Positions 1-64,000 of a stretch of DNA of 64,000 nt are shown here, in pieces (positions within the stretch are counted from its first letter, which is position 1; every line of letters starts with the position of its first letter). Made by a program: the position numbers and the translations under genes. The notes beneath the pieces are model-generated. The model ran no database searches, was not told where the DNA came from, and worked only from the letters and a program-made list of their open reading frames with translations. Source of the DNA: Jaenimonas drosophilae (lineage: Eukaryota > Euglenozoa > Kinetoplastea > Trypanosomatida > Trypanosomatidae); contig JASAON010001583.1 of NCBI GenBank assembly GCA_030849065.1, forward strand, positions 1 through 64,000. Direction: 5' to 3'.

Positions 1-510
1 GGGCGGGGGGCCCCCCGCGCCCTCCGGCGCATTGCCGGGGCCCCCCCCCCCGCCCCCCCCGGGGGGGCCGCCGGGGGGGGGGGGGGGCCCCCCCCCCCCC
101 GCCCCCGCGGGCTGGCGCGCGCGGCCGGGGAAACCCCGGGGGCCCGCCGGTGGCGCGTCGAAACAATGGCGGCGCAGCCGGATGCGCGCGGGGCTATGGC
201 TATTCTCGCCGCAAGCCCGGCATCCCGGATTGTTTCATTCCGCTCCGAATGCTCCCGGTGCCTTGGCGCGGCGGCTCCGGCGGGTTTGTTTCGGGGGCGC
301 CTGTTTCGTGCGGCGGAATTTTCGCCCGTTTCGCGCCACCCCCCGCCCCCCCCCCCCAAAAAAAAGGGACCCCCGCCCCCGCCTGTGGCTTGCAGGGGCG
401 GGGGGGGGCATGCGCCCCCCCCGGGCCCGGCCGGCGGCCAGGGCGCGGCGGGGGGGGGGGGGGGGGGGGGCGGCCGGGGGGGGCGGGCGCACGGGCGCCC
501 GCGCCCCCCC

Positions 511-541
<31 letters not shown>

Positions 542-1080
542 AAAAAAAAAAAGAAAAGGGACGCCCGCCGCCGCATTTAGATGGCGGGCGATTGTGTGAC
601 AATTCCCCCGCCCCTTTCCCGCCATTCGGAAATGTTGGCCCCGTTAGCAGCGTTTCCATCCGCGCCGCCCCCGCCGCCGGGCCTTGCGTTGCCCCCCTGG
701 CGGCGTTTTTTTTGTTCCGCGTTGAATGGTTGGTGGGCGGGGTTCTGCGGTTGTTGGATGGCGCGCTGCGGGCTCGCAACTTCGATGCCCATGTGCGGCG
801 TCTTTTTCCTCGTTCTTGGTGGCCGCCCCCTTTGGCTTCGGTGCCAGCAAGAATTTTGTCAGTTGCTCCGTGGGGGCGGGGGGGGGGGCGCTGGGGATGT
901 TTGCTTTGGCGTGCTTCCTTGGGAAAGAGTTTTTGGGGTGGTCGTCACCTCTCGCCTCGCGCTGCTCCAATTCGCGGCTTTTCATGGGCCCAGAATTTTT
1001 GCGCTGAATTTTTCGCTGTGTTGAGGCCGTGGGGGGATCGATGGGAAATCCTCCGATTACAACGTAGGAAGGTTGCCGTG
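1..1080. other. GC-rich, homopolymer-rich contig-terminal region without a gene
   Basis: The first kilobase consists largely of G and C homopolymers, including a G run at 450-470 and a run of about 28 C followed directly by about 21 A at 504-552. Disorder is strongest in the first 550 bases and fades toward 1,050, where ordinary trypanosomatid intergenic sequence begins. Several frames stay open on both strands, but they encode only Pro/Gly/Arg/Ala low complexity and none resembles a protein. I see no TTAGGG/CCCTAA telomeric hexamers. It is either a poor-consensus contig end or an unusual subtelomeric repeat; I favour the former. Confidence 0.7.
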
Positions 1081-1125
1081 ACATGATGCAAAGTTGGTGT
1101 GGTGCCGTGCTCGCTAATTTGACCA

Positions 1126-1152
1126 TTTGCGTTCTTTTTGTTTTTGCTTCAG
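1126..1152 (+). promoter_or_regulatory. Predicted spliced-leader acceptor site (polypyrimidine tract + AG)
   Basis: A pyrimidine-rich stretch ends in CAG at 1150-1152, six bases before an in-frame ATG at 1158. This is the usual trypanosomatid trans-splice acceptor layout. It implies that the longer open frame starting at 1083 is interrupted by the splice site and is not translated from there. Confidence 0.55.
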
Positions 1153-1157
1153 GGGCG

Positions 1158-2018
1158 ATGTACTATTCATTCAATACGTCGCTGGAACGGAAGCACAATA
1201 GGCCGCTTCTTGACTTTATTCGATTCGTAGCGTACCAAGGGAAACGCGCACGTTTTCCAATGCGCTACAACGGGGAGTTTTCAAAGCATATTCCAGAATT
1301 TTTTACCAGTGAACTCTATTATACATGTCTAGATGAGGTAACTCCAGCGAATAGTTGCCCTTCATCCCCTCCACCAGAGCCAGAGATGTCGAGTGGTTCT
1401 GCGCCATGTTCCAATGACTCTGTGGCAAATGCACTTCCTGGCCCTGTTGCGAAGCTGGAGGAAGTTGAGGCTTCGGTTTCACCAATGCTGTCGACATCGA
1501 AACCACCGGATCGAAAGAGAGTCCGTGAGCCAGAGATAGAGATAAATTCCACGTCCAGCCGAGTGGACTTCTCCAGCCGGCCTTTTGGATGCGAACTGGT
1601 TACCAAAGCGCAAAAAGGTCTAATTTATTCAAGGTATGTGGACCTGCAGTTGAGTGACCTTGGCTTATTGCCAGTGTTTGATTCAGGAAGGAGGCCCGAT
1701 AAGATGGAAAAGAAATCCTCAATCGGTAAGCATTGTTGCTACCTTCTTTTAGGTACAACAATGATTGTTTCGGGAACAATTACAGACTTTGATTCTGATT
1801 CTTGTGCACAAATTGTCCCAGATAAGGGTGGGGCAAACACAGATATTGAATGGGTTGATTTTGAGCGTCTTTATGAAGTTCCTCTGAACCTCAGTGATAT
1901 TCGCACGCAGGCTGCAGAGCGGATTAAAGAAATCTTTGAGCGTGCCCGCGTGGTAACGGAGAGGACAAATGATAATAGCACGCACTGCTTGGATGCTCAA
2001 AGCGATTCACAGCAGTGA
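1158..2018 (+). CDS. Hypothetical protein, 286 aa
   Basis: I do not recognise this protein. The frame is open from an ATG at 1083, but the 25 extra residues are hydrophobic only because they translate a polypyrimidine tract. The AG at 1151-1152 makes the ATG at 1158 the better start, with a very short 5' UTR. The N-terminal 50 residues are basic and aromatic-rich. A Ser/Pro/Glu-rich probably disordered stretch follows (about 65-150, with a KRVRE basic patch), then a more ordered C-terminal half with a short hydrophobic strand pair and an amphipathic helix near the end. Codons are AT-richer than those of genes further into the window. It is the first gene of the unit. Function is unknown; a kinetoplastid-specific protein is likely. 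Confidence 0.6.
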   Translation: MYYSFNTSLERKHNRPLLDFIRFVAYQGKRARFPMRYNGEFSKHIPEFFTSELYYTCLDEVTPANSCPSSPPPEPEMSSGSAPCSNDSVANALPGPVAKLEEVEASVSPMLSTSKPPDRKRVREPEIEINSTSSRVDFSSRPFGCELVTKAQKGLIYSRYVDLQLSDLGLLPVFDSGRRPDKMEKKSSIGKHCCYLLLGTTMIVSGTITDFDSDSCAQIVPDKGGANTDIEWVDFERLYEVPLNLSDIRTQAAERIKEIFERARVVTERTNDNSTHCLDAQSDSQQ

Positions 2019-2120
2019 AATAATGCTGCACAAATTTTCTATCGTGGATTGACCTGTATTATCATATGGCTGAGCTCTTTCAACGACATGGTAATGAGAT
2101 GGGGCTGCGATCTTGTGACC

Positions 2121-2152
2121 TCTTTCTTCTTTCTGCTTTCTTCTCCAATAAG
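2121..2152 (+). promoter_or_regulatory. Predicted trans-splice acceptor for PGDH
   Basis: A long T/C tract runs to an AG at 2151-2152, 14 bases upstream of the ATG at 2166. The longer reading frame beginning at 2049 lies across this tract and is probably untranslated upstream of it. Confidence 0.6.
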
Positions 2153-2165
2153 AACTGCCGTAACC

Positions 2166-3392
2166 ATGAATCCTGTTATTGTGGACCCTCCCTATCATGC
2201 TCTACTCCTTGAAGGCGTTAACCCTGCCGCTAAGGAGCTTCTTGAAGCGCAGGGATGCATTGTGGAATCACTACCCACAGCTCTGGATCCTGAAGAGTTG
2301 AAGCGAAAAATTGAGAACGTGCACTTTCTTGGTATTCGAAGCAAAACCCATCTGTCAAAGGAAATCCTTGATTGCGCACCAAGACTGCTTGCTGTGGGGT
2401 GCTTCTGCATCGGGACAAATCAAGTGGATTTGGCACACGCCAACAAGCGAGGCATCGCAGTTTTCAATTCTCCCTTTGCGAATACCAGAAGCGTGGCTGA
2501 ACTTGCCATTGCAGAAATTATTTCTTTGGCGAGAAAACTCACACAAAGAAGTTCTGAGGTGCACGAAGGAACTTGGAACAAAACTCATGTTGGGTGCTTT
2601 GAAGTCCGAGGAAAGACTGTTGGTATCATTGGATACGGTCACATTGGTTCCCAGGTCGGAGTCCTCGCAGAGTCTCTCGGTATGAATGTGGTTTTTTATG
2701 ATATTATTCCAACGCTGACGATTGGAAATGCGAAAAAAATGAAAACTGTCGATGATTTGCTGGCGGTCTCAGATTTCGTTACGATTCACGTTCCGGAGAC
2801 TTCACAAACCCAAGGACTGATTGGAGCAAATCAAATCCGTCTCATGAAACGGGGAGCTTACCTGCTGAACTTGAGTCGCGGAACTGTTGTGGATTTGGAT
2901 GCTCTGGCATCTGCCCTTCGCGACGGCCATCTTGCTGGCGCTGGCGTTGACGTGTATCCGCAGGAACCCCCATCCGCGAAGGTGAAGCATTCAACTCCTC
3001 TCCAAGGAATCCCCAACGTAATTCTCACTCCACATATTGGTGGGTCAACCTGTGAAGCCCAAACAGCCATTGGAATGGAAGTTGGTGCTTCTCTGGCAAA
3101 GTTTGTGACAAGTGGTGCCACAACAGGCGCGGTTAACTTTCCTGAGCTGACGCCACCGTCAACTTCAGAAGGAATGTTCCGAATTACCAATGTTCATCAA
3201 AATGTTCCTGGAGCCTTGAAGGAAATCAACAAAATTGCGGTGGACCTTGGGTGCAATATCGGCCTTCAATTTCTTGCGACTCATAAGTCAATTGGGTACT
3301 TAATTATGGACGTCGACCATGATGTTGCACCTGAGCTCCGCAACCGAATTGCTGCACTGGATTGCAGTCTTCGAACTCTTATCATCATGTAG
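2166..3392 (+). CDS. PGDH: D-3-phosphoglycerate dehydrogenase (bacterial SerA type, with ACT domain)
   Basis: This enzyme oxidises 3-phosphoglycerate to 3-phosphohydroxypyruvate with NAD, the first step of phosphorylated serine synthesis. At 408 residues it matches the E. coli-type enzyme, which has one C-terminal ACT domain, and not the longer animal form. Visible motifs are the substrate-site stretch CFCIGTNQVDL near residue 80, NTRSVAE near 107, the dinucleotide loop GYGHIG at 156-161, catalytic Arg238 in SRGTVVD, Glu near 267 in PQEP, and catalytic His290 in TPHIGGST. The ACT domain occupies roughly 335-408. The start at 2166 follows a strong splice-acceptor tract and aligns with the family N-terminus. 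Close similarity to the bacterial class suggests ancient lateral acquisition (inference). The adjacent downstream gene is a class V aminotransferase. Confidence 0.95.
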   Translation: MNPVIVDPPYHALLLEGVNPAAKELLEAQGCIVESLPTALDPEELKRKIENVHFLGIRSKTHLSKEILDCAPRLLAVGCFCIGTNQVDLAHANKRGIAVFNSPFANTRSVAELAIAEIISLARKLTQRSSEVHEGTWNKTHVGCFEVRGKTVGIIGYGHIGSQVGVLAESLGMNVVFYDIIPTLTIGNAKKMKTVDDLLAVSDFVTIHVPETSQTQGLIGANQIRLMKRGAYLLNLSRGTVVDLDALASALRDGHLAGAGVDVYPQEPPSAKVKHSTPLQGIPNVILTPHIGGSTCEAQTAIGMEVGASLAKFVTSGATTGAVNFPELTPPSTSEGMFRITNVHQNVPGALKEINKIAVDLGCNIGLQFLATHKSIGYLIMDVDHDVAPELRNRIAALDCSLRTLIIM

Positions 3393-3611
3393 CAGTGCCT
3401 TTATTTGTGATGGTTCCAAGAGTTTGACGATTCTTACATATTGTGGGCTGAGTTCGTAATTCTTTATTGTGCTTCTTGAGATTGAGTCTATTTTCCAGTG
3501 GTCTTCAGTGACTCATCAATGACTGTGCTGAGTGGATTCCCGAATACATGAGCTGCGTCTTCGCTTTCACTGTTTTTATGACGGCAACTGTCAGGGAACA
3601 AAAGCCGTACC

Positions 3612-4754
3612 ATGCCACAACAAGCACAAATTCTGTTTACTCCTGGTCCATTGATGACTTCTACGAGCGTGAAGAATTCAATGCTGAGAGATTATGCAAG
3701 CCGTGATCAACAGTTTATGAATGCAGTGAAGTTCATTCGAACAAAAATTCTTTCCATTGCAGGTCTCAATGACGACGATTGGGTGTGCATTCTTCAACAG
3801 GGTGCTGGAACAATGGGTATCGAAGCTGCTATCTCAACGACATTTCCAAAGAGCGGGGGCAAGTATCTCCTCCTTAATTCCGGAAAGTACTCGGAGCGAC
3901 AGGGAGCGATCGTGACTCGTCTTGGATTCCCCATGGTGGTTCTCAAAGCAGGCGAGGGAGAGGAGCTAAATCTCACAAATTTGGAATCCATTCTTCGTCA
4001 GCATCCGGATATCACAACGGTGGGGTATGTTCATCACGAAACCAGTACTGGCATGATTTATCCTGCCGAGCGCATTGCTGAGACAGTTCGGAAGTTTATT
4101 CCACATGCAACGATTATTGCGGATTGCATGAGCAGCTTCGGTGGCATTCCATTGAATATTGAAAAATCCTGCGACGTACTGATCACTTCGCCCAATAAGT
4201 GTCTTCACAGCGTCCCTGGTGTCTCCATCATTATCACTCGCCGCTCATTGATCCACCGATGCAATGGACAAGCGCGAAGCTCAACTCTTGATCTCTCTGC
4301 GCAGTTAAAGTCATTTGACAAGAGTGGCCAGTTTGTTATTACTCCACCAGTTCACGTATTGATGGCTCTGAGGACGGCACTAGAGGAGTATGAGAGCGAA
4401 GGAGGACTCAGCGGCCGAGAGCTATCTTACTGCGAAAAGGCCGAGTTTGTGCGGAATGCGGTAAAAGAGATGGGCTTTGCGTTGTTTCTTCGTGAAGGAC
4501 GTCCAAGCGTGGGAAATATCGTCGTCTGCGTAAAAATGCCAACGGATCCTCGTTGGAGCTTTAAGAAGTTCTATGAGTTTCTCAGTGCTCACGGCTATGT
4601 GATTTATCCAGGAAAAGCTTCCCATGCTAACACCTTTCGCTTTGGCATCATTGGCCATCTCTCCTTGGATGATGTGAAGAAGGTTATGTCATGCTCTAAG
4701 GAGGCACTTAAGACAATGGGAATTGATCGTCTGAAGTGCGGCAGCAAAATGTAG
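3612..4754 (+). CDS. AEPT: 2-aminoethylphosphonate:pyruvate aminotransferase-like, class V PLP enzyme
   Basis: A fold-type I, class V aminotransferase of 380 residues that best fits PhnW/AEP transaminase. This family interconverts 2-aminoethylphosphonate and phosphonoacetaldehyde with pyruvate/alanine. Evidence is the N-terminal LFTPGPLMTS, the cofactor phosphate segment QGAGTMGIEAA near residue 64, Asp in ADCMSSFGGIPL near 170, and the Schiff-base lysine Lys196 in SPNKCLHSVPG, all in family positions. AEP decorates glycoconjugates in some trypanosomatids, which would give it a role in phosphonolipid or glycan synthesis or turnover. It lies 219 bases after PGDH. Because PGDH yields phosphohydroxypyruvate, a role transaminating a related 3-carbon phosphoacid cannot be excluded, but the motifs favour AEP over SerC. 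No obvious targeting signal is seen. Confidence 0.85.
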   Translation: MPQQAQILFTPGPLMTSTSVKNSMLRDYASRDQQFMNAVKFIRTKILSIAGLNDDDWVCILQQGAGTMGIEAAISTTFPKSGGKYLLLNSGKYSERQGAIVTRLGFPMVVLKAGEGEELNLTNLESILRQHPDITTVGYVHHETSTGMIYPAERIAETVRKFIPHATIIADCMSSFGGIPLNIEKSCDVLITSPNKCLHSVPGVSIIITRRSLIHRCNGQARSSTLDLSAQLKSFDKSGQFVITPPVHVLMALRTALEEYESEGGLSGRELSYCEKAEFVRNAVKEMGFALFLREGRPSVGNIVVCVKMPTDPRWSFKKFYEFLSAHGYVIYPGKASHANTFRFGIIGHLSLDDVKKVMSCSKEALKTMGIDRLKCGSKM

Positions 4755-5017
4755 CATGTAGGATGATTTCGTTCGCGGCTCACAAGTAATTAATTAGTTG
4801 CCTCAGAAACAGACAGAGTTACTCCATCATATTTCTTGAGGTTCTTCTCACGGTCGAGTTACCAGCGACAATATGAATTGTGACTGACTGGTGTCTATGC
4901 TGCACGCAACTCGAGCAAGGAACTGCTTGTATCTTGTCTGTTTTATCTCTCATTGTGGCTTTCATTTCGTCTTCCCTCGGGGCAGTAACACAATAATACA
5001 CACCACATATTGTACCA

Positions 5018-6052
5018 ATGAAGCTCTTTCGCTATCTGGTGAGCCAAAACAAGAACCGCACAATCGATAGCACAATTCCAGGAGGAACAGTAGATCTTGA
5101 TTTGACTGAAATCTATCCCCGAGTAGTCTGCATGGGGTTTCCCGCTTCTGGGTTTGAGTCACTCTATCGAAACTCGTACAACGATGAGCTGCGGTATCTC
5201 GACCACAAATATGGCGAAAACTACATGGTGTACAACCTGTGTAAGGAACCATCTTATACCTATCCACTTGACCGGTTTCATGGTCGTGTCAGATGCTATC
5301 CCTTTTACGATCACCATCCAGCTCCACTTGAGATGATGCCAGCCTTTGTGAAGGATGCGTGTTCATACTTGAATGAGGACAGTAGAAATGTTGTGGTTAT
5401 CCATTGCATGGCTGGTAAGGGAAGGACAGGAATCATGGCTTGCTGTTTGCTCCTCCGAATTGATCCTTCGATGCATCAATCTGCACAGGAGGCAATCAAG
5501 TATTATGGTGAAAAGCGCACGAAAGATGGGGATGGATTAACCCCACCAAATCAGCGCCGTTCTGTTCAATATTACGAGTATCTTCTTCAAAGATTTGGCG
5601 GAGAGGTGCCTTCAACCATTCCCGTCCTACAGATTCTTGAGATCCGTTTTGTTGATCTCTCTCAAGTGTCACTCCATCACATTACAATTGTGCATGAGTC
5701 TACCAATCAGCAACAGACTCTGAAATTGAAAGATATGAAGAGTGGAAAGTCTCCGGCGAGGTTTCAGAGAATTACTCGGTCAATTGAAGGAGTCAAAGAA
5801 GTTGATGTGAAGGTTATCGATTGCAGGGCATCCGCAATCCAGTTCTGTGGTGACTTGAAAATCTATTTTTACAGCCGCTACAAACGTGTTGGATTTCTTT
5901 ATCTTCACTCATTGTTTGTCAAGGCGTTTTATGGGTGCGCTGAAATTGATTATCTGAATCACATAACCAGCCCATACTCAGGAGTCGAAATTCAAGTTGG
6001 TGCAGCAGATGGAGACGCAGGCCCATCTTCTGATGCTTCATACCCCTCTTAG
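5018..6052 (+). CDS. PTEN: PTEN-like phosphoinositide 3-phosphatase
   Basis: A 344-residue dual-specificity phosphatase of the PTEN type, expected to dephosphorylate the 3-position of phosphoinositides and oppose PI3-kinase. The N-terminal DLDLTEIYPRVVCMGFPA segment and the WPD-loop equivalent YPFYDHHPAP (near residue 97) are typical. The P-loop is HCMAGKGRTG at 129-138, with catalytic Cys130 and Arg136. A C2-like domain follows (about 195-315), ending in an acidic/serine tail that lacks a recognisable PDZ ligand. Human PTEN has Lys at the second P-loop position after Cys (K125); here it is Met131, which removes one of the basic residues credited with reading the acidic head group. The other basic P-loop residue, Lys134, is kept. 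It is shorter than human PTEN (403 residues), mainly at the C-terminus. Confidence 0.93.
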   Translation: MKLFRYLVSQNKNRTIDSTIPGGTVDLDLTEIYPRVVCMGFPASGFESLYRNSYNDELRYLDHKYGENYMVYNLCKEPSYTYPLDRFHGRVRCYPFYDHHPAPLEMMPAFVKDACSYLNEDSRNVVVIHCMAGKGRTGIMACCLLLRIDPSMHQSAQEAIKYYGEKRTKDGDGLTPPNQRRSVQYYEYLLQRFGGEVPSTIPVLQILEIRFVDLSQVSLHHITIVHESTNQQQTLKLKDMKSGKSPARFQRITRSIEGVKEVDVKVIDCRASAIQFCGDLKIYFYSRYKRVGFLYLHSLFVKAFYGCAEIDYLNHITSPYSGVEIQVGAADGDAGPSSDASYPS

Positions 6053-6164
6053 GCTCTTGATTGGGCCGTTCTGCTAGGATACCAACTTTTCTTTTGATAC
6101 TGCTTTTCCATGATATTTATTGTTCTGCTACCGACCACTGCCGCTGTGTGCTGACCTAATGTGT

Positions 6165-6188
6165 ATTTGCTTTTTCTCGTTTCTCCAG
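6165..6188 (+). promoter_or_regulatory. Predicted trans-splice acceptor for TYW2-like gene
   Basis: A T/C-rich stretch ends in CCAG at 6185-6188. It sits inside the longest open frame (from 6120), which argues for the next in-frame ATG at 6225 as the real start. Confidence 0.6.
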
Positions 6189-6224
6189 TGTTTGGGTACT
6201 AGGGGTGAACACTTCGTCATAGAA

Positions 6225-7403
6225 ATGTTGATCACTTCCAAGAAAAAGCTTTTGCTGGGGCTACTCCTCCTGCTTGTTGCCACAATTGCGAGATTTTTAT
6301 ACGGAAGGTCCAGAGCGACTCCCACAATCCGAAAGAAGGCAAAAGAGCTAAAGAATGCCCCAAAGAGACGTTTTAAGGGCACGGCACCCCAAAAATCAGC
6401 GGAGTTCACTTCACTTGTGCAGCAGAGTTACCCGGAATTCTCTGAAGGAGCAGCGCTCGAGTTGTTTCCACGAAAATATGAAGTTCATGGGCACGTTGTC
6501 GTCGTGCGCCTGAATCCCGGAACCACAGTTGAGCAGTTCAGACCTGTGGCTGTTTGTTTTGCTGGTTGCTTCGCGCCAATTGTGGTGGATGTAGTTCTGC
6601 TGGATACGGAAGGCATTGTGGGAGAGCTTCGGCGTCCAAAGTTGGAGCTTCTTTTCATCACTCCGGAACCGGGACCCAGCTACCCGAGGCAGGTGATGAG
6701 TCGCTTTGTGAAGCAGTGGCAAGCCAATCGCGCGACTGCGACGCGCTCGGAGATGACCTTGGATGACCTCCAGCAGCTTCGACCGTTCGTAGAATGCCCC
6801 ACCTACACCTTACACGTTGAGAACGGAGTGCGATACAGCTTCGACGTGCGGAAGGTAATGTTTTGCAGTGGCAATACGACTGAACGCATGCACTTTTCTA
6901 CTGTGGATGCTTCTGGAGAGGTGGTGGTTGATATGTTTTCAGGCATTGGTTACTTCACATTGCCTTTGGCAATGCATGGCAAGCCTCGGGTTATCCATGC
7001 ACTCGAGAAGAATGCCGACAGCGTGGCCTTCTTGAGGCTTAACGCCATCCAGAATGGGGTGGACCATTTAGTGTTTCCTCAGTGTGGTGACAATCGGATT
7101 ACCGGAGATGAACTCCTGGGCACATGTGATCGAGTGCTAATGGGGTACATTCCATCATGCCAGGAATTTCTACCCCGTGCAGTGACATTTTTAAGGTGCC
7201 ATCCTGAGTCTGGGAGACCTATGGGCGTGATTCATTATCACTTTCTCGCCGACAAGTCGTGCCGCGCAGAAGACGTTCACGCAGAGGTCACTGACTCGAT
7301 TGGAGCTCTTCTCTCTGATCACATGACAGTTCCTACAATGCGACGCGTGAAGTCGTACGCACCGAAGAAGTTTCACTTCGTCGCGGATTTAAAGTTCGAG
7401 TAA
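6225..7403 (+). CDS. TYW2: tRNA wybutosine-synthesizing protein 2-like methyltransferase-fold enzyme with N-terminal membrane anchor
   Basis: Class I SAM-dependent enzyme of the TRM5/TYW2 group, 392 residues from the ATG at 6225. The sequence shows GNTTERMHF, the SAM-binding DMFSGIGYFTLP (about residue 236), an acidic Glu at the end of the second strand (ALEKNADSV), and MGYIPSCQEFLP. The last matches the IPS-type motif of TYW2 rather than the NLP motif of TRM5. TYW2 transfers the aminocarboxypropyl group of SAM to the wybutosine precursor at G37 of tRNA-Phe. Unusually, residues about 8-24 form a strong hydrophobic helix preceded by KKK and followed by basic residues, like a signal anchor. This would tether the enzyme to ER or an outer mitochondrial membrane. 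The upstream open frame (6120-6224) crosses a splice acceptor and was excluded. Confidence 0.8.
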   Translation: MLITSKKKLLLGLLLLLVATIARFLYGRSRATPTIRKKAKELKNAPKRRFKGTAPQKSAEFTSLVQQSYPEFSEGAALELFPRKYEVHGHVVVVRLNPGTTVEQFRPVAVCFAGCFAPIVVDVVLLDTEGIVGELRRPKLELLFITPEPGPSYPRQVMSRFVKQWQANRATATRSEMTLDDLQQLRPFVECPTYTLHVENGVRYSFDVRKVMFCSGNTTERMHFSTVDASGEVVVDMFSGIGYFTLPLAMHGKPRVIHALEKNADSVAFLRLNAIQNGVDHLVFPQCGDNRITGDELLGTCDRVLMGYIPSCQEFLPRAVTFLRCHPESGRPMGVIHYHFLADKSCRAEDVHAEVTDSIGALLSDHMTVPTMRRVKSYAPKKFHFVADLKFE

Positions 7404-7643
7404 TCAAAACGTTGGCGTCACATTGGCTCCTGCTGCAGTAACTGGTGCGTCTTTGGTGTAAAGAGGGATGCCGGTAGTGGATGCTTGCACATTGTTGGAA
7501 TACGTTGATTCATCTCCGTTTTCTTTTTCTGATAGTGACCGGTCCAGGGGAGTTGGGATCCCGTCCTGTAGTGTGATTGGAACTCCGTCGGGAGTGGTTC
7601 AACTCTTCCGTTGCTCACAATAAGCGAGAGAAGGCCATGACGA

Positions 7644-10163
7644 ATGGAGGAGGAGAAGCAGCGCATTCGACACGAGGTTCTTCGGGAGTCGATTCGGCTT
7701 CAATCTGGGCAACATCAGTCTGACCAGCTTGTTCATTGGCTTACCGATGCTGGAACAAGGCCTTTGGTGTATCGAAGCTGTGTGGATTTGCTTGCCGAAG
7801 ATCCGCAGCGACGGCTGGGGGTTGGGCAGCTGCTTCGCTGCAGCGTCACAAGCTTCCCTCCATCTCGCGCCGTTCTTGAGAGTCTAGCTGCACTGTGCAC
7901 AAAGCAGATGGCACACCCTACCTGTGAGGTTGTGTACAAGGAGCTAGAGGTTATTGTGCGTAGTTACCTCTCCCATCAGCCTTTAGTTTTCCTTCGTAGG
8001 CCCACTATTGCGGCAGCCAAGTTTCCAACCCTTGCGGTGGGAACCGCAGAAGCCAGCGCCAATCCCGACTACCTCAACAAGTTTGCTCTTCAGACCCCCG
8101 TTGAGAACACCGAGAAGGGCCGTTCGATCATTCCAATCTCGTCCTTCATGGAACGGGAAACGGTGAGCGTTGCGGCCCTGAAGAACGACTTATCCGGGCA
8201 CCATCCAATTCCTTTACCTGGTGTGTGCAAAGCAATTGAGGCGAAAGACTACATTTATCAGCAACCTGTTGAGTGCACCCAGGAGGCGATGGAGCAGTCA
8301 ATGGGAGTGCTAGCTAACTTTCGCGACCGATACAGCAGTAACCCAGCAATTCTGAAATCATCCTCCTTTCTGATTAAGCTCATGTGCGATGAGTACGTTT
8401 CCAAGGTGTCCTTCGGCCGGCCTTACCTTCTTGTCCGATCAGTGAGCGCTTGCTTCCTTCCAACGTTGCTGGAGTGGATGCAGAGCGATTATCTGTGCGT
8501 ACGCAATCATGTCTACGACTTCCTTCTAACCCTCGGCCTGCATCTCCAGCTGGTGGACACAGCTGGGGTGTACCCAGGCTTCACAGAGGCGCTGCAGGCG
8601 GAGCTCATTTGGTTGCTGATGCAGGTGCTCAAGCGCCAGTCGTTGACGCAGCCTTACGACGCCATCACATGGACTGCGGCCATGAAGTGCACCATCGCTC
8701 TGACACCACCACAGCTTCGGCACTTGATTGACTCCCGCGCGCTGTATCAGTTCCTGCAGGTACCACCGCTGGCGGAGTACCACCCCGAACTGTACGGCGG
8801 ATTTGCCGAAAACTTTGCCCATAGCTTGTTAGCGGACAAGCGAGTGGAGGTTCCTGCTCATGCTAACCTCACCTTGGACGTAGAAGCGTGGTCCACGCTG
8901 AATAGCTCAACAGCCGTTTCTGATATCCTGGCGTGCTACCGCACCTGTGTTACCCCGGGCGGAAGGCTCGCATTATTCCAGGTGCTGTTTGCGGTGGCGC
9001 TACACCGCAATGCCGTTGGGGGTGAGGAAGAGACTGGCCCACCACCAGAATCGGTGCAGCACTGCTTCAGAGCGTTGGTGTCGATGGATCTCTTTTGGTA
9101 TGTCCATCCACTACTCTACTACGAATCACATCGTGTCGTGCGCGACTTGGCTGCTCAAATTATCTATGACTTGGAGTTCAGTGAACTACTTCAATTCCGT
9201 AGCCTGATAGTCAAGCTGGTGCAGTCCATCATTCACATGGTGGATGAGGATGCTACCATCCCTGGGGAATCCGTCCTACAATCTTTCATGGATGCTGACA
9301 AGATGGAGGGACAGGAAATGGAATCATCGATGCGAGCTGCTGCAGAGGAGGCCATCACAGTCCTTCCGTTGCTGTTGAAGGAGGGAGGCGATCGTCGACA
9401 GTACAATCAAGCATGGCGAGTTGCCCTCTATGCGTTGCGTCGCAGTGCAGACAGCCTCCGTCCATCTGAGTTTCTCTCCGTACTGGATCATCTGTGCCGT
9501 GCGTTGATCTCACCCAGCACCACGAAGGACGCTCGGGAGTTATCCCGACTAGCCCGCGTTTTTCCCGATTTGCTCTCCTCCTTGGGGGTTTTAGCCCGCA
9601 CGCAACCTTCTCACGCAGTGGAAGCCTTTGGTTTTCTGCTCGAGGCATTCCTCTTTACCAGGGAGCGTCCACTGCAGCCGACAGAGCTGATGACGTTGTA
9701 CTACCATTTGCTGGAGTTAACCTCCATCCGTCGCAGTCCCATTTGCCATGCCCCTCGTACAGCCGACCCATCCTTTCTAGTGATGGGAGACGGCACCACC
9801 GTCTCCTACTCAGCCGCGGCGTCCATTGGCTCACGTGTTTGGTGGACTCTCTATCGTGGCTTGATGGGGGTGCAATGCTTGGCGGTGTGTCGGGCACGCC
9901 AGGTACTCGTGTCCATCCTTACCGCCTTGGAGCCGTCGGAGGCTGTTCAACAGCCAGGCTCTATCGCTACGTGGAGGACGGTTCTCGCCGATCCGTATCC
10001 CCCGGTTGCTCTCGTTGCTGCAACGAATATCCTTCAGCGAGTGGGAGAGGCCGCAGAGCCACTCGGAACGGCCGAGACATGTGCGTATCTGAAGGCAGTC
10101 CAGCGTGTTGAAGGAACCAAGGCACCCGCACGCCTCCAGCGTTCAAAGTCGAAGCACATCTGA
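7644..10163 (+). CDS. Large helical-repeat (armadillo/HEAT-like) protein of unknown function, 839 aa
   Basis: I do not recognise a family. The sequence is almost entirely amphipathic helix with regular Leu/Ala spacing, no transmembrane segment, no coiled coil and few charged low-complexity stretches. This suggests an alpha-solenoid scaffold throughout (residues about 1-800). The C-terminus is basic (RLQRSKSKHI). The start ATG at 7644 follows a T/C tract ending in an AG near 7622; an out-of-frame ATG at 7637 opens a short upstream frame that overlaps it. The next gene lies 265 bases downstream. A scaffold or trafficking/flagellar role is possible but not shown. Confidence 0.85.
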   Translation: MEEEKQRIRHEVLRESIRLQSGQHQSDQLVHWLTDAGTRPLVYRSCVDLLAEDPQRRLGVGQLLRCSVTSFPPSRAVLESLAALCTKQMAHPTCEVVYKELEVIVRSYLSHQPLVFLRRPTIAAAKFPTLAVGTAEASANPDYLNKFALQTPVENTEKGRSIIPISSFMERETVSVAALKNDLSGHHPIPLPGVCKAIEAKDYIYQQPVECTQEAMEQSMGVLANFRDRYSSNPAILKSSSFLIKLMCDEYVSKVSFGRPYLLVRSVSACFLPTLLEWMQSDYLCVRNHVYDFLLTLGLHLQLVDTAGVYPGFTEALQAELIWLLMQVLKRQSLTQPYDAITWTAAMKCTIALTPPQLRHLIDSRALYQFLQVPPLAEYHPELYGGFAENFAHSLLADKRVEVPAHANLTLDVEAWSTLNSSTAVSDILACYRTCVTPGGRLALFQVLFAVALHRNAVGGEEETGPPPESVQHCFRALVSMDLFWYVHPLLYYESHRVVRDLAAQIIYDLEFSELLQFRSLIVKLVQSIIHMVDEDATIPGESVLQSFMDADKMEGQEMESSMRAAAEEAITVLPLLLKEGGDRRQYNQAWRVALYALRRSADSLRPSEFLSVLDHLCRALISPSTTKDARELSRLARVFPDLLSSLGVLARTQPSHAVEAFGFLLEAFLFTRERPLQPTELMTLYYHLLELTSIRRSPICHAPRTADPSFLVMGDGTTVSYSAAASIGSRVWWTLYRGLMGVQCLAVCRARQVLVSILTALEPSEAVQQPGSIATWRTVLADPYPPVALVAATNILQRVGEAAEPLGTAETCAYLKAVQRVEGTKAPARLQRSKSKHI

Positions 10164-10428
10164 ATTGATGCGCAGATACCCAAGCGCGGCAGCGCAGTAC
10201 AGGAATCGGAAGGTAACGCCTCTGTGAAGATGGATCCTGATCCTTGATCATCTTCGAATATGTCTCATCAGTAAGCATTTCTCTTCTTCAATTAATCTTA
10301 CCCCGAAAGCAGCTAAGGTGCGTATCTCTGTTACCTAGCTTCATTCCACACTCACCGGCACACACCTTTTCGGTGCCAAACAAGCTACTTATATCTCTTC
10401 TTGTGTGGCACGCCGTTGACCTCTCTAA

Positions 10429-12450
10429 ATGTCTACGGTGCATTCGGAAAAGTCGGTGCACTTCTCCACAGATGTGGACCGCCCTTCCTCGTGTGGTGCG
10501 TCACCGGTTGTCACCGCAGCGAGTAGTCCGCCAGCAACACCCCTAGCCCTCCCCAAGAAGGGCGCCTCGGTCCAGCGGGACCAAATCGGCGCACGACCGA
10601 AGCATATATTCTGCAGCGAATGCGGTGAGTACGTGCCAATCAATGAGTGGCCCAACCATCGCGATCGCCTACGTGCCATTGCCGTCCTCCACCAGGTTGG
10701 AGCATTTCACCGAACGATCATTCGAATGTTGGGCTGGTTCATCATGTGGATCCTCAAGAGTGTGTACTTCCGCGAGGTCACCATTGTTGGAGAGGAGCAC
10801 GTACCCACCACGGGGGCCGTGGTCTTCTACGGGAATCACCAAAATCAGTTCATTGATGCTCTCATGATGAACTATCATTGTGGCCGCCAGGTGAGATTTA
10901 TGATGGCGGAGAAATCCTTTCATCAACCCATCATTGGTACATTGGGCCGCATGTTTGATTCGGTGCCTGTCGTCCGCCCCCAGGATGTTCCCATGGTCAG
11001 CGGTGTGGGTATGCTTTCACGAATGGAGGAGACCACCATTTACGGCGTGGATACGTCCTTCTCACAAACTGTGGCCATGGGTGACGTGATTAGCTGGACT
11101 TCGCCAAGCTTTCCCTCAGAGAAGTGCCGGGCACAGGTGCAGCGGGTGACTTGTGACACGCAGGTGGAGGTCACCATGCCCATTCCAACCGAGCATCGTA
11201 TCTCTGCCCCTGTCTCCTTCATGTGTTCCAAGCGCATTGACCACTCCGAGATGTACGCTCAGGTTTACGACACACTCGCTAACAACCACTGCATTGGCAT
11301 CTTTCCAGAGGGAGGCTCCCATGACCATACCAGCTTACTCCCCTTAAAGGCAGGTGTCGCCCTCTTCAGTCTTGGAGCAGCTGAACGATGCATTCCAGTG
11401 AAGATTGTTCCCTGCGGGCTGACATATTTCTACGGACACAAGTTCCGAAGCCGTGCGTACATGGAGTTTGGTGAGGCCATCACACCACCGGACGATCTCG
11501 TGGCTCTCTTCAGCACTGACAAGCGGAAGGCCACGGGTCTCTTTTTGGAGCAGCTGGATGAGGCCCTTCGCGCAGTAACCATCAACGTACCAGACTACAA
11601 AACGTTGAACTTCCTCCACTCCTTCCGGCAGCTTTACCAGCCCGTGAACTGTACCTTGTCTGCACGAGACTATCTGCGCCTGATGCGCAGACTGGGTGTG
11701 GTCATTGAGGAGCAACGCGAGAATCCCACTTTTGTGGACTTTCGCAATCGGGTGGAGAACTACTCTGATCTGTGCCATGCGCTGTTGGTACGTGATAGCC
11801 AGGCTGCCACGCTGAAAAATCTGGGAACAACCGAAGCTGGCGACACCATTCCCATCCTTCAGCTTCTTCTCCGCCGTGCTTTTACACTCATTGTCATGGG
11901 CGTTATACTAGTTCCATTTGTGGTGGTGGGTGTGCCCATTGGTCTCATTGTGGAGTACTTCGCCGACAAGAAGACCAAGGCGGCTCTGCGGGCGAGCAAA
12001 GTGAAGATTGTTGGAGCAGACGTGAAGGGGTCCTTCAAGGTGATGCTCGGTTTTATGGTGGTCCCCGCAGAGTTTTTGTTGATATCGTTTCTGACCTATC
12101 TGGTACTGGATGCGTATTCCGCGCTAATCTTCCTCTTCTGCCTCCCCATGGCCATGTACGTGTCATTGTTGGTGTTGCAGGAGGCGGTGATGGAGATGCG
12201 AGCTGCGCTTCCTCTCCTCATGTCGCTACTACTACGGCATCGGCAATTCAAGAAGTTGTACGAAAAGCGAGAGCTGCTGGCCGAGCAGGCTAAGCAGATT
12301 GTGCATGAGAATGACCCGAAGCTGGAGCAGGAGATGGAGGTTTATACGCAGAAGCAGAGTGAGAGTGACGATGAGCTGGAACGTGAGCCTTCTCTCTTTT
12401 CGCTGCGGTACAACGTTCGTCGGCGCCAGGAACAGGCGAGCCGCGCGTAA
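10429..12450 (+). CDS. GAT1: Glycerol-3-phosphate/DHAP acyltransferase, yeast GAT-like membrane enzyme
   Basis: PlsC-superfamily acyltransferase of 673 residues that should acylate glycerol 3-phosphate (or dihydroxyacetone phosphate) at the first step of glycerolipid synthesis in the ER. Block I is GNHQNQFIDAL (HX4D; around residue 137) and block III is FPEGGSHDHTS (around 293). A membrane segment precedes block I (IRMLGWFIMWIL, near 102). A hydrophobic pair lies at about 483-510 and another at about 540-585, the arrangement of yeast Gat1/Gat2. The region between blocks I and III is long, as in that family. Two details are less usual: a CxxC motif in CSECGEYVPINEWPNH near residue 64, which looks like a small metal-binding knuckle, and a charged C-terminal cytosolic tail rich in Glu and Lys. 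Confidence 0.88.
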   Translation: MSTVHSEKSVHFSTDVDRPSSCGASPVVTAASSPPATPLALPKKGASVQRDQIGARPKHIFCSECGEYVPINEWPNHRDRLRAIAVLHQVGAFHRTIIRMLGWFIMWILKSVYFREVTIVGEEHVPTTGAVVFYGNHQNQFIDALMMNYHCGRQVRFMMAEKSFHQPIIGTLGRMFDSVPVVRPQDVPMVSGVGMLSRMEETTIYGVDTSFSQTVAMGDVISWTSPSFPSEKCRAQVQRVTCDTQVEVTMPIPTEHRISAPVSFMCSKRIDHSEMYAQVYDTLANNHCIGIFPEGGSHDHTSLLPLKAGVALFSLGAAERCIPVKIVPCGLTYFYGHKFRSRAYMEFGEAITPPDDLVALFSTDKRKATGLFLEQLDEALRAVTINVPDYKTLNFLHSFRQLYQPVNCTLSARDYLRLMRRLGVVIEEQRENPTFVDFRNRVENYSDLCHALLVRDSQAATLKNLGTTEAGDTIPILQLLLRRAFTLIVMGVILVPFVVVGVPIGLIVEYFADKKTKAALRASKVKIVGADVKGSFKVMLGFMVVPAEFLLISFLTYLVLDAYSALIFLFCLPMAMYVSLLVLQEAVMEMRAALPLLMSLLLRHRQFKKLYEKRELLAEQAKQIVHENDPKLEQEMEVYTQKQSESDDELEREPSLFSLRYNVRRRQEQASRA

Positions 12451-12620
12451 TTTCATCATTCATCTGTTGTCTCTGTGCCTATCGTTGAGGATGGCGCGTC
12501 AAGAATAAGTCGAGTGATCTCCACGCACTTGAGCATTCTATGTGGAACAAGCAATTTGAACCTTCACAGAGTACACCCCTCAGGCTTTTTGGATGTGATA
12601 CCAAAGCTGTTTGATCAACT

Positions 12621-12648
12621 ATCTTCTATTTTCTCTGTTCTGTTATAG
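12621..12648 (+). promoter_or_regulatory. Predicted trans-splice acceptor for primase large subunit
   Basis: A T/C-rich tract ends in ATAG at 12645-12648, 52 bases before the ATG at 12701. Confidence 0.5.
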
Positions 12649-12700
12649 AAGTACACTCCCCAGAGGGACCACATCATCAACATAGAAATACAAGTTTCAT

Positions 12701-14425
12701 ATGCAAGCCCTCACAGCCTACGCCACCCCAACCAAGGAGTCTCGTGAGGATGGTGGGAAAGAATACGCAGGGAGCGGCACACAGCGTGATTGGGCCCAAT
12801 TGTATCAACGCTCGCCTCACGGCAACTGCACCCTCTTTGAGCTAGAGGCGATGGTGGCAAAGCGGATGGAGTTCCTGGCATGGATCGACCAACTCATGAA
12901 CTCACCGCAGGCCAAGAGCTTCGACGCGGTGCTGGATGAGATCGCTGCTCGCTTGCCAGAGGAGCGGCGCTCGCGGAAGTCCACCTCACGCGGCGGAAGC
13001 ACCATTCTGGGCTCCGACGACGCTGGCCTTGGGTCCTCTCGACGATCCACGTCACGCGGTGGCGCTGCCTCAGGAGCCGCCTCCCCCTCATCTGCCGCCA
13101 TGGAGTTGGTCTTCGAGGAGGATGAGGACCTCCTGTCACACCTCCTCTGCCGGTATGCCTTCTGCTTGAGTGAGCGCTGGAGGAAGTGGCTTGTGAAGAC
13201 GGAGGAGGTGCTGTTGCGCGCTCGGATCAAGATGGAGGTGGCAAAGTCACCAATGGACTTTCTTGTGGCGCTCATGAAGCAGGTTGGGCTCCCATGCGAG
13301 CCACTCTCTGCGGAAGAGCGCGCCGATCCTCTGGTGGTCGAGTACCTAACATATCGTCAGTTCAAGTCCCATGGCATGCGTGAGTCAGAGGGCGATGTGA
13401 ATCAGTACTACACGGTTCCCATGGGCCTCGCAACCCGTCTAGTGAAGACACGCAGCGTCCTTTGCCGACGCGGACGGGCCATCCTATTTCGAGATCAGGT
13501 CCAGGAGGTTTTTCTGACTGTCTTCCGTGGAAAGCTGAACCGTGGCTTGCATGATGCATATCTGGCACGTATGAAGCAACAACAATTCGGAAGTGAGTCA
13601 GAGAAGTCAACCGTCATGCGAATGCTGGACGCGTTTTTGGAGCACTTCATCGCTGACCCCACTGACAATCTGCAGGAAGGTGTGGCGGGAACAGTTCGTG
13701 CGGGTGACATTCAGCCTCTGGCGCAGACCCACTTCCCACTCTGTATGCGCCAGATTGATGTTCACCTTCGACGTGAAGGTCACTTGAAACACCACGGCCG
13801 CTTCACCTACGGTTTGTTCCTCAAAGCGATTGGCCTCTCACTCGAAGATTCCATGGCCCTCTTCTCCACACTCATGACACAGAAGGGGGGTGGGGGCTCC
13901 GCCGAGGCCTTTGCGAAAACTGCTTATGGATACAACGTGCGGCATAACTACGGTATGGAGGGAAAGAAGACGAGCTACAGTTCAGCATCCTGCGCCACCA
14001 TCATGGGTCTTCCGGCGGTGGTGGATAAGAACGACTGTCATGGCTGTCCGTTCCGCTTCCGTGATGAGGGTGCATTCCGGGCAATGCTTCAACGTGATCA
14101 GAAGAATCCGAAGGGTCAAGGCTTTCCGGATGTGCATCCCACCGCGGCCGACATTGAAGATATTGTGACGGACTGCAAGGGCCAGCATTACACACGCGCA
14201 TGCTATAAGTACTTCATGGCAACCCATAGTGGAGCACGACGAGATACACTGTTCCGCTCCCCCTTTGAGTACTATACGGTGAGCAGAGAAACGGAGGTGA
14301 AGACGGATGGCGTGACGACTTCGGGAGCATCTGAACAACCCAGTGGACGAGTGATTGGCACAAAGGGGCCTTCAGACGAGGTAACTTTGGCAGAGGATGT
14401 AGTGCGCCATCGTCCGCAGTTGTAG
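12701..14425 (+). CDS. PRI2: DNA primase large subunit (PRI2/PriL) with 4Fe-4S cysteines
   Basis: Regulatory subunit of the pol alpha-primase heterodimer, which initiates RNA primers in the nucleus. The protein has 574 residues. Four cysteines match the iron-sulfur ligands in order and spacing: Cys348 (FPLCMRQ), Cys431 (SASCATIM), Cys449 (DCHGCPFRF) and Cys501 (RACYKYF). The DCHGCPF motif is diagnostic. The helical N-terminal domain is interrupted by a serine/arginine/glycine-rich, presumably disordered insertion at about residues 91-130 that contains two copies of STSRGG. A glycine-rich loop (QKGGGGS, near 390) precedes the third cysteine region. Family length is about 500-530 residues, so the insert and a C-terminal extension of about 50 residues explain the excess. 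There is no trace of the catalytic small subunit nearby. Confidence 0.93.
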   Translation: MQALTAYATPTKESREDGGKEYAGSGTQRDWAQLYQRSPHGNCTLFELEAMVAKRMEFLAWIDQLMNSPQAKSFDAVLDEIAARLPEERRSRKSTSRGGSTILGSDDAGLGSSRRSTSRGGAASGAASPSSAAMELVFEEDEDLLSHLLCRYAFCLSERWRKWLVKTEEVLLRARIKMEVAKSPMDFLVALMKQVGLPCEPLSAEERADPLVVEYLTYRQFKSHGMRESEGDVNQYYTVPMGLATRLVKTRSVLCRRGRAILFRDQVQEVFLTVFRGKLNRGLHDAYLARMKQQQFGSESEKSTVMRMLDAFLEHFIADPTDNLQEGVAGTVRAGDIQPLAQTHFPLCMRQIDVHLRREGHLKHHGRFTYGLFLKAIGLSLEDSMALFSTLMTQKGGGGSAEAFAKTAYGYNVRHNYGMEGKKTSYSSASCATIMGLPAVVDKNDCHGCPFRFRDEGAFRAMLQRDQKNPKGQGFPDVHPTAADIEDIVTDCKGQHYTRACYKYFMATHSGARRDTLFRSPFEYYTVSRETEVKTDGVTTSGASEQPSGRVIGTKGPSDEVTLAEDVVRHRPQL

Positions 14426-14706
14426 CGGCCACTGATTTTTACTACTCTCTCACTGGACATCCATCGTTCACTCAAAATGCTGAGGATTCATAGATTTGAC
14501 AAGAGAGAGAGAGAGCGGACTGCACCACGCCCACATTGTTGATGGTTCCGCCACATAGTTTTCACCCGCTGATCTCAAACGAGTTCCATCATGGTGATTG
14601 AACGTAAGCTGTCAGTGTGTCCTCACTTCATATTCTGCTGCCTTCACTCTCCTATAATTGCTTTGATCAACACACAAAGGACTTGGTTTCTCGTCACATC
14701 GTCATC
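14426..14706. repeat. Spacer with GA dinucleotide run
   Basis: The intergenic spacer contains a short GA microsatellite at 14502-14516 and a T/C-rich tract leading to an AG about 15 bases before the COX11 start. An open frame beginning at 14617 crosses that tract and is considered untranslated. Confidence 0.5.
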
Positions 14707-15471
14707 ATGCTTAGACGGTCGTGGTTTGCTAGATGTGCGGCGGGGATGGGCGCCGGTATGAACTCAAAGAAGAGCACCGTAGAGGGAGGTGTTCCGCCCA
14801 ATAGTAGCAGTGCACCACCTGGTGAGAGTGCTGGACGCAAGTTTCGTATCGAAAGCGGGTACACCTCATCCAGCTCTAAGCAGTATGAGGAACGTGGTCA
14901 GTTCTTCTCTGCGTTTCTTAGCTTGGGTATTCTCTCACTTGGTTGCACATTCCTCTTCGTACCTCTGTATCGCATGTACTGCGCTCCCACTGGACGTGGA
15001 GCAGACCCCAAGTTCTACACCCCAGAAGCAGCCCGTGAGCGAGAGGAGCAGAACAAGCACTATCCCGTACCGAAGAAGCTGCTGAAGGTCCGCTTCTTGA
15101 GCGATGTGGGCAACACAATGCCCATTGCCTTTGTGCCGCTCCAGAAGGAGGTGGAGGTTCTGATTGGTGAGCCCTCTCTGGCCTTTTACTCTGCTTACAA
15201 CCGAAGCAATCGCACCCTTCTCGGAGTGTCTTCCTACACCATCGCCCCACCCGAGGTGACCAACTACCTCAACAAAATTCAGTGCTTTTGCTTCGAAGAG
15301 CAACGCTTTAAGCCCCATGAGTTGGTGGAAATGCCTGTCTTCTTCTACATTGATCGTGATTTCCTCAATGATCCCATGGTGAACTGGCTCGATGAGGTCA
15401 TTGTGAACTACACATTCTTCAACCTGGAGAAGACCAAGGACATCATCTTCCGCTCCAACCCTGGCAGCTAA
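14707..15471 (+). CDS. COX11: Cytochrome c oxidase assembly protein COX11 (CtaG family)
   Basis: Copper chaperone that delivers copper to the CuB site of cytochrome oxidase subunit 1 at the inner mitochondrial membrane. The 254-residue product begins MLRRSWFARC, a basic amphipathic presequence. One transmembrane helix lies at about 62-84 and ends in VPLYRMYC, where the family has a conserved Cys. The intermembrane beta domain carries the copper-binding CFC in KIQCFCFEEQ (about residue 197) and FFYIDRDF near the end. Full length for the family. The start at 14707 was chosen because it yields a clean mitochondrial presequence and follows the splice tract; the frame is open from 14617. Confidence 0.95.
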   Translation: MLRRSWFARCAAGMGAGMNSKKSTVEGGVPPNSSSAPPGESAGRKFRIESGYTSSSSKQYEERGQFFSAFLSLGILSLGCTFLFVPLYRMYCAPTGRGADPKFYTPEAAREREEQNKHYPVPKKLLKVRFLSDVGNTMPIAFVPLQKEVEVLIGEPSLAFYSAYNRSNRTLLGVSSYTIAPPEVTNYLNKIQCFCFEEQRFKPHELVEMPVFFYIDRDFLNDPMVNWLDEVIVNYTFFNLEKTKDIIFRSNPGS

Positions 15472-16137
15472 GAAACACTCTCGTGACTGAGGTGTATGGG
15501 CATCTGAACTTTGTTCGACTCAGCAACAGTTTGTGGATGTCTGAGCGAAGTGACACTGTCCATTAGCCTGCGTTTACTCCACGCACCCCCTATAAGGGGA
15601 GAGCTGTAGTGGCCACTGAGAAGATTGTCAAGCATCTAGCACTTCCTACCGTTTCGTTCTTGCTTGTTGTGTAGTGTGATTGTGTGACATAGAGACACTT
15701 GACTGTGGGCTCAAGTGCTCTGCCTACACATTGGTAGTTTTCTATGGATGCATTCGTCGAGGTTCTCTTGTTCCCGATGAATGCCCTCACAGGCTCCTAC
15801 CCTCTCTTTTTCATTAATACGCACGCACTTGGTGTAATGGTGGGTGTGACGAAGACGTATGACATTCGAGACAACAACAGCTATCATGCGCTTGACACTC
15901 TTTTGGGTGTAGACGGACGTCTTTTCTCACCAAAAAAAATGGTGTTTCGTTCTGGCGTTGATGATGCTTCTTTCTCCCCACTTTGATTCAATAGGCTTCG
16001 TGAACAAGGCTTTTGACAAACAACGAATCTTATTCACCCTTCTCCCTTAGGCCTGCGTCATCCGACGTCCAGAAGGCCAAAAAGGTTCATTCTCCTGTCA
16101 GCTGTGCTGAATACTTCTTCATCCGACAGCATAAGAT
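15472..16137. other. Intergenic spacer, 666 bases
   Basis: 3' and 5' untranslated sequence between COX11 and the CH-domain gene. An 80-codon ATG frame at 15744-15986 has no recognisable features and I do not call it a gene. T/C tracts suitable for trans-splicing occur around 16025-16050. Confidence 0.5.
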
Positions 16138-18582
16138 ATGTCTGTCGTGAAGATTGGCAAGAAGGAGCTCTTCTCCTTTGCTGAGCGCTACTCGAACTGC
16201 CCTGTGCGAGAGTACGCCACATTAGCAGATGGCCACATCCTGTGCACCCTCTTTAGCCGTATTTTTCCTACTCTAGCCATTTCACCAGCATCGGATCAGA
16301 CGTACTCCGTCACACAACGCCGTCAGCGCAACTGGGAGGCCCTCTTCCAGGCCTTTTCTAAACTGCACATTCCCATTCAGTTTCTAGATCCCACAGCTTT
16401 GGCAGCCAATGACGCCGATCAAGGCTTTGCCACCTTGGTGTTGTTCTACTTCCTATTTCATCTCACCAAGCGCACCGACTTCACGGCTGAGTTCAAGTGT
16501 GACGTCCCAGCCCCTCTGTTGGCCTTCCTCCAATCACTTGACTCACTCACCTCGTTGCTCCTGGGTGAGGCCATTGACTGGTCCTCAATTCCTGACTCTT
16601 TGGGCGAAGAAATTCGTTCTTCCCCATCCTTTCACGTTCGCCCAACAGAGGAGGAGAAGCAGGCACGGCGGGCAGTGCGGTGGTATCGAACCCACCATCT
16701 TGGCCGACCTGACACGTCCAGTCGCAAGGCCTCGCAATCACCCACTGTTCTCTCCGCCGCTGCTTCGATATCGGCAGCAGCCTCCTCACCCAGGACTAAA
16801 CCGGCAAGCACTGATTGCACCACAGGAAGCAGCTGGGTGGCTGCGACCCCACGTCGAGTGTCTGGCCGACACAACTTTTACGACGATGACGAGGATAGCG
16901 ATGCAGCGGAGGAGGTGAAACTTGGAAATCGCAGGAGTGATTGGTCACCATCCAGCAGTTCTCCGGCTGACTTAGCTCACCAACACGAAACATGGGAGCA
17001 TGAGCCGAGCAGTCTCGGTACGTCAGCTCCACAAGTGGGAGGGTTGTCAGGTAGCATTCACTTAAGCAGCGCCAGCACTTCAAGCAATCGAACACGAGCA
17101 TTTGATGATGCTGAACGCTCACTGATGTCTGATGCTCACGAGCATCCCTCACATGAATGTGAATCATGTGTGCCGGAAACAACGATGGGATTTACTGCGT
17201 GTGGGCTTGAGGATGCGATGCGCTACAAGCGCGAGGCAAAAGCCTACGTGGAGGAGATGGAGGCTCGCCAGGCTGAACTGCAGAAAGTTGCGGCTGAAGA
17301 GGTGGCGTACTACCGTGAGCAGTATGAACGAGAGTGCGTGCGTGTGGAGCAACTGACATTTGAGCTGTCCGGCCTCCGAGAACAATACGACGCAGCACTG
17401 GAGCAACTCCACGAGCAGAGGGAATCACTCCCACTACCCAATTCATCCCAACTTCACGCGCGTGCAAGGCTAGAAACCATCGCTCAGGGAAGCCTTGCCG
17501 CACTGGAGTCGCAGGTGGACGCTCTTCTCGAGGAGGTGACGGATCCGCAGACGGGGGAAGTGGTGGATGTCCATCAACGCTCTAACTTGTTGCATTGCTG
17601 GCTTCTGGAGCATCTCATCTCAAATCCCGAGGCACGGTGCCAGGCACAGCAGTGGCTGTGGTCTATCCTTGCAGCCTATCATGTTGTGGAGACACGACTC
17701 GTGACAGCAGTTGACGTGATTGATATGGTGATGCCGTCTGCATTGCGTGCGGAGGTGCTCTCTGGAAATGTCCATGATGCGGAAGACGCTGCGAAGGTCG
17801 CACATGATCTCCACACGAGAGAACTTTTCAGTTGTCACGAGGTTGAACATGAGCTGCGGCAGCGAGAAAGTACTCTTCGCGCTCAGCTCGTTGACCTTCA
17901 ACGAAAGACAGCTGATCGAGAGCAGCAATGGCGGTCACTCTGCGCCATGTTGCACGAAGCCGAGCAAACGGCTTTGTCGCTGGTGGATTGCCCCTCCGAG
18001 GTGGAACGACGATACATCAGCGACCACCACGCCGAAATTCACGCCGCGATGGAGGACCTCACCGAGGCGCTGCTGGTGCCTGTTACGCTTGATGAGTCGG
18101 CGGCCGACGCCACGGAGGCTCACTCGGCGTGCGTCGCCGTCACTGCCGCGCTGCGTTCGCTGGCCGAGGAGAAGCATGCTCTTGAAGTGAAGCTGGCGGG
18201 CCTTCACCACAACGGCCGCGTGTCGGAACAGTCGATGCCAATTGAAGAGGCTTCACAGCGCCTGAACCAACAACGACGGTACGAAGCGGAGGAGGTGCAA
18301 GCAGTCAATCGTGAGGCGATGGAGGCAACTTCTCCTGATCAGCACAAGGCGTCCCCCTTGAGCTCAGGGCCAACGCCGCCCACCACCGCCAAGTGCGTTC
18401 ACTCACTCTCACCAATGGGTACATCCTACGACATCGGTAAGGGTGGGGAGCGAGGTTTAACCAGAGCAGATGATGTGCTGCAGGGAACCCCATCCCGCGC
18501 ATTGTTTCCCTCAGAGGTGAAGGAAACAGAGGGTGACAGACAAGTTCAAAGAGAGCTTGGTTCTGCTACTCTCGTGGCATAA
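16138..18582 (+). CDS. Calponin-homology-like domain and coiled-coil protein, 814 aa
   Basis: The first 115 residues look like a calponin-homology fold of the NN-CH/EB1-like kind: an LADGHILCTLFSRIFP helix, a QRRQRNWEALFQAFSKLHIP helix and a hydrophobic FATLVLFYFLFHLT helix, as in microtubule-binding CH domains. A Ser/Ala/Pro-rich disordered section follows (about 170-335). The rest is mostly coiled coil (about 355-440 and 470-720) rich in Glu, Arg, Gln and Ala, ending in a disordered tail. No membrane segment is present. The architecture suits a cytoskeletal linker of basal body, flagellum or subpellicular microtubules. The CH assignment rests on pattern only; an ordered kinetoplastid-specific domain is the alternative. 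Confidence 0.7.
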   Translation: MSVVKIGKKELFSFAERYSNCPVREYATLADGHILCTLFSRIFPTLAISPASDQTYSVTQRRQRNWEALFQAFSKLHIPIQFLDPTALAANDADQGFATLVLFYFLFHLTKRTDFTAEFKCDVPAPLLAFLQSLDSLTSLLLGEAIDWSSIPDSLGEEIRSSPSFHVRPTEEEKQARRAVRWYRTHHLGRPDTSSRKASQSPTVLSAAASISAAASSPRTKPASTDCTTGSSWVAATPRRVSGRHNFYDDDEDSDAAEEVKLGNRRSDWSPSSSSPADLAHQHETWEHEPSSLGTSAPQVGGLSGSIHLSSASTSSNRTRAFDDAERSLMSDAHEHPSHECESCVPETTMGFTACGLEDAMRYKREAKAYVEEMEARQAELQKVAAEEVAYYREQYERECVRVEQLTFELSGLREQYDAALEQLHEQRESLPLPNSSQLHARARLETIAQGSLAALESQVDALLEEVTDPQTGEVVDVHQRSNLLHCWLLEHLISNPEARCQAQQWLWSILAAYHVVETRLVTAVDVIDMVMPSALRAEVLSGNVHDAEDAAKVAHDLHTRELFSCHEVEHELRQRESTLRAQLVDLQRKTADREQQWRSLCAMLHEAEQTALSLVDCPSEVERRYISDHHAEIHAAMEDLTEALLVPVTLDESAADATEAHSACVAVTAALRSLAEEKHALEVKLAGLHHNGRVSEQSMPIEEASQRLNQQRRYEAEEVQAVNREAMEATSPDQHKASPLSSGPTPPTTAKCVHSLSPMGTSYDIGKGGERGLTRADDVLQGTPSRALFPSEVKETEGDRQVQRELGSATLVA

Positions 18583-18893
18583 GCTCTGGTAGGTGTCAGG
18601 CCAGCACCTCCCCCTCTGCAACGTGTCGGCATAGAGAGAACAAACTTTCATAGACCTGAAGTGAAGGAGAGTACACTTCACGTGCAAAAACAACGCATGA
18701 CCATCCATGACTCGTGGGATGAGTTCCCGTTCCCAACCTCCTTCCTCCTCTGCATCCATTGTTTCTTCACCTCCAATCTTCAATTGTAACAAGGCTACTT
18801 TGTCAAGCCGGCATTTCTCATTCCGTGGAGAGACGTCGGTATCATCATCGGAGAAGACACTCAAACTTTTAGTGATCCACAAACCTTTCGGTG
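18583..18893. other. Intergenic spacer, 311 bases
   Basis: Untranslated sequence with T/C-rich stretches near 18730-18785 that could serve the downstream LRR gene. No gene seen. Confidence 0.5.
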
Positions 18894-21173
18894 ATGCGCT
18901 CTGGCGAAGCGACGCGTGAGCATCAGCAGCCTGTGGTTCCACGCCATGCAGGTGACGGTGAACTCCGTGTTTCTGGTCGTGGCAGAGGTATTCAGTTGAT
19001 CGATCTGGCCTCGGTCTTTGCCAGTCCCGAGGAGAGGTCCATGCTCTCGCTCATCTCTGACTTTGACCTGTCGCGTAATGAAATACAGCTCCTCACCGGA
19101 CTAGATGCTCTCACCTCTTTGCGCAGGCTGGAAGCCAGCTACAACCACATCACCAAGGTAACGCAACTACCCCTACGATTAACTCAACTACATCTAGCAC
19201 ACAACAAACTTCGGAGTCTGGACGGAATTGCCCAACTCCCTCACTTGCAGGAGCTCGATGTGTCTGCCAATCGCCTTACGAGCTTGGCGGGCCTACGACC
19301 AAAGGGCCCACTTCGCATTCTACGGGCGGATGACAATCGACTCACCACAACGATGGGACTTGAAGATCAAGAACATCTGCAGTTTTGCTCGCTGCAGCAC
19401 AACTTTGTGGAAAGTCTGGATGACTTGCTCTTCCTACGAAGCACACCTGCATTGGAGGTGCTGCACTTGAGTGGGAATCCCGTGACGACGGTGGCGACAT
19501 ACCGTCGGGCTTGTGGGCAACTTCATCGTTCGCTCTTGGCACTGGACGGGGCTCCACTGTTGCGGGATGAGGAAGTGATGCTCGATGGACGCAAAACAGA
19601 CGTGGATGGGCCGATGCCGCGCCATTGGGCTCCGACTGCGGCCTCTCGCCGTGAACCAACCACATCTTCTCGTGTGCCTACTGCCTCACCCATCCAAGCG
19701 GAGATTGGGGGAAGGAATGGAGATGGCCGGGGGTGGGCTCCTGAAGGGGCCATTCAAACACCGCTGCCCAAGCGCAGCGACAGTGGTGACTGCAGTGAAG
19801 AGCCGCCACGGAAGACGCGTCTTGCTGCCACACCAGAGTCCATTGAACGTAGTGCGCAAACCGTACACCACTCTGATTGTGACGGTGTCACGCCACCTCA
19901 ACAGAGGGGAGCAACTATTTCAGCCCGTGGCTCCACAGCCTCAGCGTCAGCAACACCGCGCGTCACGACGGCACCGATGAGGTCATCTCAAACCCCTCGC
20001 CAACGCCGCTCTCTACTCTCCACTCCCCGAAGTCACTCACCCATCATCAACAGTTATGCGGAGCACTATCAACACACTCGAGATGGTCAGACAGCGACGA
20101 TGGAGGATGAGACACTCAGCCGTACGCCGCGACAGTCTTCTTTTGCACACCCTCAGCAATCTGCACCGTCTAATGGAGCGGAAACGCCAATTTCTGCGTG
20201 CGCACGACGTCTTCCGTTTGCGCAGACTTCACCAAACACCTCAACTGCCACAGTTGGCGCCTCCGTCTTGACATCTTCTGCAAAGTCTGCTGCCGTGCTC
20301 CACGACAGTCTTGTTCTGCAGGAGCAGCTACAGGCAGAGAATCGCATGCTTCGAGCCAGGCTGAAGAAGACAGAATCAGAAATGGGTGAGCTACGCCGGG
20401 TGGTATCGGAGCAGTTGCGGGATCTTTCCGCAGCTCGGCTGGAGCGAGACTCCGCCCGTTCGACGGAGGAGGACCTGAGGGCTCAGGTGGAGCGAGCCAA
20501 GCGCAGCGTGAAGGCTGCAGGAGTCCACCAACGTGCTGAGGTTCGAACGCTCGAGGAGCAGTACGCTCGCACCAAGACCTTCATGGAGGCACAAATTGCT
20601 GACCTGCGTCAGCAGTTGCTTGAGGAACGTCAGAAGGGACGCCGTCGTGCCACGGAGCGCAGCAGCGAACTTCCCCCACGACAACCTTCACCGCACTCTC
20701 CGCCGAATCCGTCACCTCCAGCCTGTTGCCATGTTAGTGAGCCAAAGACAGAGGACGATAATCCCGGAGACAATTCCCCCCACACGCCAACGAGGCAACC
20801 GTCATTGGAGCAGCGGCTTGAGGGGCGGGGAGAACTGTGGGACATGACCCCCATTTCCCAACTCACAGTCCCAGATGAAAGCCCTCACATGGACGAGGAA
20901 CACCAGAAGGAGACCGTGAACTTGTCTGCAGCTTCAGCAAGCGGTTCCTCTGCTTCGGAAGGCGTCAGTGCCCAATCACCGCCACAACCAATTCTGAGCG
21001 CGGCATCACTGCGTCCACCCCGACATGACGCAGACCGTGCGGTTATGGAGAATGATACTCCTGCTGCTGGAGACCCTTGTGTGGACTCGGCAAAGCTGTT
21101 GATGCAGCAGGTGGCCCACCTCTTTGCTAGTGCGCCAGTTGTTGCTGCTGAAGGCAGCTCCGCTACTTCATAG
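18894..21173 (+). CDS. Leucine-rich repeat (SDS22-like) and coiled-coil protein, 759 aa
   Basis: From the ATG at 18894, residues about 40-215 form roughly seven SDS22-type leucine-rich repeats with LxxLxxLxLxxNxI/L spacing (for example LTSLRRLEASYNHIT and LPHLQELDVSANRLTSL). They close with an LRRcap-like segment ending in LLALDGAPLL. The middle (about 225-465) is Ser/Thr/Pro/Arg-rich and probably disordered, with several SP/TP sites. A coiled coil spans about 470-590 and an acidic disordered tail follows. LRR plus coiled-coil proteins of this shape are common in trypanosomatid basal body, flagellum and cytoskeleton, and the upstream gene is also cytoskeletal in type. Partner and role are unknown. 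The frame is open from a GTG three bases earlier, which was ignored. Confidence 0.85.
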   Translation: MRSGEATREHQQPVVPRHAGDGELRVSGRGRGIQLIDLASVFASPEERSMLSLISDFDLSRNEIQLLTGLDALTSLRRLEASYNHITKVTQLPLRLTQLHLAHNKLRSLDGIAQLPHLQELDVSANRLTSLAGLRPKGPLRILRADDNRLTTTMGLEDQEHLQFCSLQHNFVESLDDLLFLRSTPALEVLHLSGNPVTTVATYRRACGQLHRSLLALDGAPLLRDEEVMLDGRKTDVDGPMPRHWAPTAASRREPTTSSRVPTASPIQAEIGGRNGDGRGWAPEGAIQTPLPKRSDSGDCSEEPPRKTRLAATPESIERSAQTVHHSDCDGVTPPQQRGATISARGSTASASATPRVTTAPMRSSQTPRQRRSLLSTPRSHSPIINSYAEHYQHTRDGQTATMEDETLSRTPRQSSFAHPQQSAPSNGAETPISACARRLPFAQTSPNTSTATVGASVLTSSAKSAAVLHDSLVLQEQLQAENRMLRARLKKTESEMGELRRVVSEQLRDLSAARLERDSARSTEEDLRAQVERAKRSVKAAGVHQRAEVRTLEEQYARTKTFMEAQIADLRQQLLEERQKGRRRATERSSELPPRQPSPHSPPNPSPPACCHVSEPKTEDDNPGDNSPHTPTRQPSLEQRLEGRGELWDMTPISQLTVPDESPHMDEEHQKETVNLSAASASGSSASEGVSAQSPPQPILSAASLRPPRHDADRAVMENDTPAAGDPCVDSAKLLMQQVAHLFASAPVVAAEGSSATS

Positions 21174-21590
21174 AGATACTTCACATAGAGATGATGGCGT
21201 TGACAGGAGCGGAAACAACTTCGCTCATTACGCTATGTGCGTCATCTGCTGCGACTTTTGGAAAAGATTGGAGGTGTGTGAGTATCCACCTCCGTTGCAA
21301 CTTCACCAGCTTCACTAATGACCATCTCCTAACGGCAGGTTCTGCTCTCCGACTGTTCTCTACCAGTAATTGAAACTTGTTGTGCTACCACCACGACTAC
21401 TTCCTACTCCTCATGTTTTTGTGTGCTTTTGATTGATGCAGCAGATTAGGCAACTTCGGTGGAGGGATCACCACTGCGTTCTGGCTCTGACTTGTTGCGA
21501 GGCTAAAACTCAACCATCTTCACACACACAACACACATACACACAGAAAGCTATTCTTTCACCTCTGCCCTCATCGGTCGTTCTATCCAT
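21174..21590. repeat. Intergenic spacer with AC microsatellite
   Basis: A 417-base spacer with a short AC dinucleotide tract at 21521-21545, followed by T/C sequence before the ATG at 21591. No gene seen. Confidence 0.5.
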
Positions 21591-22136
21591 ATGCAACTTG
21601 GCCACTATACTCCGACGGAGCTCCCTCCCATTCGCGGACTGCAGATAAAGCCGTCCACGGACCCGCGCCTGTGCGAGCGGATTGAGATAATCGATTCTCG
21701 CTGCCTTGCGGTGAAGTACGATGCCAAGTTCTACAACCAGTACGTCCGAAACTTCTCGGAGAGCATCAACCGCGCTGCGTACTACTATGATATGATGGTT
21801 GGCAGCCTCTCTTCTCGTTTCGAGCAAGCCGCCAATCCTGAGGAGCTGCGTGTGTATATCCTTACTCTGGGAGTCCTAGAGCCCTACCGCAAGATGGGGA
21901 TCGGCCGCCGGCTGGTGGAGGATCTGCTCTTGTACATTCACACCGAGTGCCCAGTCCGGGTGTCGGAGGTCTATCTTCATGTGCAGGATGGAACCCCAAC
22001 ACCTGAGTTTTACCGACGTAACAACTTTGAGGTTATTAACACGCTACCCAACTACTACACGGACTTGGAGCAGAAGGAGGCTCTTGTGATGCGCATTATC
22101 GTTCCTCAGCCACACCTCGAGAAGAAGAAGAAGTAA
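21591..22136 (+). CDS. NAA50: N-terminal acetyltransferase of the NAA50 type
   Basis: GNAT-fold acetyltransferase of 181 residues. Acetyl-CoA binding motif A is visible as LTLGVLEPYRKMGIGRRLVEDLL (RxxGxG in RKMGIG, near residue 102). It is followed by VYLHVQDGTPTPEFYRRNNFEVI and a late YY pair (PNYYTDLEQKEALVM) that lines the peptide site in NAA50. NAA50 acetylates Met-starting N-termini and associates with the ribosome-bound NatA complex in other eukaryotes. The basic C-terminal KKKK tail could aid ribosome contact. Length is close to the human protein (169). The PDx substrate motif of animals is not obvious. Confidence 0.85.
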   Translation: MQLGHYTPTELPPIRGLQIKPSTDPRLCERIEIIDSRCLAVKYDAKFYNQYVRNFSESINRAAYYYDMMVGSLSSRFEQAANPEELRVYILTLGVLEPYRKMGIGRRLVEDLLLYIHTECPVRVSEVYLHVQDGTPTPEFYRRNNFEVINTLPNYYTDLEQKEALVMRIIVPQPHLEKKKK

Positions 22137-22488
22137 TCCCCTGCAATGTGTCAGGCTTCATCTCTACAGAAGGGGGAAGCGACCGTGGTGCTTGATCAAT
22201 CTTCTGCCCCTTACAGGTGAGGTCGCTGTGAGCCAAACGTGGCAGTGATCATTGTAGAGTGGCCTGCTTAACAAGAGCGGTGACGTGCAGAGCTGCATGG
22301 TCGTAACTTTTTCGTTTTGTGGCTCGCCCCTATTGATGGGCACTCTGCTCGCTGTTATATCCATGCGGTAACTGTGTTCCAACACCGTGCCTTTTCTTTG
22401 ATTCTGACACAATGAGATAGCTAGCTGAACTAAGAACGTCAGCATAGAGCTTTTTCTCTTTAGAACACTACATCAACGGCACCTCAGA
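22137..22488 (+). promoter_or_regulatory. Intergenic spacer with predicted trans-splice acceptor
   Basis: A spacer of 352 bases. A T/C tract at 22451-22463 ends in TAG at 22461-22463, 25 bases before the ATG at 22489, supporting that start. Nothing else seen. Confidence 0.5.
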
Positions 22489-22884
22489 ATGCCCTACTAC
22501 GCCTCCGGCGAAGGCCGTGACTCGTACATTACTGGAGTGCGTCCATGTGGCAAATACGGAGTTTGGCATGATGTAGCGAAGCGCCGCGACAACCTCCCAG
22601 ACAACATGTACAGTATGCTGCGCGATGAGGTTGAGCGCGAACACCGGCTGCGCAATGACGCAGAAGAAGCTCGGGCACGGGCCCATCAGGAGTACTTTTC
22701 TGGCCACTGCTCCAAAAAGATGGCGGGTGGCACAGCGGGGGACGAGAAGCGAGCCATGAAACAGCTCGAGGAACTCACCCGGACTTCAGAGCGCCACGAC
22801 GCGTTGGTTGAGCTGTACCGACGTGAGATGGAAGCTTGGGATATCCCACTGGGAGAGCGCGCGTTGGCCTCACTGCGCCCGTAA
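22489..22884 (+). CDS. Small conserved-looking protein, 131 aa
   Basis: A Tyr/Gly-rich N-terminus (MPYYASGEGRDSYITG) is followed by a charged helical body rich in Glu, Arg and Ala, predicted as one or two long helices (about 40-125). No membrane segment. The GRDSYI-like opening resembles short motifs I associate with axonemal and microtubule-associated small proteins, but this is only an impression and I do not assign a function. The ATG follows a good splice acceptor 25 bases upstream, and coding periodicity appears sound, so I regard it as a real gene. Confidence 0.7.
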   Translation: MPYYASGEGRDSYITGVRPCGKYGVWHDVAKRRDNLPDNMYSMLRDEVEREHRLRNDAEEARARAHQEYFSGHCSKKMAGGTAGDEKRAMKQLEELTRTSERHDALVELYRREMEAWDIPLGERALASLRP

Positions 22885-23242
22885 GAAGGAACGGCTTGCT
22901 TTTTCCATTGGGGGAGGGGGGGGGGCGGTGCACTGACAGACACAAGAGGCGGCTATCCTCATTGCCTTCAGTCACATTGCCCCTACGTACGTTTCAATGG
23001 AGTTGGTTGGGAGGATCTTATTGTAGTGATTCCCGTGAACCATGGCCCACTGTTGGATGTATAGCGCGGCGTCACGCAGTCTCAGATAGCAACCAGTGAG
23101 CCCACAGAAGCTTCAGGATTATCCTGTAGCGTATCGCTTTCATTTTTCATCCCTCTAACCTCTACTTCATGTTGTTTTCTGAGCTTAGTTTAGTAGTCGT
23201 TGACCGTCTGAGGGTGCCACTCCTCACCGTTCTTCATTAGCC
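22885..23242. other. Intergenic spacer, 358 bases
   Basis: Contains a G-rich run near 22911-22927 and T/C sequence around 23140-23190 suitable for trans-splicing of the downstream gene. No gene seen. Confidence 0.5.
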
Positions 23243-24172
23243 ATGGCGAACCCAGCCTCGCACTACTCGCTGGACAGCCTCAAGTCCGTTGGCCTTCTGC
23301 CAGCTCAGATTGGACTTTCCCGCCAGCCTCGTCTGCGTCCTCACGTGCGCAATCTCCGTGGTCTGGTTTACCCACTCCCATTCTATGCCATGTGGAGGGG
23401 AAACCACGACAAGTACAACTACAATCAGGGCACACCCGCAACCTGGGGTGAAGGTGCCACGAATACCCTCTACCACCAGCACTACACCCACGCCAAGTGT
23501 CCGACCGACTACGGCCGCGGCGGACGAGAGTTTTCTTTCTTATCCGTGCGTAAAGGTAAGCTGGTGCGCAAGCCACTACCGGAAGTGCAGTATGTGGCGA
23601 AGGATTCCAAGCCTAAGTGGGTCTTCAAGTCATGGCACAACCCGCTCAGCTCGCCCAGCATGTGGGAGCGCGAGGTTCAGTATGAGGAGCACACCCCTCA
23701 GCACCTTGGTGCGAAGAGGCCCTTGGCGGTTATTGCCCCCAAGGCTTTTCATCGTCACTTGATTCTCATGCACATGGAGAGGATTACCGTGACGGTGTCG
23801 CCCCTGATGTTTGGCTTCGGCCACACCGTTCAAAAGGCTGCGCTGGACTTCTATCGTCGCGCCGTGAGTGCCCGATCTCCCTACCCCAACGATAAAATCT
23901 TCTTGTTCTACGCCGTCGACCACATCACTCCAAAGATTGAGGTCACCTGGCTTGATGGGACGGTGTACTCACCTCCTCTGATTGAGGGCGTGACGTCGCA
24001 GGACTTGATTCAGATGGTGATGGAGGAGGCGTGGCTTTCTGCTGACCGCATGAACGCAGAGGGACGCGTGCTCAACCCCATCGCTATTGATGATTACAAG
24101 TGGGAGGAGCTCATTGTCTTCAAGAAGAAGCGCTCCAAGGAGGCTGGTAAGGGTGGCGCCAAGAAGAAGTAA
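23243..24172 (+). CDS. Probable mitochondrial protein with an L51/S25/CI-B8-like region, 309 aa
   Basis: The basic, Tyr/Trp-rich N-terminal half (about 1-165) has no recognised domain. Residues about 185-270 read like the thioredoxin-like L51/S25/CI-B8 domain of mitoribosomal proteins mL43 and mS25 and a complex I subunit: an alpha helix with DFYRRAVSARSPYPNDKIFLFY, then a strand ending in a TPKIEVTWLDGTVYSPPLIEG turn, then a DLIQMVMEEAW helix. The C-terminus is Lys-rich (KKKRSKEAGKGG). Large extensions on such domains are common in kinetoplastid mitoribosomes, so a mitoribosomal protein is my best guess. The match is by eye and weak. Confidence 0.5.
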   Translation: MANPASHYSLDSLKSVGLLPAQIGLSRQPRLRPHVRNLRGLVYPLPFYAMWRGNHDKYNYNQGTPATWGEGATNTLYHQHYTHAKCPTDYGRGGREFSFLSVRKGKLVRKPLPEVQYVAKDSKPKWVFKSWHNPLSSPSMWEREVQYEEHTPQHLGAKRPLAVIAPKAFHRHLILMHMERITVTVSPLMFGFGHTVQKAALDFYRRAVSARSPYPNDKIFLFYAVDHITPKIEVTWLDGTVYSPPLIEGVTSQDLIQMVMEEAWLSADRMNAEGRVLNPIAIDDYKWEELIVFKKKRSKEAGKGGAKKK

Positions 24173-24537
24173 CGCACAATTGTGGTGAGGGCGATCGAAG
24201 TATGTTGCTGCGGTTGGTACTCCCTAACCCGACACTCCTTCTCGTCCCTCTGTCCCTTCACAGGCGGTACCCGTGTTTCCCAGGTCTCATCCGTCGTTCC
24301 ATTGACTGTCCGCGGTTGTTTCCGTTAAAAAAAAGAAGAAGCTACTACATGCTCTCCTATCCTTGGGCAGTTGACGTGACTTCGCTTCTGTGCTCAACAA
24401 TTGTTCCTTGACTCCCGCTCACAACTCTTCTTTGCGTAGTTACTCTTCACCTGCTGGTGCGACAACCTCAAACTCCCAATTCCACTCCAGGATAGGATCT
24501 TTTCCTCACTCAATCGTTGCTGACAATTTCACAATCG
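24173..24537. other. Intergenic spacer, 365 bases
   Basis: Rich in T/C stretches (around 24229-24262 and 24426-24445) consistent with splice acceptors for the ABC-F gene. It contains an A-run with GAAGAAG near 24326. No gene seen. Confidence 0.5.
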
Positions 24538-26727
24538 ATGTCCGCCATAGCCACCATGGATGCTGTGCAGGTGAAGGAGCTCCTGGCAGCACACGACCAG
24601 CGCATTGCCTCCATCTTTCAGCACAACGTTCCGGAGCTCGGCCTGCGTAGGATCGATGCAACGGTGCTGCGCTACCTCCTCGTCATGCTCGAAGGCCAGA
24701 CAGATCCACAGTCCTACCTCCCTGAAGAAGTCATGGAGGAAACGATGAACTGCTTCTTTCAGGAGTTCGAGGTTTTCCCCAACGAGGGAGCGATGCGCGC
24801 CGGGTCCAAGGCCATCACTGAGGCCATGGAGCGTGATGGGGTCACGCGTCGTCCATCTGAAGACTCCAACCGTCTTACCAACGCCATCAGCATCGGCCGC
24901 CAGTACGAGGAGAATCTCCGTAAAGCAACCATGATGAAGACTGTGGGCAAGGTGGCGGTGGCCAACACCAACGAGGACTGGTCGTGGGAGACGAAGCGTA
25001 ACGCGGCCAAGGACGTCCGTAAGAAGCGTAAGGAGGATGAAAAGAAGGCCATGCTGGCGGAGGAGTACGAGGAGTTCCTCAAGAAGCGTGGTATCGCCAA
25101 CGCGTCGGCCATTACCAAGCTCCACCACAAGAGTGAAGGTGCCAGCTTCTCAACCGATATCCGTTGCGAGGACATCCATATTCACATGGGCAAGCAGGTG
25201 CTGCTCGACCAGACAGACCTGATTCTCATCACTGGCCACAAGTACGGCTTAATCGGCCGAAATGGTGCGGGTAAGACTACGCTACTCCGCGCTCTGGCAG
25301 AGCGAGAGTTGGAAGGCGTAAGCCCCTTCATGCAGATCCTTCACGTGGAGCAGGAGATTGCCGCTGGACACGAGACACCCCTGCAGGTTATTCTATCCAC
25401 CGATGTGGAGCGTGTGCAGCTTCTGGAAGAGGAGCAGGAGCTGCTGAAGCGTAACGACGATGAGGCCAGCGCGCGCCTGAATGAGGTCTACTCACGCCTT
25501 GATGCAATCGATGCTCACAGTGCAGAATCTAAGGCGGCTGCCATTCTTCACGGTCTCAGTTTTACGCGTGAGATGATGACGTGCCCGACCAAGTCCCTCT
25601 CTGGTGGTTGGCGCATGCGTGTGGCACTCGCCCGTGCGCTCTTTGTCGAGCCCGATGTCCTGCTGCTCGATGAGCCTACCAACCATTTGGATCTCTTTGC
25701 AGTGCTGTGGCTTGAGCAGTTTCTCAAGGACTGGAAGAAGACGCTGGTTGTGGTTTCCCACTCACGTACCTTCCTCAACAATGTGTGTGAGGAGGTGATT
25801 CACTTGGTTGGCACGCACCTTACCTACTACACCGGTAACTACGACCAGTTCGAGATCACCCGTGTGGAGCAAATGCGCCAGCAGAAGAAGCAGCATGACT
25901 CCCAGGAGAAGAAGCGTGAGCACATTCAGTCCTTCATTGACAAGTTCCGTTACAGCGCTGCACGTGCCAAGATGGCCCAATCACGTATCAAGGCGCTAGA
26001 GCGCATGGAGCTCGTGGCAGATGTCGTCACAGACCCGCAGTTTGCCTTTAAGTTTCCTGAGCCAGACTTGGTCTCTGGTGCCTTTATCACCTTGGTGGAT
26101 TGTGAGTTTGGCTACAAGGCAGGCTCGTGCCTCTTCAAGGACGTCAACTTTGGCCTTGATGAGAACAGCCGTATTGTGCTGGTGGGAGCCAACGGTGTGG
26201 GTAAGTCAACTTTCATGAATGTGTGCCGTGGTATTCTGGAGCCCCGCAGCGGAACAGCAGTCCGCAATCAGAAGGTGCGTGTGGCGCACTTTGCTCAGCA
26301 CCATTTGGAGAGCCTGACGCCTCAGCTTTCTTCTCTGGAGTTCCTGCGGTCGAAGTTCCCGCACATGGAGGATCAGCAGCTTCGCGCACACCTTGGCAGC
26401 ATGGGCTTGTCCGCTGACCGTGCCTTGCAGCCTATCTACACCCTCAGTGGTGGCCAGAAGTCGCGTCTGGTCCTGGCGTGGATCACCTTCACCAAGCCCC
26501 ACCTCCTCCTTCTCGATGAGCCGACCAATCACCTGGATATTGACACCGTCAATGCACTCATTGAAGCCTTGCTGGCCTACAAGGGTGGCCTTCTGGTCAT
26601 TTCCCACGACGAGTACTTCATCACCTCACTGTGCGATGATATCTACGTCTGCGACTCCCAGCGTGTGGCCAAGTTTGAGGGTGACTTCGAGGCCTACCGT
26701 GCTTCCATCACGAAGCAGCTGAAGTAG
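24538..26727 (+). CDS. ABCF3: ABC-F family ATPase (GCN20/ABCF3-like)
   Basis: Soluble twin-ATPase protein of about 729 residues acting on ribosomes. GCN20-type members support general-control (eIF2 alpha kinase) signalling or translation. After a helical N-terminal region and a charged linker (KKRKEDEKKAM), the first ATPase has Walker A GRNGAGKTT, signature SLSGGWRMR and Walker B LLLDEPTNHLD. The ABC-F linker between the domains contains the typical IQSFIDKFRYSAARA segment. The second ATPase has GANGVGKST, TLSGGQKSR and another LLLDEPTNHLD. No transmembrane segment, as the family requires. The ATG at 24538 was taken; the frame begins at a TTG at 24517, and another ATG in good context (CCACCATGG) lies at 24556. 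Confidence 0.93.
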   Translation: MSAIATMDAVQVKELLAAHDQRIASIFQHNVPELGLRRIDATVLRYLLVMLEGQTDPQSYLPEEVMEETMNCFFQEFEVFPNEGAMRAGSKAITEAMERDGVTRRPSEDSNRLTNAISIGRQYEENLRKATMMKTVGKVAVANTNEDWSWETKRNAAKDVRKKRKEDEKKAMLAEEYEEFLKKRGIANASAITKLHHKSEGASFSTDIRCEDIHIHMGKQVLLDQTDLILITGHKYGLIGRNGAGKTTLLRALAERELEGVSPFMQILHVEQEIAAGHETPLQVILSTDVERVQLLEEEQELLKRNDDEASARLNEVYSRLDAIDAHSAESKAAAILHGLSFTREMMTCPTKSLSGGWRMRVALARALFVEPDVLLLDEPTNHLDLFAVLWLEQFLKDWKKTLVVVSHSRTFLNNVCEEVIHLVGTHLTYYTGNYDQFEITRVEQMRQQKKQHDSQEKKREHIQSFIDKFRYSAARAKMAQSRIKALERMELVADVVTDPQFAFKFPEPDLVSGAFITLVDCEFGYKAGSCLFKDVNFGLDENSRIVLVGANGVGKSTFMNVCRGILEPRSGTAVRNQKVRVAHFAQHHLESLTPQLSSLEFLRSKFPHMEDQQLRAHLGSMGLSADRALQPIYTLSGGQKSRLVLAWITFTKPHLLLLDEPTNHLDIDTVNALIEALLAYKGGLLVISHDEYFITSLCDDIYVCDSQRVAKFEGDFEAYRASITKQLK

Positions 26728-26925
26728 GGCGAGCCGTGAATACCCACAAACACGCCACCATAAGACCAGTGTCGCCCATAAGTTTCGTAATGAATTCACA
26801 CAATGAATACTGGTTGTTGTTGATCGGTGTGTGGCACTTGATGCGCTGTAGCTGGGGTCAAAATTCTCTCTCTTTCACCTCGTATGACTCATTAGGAAGT
26901 GTGGTGCAGATTGCTCTAGTGCTCA

Positions 26926-27306
26926 ATGGCGTCAACAGATAATCAGGCTGAGGAACAGCCTTCTCTGGAGTCTAAGTTGGCTGACCTCATGCGGGCGTTG
27001 AAGCAAAACGATTCCGAAAGTTGGCCAGGGAAGCCTCAGAACGCCATCGAGCTGGACTTAACCACGCCATGTGCCACATCCACGTCTTCTGGTGAGGCAG
27101 TCGTCTCGGCACACTCCATCAAACCTAATGAGGATCAGAACTCATTGGATGCTCTCATGTCCGCCTACGTCAACGATATTCAGAACATTCGCAATCTGGA
27201 TGCAAAGCCGTCGTCCACTGAGCAGCAGACAACGGAGGCGGACCCTTCATCTCTGGACTTTGCCAGCCTGCTCAAGAAGCTAGATGAGCTCCCGCCGTTG
27301 AAGTAG
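26926..27306 (+). CDS. Small acidic hypothetical protein, 126 aa
   Basis: Unrecognised. It is acidic, Ser/Thr/Glu-rich and probably disordered, with short amphipathic helices at both ends (LESKLADLMRALKQ near residue 15; LDFASLLKKLDELPPLK at the C-terminus). The helices could be short linear binding motifs. No membrane segment or targeting signal. It starts at an ATG 198 bases after the ABC-F gene. Codon choice matches its neighbours, which supports a real gene. Confidence 0.6.
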   Translation: MASTDNQAEEQPSLESKLADLMRALKQNDSESWPGKPQNAIELDLTTPCATSTSSGEAVVSAHSIKPNEDQNSLDALMSAYVNDIQNIRNLDAKPSSTEQQTTEADPSSLDFASLLKKLDELPPLK

Positions 27307-27610
27307 GGTACACTTGCTGCTTGTGGCGGTTGTAGTACTTCTCAATGACCACAAACGTGTTTTTACCGGAGTCTAAGATGAATGAATGTCATGTGTCTGT
27401 CTCAAGGACTATCGATGCACAACTTCTTGCTCTTCTATTCTACGATATGCACCTTGTTCTACAGCCCAACAGACAGAAGAAGGATCGAGCTTTTCTTGGG
27501 CTGACTGACGTCAGAACTTGTTCGCTTCGCTCGATTTCACTCGGCACCAGACGTACCGACATTAAAACACCATAGAAACGCACCAATCATTAGATTGAAT
27601 AGATACAAAA
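27307..27610. other. Intergenic spacer, 304 bases
   Basis: Untranslated sequence between the small acidic gene and the ECO1-like gene. T/C tracts are weak. No gene seen. Confidence 0.4.
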
Positions 27611-29311
27611 ATGAAACAAACGACGCTGTTCTCATTCTTCCCATCTTCAGCGGCAAAGCCTACAGTGAAGTCGTCGACCGACATTGCAGATCATCCTACT
27701 TTCGGGTCCACTACTTCTCATTGCCGTAGTTCAGATGCACTTTCATCTGTGAAAGCTGTGGCAGGCTCTCCGGATGGCCGCACTTCCAGCTCCAGCGCCA
27801 TGGGTGAAGGACTCACTGTTTCTACACCATCAACTGAACGTCGAAGTAGCAACCAGCTCACACATCTAGCTGACCTTTGCGCGCCACTCACTCCGCTCAA
27901 CATGGAAGCATCTGATTCTGACGACGACATGTGTCTGGGTGATCTCATCTTTGCTTCTGTGGGGGCACCACAGGAGCCTCAGCCCTCTGACAACGCATGT
28001 GGAGAGGATGCGGCGTCGATACTTGAGAAACGGTACCGTGGGTGGGCTGAAGCTGTGGAACCTTCTGAAAAACTCAACGCAGATATCTGTGCTGCTTCAC
28101 CTGTCCTTCTTACACCCGTACCCCATCACTCAACAGTTGCAAAACCGAGTCATCGCCTGGCGCAAACGTTTCTTGATTTTGGGCAAAACAACGCGGATTC
28201 CTGCCCCAAGTGCGGAATGCTACACGCTGAAGTGGAGGAGGATCGAGAGCTTCACCGCCGGCTGTGTGGAGCACTTCAGCAGCGCCGCCGCGGCACACCT
28301 CAGCGCACATCCTCCAAGAGACCACGTACTTCATCCGCTGCTGCACATGACGCCTTGGACATCACGTCCACGACGGATTGGCTTGCTTCAGATTCGGTGG
28401 TGCCATTGCTGGACCGCCTTGTGCAGGAGACTGGCACCTCGTCACGTGGCGCAGAGTCTCGGGCAAGTGCAAAGTGCACCACGAAAATTCCGCTTCCTCA
28501 ACCAATGCAAGCGCCATCCCAACCCAGCCTCCCTGCTTCTCCATCTCCATTGACCGCCAATCCTTCCATGCTGCGTGTCTACGCCCTACGCTGCGGCACC
28601 AACCCCAACGTGTTCATGCTTCAGTTATTGGACGCCCTTCACTTCGCCGAGGCCTCTCTCGACGCGGCGGGGTACTGCGTGGTTATTGTTGTCCATGAAC
28701 GCACTCAACGGCTCCTGTGCGCTGTGGCGGGACGCCCGTCGACACGTGAACAAGACCCACAACTGGAGCTTCGTCCACGTGCTGATGGACCGCCTACCTG
28801 CCATACACGACGTGTTCTTACCTTTTGCGACGTGAACTTCTTGTGGCTGCAGCCACTGGAGATTTTGGCAAAGGTGGTGAGTCACGCGTCAGAGAGCTCG
28901 GCTGAGGCGATGGTTACTGCCAAGACGGCCATGAGACGCTTGTTTGGAGGACCGGCGGAGGCCCAACGACGGGTGGAGTGGTGCCAACAACAGGCTCAAG
29001 ACCTCCAGCGAGGGTCTTTGCACGTTGCACTATCCTCCCTGGCTGGAGAAGTTGTCTATGGGCATCAGCTACAACCGCTGGAGCACTTCTCATTTGCCTC
29101 CACAGCAGTTGAGGTTGCATCTGCGATCATTGTACTCAGCTGCTGTCTCAATTGCCCCGTGAACGACGAGGGGGAGGATGAACCGATTCTCTTCATTCAT
29201 GAAGATGATGAAGCAGAACTTGTTGGTGCTGAGAGGGAGAGCTCTAGTGGGCCATCTTCTCAACGAGATCATGATGAACTGCTTCGACTAAGCGACGTGG
29301 AGTCAGATTAG
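27611..29311 (+). CDS. ECO1: ECO1/ESCO-like cohesin acetyltransferase with PIP box
   Basis: 566 residues. The extreme N-terminus MKQTTLFSFF contains a textbook PCNA-interacting box: Gln3, Leu6, Phe9, Phe10 (QxxLxxFF). After a long disordered Ser/Thr-rich region, residues about 188-220 carry the ESCO-type zinc finger (FLDFGQ followed by SCPKCGM), with ligands Cys-x2-Cys-x13-His-x3-Cys; the family normally ends in His rather than Cys. A basic linker leads to a C-terminal region (about 320-510) that I take as the acetyltransferase part, with the opening LRVYALRC and several beta/alpha elements. I cannot see a convincing GNAT acetyl-CoA loop. ECO1 acetylates SMC3 during S phase to establish cohesion, recruited by PCNA, which the PIP box fits. 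Confidence 0.75.
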   Translation: MKQTTLFSFFPSSAAKPTVKSSTDIADHPTFGSTTSHCRSSDALSSVKAVAGSPDGRTSSSSAMGEGLTVSTPSTERRSSNQLTHLADLCAPLTPLNMEASDSDDDMCLGDLIFASVGAPQEPQPSDNACGEDAASILEKRYRGWAEAVEPSEKLNADICAASPVLLTPVPHHSTVAKPSHRLAQTFLDFGQNNADSCPKCGMLHAEVEEDRELHRRLCGALQQRRRGTPQRTSSKRPRTSSAAAHDALDITSTTDWLASDSVVPLLDRLVQETGTSSRGAESRASAKCTTKIPLPQPMQAPSQPSLPASPSPLTANPSMLRVYALRCGTNPNVFMLQLLDALHFAEASLDAAGYCVVIVVHERTQRLLCAVAGRPSTREQDPQLELRPRADGPPTCHTRRVLTFCDVNFLWLQPLEILAKVVSHASESSAEAMVTAKTAMRRLFGGPAEAQRRVEWCQQQAQDLQRGSLHVALSSLAGEVVYGHQLQPLEHFSFASTAVEVASAIIVLSCCLNCPVNDEGEDEPILFIHEDDEAELVGAERESSSGPSSQRDHDELLRLSDVESD

Positions 29312-29661
29312 GTCATTGCCCATCAACACTACCAACCTCTTGGTGGACGGCCGTCTCTAGGAGCAAAGCGCTCCTCGCACACGACTTTTTTTGTACCGTT
29401 GTTCCTCATCACGAGATACTTCATCCTTGTCACTGCCCTACGTCATTGATACCTTCATTTCCTTCTCATCTCACTCTTCTAGGTGCCAAAAAACGATTCA
29501 TCGCTTTCCGTTCATAGTTACTCCCCGCTGTTGGGTGCGTCTAATTCTGACTCTACCGCAGTTGTCGCCCGCACAACGAACTTCACGTTACGTCCTTCCA
29601 TTCCCTAATACTGCGCCAGTACACATAACTCCGTACTTCCGACATCTACACCCCCATTAAC
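29312..29661 (+). promoter_or_regulatory. Spacer with predicted trans-splice acceptor for U2AF35
   Basis: A 350-base spacer. A T/C-rich stretch (29455-29482) ends in CTAG at 29479-29482. Further T/C sequence lies closer to the ATG at 29662. Confidence 0.5.
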
Positions 29662-30399
29662 ATGTACGGCAGTGGCAATCCTTCCCACCACAACATGGGT
29701 GGCACCGATCGATGCCTGTTCTTCTCAAAGATGGGTGCGTGCCGCCACGGAGATGGTTGCACCAAGGTTCACGTACGTCCGAGCGCGTCTCAGACGGTTC
29801 TCTTCCCCTTCATGTACCCCAACCCCATGGCCGTGGACCACCTCAGCGACCGTGACTGGAGCCAACTGGAGTTCGACAAGAAGTACCTCAAGCGACACTT
29901 CCAGAAGTTCTACAAGGATGCGTGGAGGACCTTCATGGAGTTCGGCCGCATCATTGAGCTGCGGGTAGTGAGCAACCTGGGAGATCATCTTCTTGGCAAT
30001 GTCTACATCCGTTTTGCTGAGCAGGACGTGGCCCAGAAGATCACGACGGACCTCCGTGCGAAGAAGCTCAACGACATCATCGTCCTTCCTGAGCTCTGCC
30101 CAGTCACTAACTTTGCGGAGGCCTGCTGCAAGGAGGATTTGGATGGGACGTGTGCCCGTGGAGCGCAGTGCAACTACCTTCACATCATGAAGGTATCCCG
30201 AAAGCTGATTGAGAAACTTGAGAAGGAGCAGAACAAGTACTGGAAGAAGATGGAGCGACGGGCTGCGGAGGCCAGCACCTCGAGCCGCCATCGCAAGCGC
30301 TCCCGCGATGCAGATGACGCCGGACCATCTGCCTCAGGAGAGCTTTGCCACATCTGCGGCAAGAGTGGCCATCTCTCTAGGGAGTGCCCCATGAAGTAA
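29662..30399 (+). CDS. U2AF35: U2AF small subunit (U2AF35) with added zinc knuckle
   Basis: Splicing factor that recognises the AG at 3' splice sites, here presumably for trans-splicing. The 245-residue protein has the U2AF35 layout. CCCH finger 1 is Cys18-x8-Cys27-x5-Cys33-x3-His37. An atypical RRM (U2AF-homology motif, about 45-145) has LRVVSNLGDHLLGNVYIRF as its core. CCCH finger 2 is about Cys156-x7-Cys-x5-Cys-x3-His174. A charged helix and a basic RHRKRSR stretch replace the RS domain. The C-terminus adds a retroviral-type CCHC zinc knuckle (CHICGKSGHLSREC), absent from human U2AF35, giving a second nucleic-acid contact. Confidence 0.92.
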   Translation: MYGSGNPSHHNMGGTDRCLFFSKMGACRHGDGCTKVHVRPSASQTVLFPFMYPNPMAVDHLSDRDWSQLEFDKKYLKRHFQKFYKDAWRTFMEFGRIIELRVVSNLGDHLLGNVYIRFAEQDVAQKITTDLRAKKLNDIIVLPELCPVTNFAEACCKEDLDGTCARGAQCNYLHIMKVSRKLIEKLEKEQNKYWKKMERRAAEASTSSRHRKRSRDADDAGPSASGELCHICGKSGHLSRECPMK

Positions 30400-31416
30400 G
30401 AAGAAGGAAAGACTACTGATACGTACCCGCCGTGCGGATGAAGGAGGACGAGACTATTCCGACAGTCATCACATCGTCCTCCCTCCTTCAGCACGCCATT
30501 CAACATGCGGGATGATGGGACACCACCCACACACTTGCTTCGGCGCAGCAACCCATTTCGAGGTAAAGATAATGGCATGCGAGAGGGGGAACTATTCTTC
30601 TCGTTGCCAGGTGAGGGGCTGTGTAGACCGTTGCAGCTGAGCTCGATGTGCAGCCCCAAGTGTGGTGCTCATAGAGGCTATGCCATCTGGAGTGTGGATG
30701 AACTCGTGATTGATGGGAGGGAGATGTGACGAGCGGGTGTCGGTGTGCTGAGCTCCCACAACAGCAGATGCCTCCAGTGGCGTTAAGCTTGAATTCATCG
30801 TTAGTGTTCGAAATGTTGTTTGAAGTTGTCGTCAGTGGTAATAAGTGAGAGTGTGGAAGGCATCGCGTGTACTCGGCAGCGCATCAACACTGCAAAGGCT
30901 TGAAGCTAGAAGGAACCGTGAAGTCCACTCTGGACAGGTGCACCCTTCGCCACGACCCTTCGCCCTACTCTTTTGTTGGGTTCGACATCCTGGCAGACAT
31001 ACTGATGGCCAAGAGGGCTCTCCATAGGTATTGCAACCCTACAGCGTGGATGGATGGAGGATTGCCCTCCTTCTGCAACATCCGCTCACGGGAGAGGGCG
31101 GTGACCGGAGAGTGTGGTGTGGCATGTGATCAGAGAGCAGCAATTCGAGGCTGCTTCTTTCCATATTGACTTGTGTCGGCGTATCCATAACACAAAAAGA
31201 AGCACCACGTTTGATGATCTCAGATGAGAAAATGACGCTGGGTGAGACGATTCTCTCTCCAGCTGGTGCTGGTTTCCTACCTGGATTCCAAACATTCGCC
31301 TTGTCCTTTCAAACCCATTGCTTACTTCTTCATTGAATTGTTCACATGTATTAGACCCCACCGCATAGCTATCAACCCTCAACCTACAATCTTCTCACAC
31401 AATCGAACATCTTCTC
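30400..31416. other. Intergenic spacer, about 1.0 kb
   Basis: No credible gene. A frame of about 100 codons from 30867 starts at GTG and has no recognisable features. A long antisense frame overlapping the 3' end of U2AF35 lacks coding character. A T/C tract at 31246-31290 and the sequence before 31410 could provide acceptors for P5CDH. Confidence 0.5.
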
Positions 31417-33099
31417 ATGCTGCGCCGAACTTTCCCCGTGGCGTACGCCCTCCTCCGCACCCCTCCCACGGCGAATGAGCCCATGGACAACTTCGAGCCA
31501 GGATCAGCCTCAGCCAAAGGTGTGCTCGCTGCATGCCAGTCTCTTCGCCAGCGAACGGTTGACTGCCCCATCATCATCAATGGTGAGCGCTTCAAGACAT
31601 CCAACTCGTTCAAGCGTACCGCCCCCACCGATCACAGCCAACACCTCGCCACGGGCTACAACGCCACGCCTGAGTTGGCGAAGAAGGCGGTGGAGTCTGC
31701 CATCACCGCTGGACGCGAGTGGCGCCAGGTTCCATGGCGCGATCGGGCAGCCATCTTCCTCAAGGCGGCACACCTCCTCTCGACCAAGTACCGCCACGAC
31801 ATGCGGGCAGCCACCATGTTGGGCCAGTCAAAGAACCCATGGCAGGCGGAGATTGATTCAATCGCGGAGTCCTGCGATTTCCTGCGCTACAATGTGCACT
31901 TTGCGGAGCAACTGTACCGAGAGCAGCCCCAGACGATCGCCAACTCCGGCTCGTGGAACATGACGGACTACCGGCCGCTCGAGGGCTTTGTCACGGCTGT
32001 CACGCCCTTCAACTTCACCGCCATCGCCGCCAACCTGGCGGGTACCCCGGCACTCATGGGCAACTCTGTTGTGTGGAAGCCCTCCCCGGGTGCTATCCTC
32101 TCCAACTACCTCATGATGGAGATTTTCGAGGAGGCGGGCCTGCCGCCGGGCGTCATCAACTTTCTGCCATGCGAGCCCTCCGTGATGGATGCGGTGGTCC
32201 ATAGCGATCCTCGACTGGCGGCTGTGGCCTTCACCGGCTCCACCAAGGTCTTCACGGAGATCAACAAGAACATCTACGGCAGACTTGAGATGTACCGCAA
32301 CTTCCCCCGCATCACTGGTGAGACGGGAGGTAAGGACTTCCACATTGTTCACCCGTCCGCCGATTTGAAGCATGTGGCGGCGAGCACCATTCGTGGAGCC
32401 TTTGAGTATCAGGGTCAGAAGTGCAGCGCCTGCTCCCGGGCATACGTGCCCAAGAGTGTGTGGAAGGAGCTGCGTGAGCTCCTTCTTGCCGCGCAGAAGC
32501 AACTCAAGATGGGCCAGCCCGACGATTTCTCCAACTTCATGTGTGCCGTCATTGATGAAGCGGCCTTCAAGAAGAACAAGAAGTACATTGATTTGGCACA
32601 TGCGGAGTCCAACACCTACACCGTGCTTGCGGGAGGACGCTGTGATAAGAGCAAGGGCTTCTTCATTGAGCCCACCATCATTGAGACGACGGACCCACGT
32701 GGCCGTTTGATGACAGAGGAGATCTTTGGACCGGTTCTCACCATCTTCGTCTATGATGACAGCAAGCCAGGGTTCTGGCCGGAGGTGTGCACGCTGGCAG
32801 ATCAATCAACGGCCTATGGGCTGACTGGAGCGATCTTTTCACGTGACCGCGCCGCAGTGCGTGAGGCGGACCAACTCCTGCGTTACGCGTGCGGCAACTA
32901 CTACGTCAATGACAAGTGCACCGGTGCTGTGGTGGGACTCCAGCCCTTTGGCGGATCACGCCAGAGCGGGTCCAACGACAAGCCCGGTGGCCCGGCCTTT
33001 GTGAGCCGCTTCGTTGCACCACGCTCCGTGAAGGAGACCTTTGACGTGACCCCGGTCATTTCGTATCCCCATCAGCTGCCCGACGTCTACACAATCTAG
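31417..33099 (+). CDS. P5CDH: Mitochondrial delta-1-pyrroline-5-carboxylate dehydrogenase
   Basis: NAD-dependent aldehyde dehydrogenase (ALDH4 type), 560 residues, converting glutamate semialdehyde/P5C to glutamate, the last step of proline catabolism. The N-terminus MLRRTFPVAYALLRTPP is a good mitochondrial presequence. Signature stretches are VTPFNFTAIAANL near residue 195, a GNSVVWKPS strand, the catalytic glutamate in GETGGKDFHIVH near 305, the nucleophile in QGQKCSACSRAYVP near 335, and the C-terminal QPFGGSRQSGSNDKPGG. Third codon positions are strongly G/C, so the complementary strand is also open for 315 codons; that antisense frame is a shadow. Proline is a major carbon source for insect-stage trypanosomatids. 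Confidence 0.97.
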   Translation: MLRRTFPVAYALLRTPPTANEPMDNFEPGSASAKGVLAACQSLRQRTVDCPIIINGERFKTSNSFKRTAPTDHSQHLATGYNATPELAKKAVESAITAGREWRQVPWRDRAAIFLKAAHLLSTKYRHDMRAATMLGQSKNPWQAEIDSIAESCDFLRYNVHFAEQLYREQPQTIANSGSWNMTDYRPLEGFVTAVTPFNFTAIAANLAGTPALMGNSVVWKPSPGAILSNYLMMEIFEEAGLPPGVINFLPCEPSVMDAVVHSDPRLAAVAFTGSTKVFTEINKNIYGRLEMYRNFPRITGETGGKDFHIVHPSADLKHVAASTIRGAFEYQGQKCSACSRAYVPKSVWKELRELLLAAQKQLKMGQPDDFSNFMCAVIDEAAFKKNKKYIDLAHAESNTYTVLAGGRCDKSKGFFIEPTIIETTDPRGRLMTEEIFGPVLTIFVYDDSKPGFWPEVCTLADQSTAYGLTGAIFSRDRAAVREADQLLRYACGNYYVNDKCTGAVVGLQPFGGSRQSGSNDKPGGPAFVSRFVAPRSVKETFDVTPVISYPHQLPDVYTI

Positions 33100-34285
33100 A
33101 CTGAGGGCATGCTGCTACCGTACTCCTCTTCCTCCTCCTCCCTCATGGCCGCCCCCCCTCCATATTTTGTGGTGTTTGATCAATGAACTACAGATCGTAG
33201 GTTTCTTTTTATGTCGTTATCGTCGTGTGGCCTGGATGCCGATGGCGGCGTATATTGCCTCTGGGCCTATCCTCCACTCCGCGTGCGCTATCCCGTGTCC
33301 TATGATTGGGTAGGTAGGTGGGTGGAGGAGCGTGGAAGGCTCAGATTCCTTTGTTGAATTGCTGCCGTGGCATTCTTTCTACTCTCTTCCGACGCACTCC
33401 AGCCGCATTTGATTACCAACCACCACCTTCTCGTTGTTTACTGTTATATGTTGTGGGTCGTTGGGTGGATGGCTGGCCGAACGACGGACGGTGAGGGTTG
33501 CGATAATGATTCACTCTGTTGATGGATGAATCACTCGAGGCACTGAAATCAGTGGGAGTGGCTGGCGGTCTCTGGAAGGAGCACATGCTGTGGTGGAAAG
33601 GAGAGCGTGGGGGAGTGAACTCATGAAGAAACTGCCCCACCTCGTATCACAACGCATACGTGTGAGCCAACCTTCGCAGGCAGCTATGCGCACCCCTTTT
33701 TCTTCTTCCATTGTTTTCTTGCTTTCAATTCGAAGGATACGTTGAACCCAACACTTTTGCTCGTGTACTAGCTGGTCTTCTTGTTGTGGGGCTAACATTC
33801 AGCGAAGAGCGTTGGAAGCTGATGTTAACATTGAGTGTTAAGGATATCTGCACACATGACGCGAAGTGAGATGACCTATGACCATTGCTCCTCTTTTCTC
33901 TTGTGCTCTTCTCTCTTCTTTCCACAGCTTGGTTGGTGACGCCAGCAACTTCCTGTCGAGTAGACGACACTCTCGTCCACTTGTGCTTCACACATTGAGA
34001 AGCTCAACGCTGGTGAGTGTGTTCTCTACCCACAAGTACCTAGCATCTACAACACCATCAATCTCTTTGCTTCCTCCCCCTCCACACCCACACCCACACA
34101 GACTCCCCCTTCATTTCATTTTCCCCATCCCTTGAGCGTGGCCCGGCGCGTCACTTCTTCTCTCACTCAACACCTTCCACGTTGATTTGCATCGCCCCCA
34201 GACGAGAAGATCAATCACTTTCTTTTGTTTCATACGACGCTGGCGACGTGCCCCTTGATTCCATCTTAGTTCCGAGCTACGAATT
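33100..34285 (+). promoter_or_regulatory. 1.2 kb spacer with strong trans-splice acceptor
   Basis: No gene seen. A long T/C tract at 33887-33927 ends in CACAG (33923-33927), 359 bases before the kinase ATG. Further T/C/A-rich sequence with CACACCCACAC lies at 34060-34100. The region upstream includes the P5CDH 3' UTR. Confidence 0.55.
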
Positions 34286-35434
34286 ATGCAGCCCGACGGA
34301 AACGGTGCGCCGATCATCTTCGATGTTCCGCCAGCATTCACGGTGGAATCCATCGTTGGTCAGGGATCTTACGGCGCCGTGTGCAAGGCACATTACTGCG
34401 GTGATCCCATCGCCCTGAAGAAGATTCCACACTACTCGAAGAGCGAGGACTCCGCTCGTCGTGTGCTTCGTGAGGTTGAGATTCTTCAAAACCTTCAGTT
34501 TTGTGAGCAGGTGGTGGGCTGCCGGCTCTTCTTCCGACCCACAAGTAGTGAGAAAGATGTGTACGTGGTGATGGACTACATCCCCTCCGACTTGTCCTCC
34601 GTTATCAAAAACAGCAGCATCCCACTTGACGAGAACATCATTCGCTACATCGTCTGCCAGCTCCTCCTCGCCGTTCGCGCCCTCCACAAGTGCCAGGTGC
34701 TTCATCGAGACATCAGCACACGGAATATCCTGATTGACTACAACTCACAAATCTTTCTGTGCGACTTCGGTCTCAGCCGCTTCTTTGACCCCGATGAGCA
34801 GCTCTCCTTCGGCGTCGTCACGCAGTGGTACCGCGCACCGGAGATCATTCTCGACGCGGAGTACGGCTACGCGAGCGATGTGTGGAGCGTTGGGGTTATT
34901 CTTGGTGAATTGCTGCTTCGACGTCACTTGTTCCCAGGTAAGGCCAATGACTCGGCAGATCAGCTCACTCAGATTTTTCAGCTTGTGGGCACCCCAGAGG
35001 CTAGTGCGTTCGAGGAGGGCCAGTCATTTGACCGGGCGAGTGTGAACGCCAAGACCTTCGCCCTCGCCTTCATTCAACGCCGGACGACGATGTCCAAGAT
35101 TGTTCAGCTGCTGTCATCCTCCTTCGTCCTGACAGAGGGCCACACGGACCGTAGTGCACCTCCCCTGGCCGTACAGCTGGCGGAGGAGCTGCTACGCTTT
35201 GATCCAGCCAGGCGCCCCTCTGCCGACCAGGCGTTGAAGCATCCGTGGTTCGACAAGTGCCGTGCCTTCATTGATGAGATGGTATCCATCCAAGACAAGG
35301 CGGAGGTGGGCACCTTCACACCGCTCCAGGAGCTCAAGTGGCAGGACCTTGTGAACTGCATCGAGGCGACGGTTCCTGAGTTCTCAGAGGATCTGCTCGT
35401 GGATGAGGAGGAAGTAGAAACCACAGCGTCGTAG
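34286..35434 (+). CDS. Atypical MAPK-like (CMGC) protein kinase
   Basis: Kinase domain at about 18-345 of 382 residues. Present are the glycine loop GQGSYGAVC (25-33), ATP lysine Lys45 (IALKK), His140-Arg141-Asp142, DFG at 160-162 and WYRAPE (181-186), with a CMGC insert before the C-terminal helices. It departs from a standard MAPK in two ways. The activation lip reads LSFGVVTQWYR, so the TxY dual-phosphorylation motif is replaced by SFG. The catalytic loop is HRDISTRN instead of HRDLKPxN, so the CMGC lysine is lost and the loop resembles the HRDxxxRN of tyrosine kinases. It may be regulated differently from MAPKs or have reduced activity. The C-terminal tail is acidic (DLLVDEEEVE). Confidence 0.88.
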   Translation: MQPDGNGAPIIFDVPPAFTVESIVGQGSYGAVCKAHYCGDPIALKKIPHYSKSEDSARRVLREVEILQNLQFCEQVVGCRLFFRPTSSEKDVYVVMDYIPSDLSSVIKNSSIPLDENIIRYIVCQLLLAVRALHKCQVLHRDISTRNILIDYNSQIFLCDFGLSRFFDPDEQLSFGVVTQWYRAPEIILDAEYGYASDVWSVGVILGELLLRRHLFPGKANDSADQLTQIFQLVGTPEASAFEEGQSFDRASVNAKTFALAFIQRRTTMSKIVQLLSSSFVLTEGHTDRSAPPLAVQLAEELLRFDPARRPSADQALKHPWFDKCRAFIDEMVSIQDKAEVGTFTPLQELKWQDLVNCIEATVPEFSEDLLVDEEEVETTAS

Positions 35435-36692
35435 CACTTCTTGGCATGAAGGCGCGTTCTAATCCTTGCACAACATCAACACAACAATTGAAGAGTTTTT
35501 CTCTCCAGACAGATCGCCCGGAAACAACAAAAAGAAACAGCCTAAACCAACACGCCGGCCTTCTGTGGCTCGTTGCTCGAGTGAAGGGAAGGCAGAGAAT
35601 GGGGTGGACGAATGAGCACAGCACCATTGCCACCGCGTACCTGTACTTTGTGCTTCACCTCGTTCTGATCAGTTCCCGCAATTATATCCACCCATTCGCT
35701 TTTATTTTGGCCAGCCGACTATAGATGTTGTGGAGCGCACGACATGCCATGTACGTGTTCAAGGCACGCACATGTGTGTGCGATGTATGCCGTGTGATGG
35801 CCACACCAGCAACGAATGCCCTGACAAGACTTACCTCCCATCCCTTCCCAATTTCCCTGTTGCCCCACGGGACCCTTTCTTGTTTTTTTTTCCTGTTTCT
35901 GTGCCTTCTTCGTTATTTTCATGGTTGCGGTGCTGTCTACATGCTTGCTTTCCCCGACGCGTTTGCCTATGTTGTACAATTTCTCTTCGGCGCATTTCTT
36001 GTGTGACCCATCGCGCCACAAAAACACATGTTGTGTGAGGTTTAAGCTACGAGGGCTACTGGCGACTGTAGCTGTCCTCTCAATCCCACTGAACATCAAA
36101 CAGCGCTCCAGACAGGACAGATAATTCGATGAGGCAGGAAGCCAACCAAGTGTGTGGGTTGAGGTTCTGGGACCATGCCGGGGAGGGAGTGTCTCCTCGG
36201 GGGTAGCGAACGTTGTGGCCCCCTGGCAATCGGCGCCTCTCCTTGGAAAGCAAATGAGTGAGTGAGGTACCAAATTCCTCCCGTACTCCTGCTCCTTTGC
36301 ACTGGGGAGGTTTTCCGTGCTGTGTTTGTCTTCTCATGAAAAAAAAACATGCAGCCGTCGATGGGTACATCGGGCATCTGTGAACGTGGAAATGCTGTCG
36401 TAATACTGACGAATCTATTCACTGGGCTGTACTGCGGTGGTTTGGCTGTGCGCGTACCAAGTTCACCTTCTTGCAGATCACTGTCTTCTCTCCCATCTAA
36501 ACCGTTCTTTAATGTGTGTTTGTATGTATAGCTTTTATTCACAGGTGGAGTGAATCCTAACCTCAGCGGGTTGCTGCACTCCTTGTTGTGTGCTCTTGTG
36601 CCAGATCTGAGGAATCAACGTCTGGAGTTGATCAACGGCAAAGAGAGTTTGCATATAGTTCGTTACCCTCATAGTGTTATAGGTTGGCAGCG
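35435..36692. other. Intergenic spacer, about 1.26 kb
   Basis: No supported gene on either strand. It contains a T run near 35882-35891 and an A run near 36338-36347 (AAAAAAAA). A 148-codon antisense frame (36096-36542) has no recognisable features. T/C sequence before 36590 may serve the next gene. Confidence 0.5.
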
Positions 36693-37625
36693 ATGTCCTT
36701 TCTACGTCTTTCTGTTGTCCTGCGGGACAAGTCCATGTTCGCGGCAAAGCGACGTGTGATTGTGCCCATTCACCCAACCCCCAACTTCCCCGCCCACCTC
36801 ATCAAGGCAGCCTTCACGACAGATCCACTCAAGGAGAAGCAGAAGGCCAAGTTCTCCTCTGGCGGGGAGGCAATGCGAGAGGTGCAGGACATCCCCAAAA
36901 ATCTGGAAGGTGAACGCTCCAGGGCTGAGCTGGCCAACACCGGCGACTCCGAGTTTGCCGCCCTCGTGGAGTTCATTCAGGGCGCTAGCTACGACCAACT
37001 CATTTCTGGCCGACGCTTCAAGAAGATCTACGACAAGCTATCCGAGAATGACGATATGTTTGTGTGGCTGTGCCACACCGCCATGGCCGTCCTCAACCCC
37101 GGTGACATGCGTTCACGGCTGATTTACAACCACCTCAAAGCCCTCGCGGAGGCCGTGGCGAGTGGAGAGATGACGCAGCGCACAGCCTTTCGCTTCTTTG
37201 AATCTGCCGTTCGCAGTCCCGCCTACCGCGAAATCGCCGCCCGACAGCTGGAGAGTGGCGCGGCCACTCGTCTTGCTGGCATCAGTGCCGCGGCCGATGT
37301 GATGCGCCGCATGGGTCTCACGCGGCGGCCCATGTCTGCCTACTTTGAGCTCTACCAGCGTATTGTGGAGCGCAGTGAGGCCATGACACCATGGGGCTTT
37401 CCACCACTGTTTCAGTTCGAGGAGCGTCTGGCGTTGGAGCCGCGGCTTAAGTTCTTCTCACGTGCTTCTCAGCAGCAGCTTGAGCGACGTCGCAAGGGCA
37501 ACTTGTTCTCCCCCTACACCGTCCTTCAGAATCGCCGCATCTTCTGGATTCCCCCGACGTGGAATCGTGCAGGACGTTTTATCGGTCCACACGTCAATCT
37601 CTACCCCGGCCTCACCCCAGATTAA
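36693..37625 (+). CDS. Hypothetical protein, probably mitochondrial, 310 aa
   Basis: The ATG at 36693 gives the N-terminus MSFLRLSVVLRDKSMFAAKRR, a plausible mitochondrial presequence. The frame is open from a TTG three codons earlier. The body is helical and basic, without transmembrane segments. Residues about 85-220 form a helix-rich block containing MFVWLCHTAMAVLNPGDMRSRLIYNHL. The C-terminus is Arg/Pro/Trp-rich (FWIPPTWNRAGRFIGPH). A soluble matrix protein such as a kinetoplastid-specific mitoribosomal or RNA-editing accessory factor fits this composition, but I recognise no domain. Confidence 0.75.
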   Translation: MSFLRLSVVLRDKSMFAAKRRVIVPIHPTPNFPAHLIKAAFTTDPLKEKQKAKFSSGGEAMREVQDIPKNLEGERSRAELANTGDSEFAALVEFIQGASYDQLISGRRFKKIYDKLSENDDMFVWLCHTAMAVLNPGDMRSRLIYNHLKALAEAVASGEMTQRTAFRFFESAVRSPAYREIAARQLESGAATRLAGISAAADVMRRMGLTRRPMSAYFELYQRIVERSEAMTPWGFPPLFQFEERLALEPRLKFFSRASQQQLERRRKGNLFSPYTVLQNRRIFWIPPTWNRAGRFIGPHVNLYPGLTPD

Positions 37626-38035
37626 GGCTGGATGTTGAGGGCCCTCCTAAAGCAAAGCCAACAGCACAAGGTACCCCGCTTGACAGACCTGTGAATGAAG
37701 TTCACCCATGAGGTGCACCACTCTCGATACTAACACATCCAACCACATGTCTTTTGCTCTTTTCAATTCTATCTCTCTCGTGCACATACATTCAGCGATT
37801 CTTCATATAAGACGCTGTGTGCGGAAGTTCTGTACTCTTCACCGACTGTACACATTCCACAGGACTGAATTATAAAGAGAACTCATCTCTATACCGCTTC
37901 ATACTCTGTCCTTGGTGTGCTACTGTCCGTAGAATTATCGGTAGATCTCTGCTCCACACGCCTTGATTTTGCACACGTGTGCTGCAATCCACACCCACCC
38001 ACCCACCCACACACACACGCGACGTCCCTCTCAAC
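37626..38035. repeat. Spacer with CA/CCCA microsatellite before acyl-CoA synthetase
   Basis: A 410-base spacer ending in a CACCCACCCA and CA-dinucleotide tract at 37991-38020, only 16 bases before the ATG. The open frame from a GTG at 37979 reads through this tract and is not taken as coding. Confidence 0.6.
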
Positions 38036-40156
38036 ATGGGTCAGTGTATCGCATCGATGGCGGATGGGGCCAACTCCCGCCAAATTGTGTCTAGTGACAT
38101 GTACCGTGATTATGCAGACTACGGGCTTCAGTGTGCTGCTCTCCCGGGAACTGAGGGGGATAACCACTCACCCATCTACCGCATGTCAAACATGGACTCG
38201 GGAGAGTATGAGGACCTCTGCAAACGGTGGTCCTCCAGCAGCTGCGCCAGGTTGATGGAGCAGATGTGCACTGAGCGAAAGGACAAGGTGATGTTGGCTC
38301 ACCGCAAGATGATCCGCATGGAAAACAAGATCATCGTTGATGAACGCACCAAGAAGGAGAAGTCCATGAACGTGCACATCTTTGATCCTACGCGTATCTC
38401 CATCTCCTACGCTGAATTCTGGCGTCGCGTGATTGCCTTCGGCCGTGGCCTGCGGACGCTCGGTGTAGGGAAGGGAGCGAAGGTGGCCCTGTACGAGGAA
38501 ACGCGCTGGGAGTGGCTGACCTCCATGTTCGGATGCTGGACGCAGGGGATCGTCGTCTCCACCGTCTACGCCAATCTCGGAGAAGACGCACTCATCTACG
38601 CCCTGTGTGAGACGGAGTGCCAGGCCATTGTTTGCAACCACAGCAATGTGGAAAAACTTGTGGCCCTCTTTGAGAAGCATGGCTTGGATCAAACCATCAT
38701 CATCTACCTGGATGAGCTGCCTGCTGGCGTGGATACGAAGGACATGACGGTTGCCAAGTGGAATGACGTGATGACGGCGGGCTCTAGCCGCAAGGGCATG
38801 CGGTTTGAAGCTCGCATTCCTCAAGACGAGGAGGCCGTGAAGGAGGATGCGCTCATCATGTATACGAGTGGAACCACTGGCAACCCGAAGGGTGTGGTGC
38901 ATAGCCATGCCAGCCTCTACTGCGGTGTGATGTCCATCGCCCATCGTGTAGAGGATGTGCTGGGCCCACAGAAGGAGGATGAGTGGTACTGTTCCTACCT
39001 CCCCCTCGCCCACATTCTGGAGTTTGCCCTCACCATGGCCCTCCTCCAACGAGGTATGTCGGTTGGCTACGGCAGCCCACGTACACTCACGGACCAGTTT
39101 GCCCACCCCCACGGTGACTTCACGGAGTACCGCCCCTTCCTTGTGGCCGCGGTGCCCCGCGTCTATGACACCATCAAAAAGGCAGTGGAGGCCCGCCTGC
39201 CGAAGCCTGGCACCTTGAAGCGCACCATTTATGACAACGCCTACCGCAGCCGCCTCAAGGCCCTCCACGAGGGCAATGATACGCCCTACTACAACCGCAA
39301 AGTGTTCTCCGTCCCACGTGCGCTGCTCGGGGGCCGAGCGCAGGTGATCTTCTCCGGCGGTGGGCCCCTCTCCGCCTCCACCCAGGAGTTCCTCAATGTT
39401 GTGTTTGGCATGGTCTCGCAGGGCTGGGGTCTCACCGAGACCGTCTGCTGCGGTGGCATTCAGCGCCTGGGCAACATGGAGTCAGACTCAGTGGGCCAAA
39501 TCATCCGCAGTGTGGAGGTGAAGTTGGTGGATACGGAGGAGTTCAAACACACGGACAAGCCCAACCCACGAGGGGAGATCTACGTACGTGGGCCCTTCCT
39601 CTTCAAGGGCTACTACAAACAGCCGACCCTCACGCAGGAGGCCATTGATGCTGATGGGTGGTTCCACACTGGAGATGTTGCATCCATCACAGATAGCGGC
39701 GCTCTGCGTATTGTGGGCCGCGTGAAGGCCCTTGCAAAGAACGCAAATGGCGAGTACCTCGCCCTGGAGACCCTCGAGAGCATCTACGGCAACAATGAGC
39801 TCTGCCTCCCCAACAGCTGCTGCGTACTAGTGAACCCGCACCGCAACTACATCGCCCTCCTTGCCCTTACCAGTGAGGAGCTCGTGGAGGAGTTCAAACG
39901 CAAATACCGCATTAGCTGCCCCAAGTTCCCCGAGGCCCTCGAGGACCCCAACTTCCAGCGAGAAGCGCTGAAGAGCTTCCAGAACAGCGCACGTGCCGCT
40001 GGCCGACGCCCCTTCGAGGTGATTCAGCAGATCAAACTGTTGAAGGATGAGTGGACTGCCGAGAATGGCGTCCTCACCGCCGCCATGAAGCTGAAACGAC
40101 GACGCATTGATGAGTGTTATGCGGATGATATCAAGCAGTTGTTTAAGCAGGAGTAG
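38036..40156 (+). CDS. ACS: Long-chain fatty-acid-CoA ligase with N-terminal acylation signal
   Basis: AMP-forming acyl-CoA synthetase of 706 residues that activates fatty acids with ATP and CoA. Motifs are the P-loop YTSGTTGNPKGVVHSH (about residue 278), the GWGLTET acyl-adenylate motif (about 464), DGWFHTGDVASI (about 540) and a C-terminal Lys-rich lid ending MKLKRRRI. The true N-terminus from the ATG at 38036 is MGQCIASMADG: Gly2 suits N-myristoylation and Cys4 palmitoylation, a pair that in trypanosomatids targets proteins to plasma or flagellar membranes. There is no transmembrane helix, so lipid anchoring could be the membrane tether. Codons are strongly GC-ending, and the antisense strand is open for 360 codons as a by-product. 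It supplies acyl-CoA to enzymes such as the GPAT encoded upstream. Confidence 0.95.
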   Translation: MGQCIASMADGANSRQIVSSDMYRDYADYGLQCAALPGTEGDNHSPIYRMSNMDSGEYEDLCKRWSSSSCARLMEQMCTERKDKVMLAHRKMIRMENKIIVDERTKKEKSMNVHIFDPTRISISYAEFWRRVIAFGRGLRTLGVGKGAKVALYEETRWEWLTSMFGCWTQGIVVSTVYANLGEDALIYALCETECQAIVCNHSNVEKLVALFEKHGLDQTIIIYLDELPAGVDTKDMTVAKWNDVMTAGSSRKGMRFEARIPQDEEAVKEDALIMYTSGTTGNPKGVVHSHASLYCGVMSIAHRVEDVLGPQKEDEWYCSYLPLAHILEFALTMALLQRGMSVGYGSPRTLTDQFAHPHGDFTEYRPFLVAAVPRVYDTIKKAVEARLPKPGTLKRTIYDNAYRSRLKALHEGNDTPYYNRKVFSVPRALLGGRAQVIFSGGGPLSASTQEFLNVVFGMVSQGWGLTETVCCGGIQRLGNMESDSVGQIIRSVEVKLVDTEEFKHTDKPNPRGEIYVRGPFLFKGYYKQPTLTQEAIDADGWFHTGDVASITDSGALRIVGRVKALAKNANGEYLALETLESIYGNNELCLPNSCCVLVNPHRNYIALLALTSEELVEEFKRKYRISCPKFPEALEDPNFQREALKSFQNSARAAGRRPFEVIQQIKLLKDEWTAENGVLTAAMKLKRRRIDECYADDIKQLFKQE

Positions 40157-41779
40157 GTGTACGTGTACTCATCCAAATTGTGTCGGATGTGGAACAAGAG
40201 ATTGGGTGAAAAGCGCAGCGCAGTTGTCCATGGACGCTCTCAGCGCGCACCCCCATCCAATTTGCTTCAACTTTGCCTACATGTGAACGCAGTACGCCAT
40301 TCATCCCCACACCAGATCTCAAAACTGCGTGGACGGTGCGCGCGTCGTCTTCTCCAACATGGAAGCCCACCATAGTTTGGCCAAACACACTTCACGTTAT
40401 TTTTCTGCTCGAGCGACTTACCGTTTCTGACTAACTGGGCCTTGTGCTGTGGTGGACGTCACTGGAGATGAGTGCACGTGAGTGAACAGCACCACCGCTC
40501 ATTCCGAGATTCATCGAACCCCCTCCTCCTCCTCTCACACCCTCATACTCGCGAGGACAGGAAGATCTGTCCGGCCCTCGTGACGGCAACTTTTGTTTTT
40601 CATTGGGAGAGCTTTGCCAACGCATCCACATACTTCATCTCTCGATTTTTCTAGGCCATCGACCTCAACGCCACTACTACTCCCCCTCCCCTTTCCAACC
40701 AGTTATACATTGCGCCGATACCGTTCATCACTCTTCTCAGATCTTGCAACATGGCCTCGTTCCCTCGACATGTACATTATGTTCGAGGAACGCAGCTGCC
40801 CTCTCTTTTTCTTCCCCTTTCCACTTTCTATTACTACTACGATTTGTGTGCTTTTCTTCCCTCAACGGCCGTTGTTGGTGGCCCGCTAACAAACACGCAC
40901 GCACACACATACAAACATACACACACACACACATACACACACACACACGCGCGCGCTCGCATGCACACATGACGACCTCTGTTCTGAACTTCCTCATAAA
41001 CCAGAAGAAGATATATCGGTATAGATCGGTGCATTTATCTTTTTTTTGCCATCAGACCAGCAAACGAGCTCGCGTGTATGTGAGTGCTACTGTTGCTGTC
41101 CAAGCAAAGCGTGTGTGCGTGTGTGGGGAAGTTGATACCACAGCCTCGCCAAACCCTCTCGGCATCATCTTCTAACCGCCTCCTCTCCTCCACAGGCCCT
41201 CTTCCTCTGCCATTATATTCATTATATCACGATGCGATACACGCAAAGAAGATATCCGTCCTGAGAAAGAGGAGCTAAGCCGAACGCCATGAATGAAAAA
41301 GCGGTGTTTACGGTGGAGCTCATGGTGCAGGTGTAAATGGAGATGTTCTGTGCGTTCGTGAGGTTGGCCAATTCTGACGGCGCATGCAGGTTTTCCTGTG
41401 CGCGTGTGCCGGATGAAAGGCTCATGTGTGCATCACAACAGAGGATGGATACGGCAGATGGCTGGGTCTTCCACACCACCGCCCGGGGTATTTCCCCCCT
41501 CTCGTCCTCCTCACAGTTTTTCCTTCTTTTTTTTTTCTCAGTGGACCCTCTACCAACCTTGTGCGCACCCCTCACCCCGACAGTCGTGGTGATTCCACTT
41601 TCTTTAGACACTTGCTCGTCCACAAAAAACAACAACATTAATGACGCAAATCTTCACGATGAGAGCATTTCTGCTTCCCCTTCAGGGTTCCATCGCCAAC
41701 AACGGTGAAAGCTCACTCTGCCTCCTACGCATCATCCCCTTTCTCTGTGGTTGTGTTGTGTGTGTAGGTGTAGTCCGTG
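40157..41779. other. Intergenic spacer, 1.6 kb, with AC repeat
   Basis: No recognisable gene. Several 60-190 codon frames are T/C-rich translations or start at non-ATG codons. An AC-rich microsatellite spans about 40891-40975 and ends in alternating CG. A run of eight T lies near 41040-41047. A T/C tract with an AG at 41766-41767 lies 13 bases before the next ATG. From memory, Leishmania has ribosomal protein L38 after its acyl-CoA synthetase; I see no such gene here. Confidence 0.5.
40891..40975. repeat. AC-dinucleotide microsatellite
   Basis: Imperfect AC/CA repeat of about 80 bases with AT and CG interruptions, lying in an untranslated region. It produces an artificial His/Thr-rich open frame on the + strand and a Val/Cys-rich one on the other. 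Confidence 0.85.
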
Positions 41780-42256
41780 ATGTTTCGACGAACCTTCTCT
41801 CGTCGTTCAAGCACCAGCTTTGCTGGGGGTAGCTTCCAACAACAGACGGATAAGGAGAGCTCACGCATGTATCAGGAGCGCCGCCGCCGACTGCTCTACG
41901 ATGCGGAGGGCAATCTTCAGCTGGGCGGGTTGGCGATGCTGCTGTACGATGACTTCTCCAAGCCTTTCCTCTATTTTGCAGGAGGGCTGCTGTTGTTCTA
42001 CGGATACAACCGGCTCATCTTCAAGCTCTCCAAGGATCATGAGGCGAAGGAGGTGGAGCTGGACCGACGTAGTGAGGAACTTGCCCGGCAGAGTGGCAAG
42101 GTGCGTTCTGATCGCTACTTGGTGAAGCCCAGTCGGCAGATTGACGACCCAGACTTTCTCAACATTCCATCACACTCTGGAAAGGGTGTCTTTAAGAGCA
42201 AGCTCTTTGAGGATGATGAGGCCTCCAACTTTGGCGCGGAGCTCAAGAAAAGCTGA
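41780..42256 (+). CDS. Small probable mitochondrial inner-membrane protein, 158 aa
   Basis: From the ATG at 41780 the product starts MFRRTFSRRSSTSFAGG, an Arg/Ser-rich mitochondrial presequence. One transmembrane helix lies at about 63-82 (FLYFAGGLLLFYGYNRLIF), followed by a charged helix and a Ser/Asp-rich tail. I recognise no family. Size, presequence and single membrane helix are typical of accessory subunits of respiratory complexes or assembly factors in trypanosomatids. The predicted splice AG is 13 bases upstream, and a GTG one codon earlier was ignored. Confidence 0.8.
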   Translation: MFRRTFSRRSSTSFAGGSFQQQTDKESSRMYQERRRRLLYDAEGNLQLGGLAMLLYDDFSKPFLYFAGGLLLFYGYNRLIFKLSKDHEAKEVELDRRSEELARQSGKVRSDRYLVKPSRQIDDPDFLNIPSHSGKGVFKSKLFEDDEASNFGAELKKS

Positions 42257-42340
42257 AGCATGGCAGACCCTACCTCCTATCGTGTTGCCAATGCAGATGA
42301 CAATCTGCACGGATGGAAAGCTCCTCCGTATCACACACGC

Positions 42341-42361
42341 AACAACAACAACAACAACAAA
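42341..42361. repeat. AAC trinucleotide repeat
   Basis: About seven AAC/ACA units in the 3' untranslated region of the preceding gene. Confidence 0.85.
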
Positions 42362-42504
42362 GGTGTATAACCTGCACCCATACACTGGTTGAGTGCTCTT
42401 GGCTAATCATTTTGGTACACGTGTTTCCTTCTTTCACTTCTTGCTCACGTCACTGACGATAGGCATCGCATCCGTCTCTCACCCAGGTAGTTGACCACCC
42501 GCTG

Positions 42505-43428
42505 ATGCATCCCAGCTCTCGTTTGATGAGGCACGGCGTTTGTCGGCAGCTTCTCACGCCGCGTGCGTGGCCGTGCCATCACAGCAGCTCAACTCTCAGC
42601 CCAACAAGCTGCCGGGCCACGGTGGAGCTCACTGGGGCGTGGAGGTTTCCCCACAGAACGTTCTGCAGCCGTACGCAGCCCAACCTGGCCAATCCACCCT
42701 CTCCTCCCTACACCCACGCTAACGCCCTTGGTGCCAACGCTGACGGCGCGTCTTTTCCCTTTTCATTCAATGACGCGCCCCACAGAAACACAGCAGATGC
42801 CGATGATGCACAAGGACACACTACTGCAGAGAGCATCTTTGCGGCAACTTTCCCCAACTCACACGCCTACACACACATGCATGGAGCCTCATTGGCGGAG
42901 GGTGATGCACATCATCAGGAGCGGTCCACGAATGCTTCTGACACACGGCAAATGGGTGGTGCCTGGGCGGGCTTACGCTCCGCAACGGCTGCTATGGCCG
43001 CTGCGGGGGCCGCTGCGTCTGCTCGTGAGCCAGGGAAGACGGGTGCGCAGCAACAACACGAGATGGATGCACAGGAGGAGCAGGCTCAGCTGAACCGTCT
43101 CTCTCCACAGCAGCGCGAGGAGCTCGCGGCGTACCGGAAGACCCACGCCGAGTGGGTCGATAAGAACAAACAACTCATTGATGATCGCCATGAGGCATTT
43201 CAGATCAAGCAGGCGGCTGAGGAGCTGCGGAAATCGGGCAGCCACACTGCCTCACAGGAAGTAAGTCAGTCCATGCGCTTCTTCCTCTTTGGAGTGATTC
43301 CCTTCATGATTTTGGTTGGTTTGGTGCGCTACGCAGACACCATCTTCTTCATGGAGGACCTAAAGAGCATCAACGTTGTGGACTACAACAAGGCCATCAA
43401 GGAAGAGGAACGTGAGAAGAAGCGCTAG
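42505..43428 (+). CDS. Hypothetical mitochondrial membrane protein, 307 aa
   Basis: The N-terminus (MHPSSRLMRHGVCRQLL) is basic and suited to mitochondrial import. Residues about 40-170 are low complexity (Ala, Thr, His, Pro). A charged helix follows (about 185-250, QQREELAAYRKTHAEW), then one transmembrane helix at about 257-276 (FFLFGVIPFMILVGLVRY) and a short acidic/basic tail (EEEREKKR). No domain recognised. With the preceding gene it forms a pair of presequence-plus-single-helix proteins, which hints at inner-membrane complex subunits. The long disordered section is unusual for such a subunit and could mean a start further downstream. Confidence 0.75.
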   Translation: MHPSSRLMRHGVCRQLLTPRAWPCHHSSSTLSPTSCRATVELTGAWRFPHRTFCSRTQPNLANPPSPPYTHANALGANADGASFPFSFNDAPHRNTADADDAQGHTTAESIFAATFPNSHAYTHMHGASLAEGDAHHQERSTNASDTRQMGGAWAGLRSATAAMAAAGAAASAREPGKTGAQQQHEMDAQEEQAQLNRLSPQQREELAAYRKTHAEWVDKNKQLIDDRHEAFQIKQAAEELRKSGSHTASQEVSQSMRFFLFGVIPFMILVGLVRYADTIFFMEDLKSINVVDYNKAIKEEEREKKR

Positions 43429-44307
43429 TACGCACATGGTGGTACGCACACCCACCAATACCCACACTTATCCATGCCGGCGTCTCAAACGTGCATGTTT
43501 GAGACATCAAAACAACAACACATGTTATATTGATTTGGTATATATGTTTCCAGGTATTCTGCTCCCTGGGTAGATGGTGGGAGATCGTAATGGTGTGGTG
43601 AATCCATCTCTCCCGAAAAACAACGGCGAGCAAGCGCTCTCCCGGCTCCATTCCGGAGAGCGGCTTTTTCTTGGTTGCTGTGGAGTTGGTGTGTGTGCGC
43701 CACTCATCACGTGCCGCTTTGTGTGTTTTGACTATCGACTCTGGCTTGACCCTTCTTTGCGTACCACCGGTCAGCTGCCTGTCCGACCAACCCCCTTACT
43801 ACCTTCATGGTTCAGCCCCCTCTATCTGCATAAAACAAAGCAACCTGCCGATGTTGCTATCCATTCACTCATTCCTTTCTCCCTTCAATCTGCTCATTGC
43901 TTTGTGCTTTCGTAGCGTACACACAACATTGTGTAGAGGTGGCACTATACAACACCACCTCCCCCTAACCCTCACACAGAGTACAGAGGAAGCGTTCATC
44001 TTGAACCTCACCCTTTCATTCTCTTCTCTGCTATTAGCTTATTGCGTATTCATATCATTGGTGTTTCTTCTTGTTCCGGCAATCTGCACACATCCTCACA
44101 CCTCCACATACGCTGACAAACAAAATCATATTACGAGATCTTCGCTAACATCCTGCCATCAACGCACCCCCACGAATGAAAAACTGCACAACCAGTAAAT
44201 CCTACAACAACAACGTACTCATTGATTAACTCCGCACTCGCTCCTCTACCAACGCTAAACAAGAGCGTACATCGCCAACACCACGTTCACCAACACTCTC
44301 TTAGAAC
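43429..44307. other. Intergenic spacer, 879 bases
   Basis: No supported gene. An ATG-started frame of 113 codons (43574-43915) has no recognisable features, and a 175-codon frame starts at TTG. It holds the hairpin described separately and long T/C stretches at 43862-43915 and 44010-44075 suited to splice acceptors for the downstream FYVE-like gene. Confidence 0.5.
43634..43670 (+). terminator. GC-rich hairpin followed by T run (terminator-like, function unknown)
   Basis: The inverted repeat GCGCTCTCCCGG / CCGGAGAGCGGC, with a seven-base loop and slight bulges, is followed at once by TTTTTC. In bacteria this would be called a rho-independent terminator. In a kinetoplastid unit it may be an RNA structure in the 3' UTR or chance. 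Confidence 0.3.
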
Positions 44308-45690
44308 ATGTCCGTGACCCACTGCCAATTTCAGGACTGTGACGTGCAATTCGGATACTTCTCCACCGTCAACACATGCCATGTTTGTCACATCAAAATG
44401 TGCTCGAAATGCACAAAATCATCTTCTATTGGCCAGCCCAACAACAAAGCAGTGAACTACTGTATTCGATGCCTCAAATACGTCACGCACAAGGAGCTCA
44501 CCACACACCACACACCAGCTATCATTGACCATCCTTCGCCACCCACCAACCCTACCCTCTCTTCTACACAGGCACAAACCACTCCTCATCCACTCTCCAC
44601 CTCCGCACCACAACCAAACAACACCATTGATACAGTAGAATCTGCCTGTGCTGAGCGTGATGCCGCGAAGAAGCAGCTAGCTGAACTGACTGCTTCACAG
44701 GAACGGATGCAAACCGATGCTGCCACAAGTGCACAGGATTTGCATGAACGCGTTGAGTCTGCATGTGCTGAGCGTGATGCTGTGAAGCAGCAGCTGACTG
44801 AGCAGGTGCAATCCGTAAGTGCCGAACGTGATGCCGCGAAGAAGCAGCTAGCTGAACTGACTGCTGCACAGGAACGGATGCAAACCGATGCTGCCACAAG
44901 TGCACAGGATTTGCACGAACGCGTTGAGTCTGCATGTGCTGAGCGTGATGCCGCGAAGAAGCAGCTGTCGGAGCTGGTTGGTGGTAAGAATGGTGAGCTG
45001 AATAAGCGGGGTGCGGAGTTGAAGGTGATTGAGCTGGAACTAAGGCGGGCGTTTGGCTGTCTTGAGAAGCGCAAGGAGATGTTGCATGATGTTGTAAGTT
45101 CATTTGTGGCGGAGAGTGCTGAGTTGAGTCGTGCAGAGGAAGAGCTGTGGAGTGATGAAGTTGATGGGGAAGAGTCGAAGATGAAGGCGATGGGGCTCCT
45201 TGTGAGCCCGAAGTCCAGGGGTGGGGCGAAGGTTGAGGATCGTCTGAAGAGTGAAGATGGCATGCCTAATAAAGGAGGAACGCAACGCATTCAAGGGTCG
45301 AAGGATTCTTGTAGGGTACGTGAGGATGGCTTGTTTCAGTCCAAATTTCAGGCGGTGTTGGAGGAGTTTGGTGTGGATATGGATGATTGTGAAGGGGTGG
45401 TGTGTGGTGCATCACAGCCTTTGGGCAGTGGCGGTGTTGTTGTTCCAAAGTTGCGCATGGAAGAGGTGTCTGCTGTGCAGCGAGGGAAGAAGCTTGACGT
45501 AGCGGCTGGCGCGAAACACACATCTCTGGCGCCATTGGAGGCGAGGGGGTTGGCTGTGAGTGAGGGTAAGCGGCGCGCAGATGAAGATGTTAGAGTTGGC
45601 CATTTGGAGCTGGATGCACGCAGTAGTGCGGAGAGCTTGGCTGCTTTTCGGCGTTTGGAGGAGTCTGTGAGGAAGCTTCATGAATCGTAG
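44308..45690 (+). CDS. FYVE-like zinc-finger protein with repeated coiled coil, 460 aa
   Basis: The N-terminus carries eight cysteines in FYVE-like pairs: C6/C11, C24/C27, C32/C35 and C52/C55. The central basic RRHHCR signature of phosphatidylinositol-3-phosphate-binding FYVE domains is missing, so lipid binding is uncertain. A Pro/Thr-rich linker (about 70-110) precedes a coiled coil built of near-identical internal repeats (about 111-228) whose unit opens with ESACAERDAAKKQL and ends AATSAQDLHER. A second charged coiled region and a low-complexity tail follow, ending in a helix (LAAFRRLEESVRKLHES). An endosomal tether or adaptor is possible. Codon use in the repeats differs from flanking genes and suggests a fast-evolving protein. 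Confidence 0.8.
   Translation: MSVTHCQFQDCDVQFGYFSTVNTCHVCHIKMCSKCTKSSSIGQPNNKAVNYCIRCLKYVTHKELTTHHTPAIIDHPSPPTNPTLSSTQAQTTPHPLSTSAPQPNNTIDTVESACAERDAAKKQLAELTASQERMQTDAATSAQDLHERVESACAERDAVKQQLTEQVQSVSAERDAAKKQLAELTAAQERMQTDAATSAQDLHERVESACAERDAAKKQLSELVGGKNGELNKRGAELKVIELELRRAFGCLEKRKEMLHDVVSSFVAESAELSRAEEELWSDEVDGEESKMKAMGLLVSPKSRGGAKVEDRLKSEDGMPNKGGTQRIQGSKDSCRVREDGLFQSKFQAVLEEFGVDMDDCEGVVCGASQPLGSGGVVVPKLRMEEVSAVQRGKKLDVAAGAKHTSLAPLEARGLAVSEGKRRADEDVRVGHLELDARSSAESLAAFRRLEESVRKLHES
44640..44990 (+). repeat. Nearly identical internal coding repeats in the FYVE-like gene
   Basis: Two full copies of a unit of about 117 bases beginning GAATCTGCCTGTGCTGAGCG (copy starts 44638 and about 44812) and further partial copies. 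The GCCGCGAAGAAGCAGCT block recurs at 44662, 44833 and 44950. Spacings of 171 and 117 bases show in-frame multiples of 3. Nucleotide identity is high enough to imply recent amplification. Confidence 0.8.
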
Positions 45691-46037
45691 CTTTGTGATG
45701 AGGTGCTTTAATTGTACAACGTGGCTGGATAATGCTGGAATCTGATGCGTGTGAGTTGTGTTGGTGTGAATGTGCCCAGGGGATTCCTCCTTCTCTTCTT
45801 CTCGGTGGTCTCGATTTGTCGTAACGTGCGTGCTGCTTGGTGTGTAGGAACCTCTTCCACGAGTGAGGTGTAGAAGACTGGATACTTACCGCTACGGCGC
45901 ACTCAAAGAAAAGAAAAGTATAGTGAACACGATTTCTGTGTTGCTTGTGTTGCTGAGGTCTTTGCTGAGCCCTGATTTTGTTCGACGTACTTCCCTGACA
46001 TTTGCTTTCCGTTCGTGAAGGTTTTCAGCTTTTATTC
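45691..46037 (+). promoter_or_regulatory. Spacer with predicted trans-splice acceptor before fatty acid hydroxylase
   Basis: A 347-base spacer ending in a T/C tract with CAG at 46026-46028, 10 bases before the ATG at 46038. The frame open from a TTG at 46002 crosses this tract and is not used. Confidence 0.5.
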
Positions 46038-47447
46038 ATGACCAAGACGTCTACTTCGGCAAAAGAGGAGCTCTTCCGCGTGGATGCAGCCAGTGGGGAT
46101 CTCATCTTTCCTGATGCTGCCGCATTTCAGCTGTACGCGATGGAGAAGCAACAGGCCGGGTTGAAGGAGAAGAAGTGTGTGTGCCTCTACATTTACAAAG
46201 GCTCTGTGTACGATGCAACGGAGTTTGCTGCAGCACACCCTGGAGGTATGTCTGTCCTGGAGGAGTTCAATGGGAAGGATATCACCGTTACCTTTCATGA
46301 TGAGTACTACCAACACGGCCACACCGCTAAGGCGCTTAACATGCTTCTGCAATACCGCGTTGGTAGTGTGGAGCGCTGCCTCTCTGGCAACTCCGACCAA
46401 CGGCAACAGGATGCGGAGTATGAGCAGTATAAGCTGGAGGAGCTCACCGCTTACCCCAAGATGACGGCTACGGATATCACCTACAAGGAGTTCACGATTC
46501 GCCGTGATAAGGGTATGCTCTGGCAAGCGGCGTCCCTGCCGCTGGCGCAGTACGAGCACCTCATCAGCACCCCCATCTACGTTCCGTACTGCCGTCTGTT
46601 TGACTACTCCTTCTTTGAGATTTTCTCCACGACCAAGTACTGGGTAGTACTGATGCTCTGGACGCCGCTGGTATTCTTCTGGCTCCTTCGAGGCATCTTC
46701 ATGGATCGCAATGCCGATCAAGTGTACGACCAGACAGGACGGCAGAGCTGGATTCGTCAGCTTGACCGCTTCTTCTACTACCCCAACAACAACCTAATCT
46801 TCCCCAGCTACCCAGTTGCTTCTGACAGCTCCATCTCGGAGACTGTCATGAACTCCGTCGCTCAGAACAGCACCAAGTTTTTCAGCAAAACAGCGGCAGG
46901 AGCTGGTTTAATGGAGCAGCTTGCTCAGGCTGAGCTCGCGCATACCTCGAGCTACAATGAGTTCAACGTATGGAATGTGGTGGGACTCTTCCTCTTTGGA
47001 TTTGTCTCGTGGACCTTCATGGAGTACTTTATTCATCGCGTCGTCTTCCATTTTGAGCGGGCCATCCCACGCTCCATCATGGATACCTTCCTCTGCAAGT
47101 ACCTTCACCTGCTTCTTCATGGCGTACACCACATCATCCCGATGGATCCTGGTCGTCTCGTCTTTCCTCCAGCCCTCTTCGTTGCCACAGCCACCGTGTA
47201 TTATAACGTTTACAGTCTGGTGCTCCATGGCAGCTTCCGGGACATCTTCATTGCTGGCCAAGTGTCAGGATATTTGGCCTATGACATGACTCACTACTAC
47301 ATTCACCACGTGGAACCGTCGTGGAGCTACTACCGTGATCTGAAGAAGTACCATCACGCGCACCACTACGTGGATGACACAAAGGGCTATGGCATCACCA
47401 GCAAGTTCTGGGATCTCATCTTTGGAACGGCATGTAAGAAGTACTAA
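46038..47447 (+). CDS. FA2H: Fatty acid 2-hydroxylase (FA2H/SCS7) with cytochrome b5 domain
   Basis: ER membrane di-iron enzyme that 2-hydroxylates sphingolipid acyl chains; 469 residues. The N-terminal cytochrome b5 domain (about 30-115) has the haem motif HPGG in AAHPGGMSVLEEF and a second haem histidine in YYQHGHTAKAL. After a membrane segment (WVVLMLWTPLVFFWLLRGIF, about 205) the hydroxylase domain (about 315-465) shows the histidine clusters HRVVFHFER, LHLLLHGVHH, HYYIHH and HHAHHY in family order, with membrane helices between. The start at 46038 follows a splice acceptor. Full-length and intact. It connects with the acyl-CoA synthetase of this unit in lipid metabolism. Confidence 0.95.
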   Translation: MTKTSTSAKEELFRVDAASGDLIFPDAAAFQLYAMEKQQAGLKEKKCVCLYIYKGSVYDATEFAAAHPGGMSVLEEFNGKDITVTFHDEYYQHGHTAKALNMLLQYRVGSVERCLSGNSDQRQQDAEYEQYKLEELTAYPKMTATDITYKEFTIRRDKGMLWQAASLPLAQYEHLISTPIYVPYCRLFDYSFFEIFSTTKYWVVLMLWTPLVFFWLLRGIFMDRNADQVYDQTGRQSWIRQLDRFFYYPNNNLIFPSYPVASDSSISETVMNSVAQNSTKFFSKTAAGAGLMEQLAQAELAHTSSYNEFNVWNVVGLFLFGFVSWTFMEYFIHRVVFHFERAIPRSIMDTFLCKYLHLLLHGVHHIIPMDPGRLVFPPALFVATATVYYNVYSLVLHGSFRDIFIAGQVSGYLAYDMTHYYIHHVEPSWSYYRDLKKYHHAHHYVDDTKGYGITSKFWDLIFGTACKKY

Positions 47448-49845
47448 CATCTATATTGTTCAGACGATGAATGTGTGAATTGCAAAAGTCTTGGTGGCTA
47501 TCCTTTGCGCTGGACTGTACATATTGAGGTCCGGTAGTGGCCACCGCAAACAGCATGGAATGACGCGCGCCGTGATGATTCCTTCCTTAGAGACGAATTG
47601 TCCTCCTACGAACGTTATGTGGAGGTGGTTCATGTTTGTGGGCGGATGATCTTCTTATTGGGATCTCCAACCCCCGAGCCGTCCAAGACCTTTGAAGGCT
47701 GCGTCTTGCTGGAAGAGGTGGGGTTGGAGCATGCACCGATGAGCGGATTCCGAGGTGCTCAACTCGTATCGACTATGAAGGTATGTTCTTTTTTATTTCT
47801 GGAAGGAGAGTTCTTTTTTCTTTCCCCCTTTCCAAATTCTTCAAGTACGGAGGAGACGACGTGTTTCTTCCTCGGCAGCAGAGGGGGTTGGCGAGCAGCA
47901 TCGCCATGACGCCCCCTGGTGGAGTCCCAGACTTGTGTGCATGTCCTCACCGTGTAGGTCATATCTTGTGCTTGGTCGGCGAACGTTTACTTTGTTCTTC
48001 TTTTTTATTTCCTTGCGTTTTCGGGGCAAATGGCAGGGGCAAGAGCCCTCCTATTTCTTGTTCAACCAGCGAGTCGGGGAGATGAAGGTGTACACTCTAC
48101 AACAGTGGTTGTGGGGTGCCTCTCAGGTGAAGAGAGGGAGTGCTTCGACCCTGTTCGCTAGTATCAAGTCTGTGGGCTGACTTGCTGTGCCGCATGGTTC
48201 CGCGTTGGTGTTGAGCTCGTTCCTCGTTCGCAGATTTTGACTGTGATCTCGATTGTGCGCTATGCTACTCTCACCACCCAACCACGTTCGTGGACCCAAC
48301 TGGTGTTTTCCCACAGCGCAGTTGTTTCAGCTGGTGTCTCTCTAACAGAGGCTACTACTTTCAGCTGCTGCTGCTGCTGCTGATTGTCGGAGTGAACATC
48401 ACAACACAACACAAAACCGCGAAGTATATAGATTTATCTCTACATCGCCATCAAAAAGAGGACGTTGACGGATGAGACCGCATATGAAAACCAGGACTCG
48501 AAAGGCAACAATAGTGGCCAGCGTGGAGGATGTGACGTGCTTCTATTAGAGCTCCGTGAACTTCCGGTGCTCCCATTTCGGATGAATGGGATCAGGCTCT
48601 GCAGATGTGCATCCCCTTCTGTTTGTCCATGGATCGTAAACGAGGATGAATGCCATCATTCATCATTCTCCTTCTGACAAGCGTTCCTCTCGCCCTCTCT
48701 CTCCATCTATTGATTCTGTGCTTTGCAACACGTGCATCTTTGCTCTTGTAAAAAAAAAAAAGAAACACATTGTGGCGCGTCCAACTAGTGTGAACGTGCT
48801 CTCAGCCGACGATGCTCGTGAATAGAGCACTACTGCCTGACTTCCAACCCTCATGGAGGAATTGTGCTTGCTTCGAAAACGTGCTTCTCCGTTTGGTATT
48901 ATGCCTCTCATCTTCGTTTTTTTTTTGTAGTCAATTAGAGCCACACGTGAAGCACAACCAGAGAGGTTGTGCATTTGCGTGCACCATTTCTGGTAGTTCA
49001 TCAGATCCATCCAGTCTTGTGGCGAGCAGCATCTACTTTGTGCAAACTAATACGGCGTCCTCGGTGGACTCTTCTCTTCACCCACACATCGTCTTTGGAT
49101 TTGCTTGCTACGATTGGGTCTTAACCTAGCTTGGTTCATCCCACTAGTCGTTCTTTTGACAGGCGTCTAACGTAGAGATCGAGTCGGTACCTCTTTCATT
49201 CGATTGCAAATTATCTCTCCCTCCCTTCTCAGTGAGACGGTTAGTGCTGTTCAAGCAATAACCACCGTTGTTCTCTTTGTGAAGTTGCCTCCCTCTCACA
49301 AGTATCCACGGACTGCCCCTGTCGCAGTGCGCTTCTTGTGTTGTTTGTGTAGGTGTGTTTGGAGAAGGACATTTGGTAGATCCGGACGCGCGTCGTTTTC
49401 TTTTTCTTTGCTCACGAAAGAGAAAAACAACCAAGAGAGGGTTTAAAGCTACAGCTGAATAAGTGCATATACACACAGGTTGAGGGTAGGAGTCCAGGCT
49501 CGCGCTCTGCCGTCAGTTGTTGTGATTGCGTCTCAGGCTTTTAATCCTCTGAAGAAGTTACCAGCTACTGGTGATTTCTTCTCGTTGATTTACTTTATAC
49601 AATATACACACAGCCACTTTATCACTTTTCCCCCTTCCCACACCTCCTATCTCAGTATCGTCGGCAGATCAACTCCGGCGCGAGAAGATAAGAGGTGGTG
49701 TTTAGATTAGTGGCAGTTGTGTATAAAGGCTGTGTGATTGATTGATCTGTTCTGTGCTTTTGATTTCCCTAGAACGAGTTGTTTTGGTTTCCTGTGTATC
49801 TTTACGTGTACAGTTGTCCATTGAACCGCCTTGTTGAGCGTGTCA
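47448..49845. other. Longest gene-free stretch, 2.4 kb, upstream of the receptor-pseudocyclase array
   Basis: No convincing protein gene on either strand. Frames of up to 115 codons start at non-ATG codons or are low complexity. It holds a CTG trinucleotide run (48364-48382), an A run followed by GAAAC near 48751-48765, T runs near 47808-47830 and 48916-48928, and T/C tracts before the next gene, including ones with AG at 49771-49772 and 49811-49812. No tRNA-like T-loop or CCA-ending structure was seen. It could include an unrecognised RNA gene or a decayed copy of the array. Confidence 0.5.
48364..48382. repeat. CTG trinucleotide repeat
   Basis: About six CTG units, in the 2.4 kb gene-free stretch. 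Confidence 0.8.
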
Positions 49846-51843
49846 ATGATGGCTTCCAAAGGTTGTGGCTGTGCCTTCGTGTTGATGGCGGCTCTCCTTT
49901 GCTGCGCCATAGGCGTCAGCGGAAGCCAGGGTGAGGATCCCTTTCGTGCACAACCGTCAACACAGCATGCTGCGGTGAATGAGTTGCTACCCGCCAAGGA
50001 CGGGCCGAATATGGTGGTTTACCGAGCAGGTAACGACTCCTCATCTGACAAGCTCAAGGGCTACTACATTGGCGCACTCATCATGTTCATTGCTGCCATC
50101 ATTTTCGTGGTGGCTGCCATTTTGTACTGGTGCTGCTGCTGTGGACCAGACATTCCAGACGACGATGAACCAGCCATGGCCAAGCCAATCCCAAAATCCG
50201 CCCCCTTGGTGCAGTCTGTGGATCCATCTCTCAAGTATGCCCCCGAGGATGAGGAGGATGTAACCATCATGATGATCGATATTTGGCAAGGCAATCAGCT
50301 GTGGCAGAGCACTCCAGATGCGATGATGCAGTCCGTGGAGTACTACCAGAAGGAAATACAGACCCTCTCTGCCAAACACTTTTGCTACTACACAAAAAGC
50401 ATCGGTGATGCATGTGTGGTGGCGTGTAGCAACGCGGGAAATGCTGTTGACCTTGCTGTGGATATTCAGCGTACGATGCTCCAACACAAGTGGGAGAAGT
50501 CCATTGATGAAGTGTATCACTGCCTAGACAAAGAGCAGGGGGATAACGTCGCTCGCCCCAAGGACTTGTGGAAGGGCCTTCGTGTACGCATCGGCATGAG
50601 CACTGGCACTGTCAGCCGGGTGGAGGATCCAGACACACGGAATCCTGATTACATGGGTGAGGTGCGTGTCTCTGCCGCCCGGCTCCTTGTGCTTGGGTCT
50701 GGTGGCCAGGTGCTGCTGACGGATGATACCCTTCAAAGCTACACCACCGCACAGAATGAGGGCAAAGGAGGCAAGGGCGACCACAGCATGACGGACCTTG
50801 GCTTTCATCTACTCCTGAAGGGAGCGGAGGCCCCTGTGCGTGTGTACCAGCTCGACGGGGTGAATGGCCGGCAGTTTCCACCCATGCGGTCGGTCGGAAC
50901 GTTGCCAAAGGCGACGAAGGCGGCTCCGGTGACCAAGTCCAAGTCGGCAGACGAAAAGGATGACAAGAAGGACGGCAAGAAGGAGAAGGAGAAGGGCAAG
51001 CCCGAGACCAAGAATGAGAAGAGGAACGTAGTCATCCGCCCCAGCAATCAGTACCAACAAGAGGATTTTACAAAGTCAAAGGACCCTCCTGTGGCGTACA
51101 AGGTGGCACAGCTCTGCGAGGTATCGTGGCGCTTGGGATTAGAAGAACTTCCTCGCGATGGCATGAGCGACGATGAATATTATGACAAGCTAATGCAGTA
51201 TATTAAAGACAATACAAAGAAGGTGGATGATGGCGAGGGTGACGACGTCACTTCCATGGTTGACCCTGTGTTGGGCGCGCCAATTGTTGCACCGCCTCCC
51301 GCGAACGACCCAGTGAGCGATACAGAATCCACCCGTGGACGTCGCCGCGGGCGAAAGGGAAAACGTGGGTTTGATCTCTTTGCCGATGACAATGACAACA
51401 CCAAGAAGAAGGGCAAGAAGAAGAAGGGCGGAAAGAACGACAAGGGAGTCGTTAAGTATCTCCACGGTGCGCCAACCATGGCTGGTGATATCGTGAAGAA
51501 GTGCTTCCCTGATAGTAACGGCCTTCTGTTTCGAATTACAGACTCTGCATCTGGAAAGTGGGGCTTCTACAACGACACTCTGAGTTACGTCATGAAGGTG
51601 AAGATCACGCTAAGCAACAATAGTCAATTTGTCCCATTGGGCACCGCCTCGTTCACACGAGACCCATCCACGGGAAAGCAGGTGGGCGAGCTCGTCATTC
51701 ACCCACTGAAAACAGAACCCCTCTTGGCAGGTCACATCAACGGCTTTAAGCTGATGTACTCCGCTACCCCACTAAACTCCTTCTCCCAAGTGAATAGCAA
51801 CAACCGTCCCCCTCTGAATGCCATAGACAACACCATGAAGTAA
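49846..51843 (+). CDS. Receptor-type adenylate-cyclase-homology protein fused to DUF1935 calpain-related domain (array member A)
   Basis: 665 residues. Signal peptide about 1-26, short ectodomain 27-72, one transmembrane helix 74-94 followed by CCCC (likely palmitoylated). Residues about 138-345 match the cytosolic cyclase domain of trypanosomatid receptor adenylate cyclases, including the parasite-specific insert (DEVYHCLDKE to LWKGLRVR) and the VYQLDGVNGRQFP exit. Both metal aspartates remain (Asp145 in MMIDIW, Asp188 in KSIGDAC), with Lys184, Asp268 and Arg279, but the transition-state Asn is Val (GEVRVSAAR). Residues 366-390 are Lys/Asp-rich and 455-535 disordered. Residues about 535-650 are a DUF1935 module (YLHGAPTM, NGLLFRITD, WGFYNDT, LKTEPLLAGHINGF) as in calpain-like and SMP-1-type proteins. 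Catalytic activity is doubtful. The fusion and tiny ectodomain are unlike classic receptor cyclases, whose ectodomain is large. Confidence 0.85.
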   Translation: MMASKGCGCAFVLMAALLCCAIGVSGSQGEDPFRAQPSTQHAAVNELLPAKDGPNMVVYRAGNDSSSDKLKGYYIGALIMFIAAIIFVVAAILYWCCCCGPDIPDDDEPAMAKPIPKSAPLVQSVDPSLKYAPEDEEDVTIMMIDIWQGNQLWQSTPDAMMQSVEYYQKEIQTLSAKHFCYYTKSIGDACVVACSNAGNAVDLAVDIQRTMLQHKWEKSIDEVYHCLDKEQGDNVARPKDLWKGLRVRIGMSTGTVSRVEDPDTRNPDYMGEVRVSAARLLVLGSGGQVLLTDDTLQSYTTAQNEGKGGKGDHSMTDLGFHLLLKGAEAPVRVYQLDGVNGRQFPPMRSVGTLPKATKAAPVTKSKSADEKDDKKDGKKEKEKGKPETKNEKRNVVIRPSNQYQQEDFTKSKDPPVAYKVAQLCEVSWRLGLEELPRDGMSDDEYYDKLMQYIKDNTKKVDDGEGDDVTSMVDPVLGAPIVAPPPANDPVSDTESTRGRRRGRKGKRGFDLFADDNDNTKKKGKKKKGGKNDKGVVKYLHGAPTMAGDIVKKCFPDSNGLLFRITDSASGKWGFYNDTLSYVMKVKITLSNNSQFVPLGTASFTRDPSTGKQVGELVIHPLKTEPLLAGHINGFKLMYSATPLNSFSQVNSNNRPPLNAIDNTMK

Positions 51844-52746
51844 AATGTGTGGATTCAGAATACCGGAGATGATGCACAAGGCATGGCGAGTAGAAAGAAT
51901 ATCACTCGGCTGGCTTGTACCTGCGAGGTAGTGTTGCGGAGCCCTCACGCGGTTATTCTATCACTGGAAGGAAACCGGCCAACTGGCTGTGAGTTTTTTT
52001 GGCCGTATTCCTTCACCCATTTTCACCCCTCGGGAGAGCTGCTGCCTTTCGCGCCTTTGCGGCTGGACTTCATTGTTTCTTGTGTAGCAAGCGCTGTACT
52101 CTCTCCACTCATCCTCCCGTTTTATAGCCTTCCATTATGGAGGCATGCCTGTGAGGAGAGGCGCCATTCCACCCCAACCGTGCCCGTCGTCAGCGGTGGT
52201 CTGCGGACTGGTGGATGAGCGAGTTTTCTTTTCTTTTCAATTTTTTTCTTTGTGATTTATTACTTTGTTGTGCAAAACATGCATGCTCTCACCCACTTCG
52301 GTTGTGGACCGTTGCTTCTACCCTCCACACCCGAATGACTACACTTCACTCTCGATTGTTATCATGTAGTTCTTCCACACTTCAGCGAGAAGTGAACCTC
52401 AGCTGCCCACCTCTACAGTGGCTGCAGAATGACCTCTAGAAAAAAAAACCACTGGACAGACTTAATGGAATGATAGTTCTCACGATTTACTGTGGTATTG
52501 ACGAATGACTATGCAAATCATGTCGCATTTCCTTCTCTTTGCGATTTGCCTTGTAGTAACAATACATTGGTCAACGAACAACTTTGGCTTTGTCGTTGTC
52601 CTCGACTCCAGCACGCACACACAACTGGTGCGCTGGGAGTACGACTGCTTCTTACCCCACTCCCACTGTGAGCGCCACACAAAGGCACCACCGGTGGTAG
52701 GTACTTTGTTTTTTTAGAGACCCCCCAGGTTGGCGGCGCTAGTCAA
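51844..52746 (+). promoter_or_regulatory. Spacer (0.9 kb) with predicted trans-splice acceptor before array member B
   Basis: No gene seen; a 123-codon frame directly after member A starts at GTG and is low quality. A run of eight A lies at about 52440-52448. A T tract at 52707-52717 ends in TTAG, 30 bases before the ATG at 52747. Confidence 0.5.
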
Positions 52747-54600
52747 ATGCCACCAGGTCGTAGATCTAGATACGCACGCGCTCATCCCCCGTGGAGCGGT
52801 CCTTGCGGAGGAGCTCAATCACTTCAAGGAGTAATGCTGTGTGTCGTTCTTGGAGTGATTGTGCTGAGCGGTGTTGTCTCGGCACAATCCGCACATGATG
52901 TATCGTCCTCATTTAGTTCAACCAATGCCGTGCATTATCTACCGCCGGAGCCCTCTCTCCTTAGCAATGCCACAGTCACAGGTGAAGTTCTGCTACGCCC
53001 AGTGCTGAGGTCTCCATCCTCCACCGACTCGGAAAGATCTGACCTTCTTCCTGCCGATGACATGGCCGATGTTGTGAACGTCGTCTTCAAGGGTGAGAAG
53101 GGTGTAGTCGATGGCCTGAAAGATTGGCTTGACTCAAAGACTAGCTTATCCATCGTGATGGGAATTTGTGGCGGTATCATTGCCGTTTCCATTGCACTCT
53201 TTATTCTGTGCTTTTGCCTCCGCGATCGAGAGGATCTACCCTTTTCATTGCCCTTCATTGGCGAGGGAGATGATGGAGGCGGTGGTGGCGGTGGCGGTGG
53301 AGGCAAGATGAAGGTCATCTCCGGCGCGGCGCCAAAGGCAGGAACCTGCAAGCTAACCATGATTGCGTGTGATATTGAGAACTCGTGGATGCTCTGGAAT
53401 ATGAGGCCTGAAACCTTTGAAGAAATTGAGGCGGACTACAAGCGCGAGATGCGCAACTCCTTAATTATGCACAACTGCTTTGAATTCCGGCAAGTGGGCA
53501 CCATGTTTCTCATCACCTCAAACAGCCCGCTGAGTGCCTTGCAATGGGCGACGGCCATGCAGCAGTACTTCCCTAGCGACACCGCCCAAACCCCACACGT
53601 TCGTATGGGCATTCACTTGGCTGAGTGCAAAGTCAAAATTGACAAGAAGACGGGCGACTACGAGATTCAAGGCCCGCTGACGGACATTGCACAACGAACG
53701 ATGCTAGAGGCGCAGCCCGGCCATGCGTGGGTCACGGAAGCGACGCATGATGCACTGGGTGAGGGAGATTTAGAGGTGATTGACCTTCAAGCCATTGGGG
53801 AGAGGGACCTCCCTGGTCTCCGCAAGAGCATTTCAATGTATCAACTTCTCTGCGGCCCAGGCGCTCGTGAGTACGACCCACCAGAGCCGACGAGTCCTGA
53901 GGTGGTAAGTCCAGAGGAAAGTGAAGAGCCCGCATCCCCTCAACCAGGCGGGGGGCGCCCGAAGGCCTTGGATGTGCATAAACTCAACAACGAAGATACG
54001 CCAAATTTCGAGGACTCCATCTATGGCGGCAAGGCTACGGAGGCGCTGCAGACAAAGAAGTCTCCACCACCAACGGCCCCAACAGAGCCTGCCGAACGAC
54101 CAAGAAAGGCGCCACCCAAGATAGAACGGAAGATGAAGGTGAGAGGAGAAGTTGGTGATCCAGCAGTGGTGCGATGGAAGAATGCTGCAGGTGAAGTGGA
54201 TCCAGTTCGTTTCATTCACGGCACTCCATCCATCTCTGGTGATAAGATTCAGCGCTGCTTTGCCGAGGGAAACGGCTTGCTCTTCCGCATCAATGACACT
54301 GTGAACGGGAAGTGGGCCTTCTACAACGACACACTCAACTTCAACATGAGAGTTGGAATGACGTGTAGTAAGAACAGTGAGTTCGTGGCACTAGGGTCGG
54401 CGAAGTTCACTGAGGATCCGGTGAGTGGGCAGTACATTGGAGAGCTCATCATCCCTCCCCTAAAGACAGAGCCACTGCTAGCTGGTACAGTGGGTCGCTA
54501 CAAGCTGATGTACTCCGCAGCACCATCTCAGGGATTTGATCCGTCCAAGATTCGCAATCCACTGGATGGTGATGAAGAGCAGAAGCACTCGGCGAGGTGA
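52747..54600 (+). CDS. Receptor-type pseudo-adenylate-cyclase fused to DUF1935 domain (array member B)
   Basis: 617 residues. The N-terminus is unusually long and basic before a signal sequence at about 30-46 (MLCVVLGVIVLSGVVSA). The ectodomain is about 85 residues and holds the LRPVLRSPSSTDSER block shared with member C. Transmembrane helix about 134-157. A ten-glycine linker (177-186) precedes a cyclase-homology domain (about 200-370) that lost the parasite-specific insert. Metal Asp209 (ACDIENSW) remains, but the second metal aspartate is Thr252 (RQVGTMF) and the transition-state Asn is Asp (LTDIAQRTM). The arginine is kept, and adenylate cyclase activity is unlikely. A Pro/Glu linker leads to a DUF1935 domain at about 484-600 (FIHGTPSISG, NGLLFRIND, WAFYNDT, LKTEPLLAGTVGRY). 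Probably a scaffold or regulatory dimerisation partner rather than an enzyme. Confidence 0.87.
   Translation: MPPGRRSRYARAHPPWSGPCGGAQSLQGVMLCVVLGVIVLSGVVSAQSAHDVSSSFSSTNAVHYLPPEPSLLSNATVTGEVLLRPVLRSPSSTDSERSDLLPADDMADVVNVVFKGEKGVVDGLKDWLDSKTSLSIVMGICGGIIAVSIALFILCFCLRDREDLPFSLPFIGEGDDGGGGGGGGGGKMKVISGAAPKAGTCKLTMIACDIENSWMLWNMRPETFEEIEADYKREMRNSLIMHNCFEFRQVGTMFLITSNSPLSALQWATAMQQYFPSDTAQTPHVRMGIHLAECKVKIDKKTGDYEIQGPLTDIAQRTMLEAQPGHAWVTEATHDALGEGDLEVIDLQAIGERDLPGLRKSISMYQLLCGPGAREYDPPEPTSPEVVSPEESEEPASPQPGGGRPKALDVHKLNNEDTPNFEDSIYGGKATEALQTKKSPPPTAPTEPAERPRKAPPKIERKMKVRGEVGDPAVVRWKNAAGEVDPVRFIHGTPSISGDKIQRCFAEGNGLLFRINDTVNGKWAFYNDTLNFNMRVGMTCSKNSEFVALGSAKFTEDPVSGQYIGELIIPPLKTEPLLAGTVGRYKLMYSAAPSQGFDPSKIRNPLDGDEEQKHSAR
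52994..53099 (+). repeat. 106-base patch nearly identical to member C
   Basis: This segment of member B and 55733-55838 in member C differ at only two positions (a C/T at the 'ccaccgac/ctaccgac' site and a G/A near the end), while flanking coding sequence is clearly diverged. It encodes the LRPVLRSPSSTDSER ectodomain block to FKGEK. Gene conversion or recent partial duplication is the simplest reading. Confidence 0.85.
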
Positions 54601-55506
54601 TTGAGGGCCTTTGAGCAGAACCTCCCGTCTATGATGCACGCCGTCGCAAGCTCACTTCTGCTCATGCGCTGGCACATTGTTGGCCTCAGCGCGCTCACCC
54701 TTCCTGCTCTTTGTTGTCTTTCTTCTATATTAGAGCCTCTCTGCCTACAACTTGCGTCAATGTGTCGAATTGATGTTGCTGCTTTTATCCCTTTTCGAGT
54801 GGCGGGTGGATGAGAGTCAGTGCGGTGCAAGGAGGACGTGCCGTTGAGAGTAGATACTGAAGTGTGGAGCTGACGTGGCAGAGGAGCTGCTCAACGCCAC
54901 GGTGCGCATGCATGCACACACCTTTTTGACTGGGCTCCTAACCTGCTTAGTGTAGTGTACGTATGGTGCTTATTTTTCTTGTCATACCCTTGTCTATTGA
55001 TCGACGCCATGAATCGATTGATGTCATTACTGCCATGATAGAACAAGTCGCTGGAGCTTCCTTGATGATGAAGTGCATTGCTGCTCATGTATTTACGTGA
55101 TTTGAACATTCATTTCCTGAAACGATGTAATTTTTTTCCCTTTGTTGTTCAACAAGCATAGGGTAGAACCTGTAACACTGGAAAGTTCTGATCGTCTTTC
55201 TTACCTAGACTTTAGGAATCTGAGAACTCTCCACCGGAGAAGCGAGGGCGAGGGATCTCGCCATCACCATCCGTTGTATTCTTCTTCCGTTCACTGGCCA
55301 TTTAGCCAACCGTAGAGGGGTGAGGGATTCAGCTTCGCCCCCTTGACTTATACACACTCTCAGCTCACTCCTTATTCAGCATACACCCCCGTCTCATCAG
55401 CGGCCGAACACAAGGAGACTGCCAGCAGGTGACGAACCTGATTGACGGCATCATCTTGAGACACTTCTTCTTTCAACGCTTGTGCTTTGTGTAGTGCGGC
55501 CCCATA
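54601..55506 (+). promoter_or_regulatory. Spacer (0.9 kb) with predicted trans-splice acceptor before array member C
   Basis: No gene seen. T/C tracts include one ending in TAG at 55492-55494, 13 bases before the ATG at 55507. A run of seven T occurs near 55131-55137. Confidence 0.5.
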
Positions 55507-57261
55507 ATGACTCACTCACGTAGTATCAATGCACGCTCCAGGCCACAACAACGCTCATGGCGATGGCTGGAATGCCTCATGACCATGTCAGTTCTTCTTC
55601 TCATCTCGGTTGTTTCCGCATCGTCGCCAGGTGAGGATGCGCTGCCAACCTTTAGTGCTCCCGATGCAGTGAGACATCAGCCGTCGGTACTTTCCCCCCT
55701 TAGTAATGCCACAGCCACAGATGAAGTGCTACTACGCCCAGTGCTGAGGTCTCCATCCTCTACCGACTCGGAAAGATCTGACCTTCTTCCTGCCGATGAC
55801 ATGGCCGATGTTGTGAACATCGTCTTCAAGGGTGAGAAAGGCGTGGTGGACACTATCAAGGACTGGCTGGACACAAAGACTAGCTTATCCATTGTCATGG
55901 GTGTTTGTGGCGGTATCATCGCCGTATCCCTCCTCGCCATCATTTGCTGCTGCTGCCATAGCGATCCTGGCCCATCTATTAAGCAGATCGAGGAGGCGAA
56001 GCAGAAACTGGCAAATGCACCTGTAGTCGTTGAACCAACTATTGGAAATGGGAAGCTCACTGTCATTGTTTGCGACGTGGAAAACGCAGCGGAGCTGTGG
56101 AACCTTAGACCAGACAAGTACGAGTGGGTAGATGCAGCATACAAAAGTGAACTGCGAAATTGCTGCTCCTCCAACAACTGCTTTGAATTGAAGTCGGTTG
56201 GATCGCTGTTTATCTTCACGGCCAACCGCCCCGTTGATGGAGTGAAGTTTGCGGCCGCCGTTCAAGACTACTTTCCCAGCGTCAAGGCTGCGGGCAGACT
56301 AGTTCCCCGCGTTCGCATTGCTGTGCATCGTGGTGATTGTAAAGTAACGAGGGACGTTAGAACAGGCAAGTATGAATGCACTGGTGCTGCAGTAGAAGGG
56401 GCACTTTGGACGATGATTGACACGACCCCAGGCCATGCCTGGGCGACGGAACCGGTGTATGAGGTTCTTACCCCTGAGGAGCTGGAGACGGTGGACCTGC
56501 GTGTGGTTGGGGAACGCGCCGTACGAGGCTTGCGCAAGAACTTCAACATGTACGAGGTGTTCACGGCCGGGGGTTCAGTTGGATTCCCGGCTCCGTCCAT
56601 CGACAGCCCTGTGATGGGCTCTTTGGCCAACACAAAGGCCATGAAGGAATCCCCAGCAGGAGGGCCTAATGACAACCCACTCGCGCGGCCATCATCGTCC
56701 AAGTCGGCCATATCACCGAATAGCGACAGCGCGCGATCTCCACGATCCCCACGAACTTCATCCTCACGAAGGAGGAGAGGAGAACAGGCAAATGCCATTC
56801 ACTATCCTGAGCGCCCCACAAGTGGACGTGGACGTACTGTCGTGCAGATTGACGATCGACCGCGTTCACCGAGTGCCTTCCCACCAACGGAGACGGGCTC
56901 TCCTCCTGCACTGCAGCGCTCCAAAGATGGAAAGCTGGTCATTCCACTCTCTCCGAGCCAACTGTTTGGCAGACGTCGCCGCGGAAGCCTGCCGACCGAA
57001 GAGCCTTCTCCTGTGGGGAGCCCTGTTCCAACGTCAATTCTGCGGAATAAGGTAAACACCGCCCCGCCTACCCCCACACCCGTCGTCCCGGATGATGGCA
57101 AGTTGATTGTGAAGAGCCAACCATTCCCTCCAGACTTGACGGACGAGACCATCCCTGACCATCCATCGCAGATGAATCAAGCACGCATGAAGCACTTCCA
57201 CTTTGCATTGTACCCGGAAACCTATATGCGCTCGGCCACGGAGATGCCAAATGCCAAATAA
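55507..57261 (+). CDS. Receptor-type pseudo-adenylate-cyclase without DUF1935 (array member C)
   Basis: 584 residues. Basic N-terminus, signal sequence at about 21-38 (LECLMTMSVLLLISVVSA), ectodomain of about 90 residues nearly identical in part to member B, transmembrane helix about 125-147 followed by CCCC. The cyclase-homology domain (about 182-355) lacks the parasite-specific insert. Metal Asp190 (VCDVENAA) remains, but the second aspartate is Ser233 (KSVGSLF) and both transition-state Asn and Arg are gone (CTGAAVEGALWTM). The DUF1935 domain of A and B is absent. Instead there is a Pro/Ser/Arg-rich disordered tail (about 365-584) with SPRSPRTSSSRRRRG and RPRSPSAFPPTE, likely a phosphorylation and SH3/WW-type docking region. 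It is the most degenerate member. Evidence for catalysis is absent. Confidence 0.87.
   Translation: MTHSRSINARSRPQQRSWRWLECLMTMSVLLLISVVSASSPGEDALPTFSAPDAVRHQPSVLSPLSNATATDEVLLRPVLRSPSSTDSERSDLLPADDMADVVNIVFKGEKGVVDTIKDWLDTKTSLSIVMGVCGGIIAVSLLAIICCCCHSDPGPSIKQIEEAKQKLANAPVVVEPTIGNGKLTVIVCDVENAAELWNLRPDKYEWVDAAYKSELRNCCSSNNCFELKSVGSLFIFTANRPVDGVKFAAAVQDYFPSVKAAGRLVPRVRIAVHRGDCKVTRDVRTGKYECTGAAVEGALWTMIDTTPGHAWATEPVYEVLTPEELETVDLRVVGERAVRGLRKNFNMYEVFTAGGSVGFPAPSIDSPVMGSLANTKAMKESPAGGPNDNPLARPSSSKSAISPNSDSARSPRSPRTSSSRRRRGEQANAIHYPERPTSGRGRTVVQIDDRPRSPSAFPPTETGSPPALQRSKDGKLVIPLSPSQLFGRRRRGSLPTEEPSPVGSPVPTSILRNKVNTAPPTPTPVVPDDGKLIVKSQPFPPDLTDETIPDHPSQMNQARMKHFHFALYPETYMRSATEMPNAK
55733..55838 (+). 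repeat. Partner of the 106-base near-identical patch
   Basis: See 52994-53099. The orientation is direct, about 2.7 kb away. Confidence 0.85.
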
Positions 57262-57763
57262 GTAGTTGCCCCCCCCTCCCCCCATACACACCGTCGCGTT
57301 TGCATGTGTGGATGTGTGCGAGGCGACCCGGACGTGCGAAGAGGAGCGTGGCCGACGTGAATCTAGCCTTTCCTTCTCAAGAATCTGTGGATAATCCTTC
57401 GGCTTAGGGAGAAATACACCAGTGTTGCGATTTCAGGAGTTGCTTCACCCTCATTTTTTTTTTGCTTCTTTTTGCTTCTAGAACCATTTGTGGTTGGACC
57501 GCCACGACAGATCAATTTTTTTTTTACTTCATCTATTTTCCCCCACATTTTGTACTTCACACCCTTCTCCCTACCACATTTACAGGAAGAGAGGAGCTCA
57601 CTGTTACGAGCGACGAATGCGATGATGTCAAACTTGCTGTGCCTATGCCGTTGTTCATTCAACATATTGCATCTGGATGTGTTGTACTAATGTGTGCTAC
57701 AACCTGAAATTTCACTCTCTTTTTTGTACCTTTGCATCGGTAGCTCGGTGTTGTTGTAGATTT
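57262..57763 (+). promoter_or_regulatory. Spacer (0.5 kb) with predicted trans-splice acceptor for CFAP58
   Basis: Several T runs (57453-57461, 57515-57526) and a T/C tract ending in GTAG at 57740-57743, 20 bases before the ATG at 57764. The frame open from an ATG at 57677 reads through this tract and gives a cysteine-rich, implausible N-terminus, so it was not used. Confidence 0.6.
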
Positions 57764-60721
57764 ATGAGTGACAAGGAGGATCCGTTGGTGCCTCCTCTCA
57801 AGGCGCCAGCGCCGCCGCCGGTGGTGACCGCAACGACAGGCCGGAATGGCAGTTTTGCTGCAGACAGCATTGTTAGTGCTCTTAGTGCGGTCCAGCTTGA
57901 GGGTTTAGAACACCGCTATGTGGAGGTCCTCCGTGAATTGAATGCGGAGCCCAAACTCCTTCCATTCAAGACAGAGTACGAAAAGATTCATCGGCTACTG
58001 AACAAGAGCCACGAGGGTGAAACACGAATTATATCCAAGATTCATGAACTTCGGAACGAGTTGGCTTCCTACCACGCCAAGATTGACAGCGCCATGGAGC
58101 TTTCGAAGGGAGATGAGAAGGTGATTGCCAACCTCCATCACAAGCTGGAGGAGGCGTGGGCCACTTCCGACACAGCCCAAGCTCGAGAGAAGGAGAGTCT
58201 GGAGCTCATTAAGGTGCTTCAGAAGCAGGTTGCGGATTTGGATGTATTGGTAGAGCAGAGTGCCGGGCTCTCTATGGGGCAAGAAGCCTATCTCCGCGAT
58301 TTGCTCGCCACAAAAAAGGAACGCGAGGAGGAACACTCGCAATTTTCCATCAAGGTTACTCGTTTGAGCGCGGAGCACCACGAGATCTTGACAAAGCTGC
58401 GCAAAATTCAGGAAGAAGATGCGATTGTTCGTTCTGATTTGGAACAACGCATGAGTGCCTATCAGTCCATGTTGGCGGAGCTCGAGAGCCAGCAGAAGGA
58501 GCGCCAAGGTAAGGAGCAGAGCGTGCGGGAGTATCGTAGTTCCACTGAAAAGCTAGTCATTGAGCTGGAGAAGCGGCGAGAGCTGACGGAAACACTGGTA
58601 CACGAGGAAACGAAGCTGCGCAAGGAAGCGGTTGATTTGAATGATCTCGTCGAAAGCTTGATTCGGCAGTTGGATGAGAAACAGCGACGTTTCAAGGCAG
58701 AGGCAGACCGCTTGTCGGCCGTGGAGGTGCACAACATGCAGCTCAAGAAGGAGATTCCCAAGAAGCAGACCGTAGTAAAGGAGCGTGAGCGTGAGTTGGC
58801 CAAGTCCAAGAAGAATCTAAAGCAGCTCGAATCTACTGCAAAGAATCAGCAGGGAGATCTACAGTCTCTTGTCGACGCGCGTGAGTCGCTGATCCACAAG
58901 AACAACGAATACACTAGCCAGATTGACACCCTCCTCATCAAGTTGGCACAGGAGGAGAAGACCGTCCAGGGAATTGAAACGGAGCTCAAGAAGGCCATGA
59001 AGGACAAGACACGTACCATTGCCAACAACTCGTCCAAGGAGAACGAACGCGCACAGGTGGAGGGTCAGCGTGTGCTGGAAGAGGGCAAGAGCCGACGTCT
59101 TGCACAAGAGTTGGAGGGCTTGCTGACGGAGAATGAAGCTATGCGTAAATCGCTCTTCGAGCTTGAGTTGAAGCAGTCCAAGGAGCTCGGAGCAGCACAG
59201 ACCGTAATGCTCGACTACCACAAGACGTTGGACCACATCCGTTCTAAGCGGCAGGAAGCCAAGCACCTTCGCGATGTATGTGGGATGCACGAAAAGAAGC
59301 AAAAGGTTCAGCAGGAGTTGCTTGAGCGTGTTGTAACTGACCGCAATCGCACCGAAAAGCAGCTCAAGGAGACTGAGACGGAGTGGGGAGATCTCAAGGA
59401 GCAACATGGCTCCAAGTTGGAGGAGATTGAGCGCATGAAGAGCGACCTCATCTCTAAGGAAGGAGCACTGTGCCAGCTTCACACAGTCATCAAGCAACTC
59501 CAACGCGATACTGCCAATACAGAGCAGCGTGCTAGCCACCTACGTGAAGACTGCAATCATGCCCACAGCCGCATTGAGGCTCTTCAAGCGGAAGCCCACC
59601 AGCTCAACCAGGTCATCGCCAACTGTGATGCGGAGAAGATGAAGCAGCAGATGCGACTAAGCTCCATCACGAACGAACGAAATGTGTTGGCGACGCAGCT
59701 CATTCGCCGAAACGAAGAGCTCCGCCTGCTCTATGACAAGATCCAGCTACAGCAGAGTGCACTGGACAAGGGAGCCATGGATTATGAGCAACGTGTCAAG
59801 GAACTCCTTCAGACGCGAGATAAGCTCCTAGAAACCCGTCTCCGGTGCCGTATCGCACTGGTGCGTTTGCAGTACATGGACCGTTTGAAGCACAAGGAGC
59901 TCCGCATGGACAAGGCTCTACTTCGTACTCGCGGCAGAGTGCGCGCGCTCACCGATGAACTGCAGTGCCCGGTAAACGTCCATCGCTGGCGGCAGATGGA
60001 AGGAAGTGCTCCCGACCTGTTAGATGGCATTGCAAAGGTTCAAATGCTCCAGCGAAAGGTCCTGGCCAAGTGTGATGAATGCGACTCGAAGAAGCACTTG
60101 ATATCAGAAAAGGAATCCCAATACGCGTTGTTGCGGAGGAAGTTAGCGCGTCTTCCTGGCCCTGAAGCGGCTGAGGACTTGGCGCTGTTTCACGAAAATC
60201 TAGAAAAGCGCGAGGATCAGATTCATGGCATGTCGGATGAGCTTACCGATGTGCAGCAACATGCGGAGGTGCTAGGAGAGGAAGTGCGACAGCTGAACTC
60301 AGAACTCCACGAGGTGAAGGGAAAGTACTTTCTTGCCAAGGCCAAACATGAAGCGTTGCGGCGTGAGCGGCTCGCTCTGCGGCAGACATGGGGCGGCACG
60401 AGTGCGGTGGCGAACATCGCCATTGCTGCCACCCACGGACCTAGTTCATCCTATCGTGGCGACGGCGATTTGGATTCCCCACCCAACACCGGTGATGGTG
60501 CGCAGATGCGTCTTTCTGCTCCCCAGCGCTTCCTCAGCAGCAGCGGTGGCATGCGCATGTCCAACGTCTCTCCGACCACCAGTCAGAGAGTACGAGCCCT
60601 TGCTCGTGAGCAGGAGGTGATGAAGGTTCTATCCACTGGACGAGAGGCTCCAAACTACCCACTACAGAAGCCAAAGAACCAACGCCAATTCGTCGGTGGC
60701 GGCTTCGCCCTTACACGCTGA
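57764..60721 (+). CDS. CFAP58: Cilia- and flagella-associated protein 58 (CFAP58/CCDC147)
   Basis: 985-residue coiled-coil protein of the axoneme/intraflagellar apparatus. Family landmarks in order: EGLEHRYVEVLRELN near the N-terminus, KIHRLLNKSHEGE, VEQSAGLSMGQEAYLRDLL (residues about 160-180), SALVQLH-type segment EGALCQLHTVIKQLQ, then ITNERNVLATQLIRRNEELRLLYDKI, NVHRWRQMEGSAPDLLDGI and LARLPGPEAAEDLALF in the C-terminal third. Coiled coil is almost continuous from about 40 to 880. A disordered Ser/Gly/Arg tail of about 100 residues follows, longer than in human CFAP58 (872 residues). CFAP58 supports flagellar assembly, so a role in flagellum biogenesis is expected. Starting at 57764 avoids 29 residues of splice-tract translation. 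Confidence 0.93.
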   Translation: MSDKEDPLVPPLKAPAPPPVVTATTGRNGSFAADSIVSALSAVQLEGLEHRYVEVLRELNAEPKLLPFKTEYEKIHRLLNKSHEGETRIISKIHELRNELASYHAKIDSAMELSKGDEKVIANLHHKLEEAWATSDTAQAREKESLELIKVLQKQVADLDVLVEQSAGLSMGQEAYLRDLLATKKEREEEHSQFSIKVTRLSAEHHEILTKLRKIQEEDAIVRSDLEQRMSAYQSMLAELESQQKERQGKEQSVREYRSSTEKLVIELEKRRELTETLVHEETKLRKEAVDLNDLVESLIRQLDEKQRRFKAEADRLSAVEVHNMQLKKEIPKKQTVVKERERELAKSKKNLKQLESTAKNQQGDLQSLVDARESLIHKNNEYTSQIDTLLIKLAQEEKTVQGIETELKKAMKDKTRTIANNSSKENERAQVEGQRVLEEGKSRRLAQELEGLLTENEAMRKSLFELELKQSKELGAAQTVMLDYHKTLDHIRSKRQEAKHLRDVCGMHEKKQKVQQELLERVVTDRNRTEKQLKETETEWGDLKEQHGSKLEEIERMKSDLISKEGALCQLHTVIKQLQRDTANTEQRASHLREDCNHAHSRIEALQAEAHQLNQVIANCDAEKMKQQMRLSSITNERNVLATQLIRRNEELRLLYDKIQLQQSALDKGAMDYEQRVKELLQTRDKLLETRLRCRIALVRLQYMDRLKHKELRMDKALLRTRGRVRALTDELQCPVNVHRWRQMEGSAPDLLDGIAKVQMLQRKVLAKCDECDSKKHLISEKESQYALLRRKLARLPGPEAAEDLALFHENLEKREDQIHGMSDELTDVQQHAEVLGEEVRQLNSELHEVKGKYFLAKAKHEALRRERLALRQTWGGTSAVANIAIAATHGPSSSYRGDGDLDSPPNTGDGAQMRLSAPQRFLSSSGGMRMSNVSPTTSQRVRALAREQEVMKVLSTGREAPNYPLQKPKNQRQFVGGGFALTR

Positions 60722-61175
60722 GTTGCCGGAGTTCCTTCAACCCCAACGTGCTGCATTCTGTTGTTTGTGTGTGTGTGTGTATGTAAACTAGGAGGGAATG
60801 TGATGACTGTATGCAATGGCGGAGATGCCTTGAGGCCTGCATGTAGTCTATCGTGTGCTCCCCATTATGTTCACGCCTGAAAACAAGACGTGGGCGGACT
60901 TCAAAGGGGTGCCTGGGTTCCCTCCACATTCCCGTCTTTGCTTTTTGTGAGACCCAGATTGAGGCTCCTCCATCTCCTCTCCCTGAGGAGTGCTGAACTG
61001 CACCGCAGTATCTTGTTCTTGTTGCACGTCAACACCGATTCTTTTATTTTTCTATTCCGCTTCACTTTTCTCTACTTCTTGTAGGCAGTGGTGGTGATTA
61101 GAGCACAATCCAACCACCAACGCCAATAACACCGTTCTTCACATTTGCTACACGCACCGTGTTTGTAGTGGACGT
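60722..61175 (+). promoter_or_regulatory. Spacer with TG repeat and trans-splice acceptor
   Basis: A 454-base spacer with a short TG microsatellite at 60764-60783 (3' UTR of CFAP58) and a long T/C tract, 61039-61083, ending in GTAG (61080-61083), 93 bases before the ATG at 61176. Confidence 0.6.
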
Positions 61176-62921
61176 ATGCCTTCAACGGCGATGATAAGTC
61201 TTCGACTTACTCCATGCGTTGGAAGACGCAGCCGCGGTTCCATGTGTGCCATCCACGCCTCACGACGAGGGGTGAGTACCATACCCGACGATGGTCGTGG
61301 AGTGTTCCAAAACCTTCACGTGAAGGCATTTCCAGTTCGTGCAGCCATTGACGTGGGAACGGGTGGTGTTGCATCTCTCTGCATTGCTCGTGTGGATGCC
61401 GCACACATGGCCATTCAAAAGACTCTGTATCAAACACAACTTCCGCTCTTCCTTGATGCTGGGGATATGATCGCTGAGGGTGGAGGGAGCTTTCGGCTCA
61501 GTGAAGCCAGCATCATCAACATCATGAACAAGCTACGCATCCTTCATGGTGCCATGCGCCGTGATGCCTATGAAGGACTCAGCGAGCGAGCTGGGGTTCT
61601 CTCCTGGCCAGTGTGTGAAGCAACCAATGCGGAGGAACTTGCGGCACGAATTCAACGAGAATTTGGAATCCACATGCTTGTACTTGGAAAGAACTTTCAC
61701 GCTCATGCGGAGTGGTGCGCGCTACCAAACACAGAAGAGACTAACAGTCCTATCTCTTCTTCACCTCCATCAGTTGATAGTGATGTTGCCAGCGCTGAAG
61801 TGAATCGCCGCAAACGTAAACCGTGGCTCAAGAAGCTTGTGAAGGCTAAAGAGTCCCGTCGTGTCCAAAAGAAGCAACTCGTTCCCCAACGCACCTCCGC
61901 AATGGGAGCTACCTTCCTTCCTGCTCAAAAGCAGAGCGAGCTCCTTGCCTTCATGGCCGTTGCCTCGATGGCGCATTGTGTTCGTCCACAGCGGATGCTC
62001 CTCATTCACGATGACCCAGCACGAGGCCTTTCCATTGTTGGAGCTGACTCAACCACTGCGTTTGATATGCAGGATTTACTGGCTGAGTCTGGCTCGGAAG
62101 AAGAACGCCAAGCACTACTGGGACGCGTGAAGTCGTTTGTGGAGGCGGACGGCGAGCCAACCGAAACACTCCACGGACGCAACAACACCACATGCAACAC
62201 CCGTGCAGAACTCACACCGCTTCCAACGTCTACGTCTAGTGCGCTGGCAGAGCACCGCCTTCCATTAGATGTTGCTGCCGCACATCGACATTGCATTGTG
62301 GACGTTCAACGGCGGGCCATGGAGAGCTACTCCAGTACAATGAGTAGTCCCAATCCCCTGCTGGCCAGTGAGTTTAGTGCCCTACGAAGCCTCTTGGCTG
62401 GTATGATGGAGCCAACACTGCCGGCGTGGGTGCGTCGGAAGAGCTCCTTGGGTGGTGTCATAGCAGGAACGGGCTATAACGGAAGTATCCTCAATAGCGC
62501 AGCGCGGATTGCGCAGAAGACCTCCATTTCTCTACACCATCTTGAGGTTCACTCCCTGCACCACTTTTGTGGCTTGACGGACGTGCTGCTTAGCCAAAAC
62601 TTTCCGAATCCTCTACAGTTACTCCCCAGTGCAGCACTTTGCTGCGCGCTCATGGATGTGTTGAAGACGCCTCGTGTTCAGTACGTTCCAGAAGTTTCCA
62701 TCGCTGCCGCATTACTCACACAGCCGCACCTGTGGGCGTATCATCATCAGACTAACATACGTACACGTCTGGCACCACAGCCCTTCTATCGTAGCGCGGC
62801 TCATCGAACGTATAGCCGACCAAAGGATCGAACGAATCCCAACGCGGCACCCAATGCTACAGCTGCCACTCACGCGTCATGGGATAGCCTTTCTTACCGC
62901 GAGAGTATGAAGGGTACGTAA
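61176..62921 (+). CDS. Ppx/GppA-like (exopolyphosphatase-type) ASKHA protein, probably mitochondrial, divergent
   Basis: 581 residues. The Arg/Ser-rich N-terminus (RLTPCVGRRSRG, ASRRG) suggests mitochondrial import. Residues about 54-75 read RAAIDVGTGGVASLCIARVD, the phosphate-1 loop of the actin/Hsp70 ATPase superfamily as in exopolyphosphatase and GppA. The EGGGSFRLSEASIINIMNKL helix near 108 and a region (FGIHMLVLGKNFHAHAEW, near 170) follow the Ppx layout. The second loop, normally DIGGGSTE, has decayed to LIHDDPARGLSIV near 285, and the middle holds a basic insertion (RRKRKPWLKKLVKAKESRRVQKK). The enzyme activity is uncertain. It could be a mitochondrial factor of the Rtc/retrograde type that no longer hydrolyses polyphosphate. 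Confidence 0.6.
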   Translation: MPSTAMISLRLTPCVGRRSRGSMCAIHASRRGVSTIPDDGRGVFQNLHVKAFPVRAAIDVGTGGVASLCIARVDAAHMAIQKTLYQTQLPLFLDAGDMIAEGGGSFRLSEASIINIMNKLRILHGAMRRDAYEGLSERAGVLSWPVCEATNAEELAARIQREFGIHMLVLGKNFHAHAEWCALPNTEETNSPISSSPPSVDSDVASAEVNRRKRKPWLKKLVKAKESRRVQKKQLVPQRTSAMGATFLPAQKQSELLAFMAVASMAHCVRPQRMLLIHDDPARGLSIVGADSTTAFDMQDLLAESGSEEERQALLGRVKSFVEADGEPTETLHGRNNTTCNTRAELTPLPTSTSSALAEHRLPLDVAAAHRHCIVDVQRRAMESYSSTMSSPNPLLASEFSALRSLLAGMMEPTLPAWVRRKSSLGGVIAGTGYNGSILNSAARIAQKTSISLHHLEVHSLHHFCGLTDVLLSQNFPNPLQLLPSAALCCALMDVLKTPRVQYVPEVSIAAALLTQPHLWAYHHQTNIRTRLAPQPFYRSAAHRTYSRPKDRTNPNAAPNATAATHASWDSLSYRESMKGT

Positions 62922-63117
62922 GGGCTCACAGAGGATATCGGCTTTGGAGTACCTCCACACTGAAGTCGCACCATCACACACATAAGAAATTGGGAAGACA
63001 TTTCTTTTTGCTCATTTACTTCGCCACAACGTGTTTTGATCTGCTTATGATGAAAGCTACATGTCCGCACCACTCTTCTCCTCTCATCTTCATTACACCA
63101 CTAAATAGGTAGTCGTG

Positions 63118-64000
63118 ATGGACCAGAATCTTGTCTCTGCATTGGCAGTGGCATCTTTGCTGATTGTATCAACAGTATTGTGGTTTGTGCTGCGATCAAC
63201 ACAATCCTCCACACAGTCGGTGAAGGAGGAGGTTTACACCACGAACCACGGAGACGGAGAGGCCATCTCGGACAGTGAATCCAATGATGATGAAGAGACG
63301 GAAGAGGGCGGCCATGCTGCTCAACGTCCGCTGCGTCGGCGCGGGAGGGGTGGAGCACGTGATGCTCCCGCTGAGGAGGACCCCGAGATGGCTGGTTTGA
63401 ACCGCCTCCAGCGGAAGAAGCTGGAAAAACAACGACTGAAGGAAGAGCGTCGTAAGGCGCTTGAAGATGCCCAGGAGGCTCGGCGTGTGAGGGATTCCAC
63501 TGACAAGCAAAAAACAGACGAGAGTGAGCGTGCGGAGGCGGAGCGCTTGGCCATGGAGGAGGAGGCGCTGCAGCAACTTCGTGATGAAAAGCGGCAACGT
63601 GAGGACGAGGAATACGCCCGATGGGCGGGAGAGATGTCTGTGGAGGCCCGAGGTGAGCTCACGGAGGAGGCACGTCAGCAACGAGAGCTGATTCGAACTT
63701 TCTTGTTGGAGCGAGCAGCTGCAGTTCATCAACGTGCGATGCACAAGGCAGAGAGCCGACGACGTGGCACAACGGAGGCCAAGGTCGCTCCATCTAGTGA
63801 TGCAAACACGGAGGAAGAAGGGGATATGCATGTGCTTGTGCTTCAGAGCACAGCTCGTTCGCTCCATGCGACGGTGGAGAAGTTAGTTCAGGCGATTGAG
63901 CAGCTAATGGAGGAGAAGCTACTGAGTGGGGTCTTTGACGAGCGGGGAAAGTACATCTTGATTGATGAGCAGGACTTTGTGGAGATTGCACAGTTTATGC
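63118..64000 (+). CDS. DDRGK1: DDRGK domain-containing protein 1 (UFBP1/DDRGK1), 5' part
   Basis: Runs off the window end; 294 codons visible from the ATG at 63118. An N-terminal signal anchor (ALAVASLLIVSTVLWFVL, about residues 8-25) places it on the ER, as for human DDRGK1. An acidic segment (about 45-70) and a long charged coiled coil (EKQRLKEERRKALEDAQEARR onward) follow, and the winged-helix PCI-like domain begins with LLSGVFDERGKYILIDEQDFVEIAQF (around 270-292). The name motif reads DERGK rather than DDRGK. DDRGK1 is the substrate and adaptor of UFM1 ligation (with UFL1) in ER-phagy and ribosome quality control. An insertion of about 40 residues precedes the domain. The rest of the gene lies beyond the window. 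Confidence 0.93.
   Translation, partial: MDQNLVSALAVASLLIVSTVLWFVLRSTQSSTQSVKEEVYTTNHGDGEAISDSESNDDEETEEGGHAAQRPLRRRGRGGARDAPAEEDPEMAGLNRLQRKKLEKQRLKEERRKALEDAQEARRVRDSTDKQKTDESERAEAERLAMEEEALQQLRDEKRQREDEEYARWAGEMSVEARGELTEEARQQRELIRTFLLERAAAVHQRAMHKAESRRRGTTEAKVAPSSDANTEEEGDMHVLVLQSTARSLHATVEKLVQAIEQLMEEKLLSGVFDERGKYILIDEQDFVEIAQFM

Follow-up and report, generated by a model that had tools for sequence, protein, structure and literature searches.

Putative cyclase-impaired receptors with short ectodomains and DUF1935 modules in Jaenimonas drosophilae

Three adjacent genes, A, B and C, in the window (the whole stretch of 64,000 nucleotides that was analysed) are tentatively assigned to a lineage-specific family of receptors with impaired cyclase domains, within which they are the members with short ectodomains. 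At the flagellar membrane, they might partner or scaffold the small number of receptor adenylate cyclases (RACs) that are still active; we hold this reading with slightly less than even confidence. The explanation builds on the domain content, the transmembrane (TM) helices, the residue losses and the graded family observed in the same genome. Such receptors have undergone a lineage-specific expansion, of which the three genes represent an extreme in that they have lost the ectodomain.

The genes lie where a preliminary description of this DNA had placed them, all on the forward strand with open reading frames of 584–665 aa (Table 1). Each encodes a hydrophobic N-terminus, an ectodomain of approximately 50 (A), 95 (B) or 90 (C) aa, a TM helix and a cyclase-like domain, followed in A by a charged linker and DUF1935, in B by DUF1935 and in C by a Pro/Ser-rich tail. 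The N-termini and TM helices were called with a hydropathy scan, from the coordinates of which the ectodomain lengths were derived, and the short ectodomain with a single TM helix that had been proposed was recovered in all three genes. Immediately after the TM helix of A comes a CCCC run, a possible palmitoylation site.

Table 1. Positions of the three genes and their features in the window
Feature	Position	Strand	Residues	Remarks
Gene A	49846..51843	+	665 aa	open ORF; sequence, Pfam, hydropathy
A TM helix	50068..50124	+	aa 75-93	hydropathy 3.11
A RAC-type cyclase domain	50245..50889	+	aa 134-348	hexad DKDDVR, Asn lost
A DUF1935	51457..51774	+	aa 538-643	Pfam E 1.2e-28; SMP-1 structure 2fe0 E 1.1e-20
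Gene B	52747..54600	+	617 aa	open ORF; sequence, Pfam, hydropathy
B segment (ectodomain + TM) common to C	52912..53190	+		84% nucleotide identity, 279 bases
B TM helix	53164..53220	+	aa 140-158	hydropathy
B cyclase-like domain	53329..53862	+	aa 195-372	hexad DRTEDR
B DUF1935	54211..54525	+	aa 489-593	58% identity to A DUF1935
Gene C	55507..57261	+	584 aa	open ORF; sequence, Pfam, hydropathy
C segment common to B	55651..55929	+		84% nucleotide identity
C TM helix	55891..55947	+	aa 129-147	hydropathy
C cyclase-like domain	56035..56574	+	aa 177-356	hexad DKSEEW

The RAC derivation of the cyclase domain was borne out in all three genes. In A and B, it is recognized by the Pfam Guanylate_cyc profile (E 6.6e-14 and 7.5e-7, respectively) and by comparison with GRESAG 4.3 among PDB sequences (E 2.7e-26 and 5.5e-21). 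The Guanylate_cyc match of C (E 7.3e-4, 19.6 bits) falls under the curated cut-off of 21.9 bits; it is nevertheless not due to chance, because in a comparison of 47 proteins C matches the GRESAG4.1 domain with an E of 2.4e-15, and C is the sister of B in the cyclase tree, with support of 100/100. DUF1935 is present in two of the three genes, as described earlier: the B module (Pfam E 2e-28) also matches SMP-1 among PDB sequences (E 3.3e-17), and C carries none by Pfam or among the 52 DUF1935 matches of the genome. CysPc gave no Pfam match in A, B or C.

The reference hexad of GRESAG 4.1 is DKDDNR, which we take to comprise two metal Asp, Lys, Asp, Asn and Arg. Five of these six residues are kept in A and two each in B and C. 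The earlier designation as pseudo-cyclases thus fits B and C, which clearly read as such, but is too strong for A, which is far less degenerate: both metal Asps are present and the transition-state Asn is the only loss from the hexad. In class III cyclases, each active site is shared between two chains. Because of this sharing, A, with both metal Asps in place, could supply one half-site, and B and C would be expected to pair as silent chains. With five of the six residues kept, A could also retain weak cyclase activity. That A is still an enzyme, either working slowly by itself or contributing the metal-binding half to a heterodimer in which B and C are the silent partners, appears improbable: the loss of a single hexad residue, the shared sites and the head-to-tail dimers described for RAC domains (PMC6027212, in excerpt) are in line with such a role, but 134 of the 140 database proteins read retain the Asn, and the other short gene, C253, combines the same Val at this position with Glu in place of the first metal Asp. 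Degenerate active sites among database RACs include those of P0074, P0119 and P0123.

Two features of RACs, namely, a single TM helix preceding the cyclase domain and a RAC-type class III cyclase domain, are seen in A, B and C, whereas the large periplasmic-binding-protein (PBP)-like ectodomain, the complete set of six residues and the conserved post-cyclase region are missing. The PF25493 ectodomain was absent from the three proteins at E 1, and contig C292 yielded no match either. With a post-cyclase profile built from 14 of 15 chosen RACs, A scored 1.1 bits, B none and C -3.7, compared to 44.0 for C201; the apparent retention of this region in A, as judged by eye, was accordingly rejected. 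The C253 fusion gene (P0146, 764 aa) resembles the window genes in its short ectodomain, TM helix, degenerate cyclase (EKDDVR) and DUF1935, but differs in having kept the post-cyclase region (42.7 bits).

At least 12 genes in this genome, plus one probable fragment, encode RAC cyclase-DUF1935 fusions, a lower bound drawn from the surroundings of 37 of the 52 DUF1935 matches. Their cyclase domains form a graded series, intact at one end (C201) and scarcely recognizable at the other. The canonical cyclase profile, of which C201 is itself a part, gives 357 bits for C201, 151 for A, 85 for C253, 67 for C274, 66 for both C368a and C368b, and 12 or fewer for the others, including the C188, C212 and C222 genes, the DUF1935 of which scores 100–107 bits with Pfam; L073, the C222 gene, yielded no TM helix. 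A wider profile, built without the most decayed members, raises the fusions scoring at most 12 bits to 24–44 bits. Three TM-less DUF1935 controls score none or below zero with the canonical profile and none with the wider one.

The complete hexad was found in 2 of the 36 RAC-type cyclase domains read, with 29 of the approximately 65 RAC-type cyclase-like loci (fragments included) outside this count; C347, in which the first metal position is unaligned, is excluded from both the count and the cyclase tree. Also outside the 36 are four intact cyclases, three on C47 and one on C155, with no RAC ectodomain nearby; therefore, cAMP need not come from RACs. Matches to the RAC ectodomain merge to 85 loci, fragments included. 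Four PDEase_I matches exceed the cut-off, and cAMP breakdown is kept in this genome. The genome further contains cytochrome c1, the presence of which argues against Phytomonas, and four Flagellar_rod matches, as expected of a kinetoplastid. A possible, if not quite probable, reading is that most of the RAC repertoire has turned into cyclase-dead receptors, one branch of which would signal through the fused DUF1935 instead of cAMP, the window genes being its stripped-down, non-enzymatic flagellar receptor or partner form.

The graded decay in the family could also mean that these are relict genes on their way out, with no present function, and there are traces of such a process: the ectodomain matches of the relative C212a are split over two different ORFs, and the cyclase-like match C270:2757-3194 contains stops. 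This is, however, very improbable for the window genes, in which the three reading frames remain open throughout, the DUF1935 modules of A and B are still 58% identical despite saturated synonymous change, and the ectodomain and TM segment of B and C displays a dN/dS of 0.24 (96 codons). Synonymous change is likewise saturated between the B and C cyclase domains, so that the constraint measured here concerns the ectodomain and TM segment rather than the cyclase domains of the three genes.

The preliminary description knew of no earlier account of this architecture, a view that is not supported in that general form. Eight of the 120 proteins listed carry PF00211 together with PF09149, seven of them with PF25493 as well, so that the fusion could not be regarded as unannotated; the general statement that canonical RACs lack DUF1935 holds for the other 112. 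The eight come from six Leishmania species, in which the fusions are approximately 1,400 aa, from Strigomonas culicis and from one more source. The Strigomonas protein (645 aa, on a contig of 2,875 bases) has no PF25493 and is perhaps partial. What stands apart from these annotated fusions is the short-ectodomain, cyclase-impaired form, for which no relative was found outside this genome in a whole-A search that drew words from the first 500 residues and scored 8,000 candidates. Short fusions in other species could easily be missed, because this search also missed the Strigomonas fusion, which is within its length range; a search with the A DUF1935 alone returned 0 of 96 candidates at 1e-8. 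We found no paper discussing a RAC cyclase-DUF1935 fusion in open-licence PubMed Central.

The Leishmania proteins ('RAC a-like') share with A and B the TM helix, the RAC cyclase domain and the C-terminal DUF1935, in the same order, but have a PBP-like ectodomain (PF25493), six intact catalytic residues and a length of 1401–1410 aa. From product name and species, the L. mexicana fusion is probably LmxM.36.3180, which is treated as a flagellar adenylate cyclase (AC) in PMC6615630 (in excerpt); product names differ among P0031, P0033 and P0035 (hypothetical protein; cyclase/DUF1935). The GRESAG 4, ESAG4 and ACP receptor cyclases resemble the window genes in the single TM helix and RAC-type cyclase domain and differ in the large ectodomain, the mostly intact active site and the lack of PF09149 among the proteins listed. 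SMP-1, SKCRP and the calpain-like proteins KIAP2 and KIAP3 have the DUF1935 module in common with A and B, but there it is N-terminal or stands alone rather than being C-terminal. To our knowledge, such DUF1935 proteins contain neither a TM helix nor a cyclase domain. SMP-1 is myristoylated, according to a reference title in PMC6615630.

The trees do not demonstrate that the fusions share a single origin. In the second DUF1935 tree, which, unlike the first, includes L. orientalis and from which one of the two DUF1935 domains of L071, L072 and L076 was left out, 20 of the 21 fusion DUF1935s fall within one supported set (98/97, 26 rows) that contains the Leishmania fusions alongside those of the window genes, together with six non-fusion rows. 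A single clade of fusions fails the AU test both for the cyclase tree, which has long branches (p-AU 0.012), and for the first DUF1935 tree (p-AU 0.0004, 12 fusion rows). On the second, the 20 core rows as a clade are rejected (1.5e-5) but not when L025, L027 and L028 are added (0.245), and the fusion label takes six changes, at least four of which are forced by supported branches.

The most likely role of A, B and C would be that of flagellar-membrane dimer partners or scaffolds of active cyclases, anchored by DUF1935. The cyclase fold would be retained since it dimerizes; located in the flagellar membrane and held or clustered by DUF1935, the proteins could pair with or scaffold the catalytically intact RACs C201 and C165, and such pairing may raise or lower local cAMP. 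Calpain 1.3 contains DUF1935. The excerpt of PMC9481589 discusses dominant-negative AC heterodimers and places calpain 1.3 together with the AC-binding CARP3 at the flagellar tip of T. brucei, an arrangement with which a cyclase and DUF1935 in one chain would fit. The same paper states that evidence for calpain 1.3 physically contacting the AC-CARP3 complex in a direct manner is lacking. Alternatively, the genes might encode structural or adhesion scaffolds in which the cyclase fold does no more than dimerize, DUF1935 is the working part linking the flagellar membrane to the cytoskeleton or an attachment plaque, and cAMP is uninvolved. KIAP2 and KIAP3, with an N-terminal DUF1935 and a calpain-like domain, are required for flagellar adhesion (PMC11322530, in excerpt), and the strong DUF1935 next to the faint cyclase of C188, C212 and C222, as well as the TM-less L073, point the same way. 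Nevertheless, we consider this unlikely, given that A retains most of its catalytic residues, C has no DUF1935 and related pseudo-cyclase domains in full receptors without DUF1935 are constrained (dN/dS 0.22–0.59 in all 28 pairs of eight domains from C67, C123 and C215).

Trypanosome receptor cyclases are studied as producers of cAMP. A genome with active-site loss in most of the RACs examined would make cAMP-independent receptor signalling testable, and the cyclase-DUF1935 fusion yields a concrete hypothesis for the function of DUF1935.

The preliminary description had reported three adjacent genes, here A, B and C, with a signal sequence and one transmembrane (TM) helix, and both the open reading frames (ORFs) and a hydropathy scan agree: each has a hydrophobic N-terminal stretch and one more TM helix.

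Coordinates of the three adjacent receptor-type genes in the window
Gene	Position	Strand	Feature
A	49846-51843	+	ORF, 665 aa
B	52747-54600	+	ORF, 617 aa
C	55507-57261	+	ORF, 584 aa

In A and B, Guanylate_cyc and DUF1935 both score above the Pfam cut-offs; in a PDB sequence search with these two genes, the cyclase part matched GRESAG 4.3/4.1 best and the DUF1935 part SMP-1. In gene C, the Guanylate_cyc match lies slightly under the cut-off and the Pfam search found no DUF1935; gene C groups with B in the cyclase tree (support 100/100). Derivation of all three cyclase domains from receptor adenylate cyclases (RACs) and the presence of DUF1935 in two of the genes are borne out. A 279-nt segment is common to B and C (84% identity). 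Third-position GC is 0.64, 0.57 and 0.56 in A, B and C, respectively, and 0.51-0.67 in four other window genes. Upstream of each start lies a pyrimidine run followed by AG, a possible likeness to trans-spliced genes. The next gene downstream (57677-60721) matches CFAP58_CC (E 4.1e-27), by name a coiled-coil family of cilia and flagella. Elsewhere in the window, a 171-bp unit is repeated 1.9 times (44648-44978; 93% match) within an ORF (44308-45690) with zero Pfam matches, and positions 441-531 contain 28 consecutive C together with GC-rich repeats.

Work on class III cyclases has assigned roles to six catalytic residues, namely, two metal Asp, substrate Lys and Asp, and transition-state Asn and Arg. 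We read these positions by alignment to GRESAG 4.1 (DKDDNR), obtaining DKDDVR for A, DRTEDR for B and DKSEEW for gene C. The designation as pseudo-cyclases therefore suits the degenerate B and C, whereas A differs from the reference at a single position. DKDDNR is found in 129 of 140 database proteins, a set drawn by similarity to A and to C201 (a fusion gene of the same genome, named after its contig) and biased towards intact forms. Of the 11 exceptions, trypanosomatid RACs account for four (P0074, P0119 and P0123, as well as P0133, which deviates by a gap only), indicating that isolated degenerate RACs exist elsewhere too; the other seven carry no trypanosomatid name. Within the J. drosophilae genome, the RAC C306 (L033) has a good Guanylate_cyc score (102.6 bits), yet has lost Asn and Arg (DKDDLH).

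The preliminary description knew of no earlier account of the architecture, a view that does not hold for the fusion itself. When residues 500-1133 of the C201 protein were used as query, 140 proteins matched (threshold E 1e-10); PF00211 and PF09149 occurred together in eight among the 120 matches listed, six from Leishmania, one from Strigomonas and one unnamed, all with DKDDNR. The annotated Leishmania fusions include those of L. donovani, L. major, L. mexicana and L. naiffi, the last with a protein name that itself reads cyclase plus DUF1935. No paper found within open-licence PubMed Central discusses the fusion, and the word 'cyclase' is absent from two calpain papers (PMC3563603, PMC7912814). 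The initial observation is confirmed and its interpretation partly supported: A, B and C are a short-ectodomain, cyclase-impaired variant of an already known RAC-DUF1935 kind. Two trypanosome-type receptor adenylate cyclases recorded as Schistosoma mansoni (P0039, P0055) are probably contaminated records.

The genome (18.8 Mb, 370 contigs) yielded 52 DUF1935, 33 Guanylate_cyc and 94 matches to PF25493, the family of RAC ectodomains; the last, 65 of them exceeding 900 nt, merge into 85 loci, fragments counted. ORF reading identified 12 fusion genes (A, B, C253, C201, C274, C368a, C368b, C188a, C188b, C212a, C212b and L073 on C222), a lower bound, as ORFs were read around 37 DUF1935 matches out of the 52. 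A fragment at the end of contig C234, with a post-cyclase region of 11.3 bits, is counted as a probable fusion. Besides A and B, Pfam was run on seven fusion genes and detected DUF1935 in all of them (C201, C274, C368a, C212b, C188b, C253, C222), accompanied by the ectodomain in the first five. C253 has a short ectodomain, C201 an ectodomain and an intact cyclase; no TM helix was found in L073, and C212a may be broken, since its ectodomain matches are split over two ORFs. Three long genes (L071, L072 and L076) on contigs shared with fusion genes (C212, C188 and C222) carry two DUF1935 domains each and no detected TM helix; the DUF1935 tested clusters with those of fusions. Another ORF, of 530 aa, holds four successive DUF1935 matches (C103:8996-10393).

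The cyclase domains of the fusions are decayed to different grades. Against a canonical profile of 13 cyclase domains, C201 itself included, C201 scores 357 bits, A 151, C253 85, C274 67 and C368a and b 66; the best stretches of B and gene C reach 46 and 33. The most decayed are C188a and C212b (12 each), C212a (7), C222 (5) and C188b (4); of the TM-less DUF1935 controls, L071 and L072 gave no match and L076 -4.6. With a wider profile, built with A, B, C, C201, C253 and C274 and excluding the other fusion genes, C368a and b score 111 bits and the five most decayed genes, the cyclase assignment of which depends on this profile, 24-44; the three controls gave none.

RACs reportedly function as dimers (PMC6027212), dominant-negative heterodimers are discussed in trypanosomes (PMC9481589), and the DUF1935 carriers SMP-1 and KIAPs are located at the flagellar membrane or attached flagellum (PMC11322530, PMC6615630, PMC10286712). 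From this, we infer that A, B and C may be flagellar-membrane partners or scaffolds for the few active cyclases. A scaffold-only role is the main rival, because the most decayed fusion members retain DUF1935 and have almost lost the cyclase.

Across 28 pairs of eight related pseudo-cyclase domains from receptors without DUF1935 (C67, C123, C215), dN/dS is 0.22-0.59, and it is 0.24 for the ectodomain and TM helix of B and C. Synonymous change is saturated in the A/B DUF1935 and B/C cyclase comparisons, and the A/B cyclase value of 0.33, at dS 3.1, is unreliable.

In the second of two DUF1935 trees, 20 of 21 fusion rows fall into one set (support 98/97) together with six non-fusion rows, three of them from contigs also bearing fusion genes; the Strigomonas fusion lies outside, on a long branch. 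The fusion label requires six changes on this tree, at least four of them forced. The 20 rows as sole clade are rejected (p-AU 1.5e-5); with loci L025, L027 and L028 added, the clade is not (p-AU 0.245). A single fusion clade is also rejected in the first DUF1935 tree (p-AU 0.0004), which predates the recognition of seven rows as fusions, and fails on the cyclase tree (p-AU 0.012), where, however, the branches of A and C253 are long. The simplest, albeit unproved, reading is that a single early fusion was followed by later splits.

Cyclase-like matches of the genome merge into 65 loci, five of which (three on C47, one each on C155 and C347) lack a nearby RAC ectodomain and differ in kind from the window genes; those on C47 and C155 are intact. 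The 60 others, fragments counted, and five fusion genes unmatched by the cyclase searches bring the RAC-type total to ~65. The merged loci (65) that lack an ectodomain within 2.5 kb are the five on C47, C155 and C347, one C39 fragment, C253, A, B and gene C. Only two of the 36 RAC-type domains read retain the complete hexad (C165 and C201), and more intact ones are unlikely, given that the 29 unread loci are outside the Guanylate_cyc list or below 23 bits, versus 93 and 116 for the two intact RACs. Contigs C222 and C68 carry runs of RAC-ectodomain genes (ORFs mostly about 570-880 aa), with no cyclase match within 2.5 kb at 8 of 10 and 6 of 6 merged ectodomain loci, respectively; these may conceal strongly decayed cyclases, as L064 on C222 does. 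Overall, A, B and C form part of a large expansion of receptors with impaired cyclases, and this expansion is the more interesting result.
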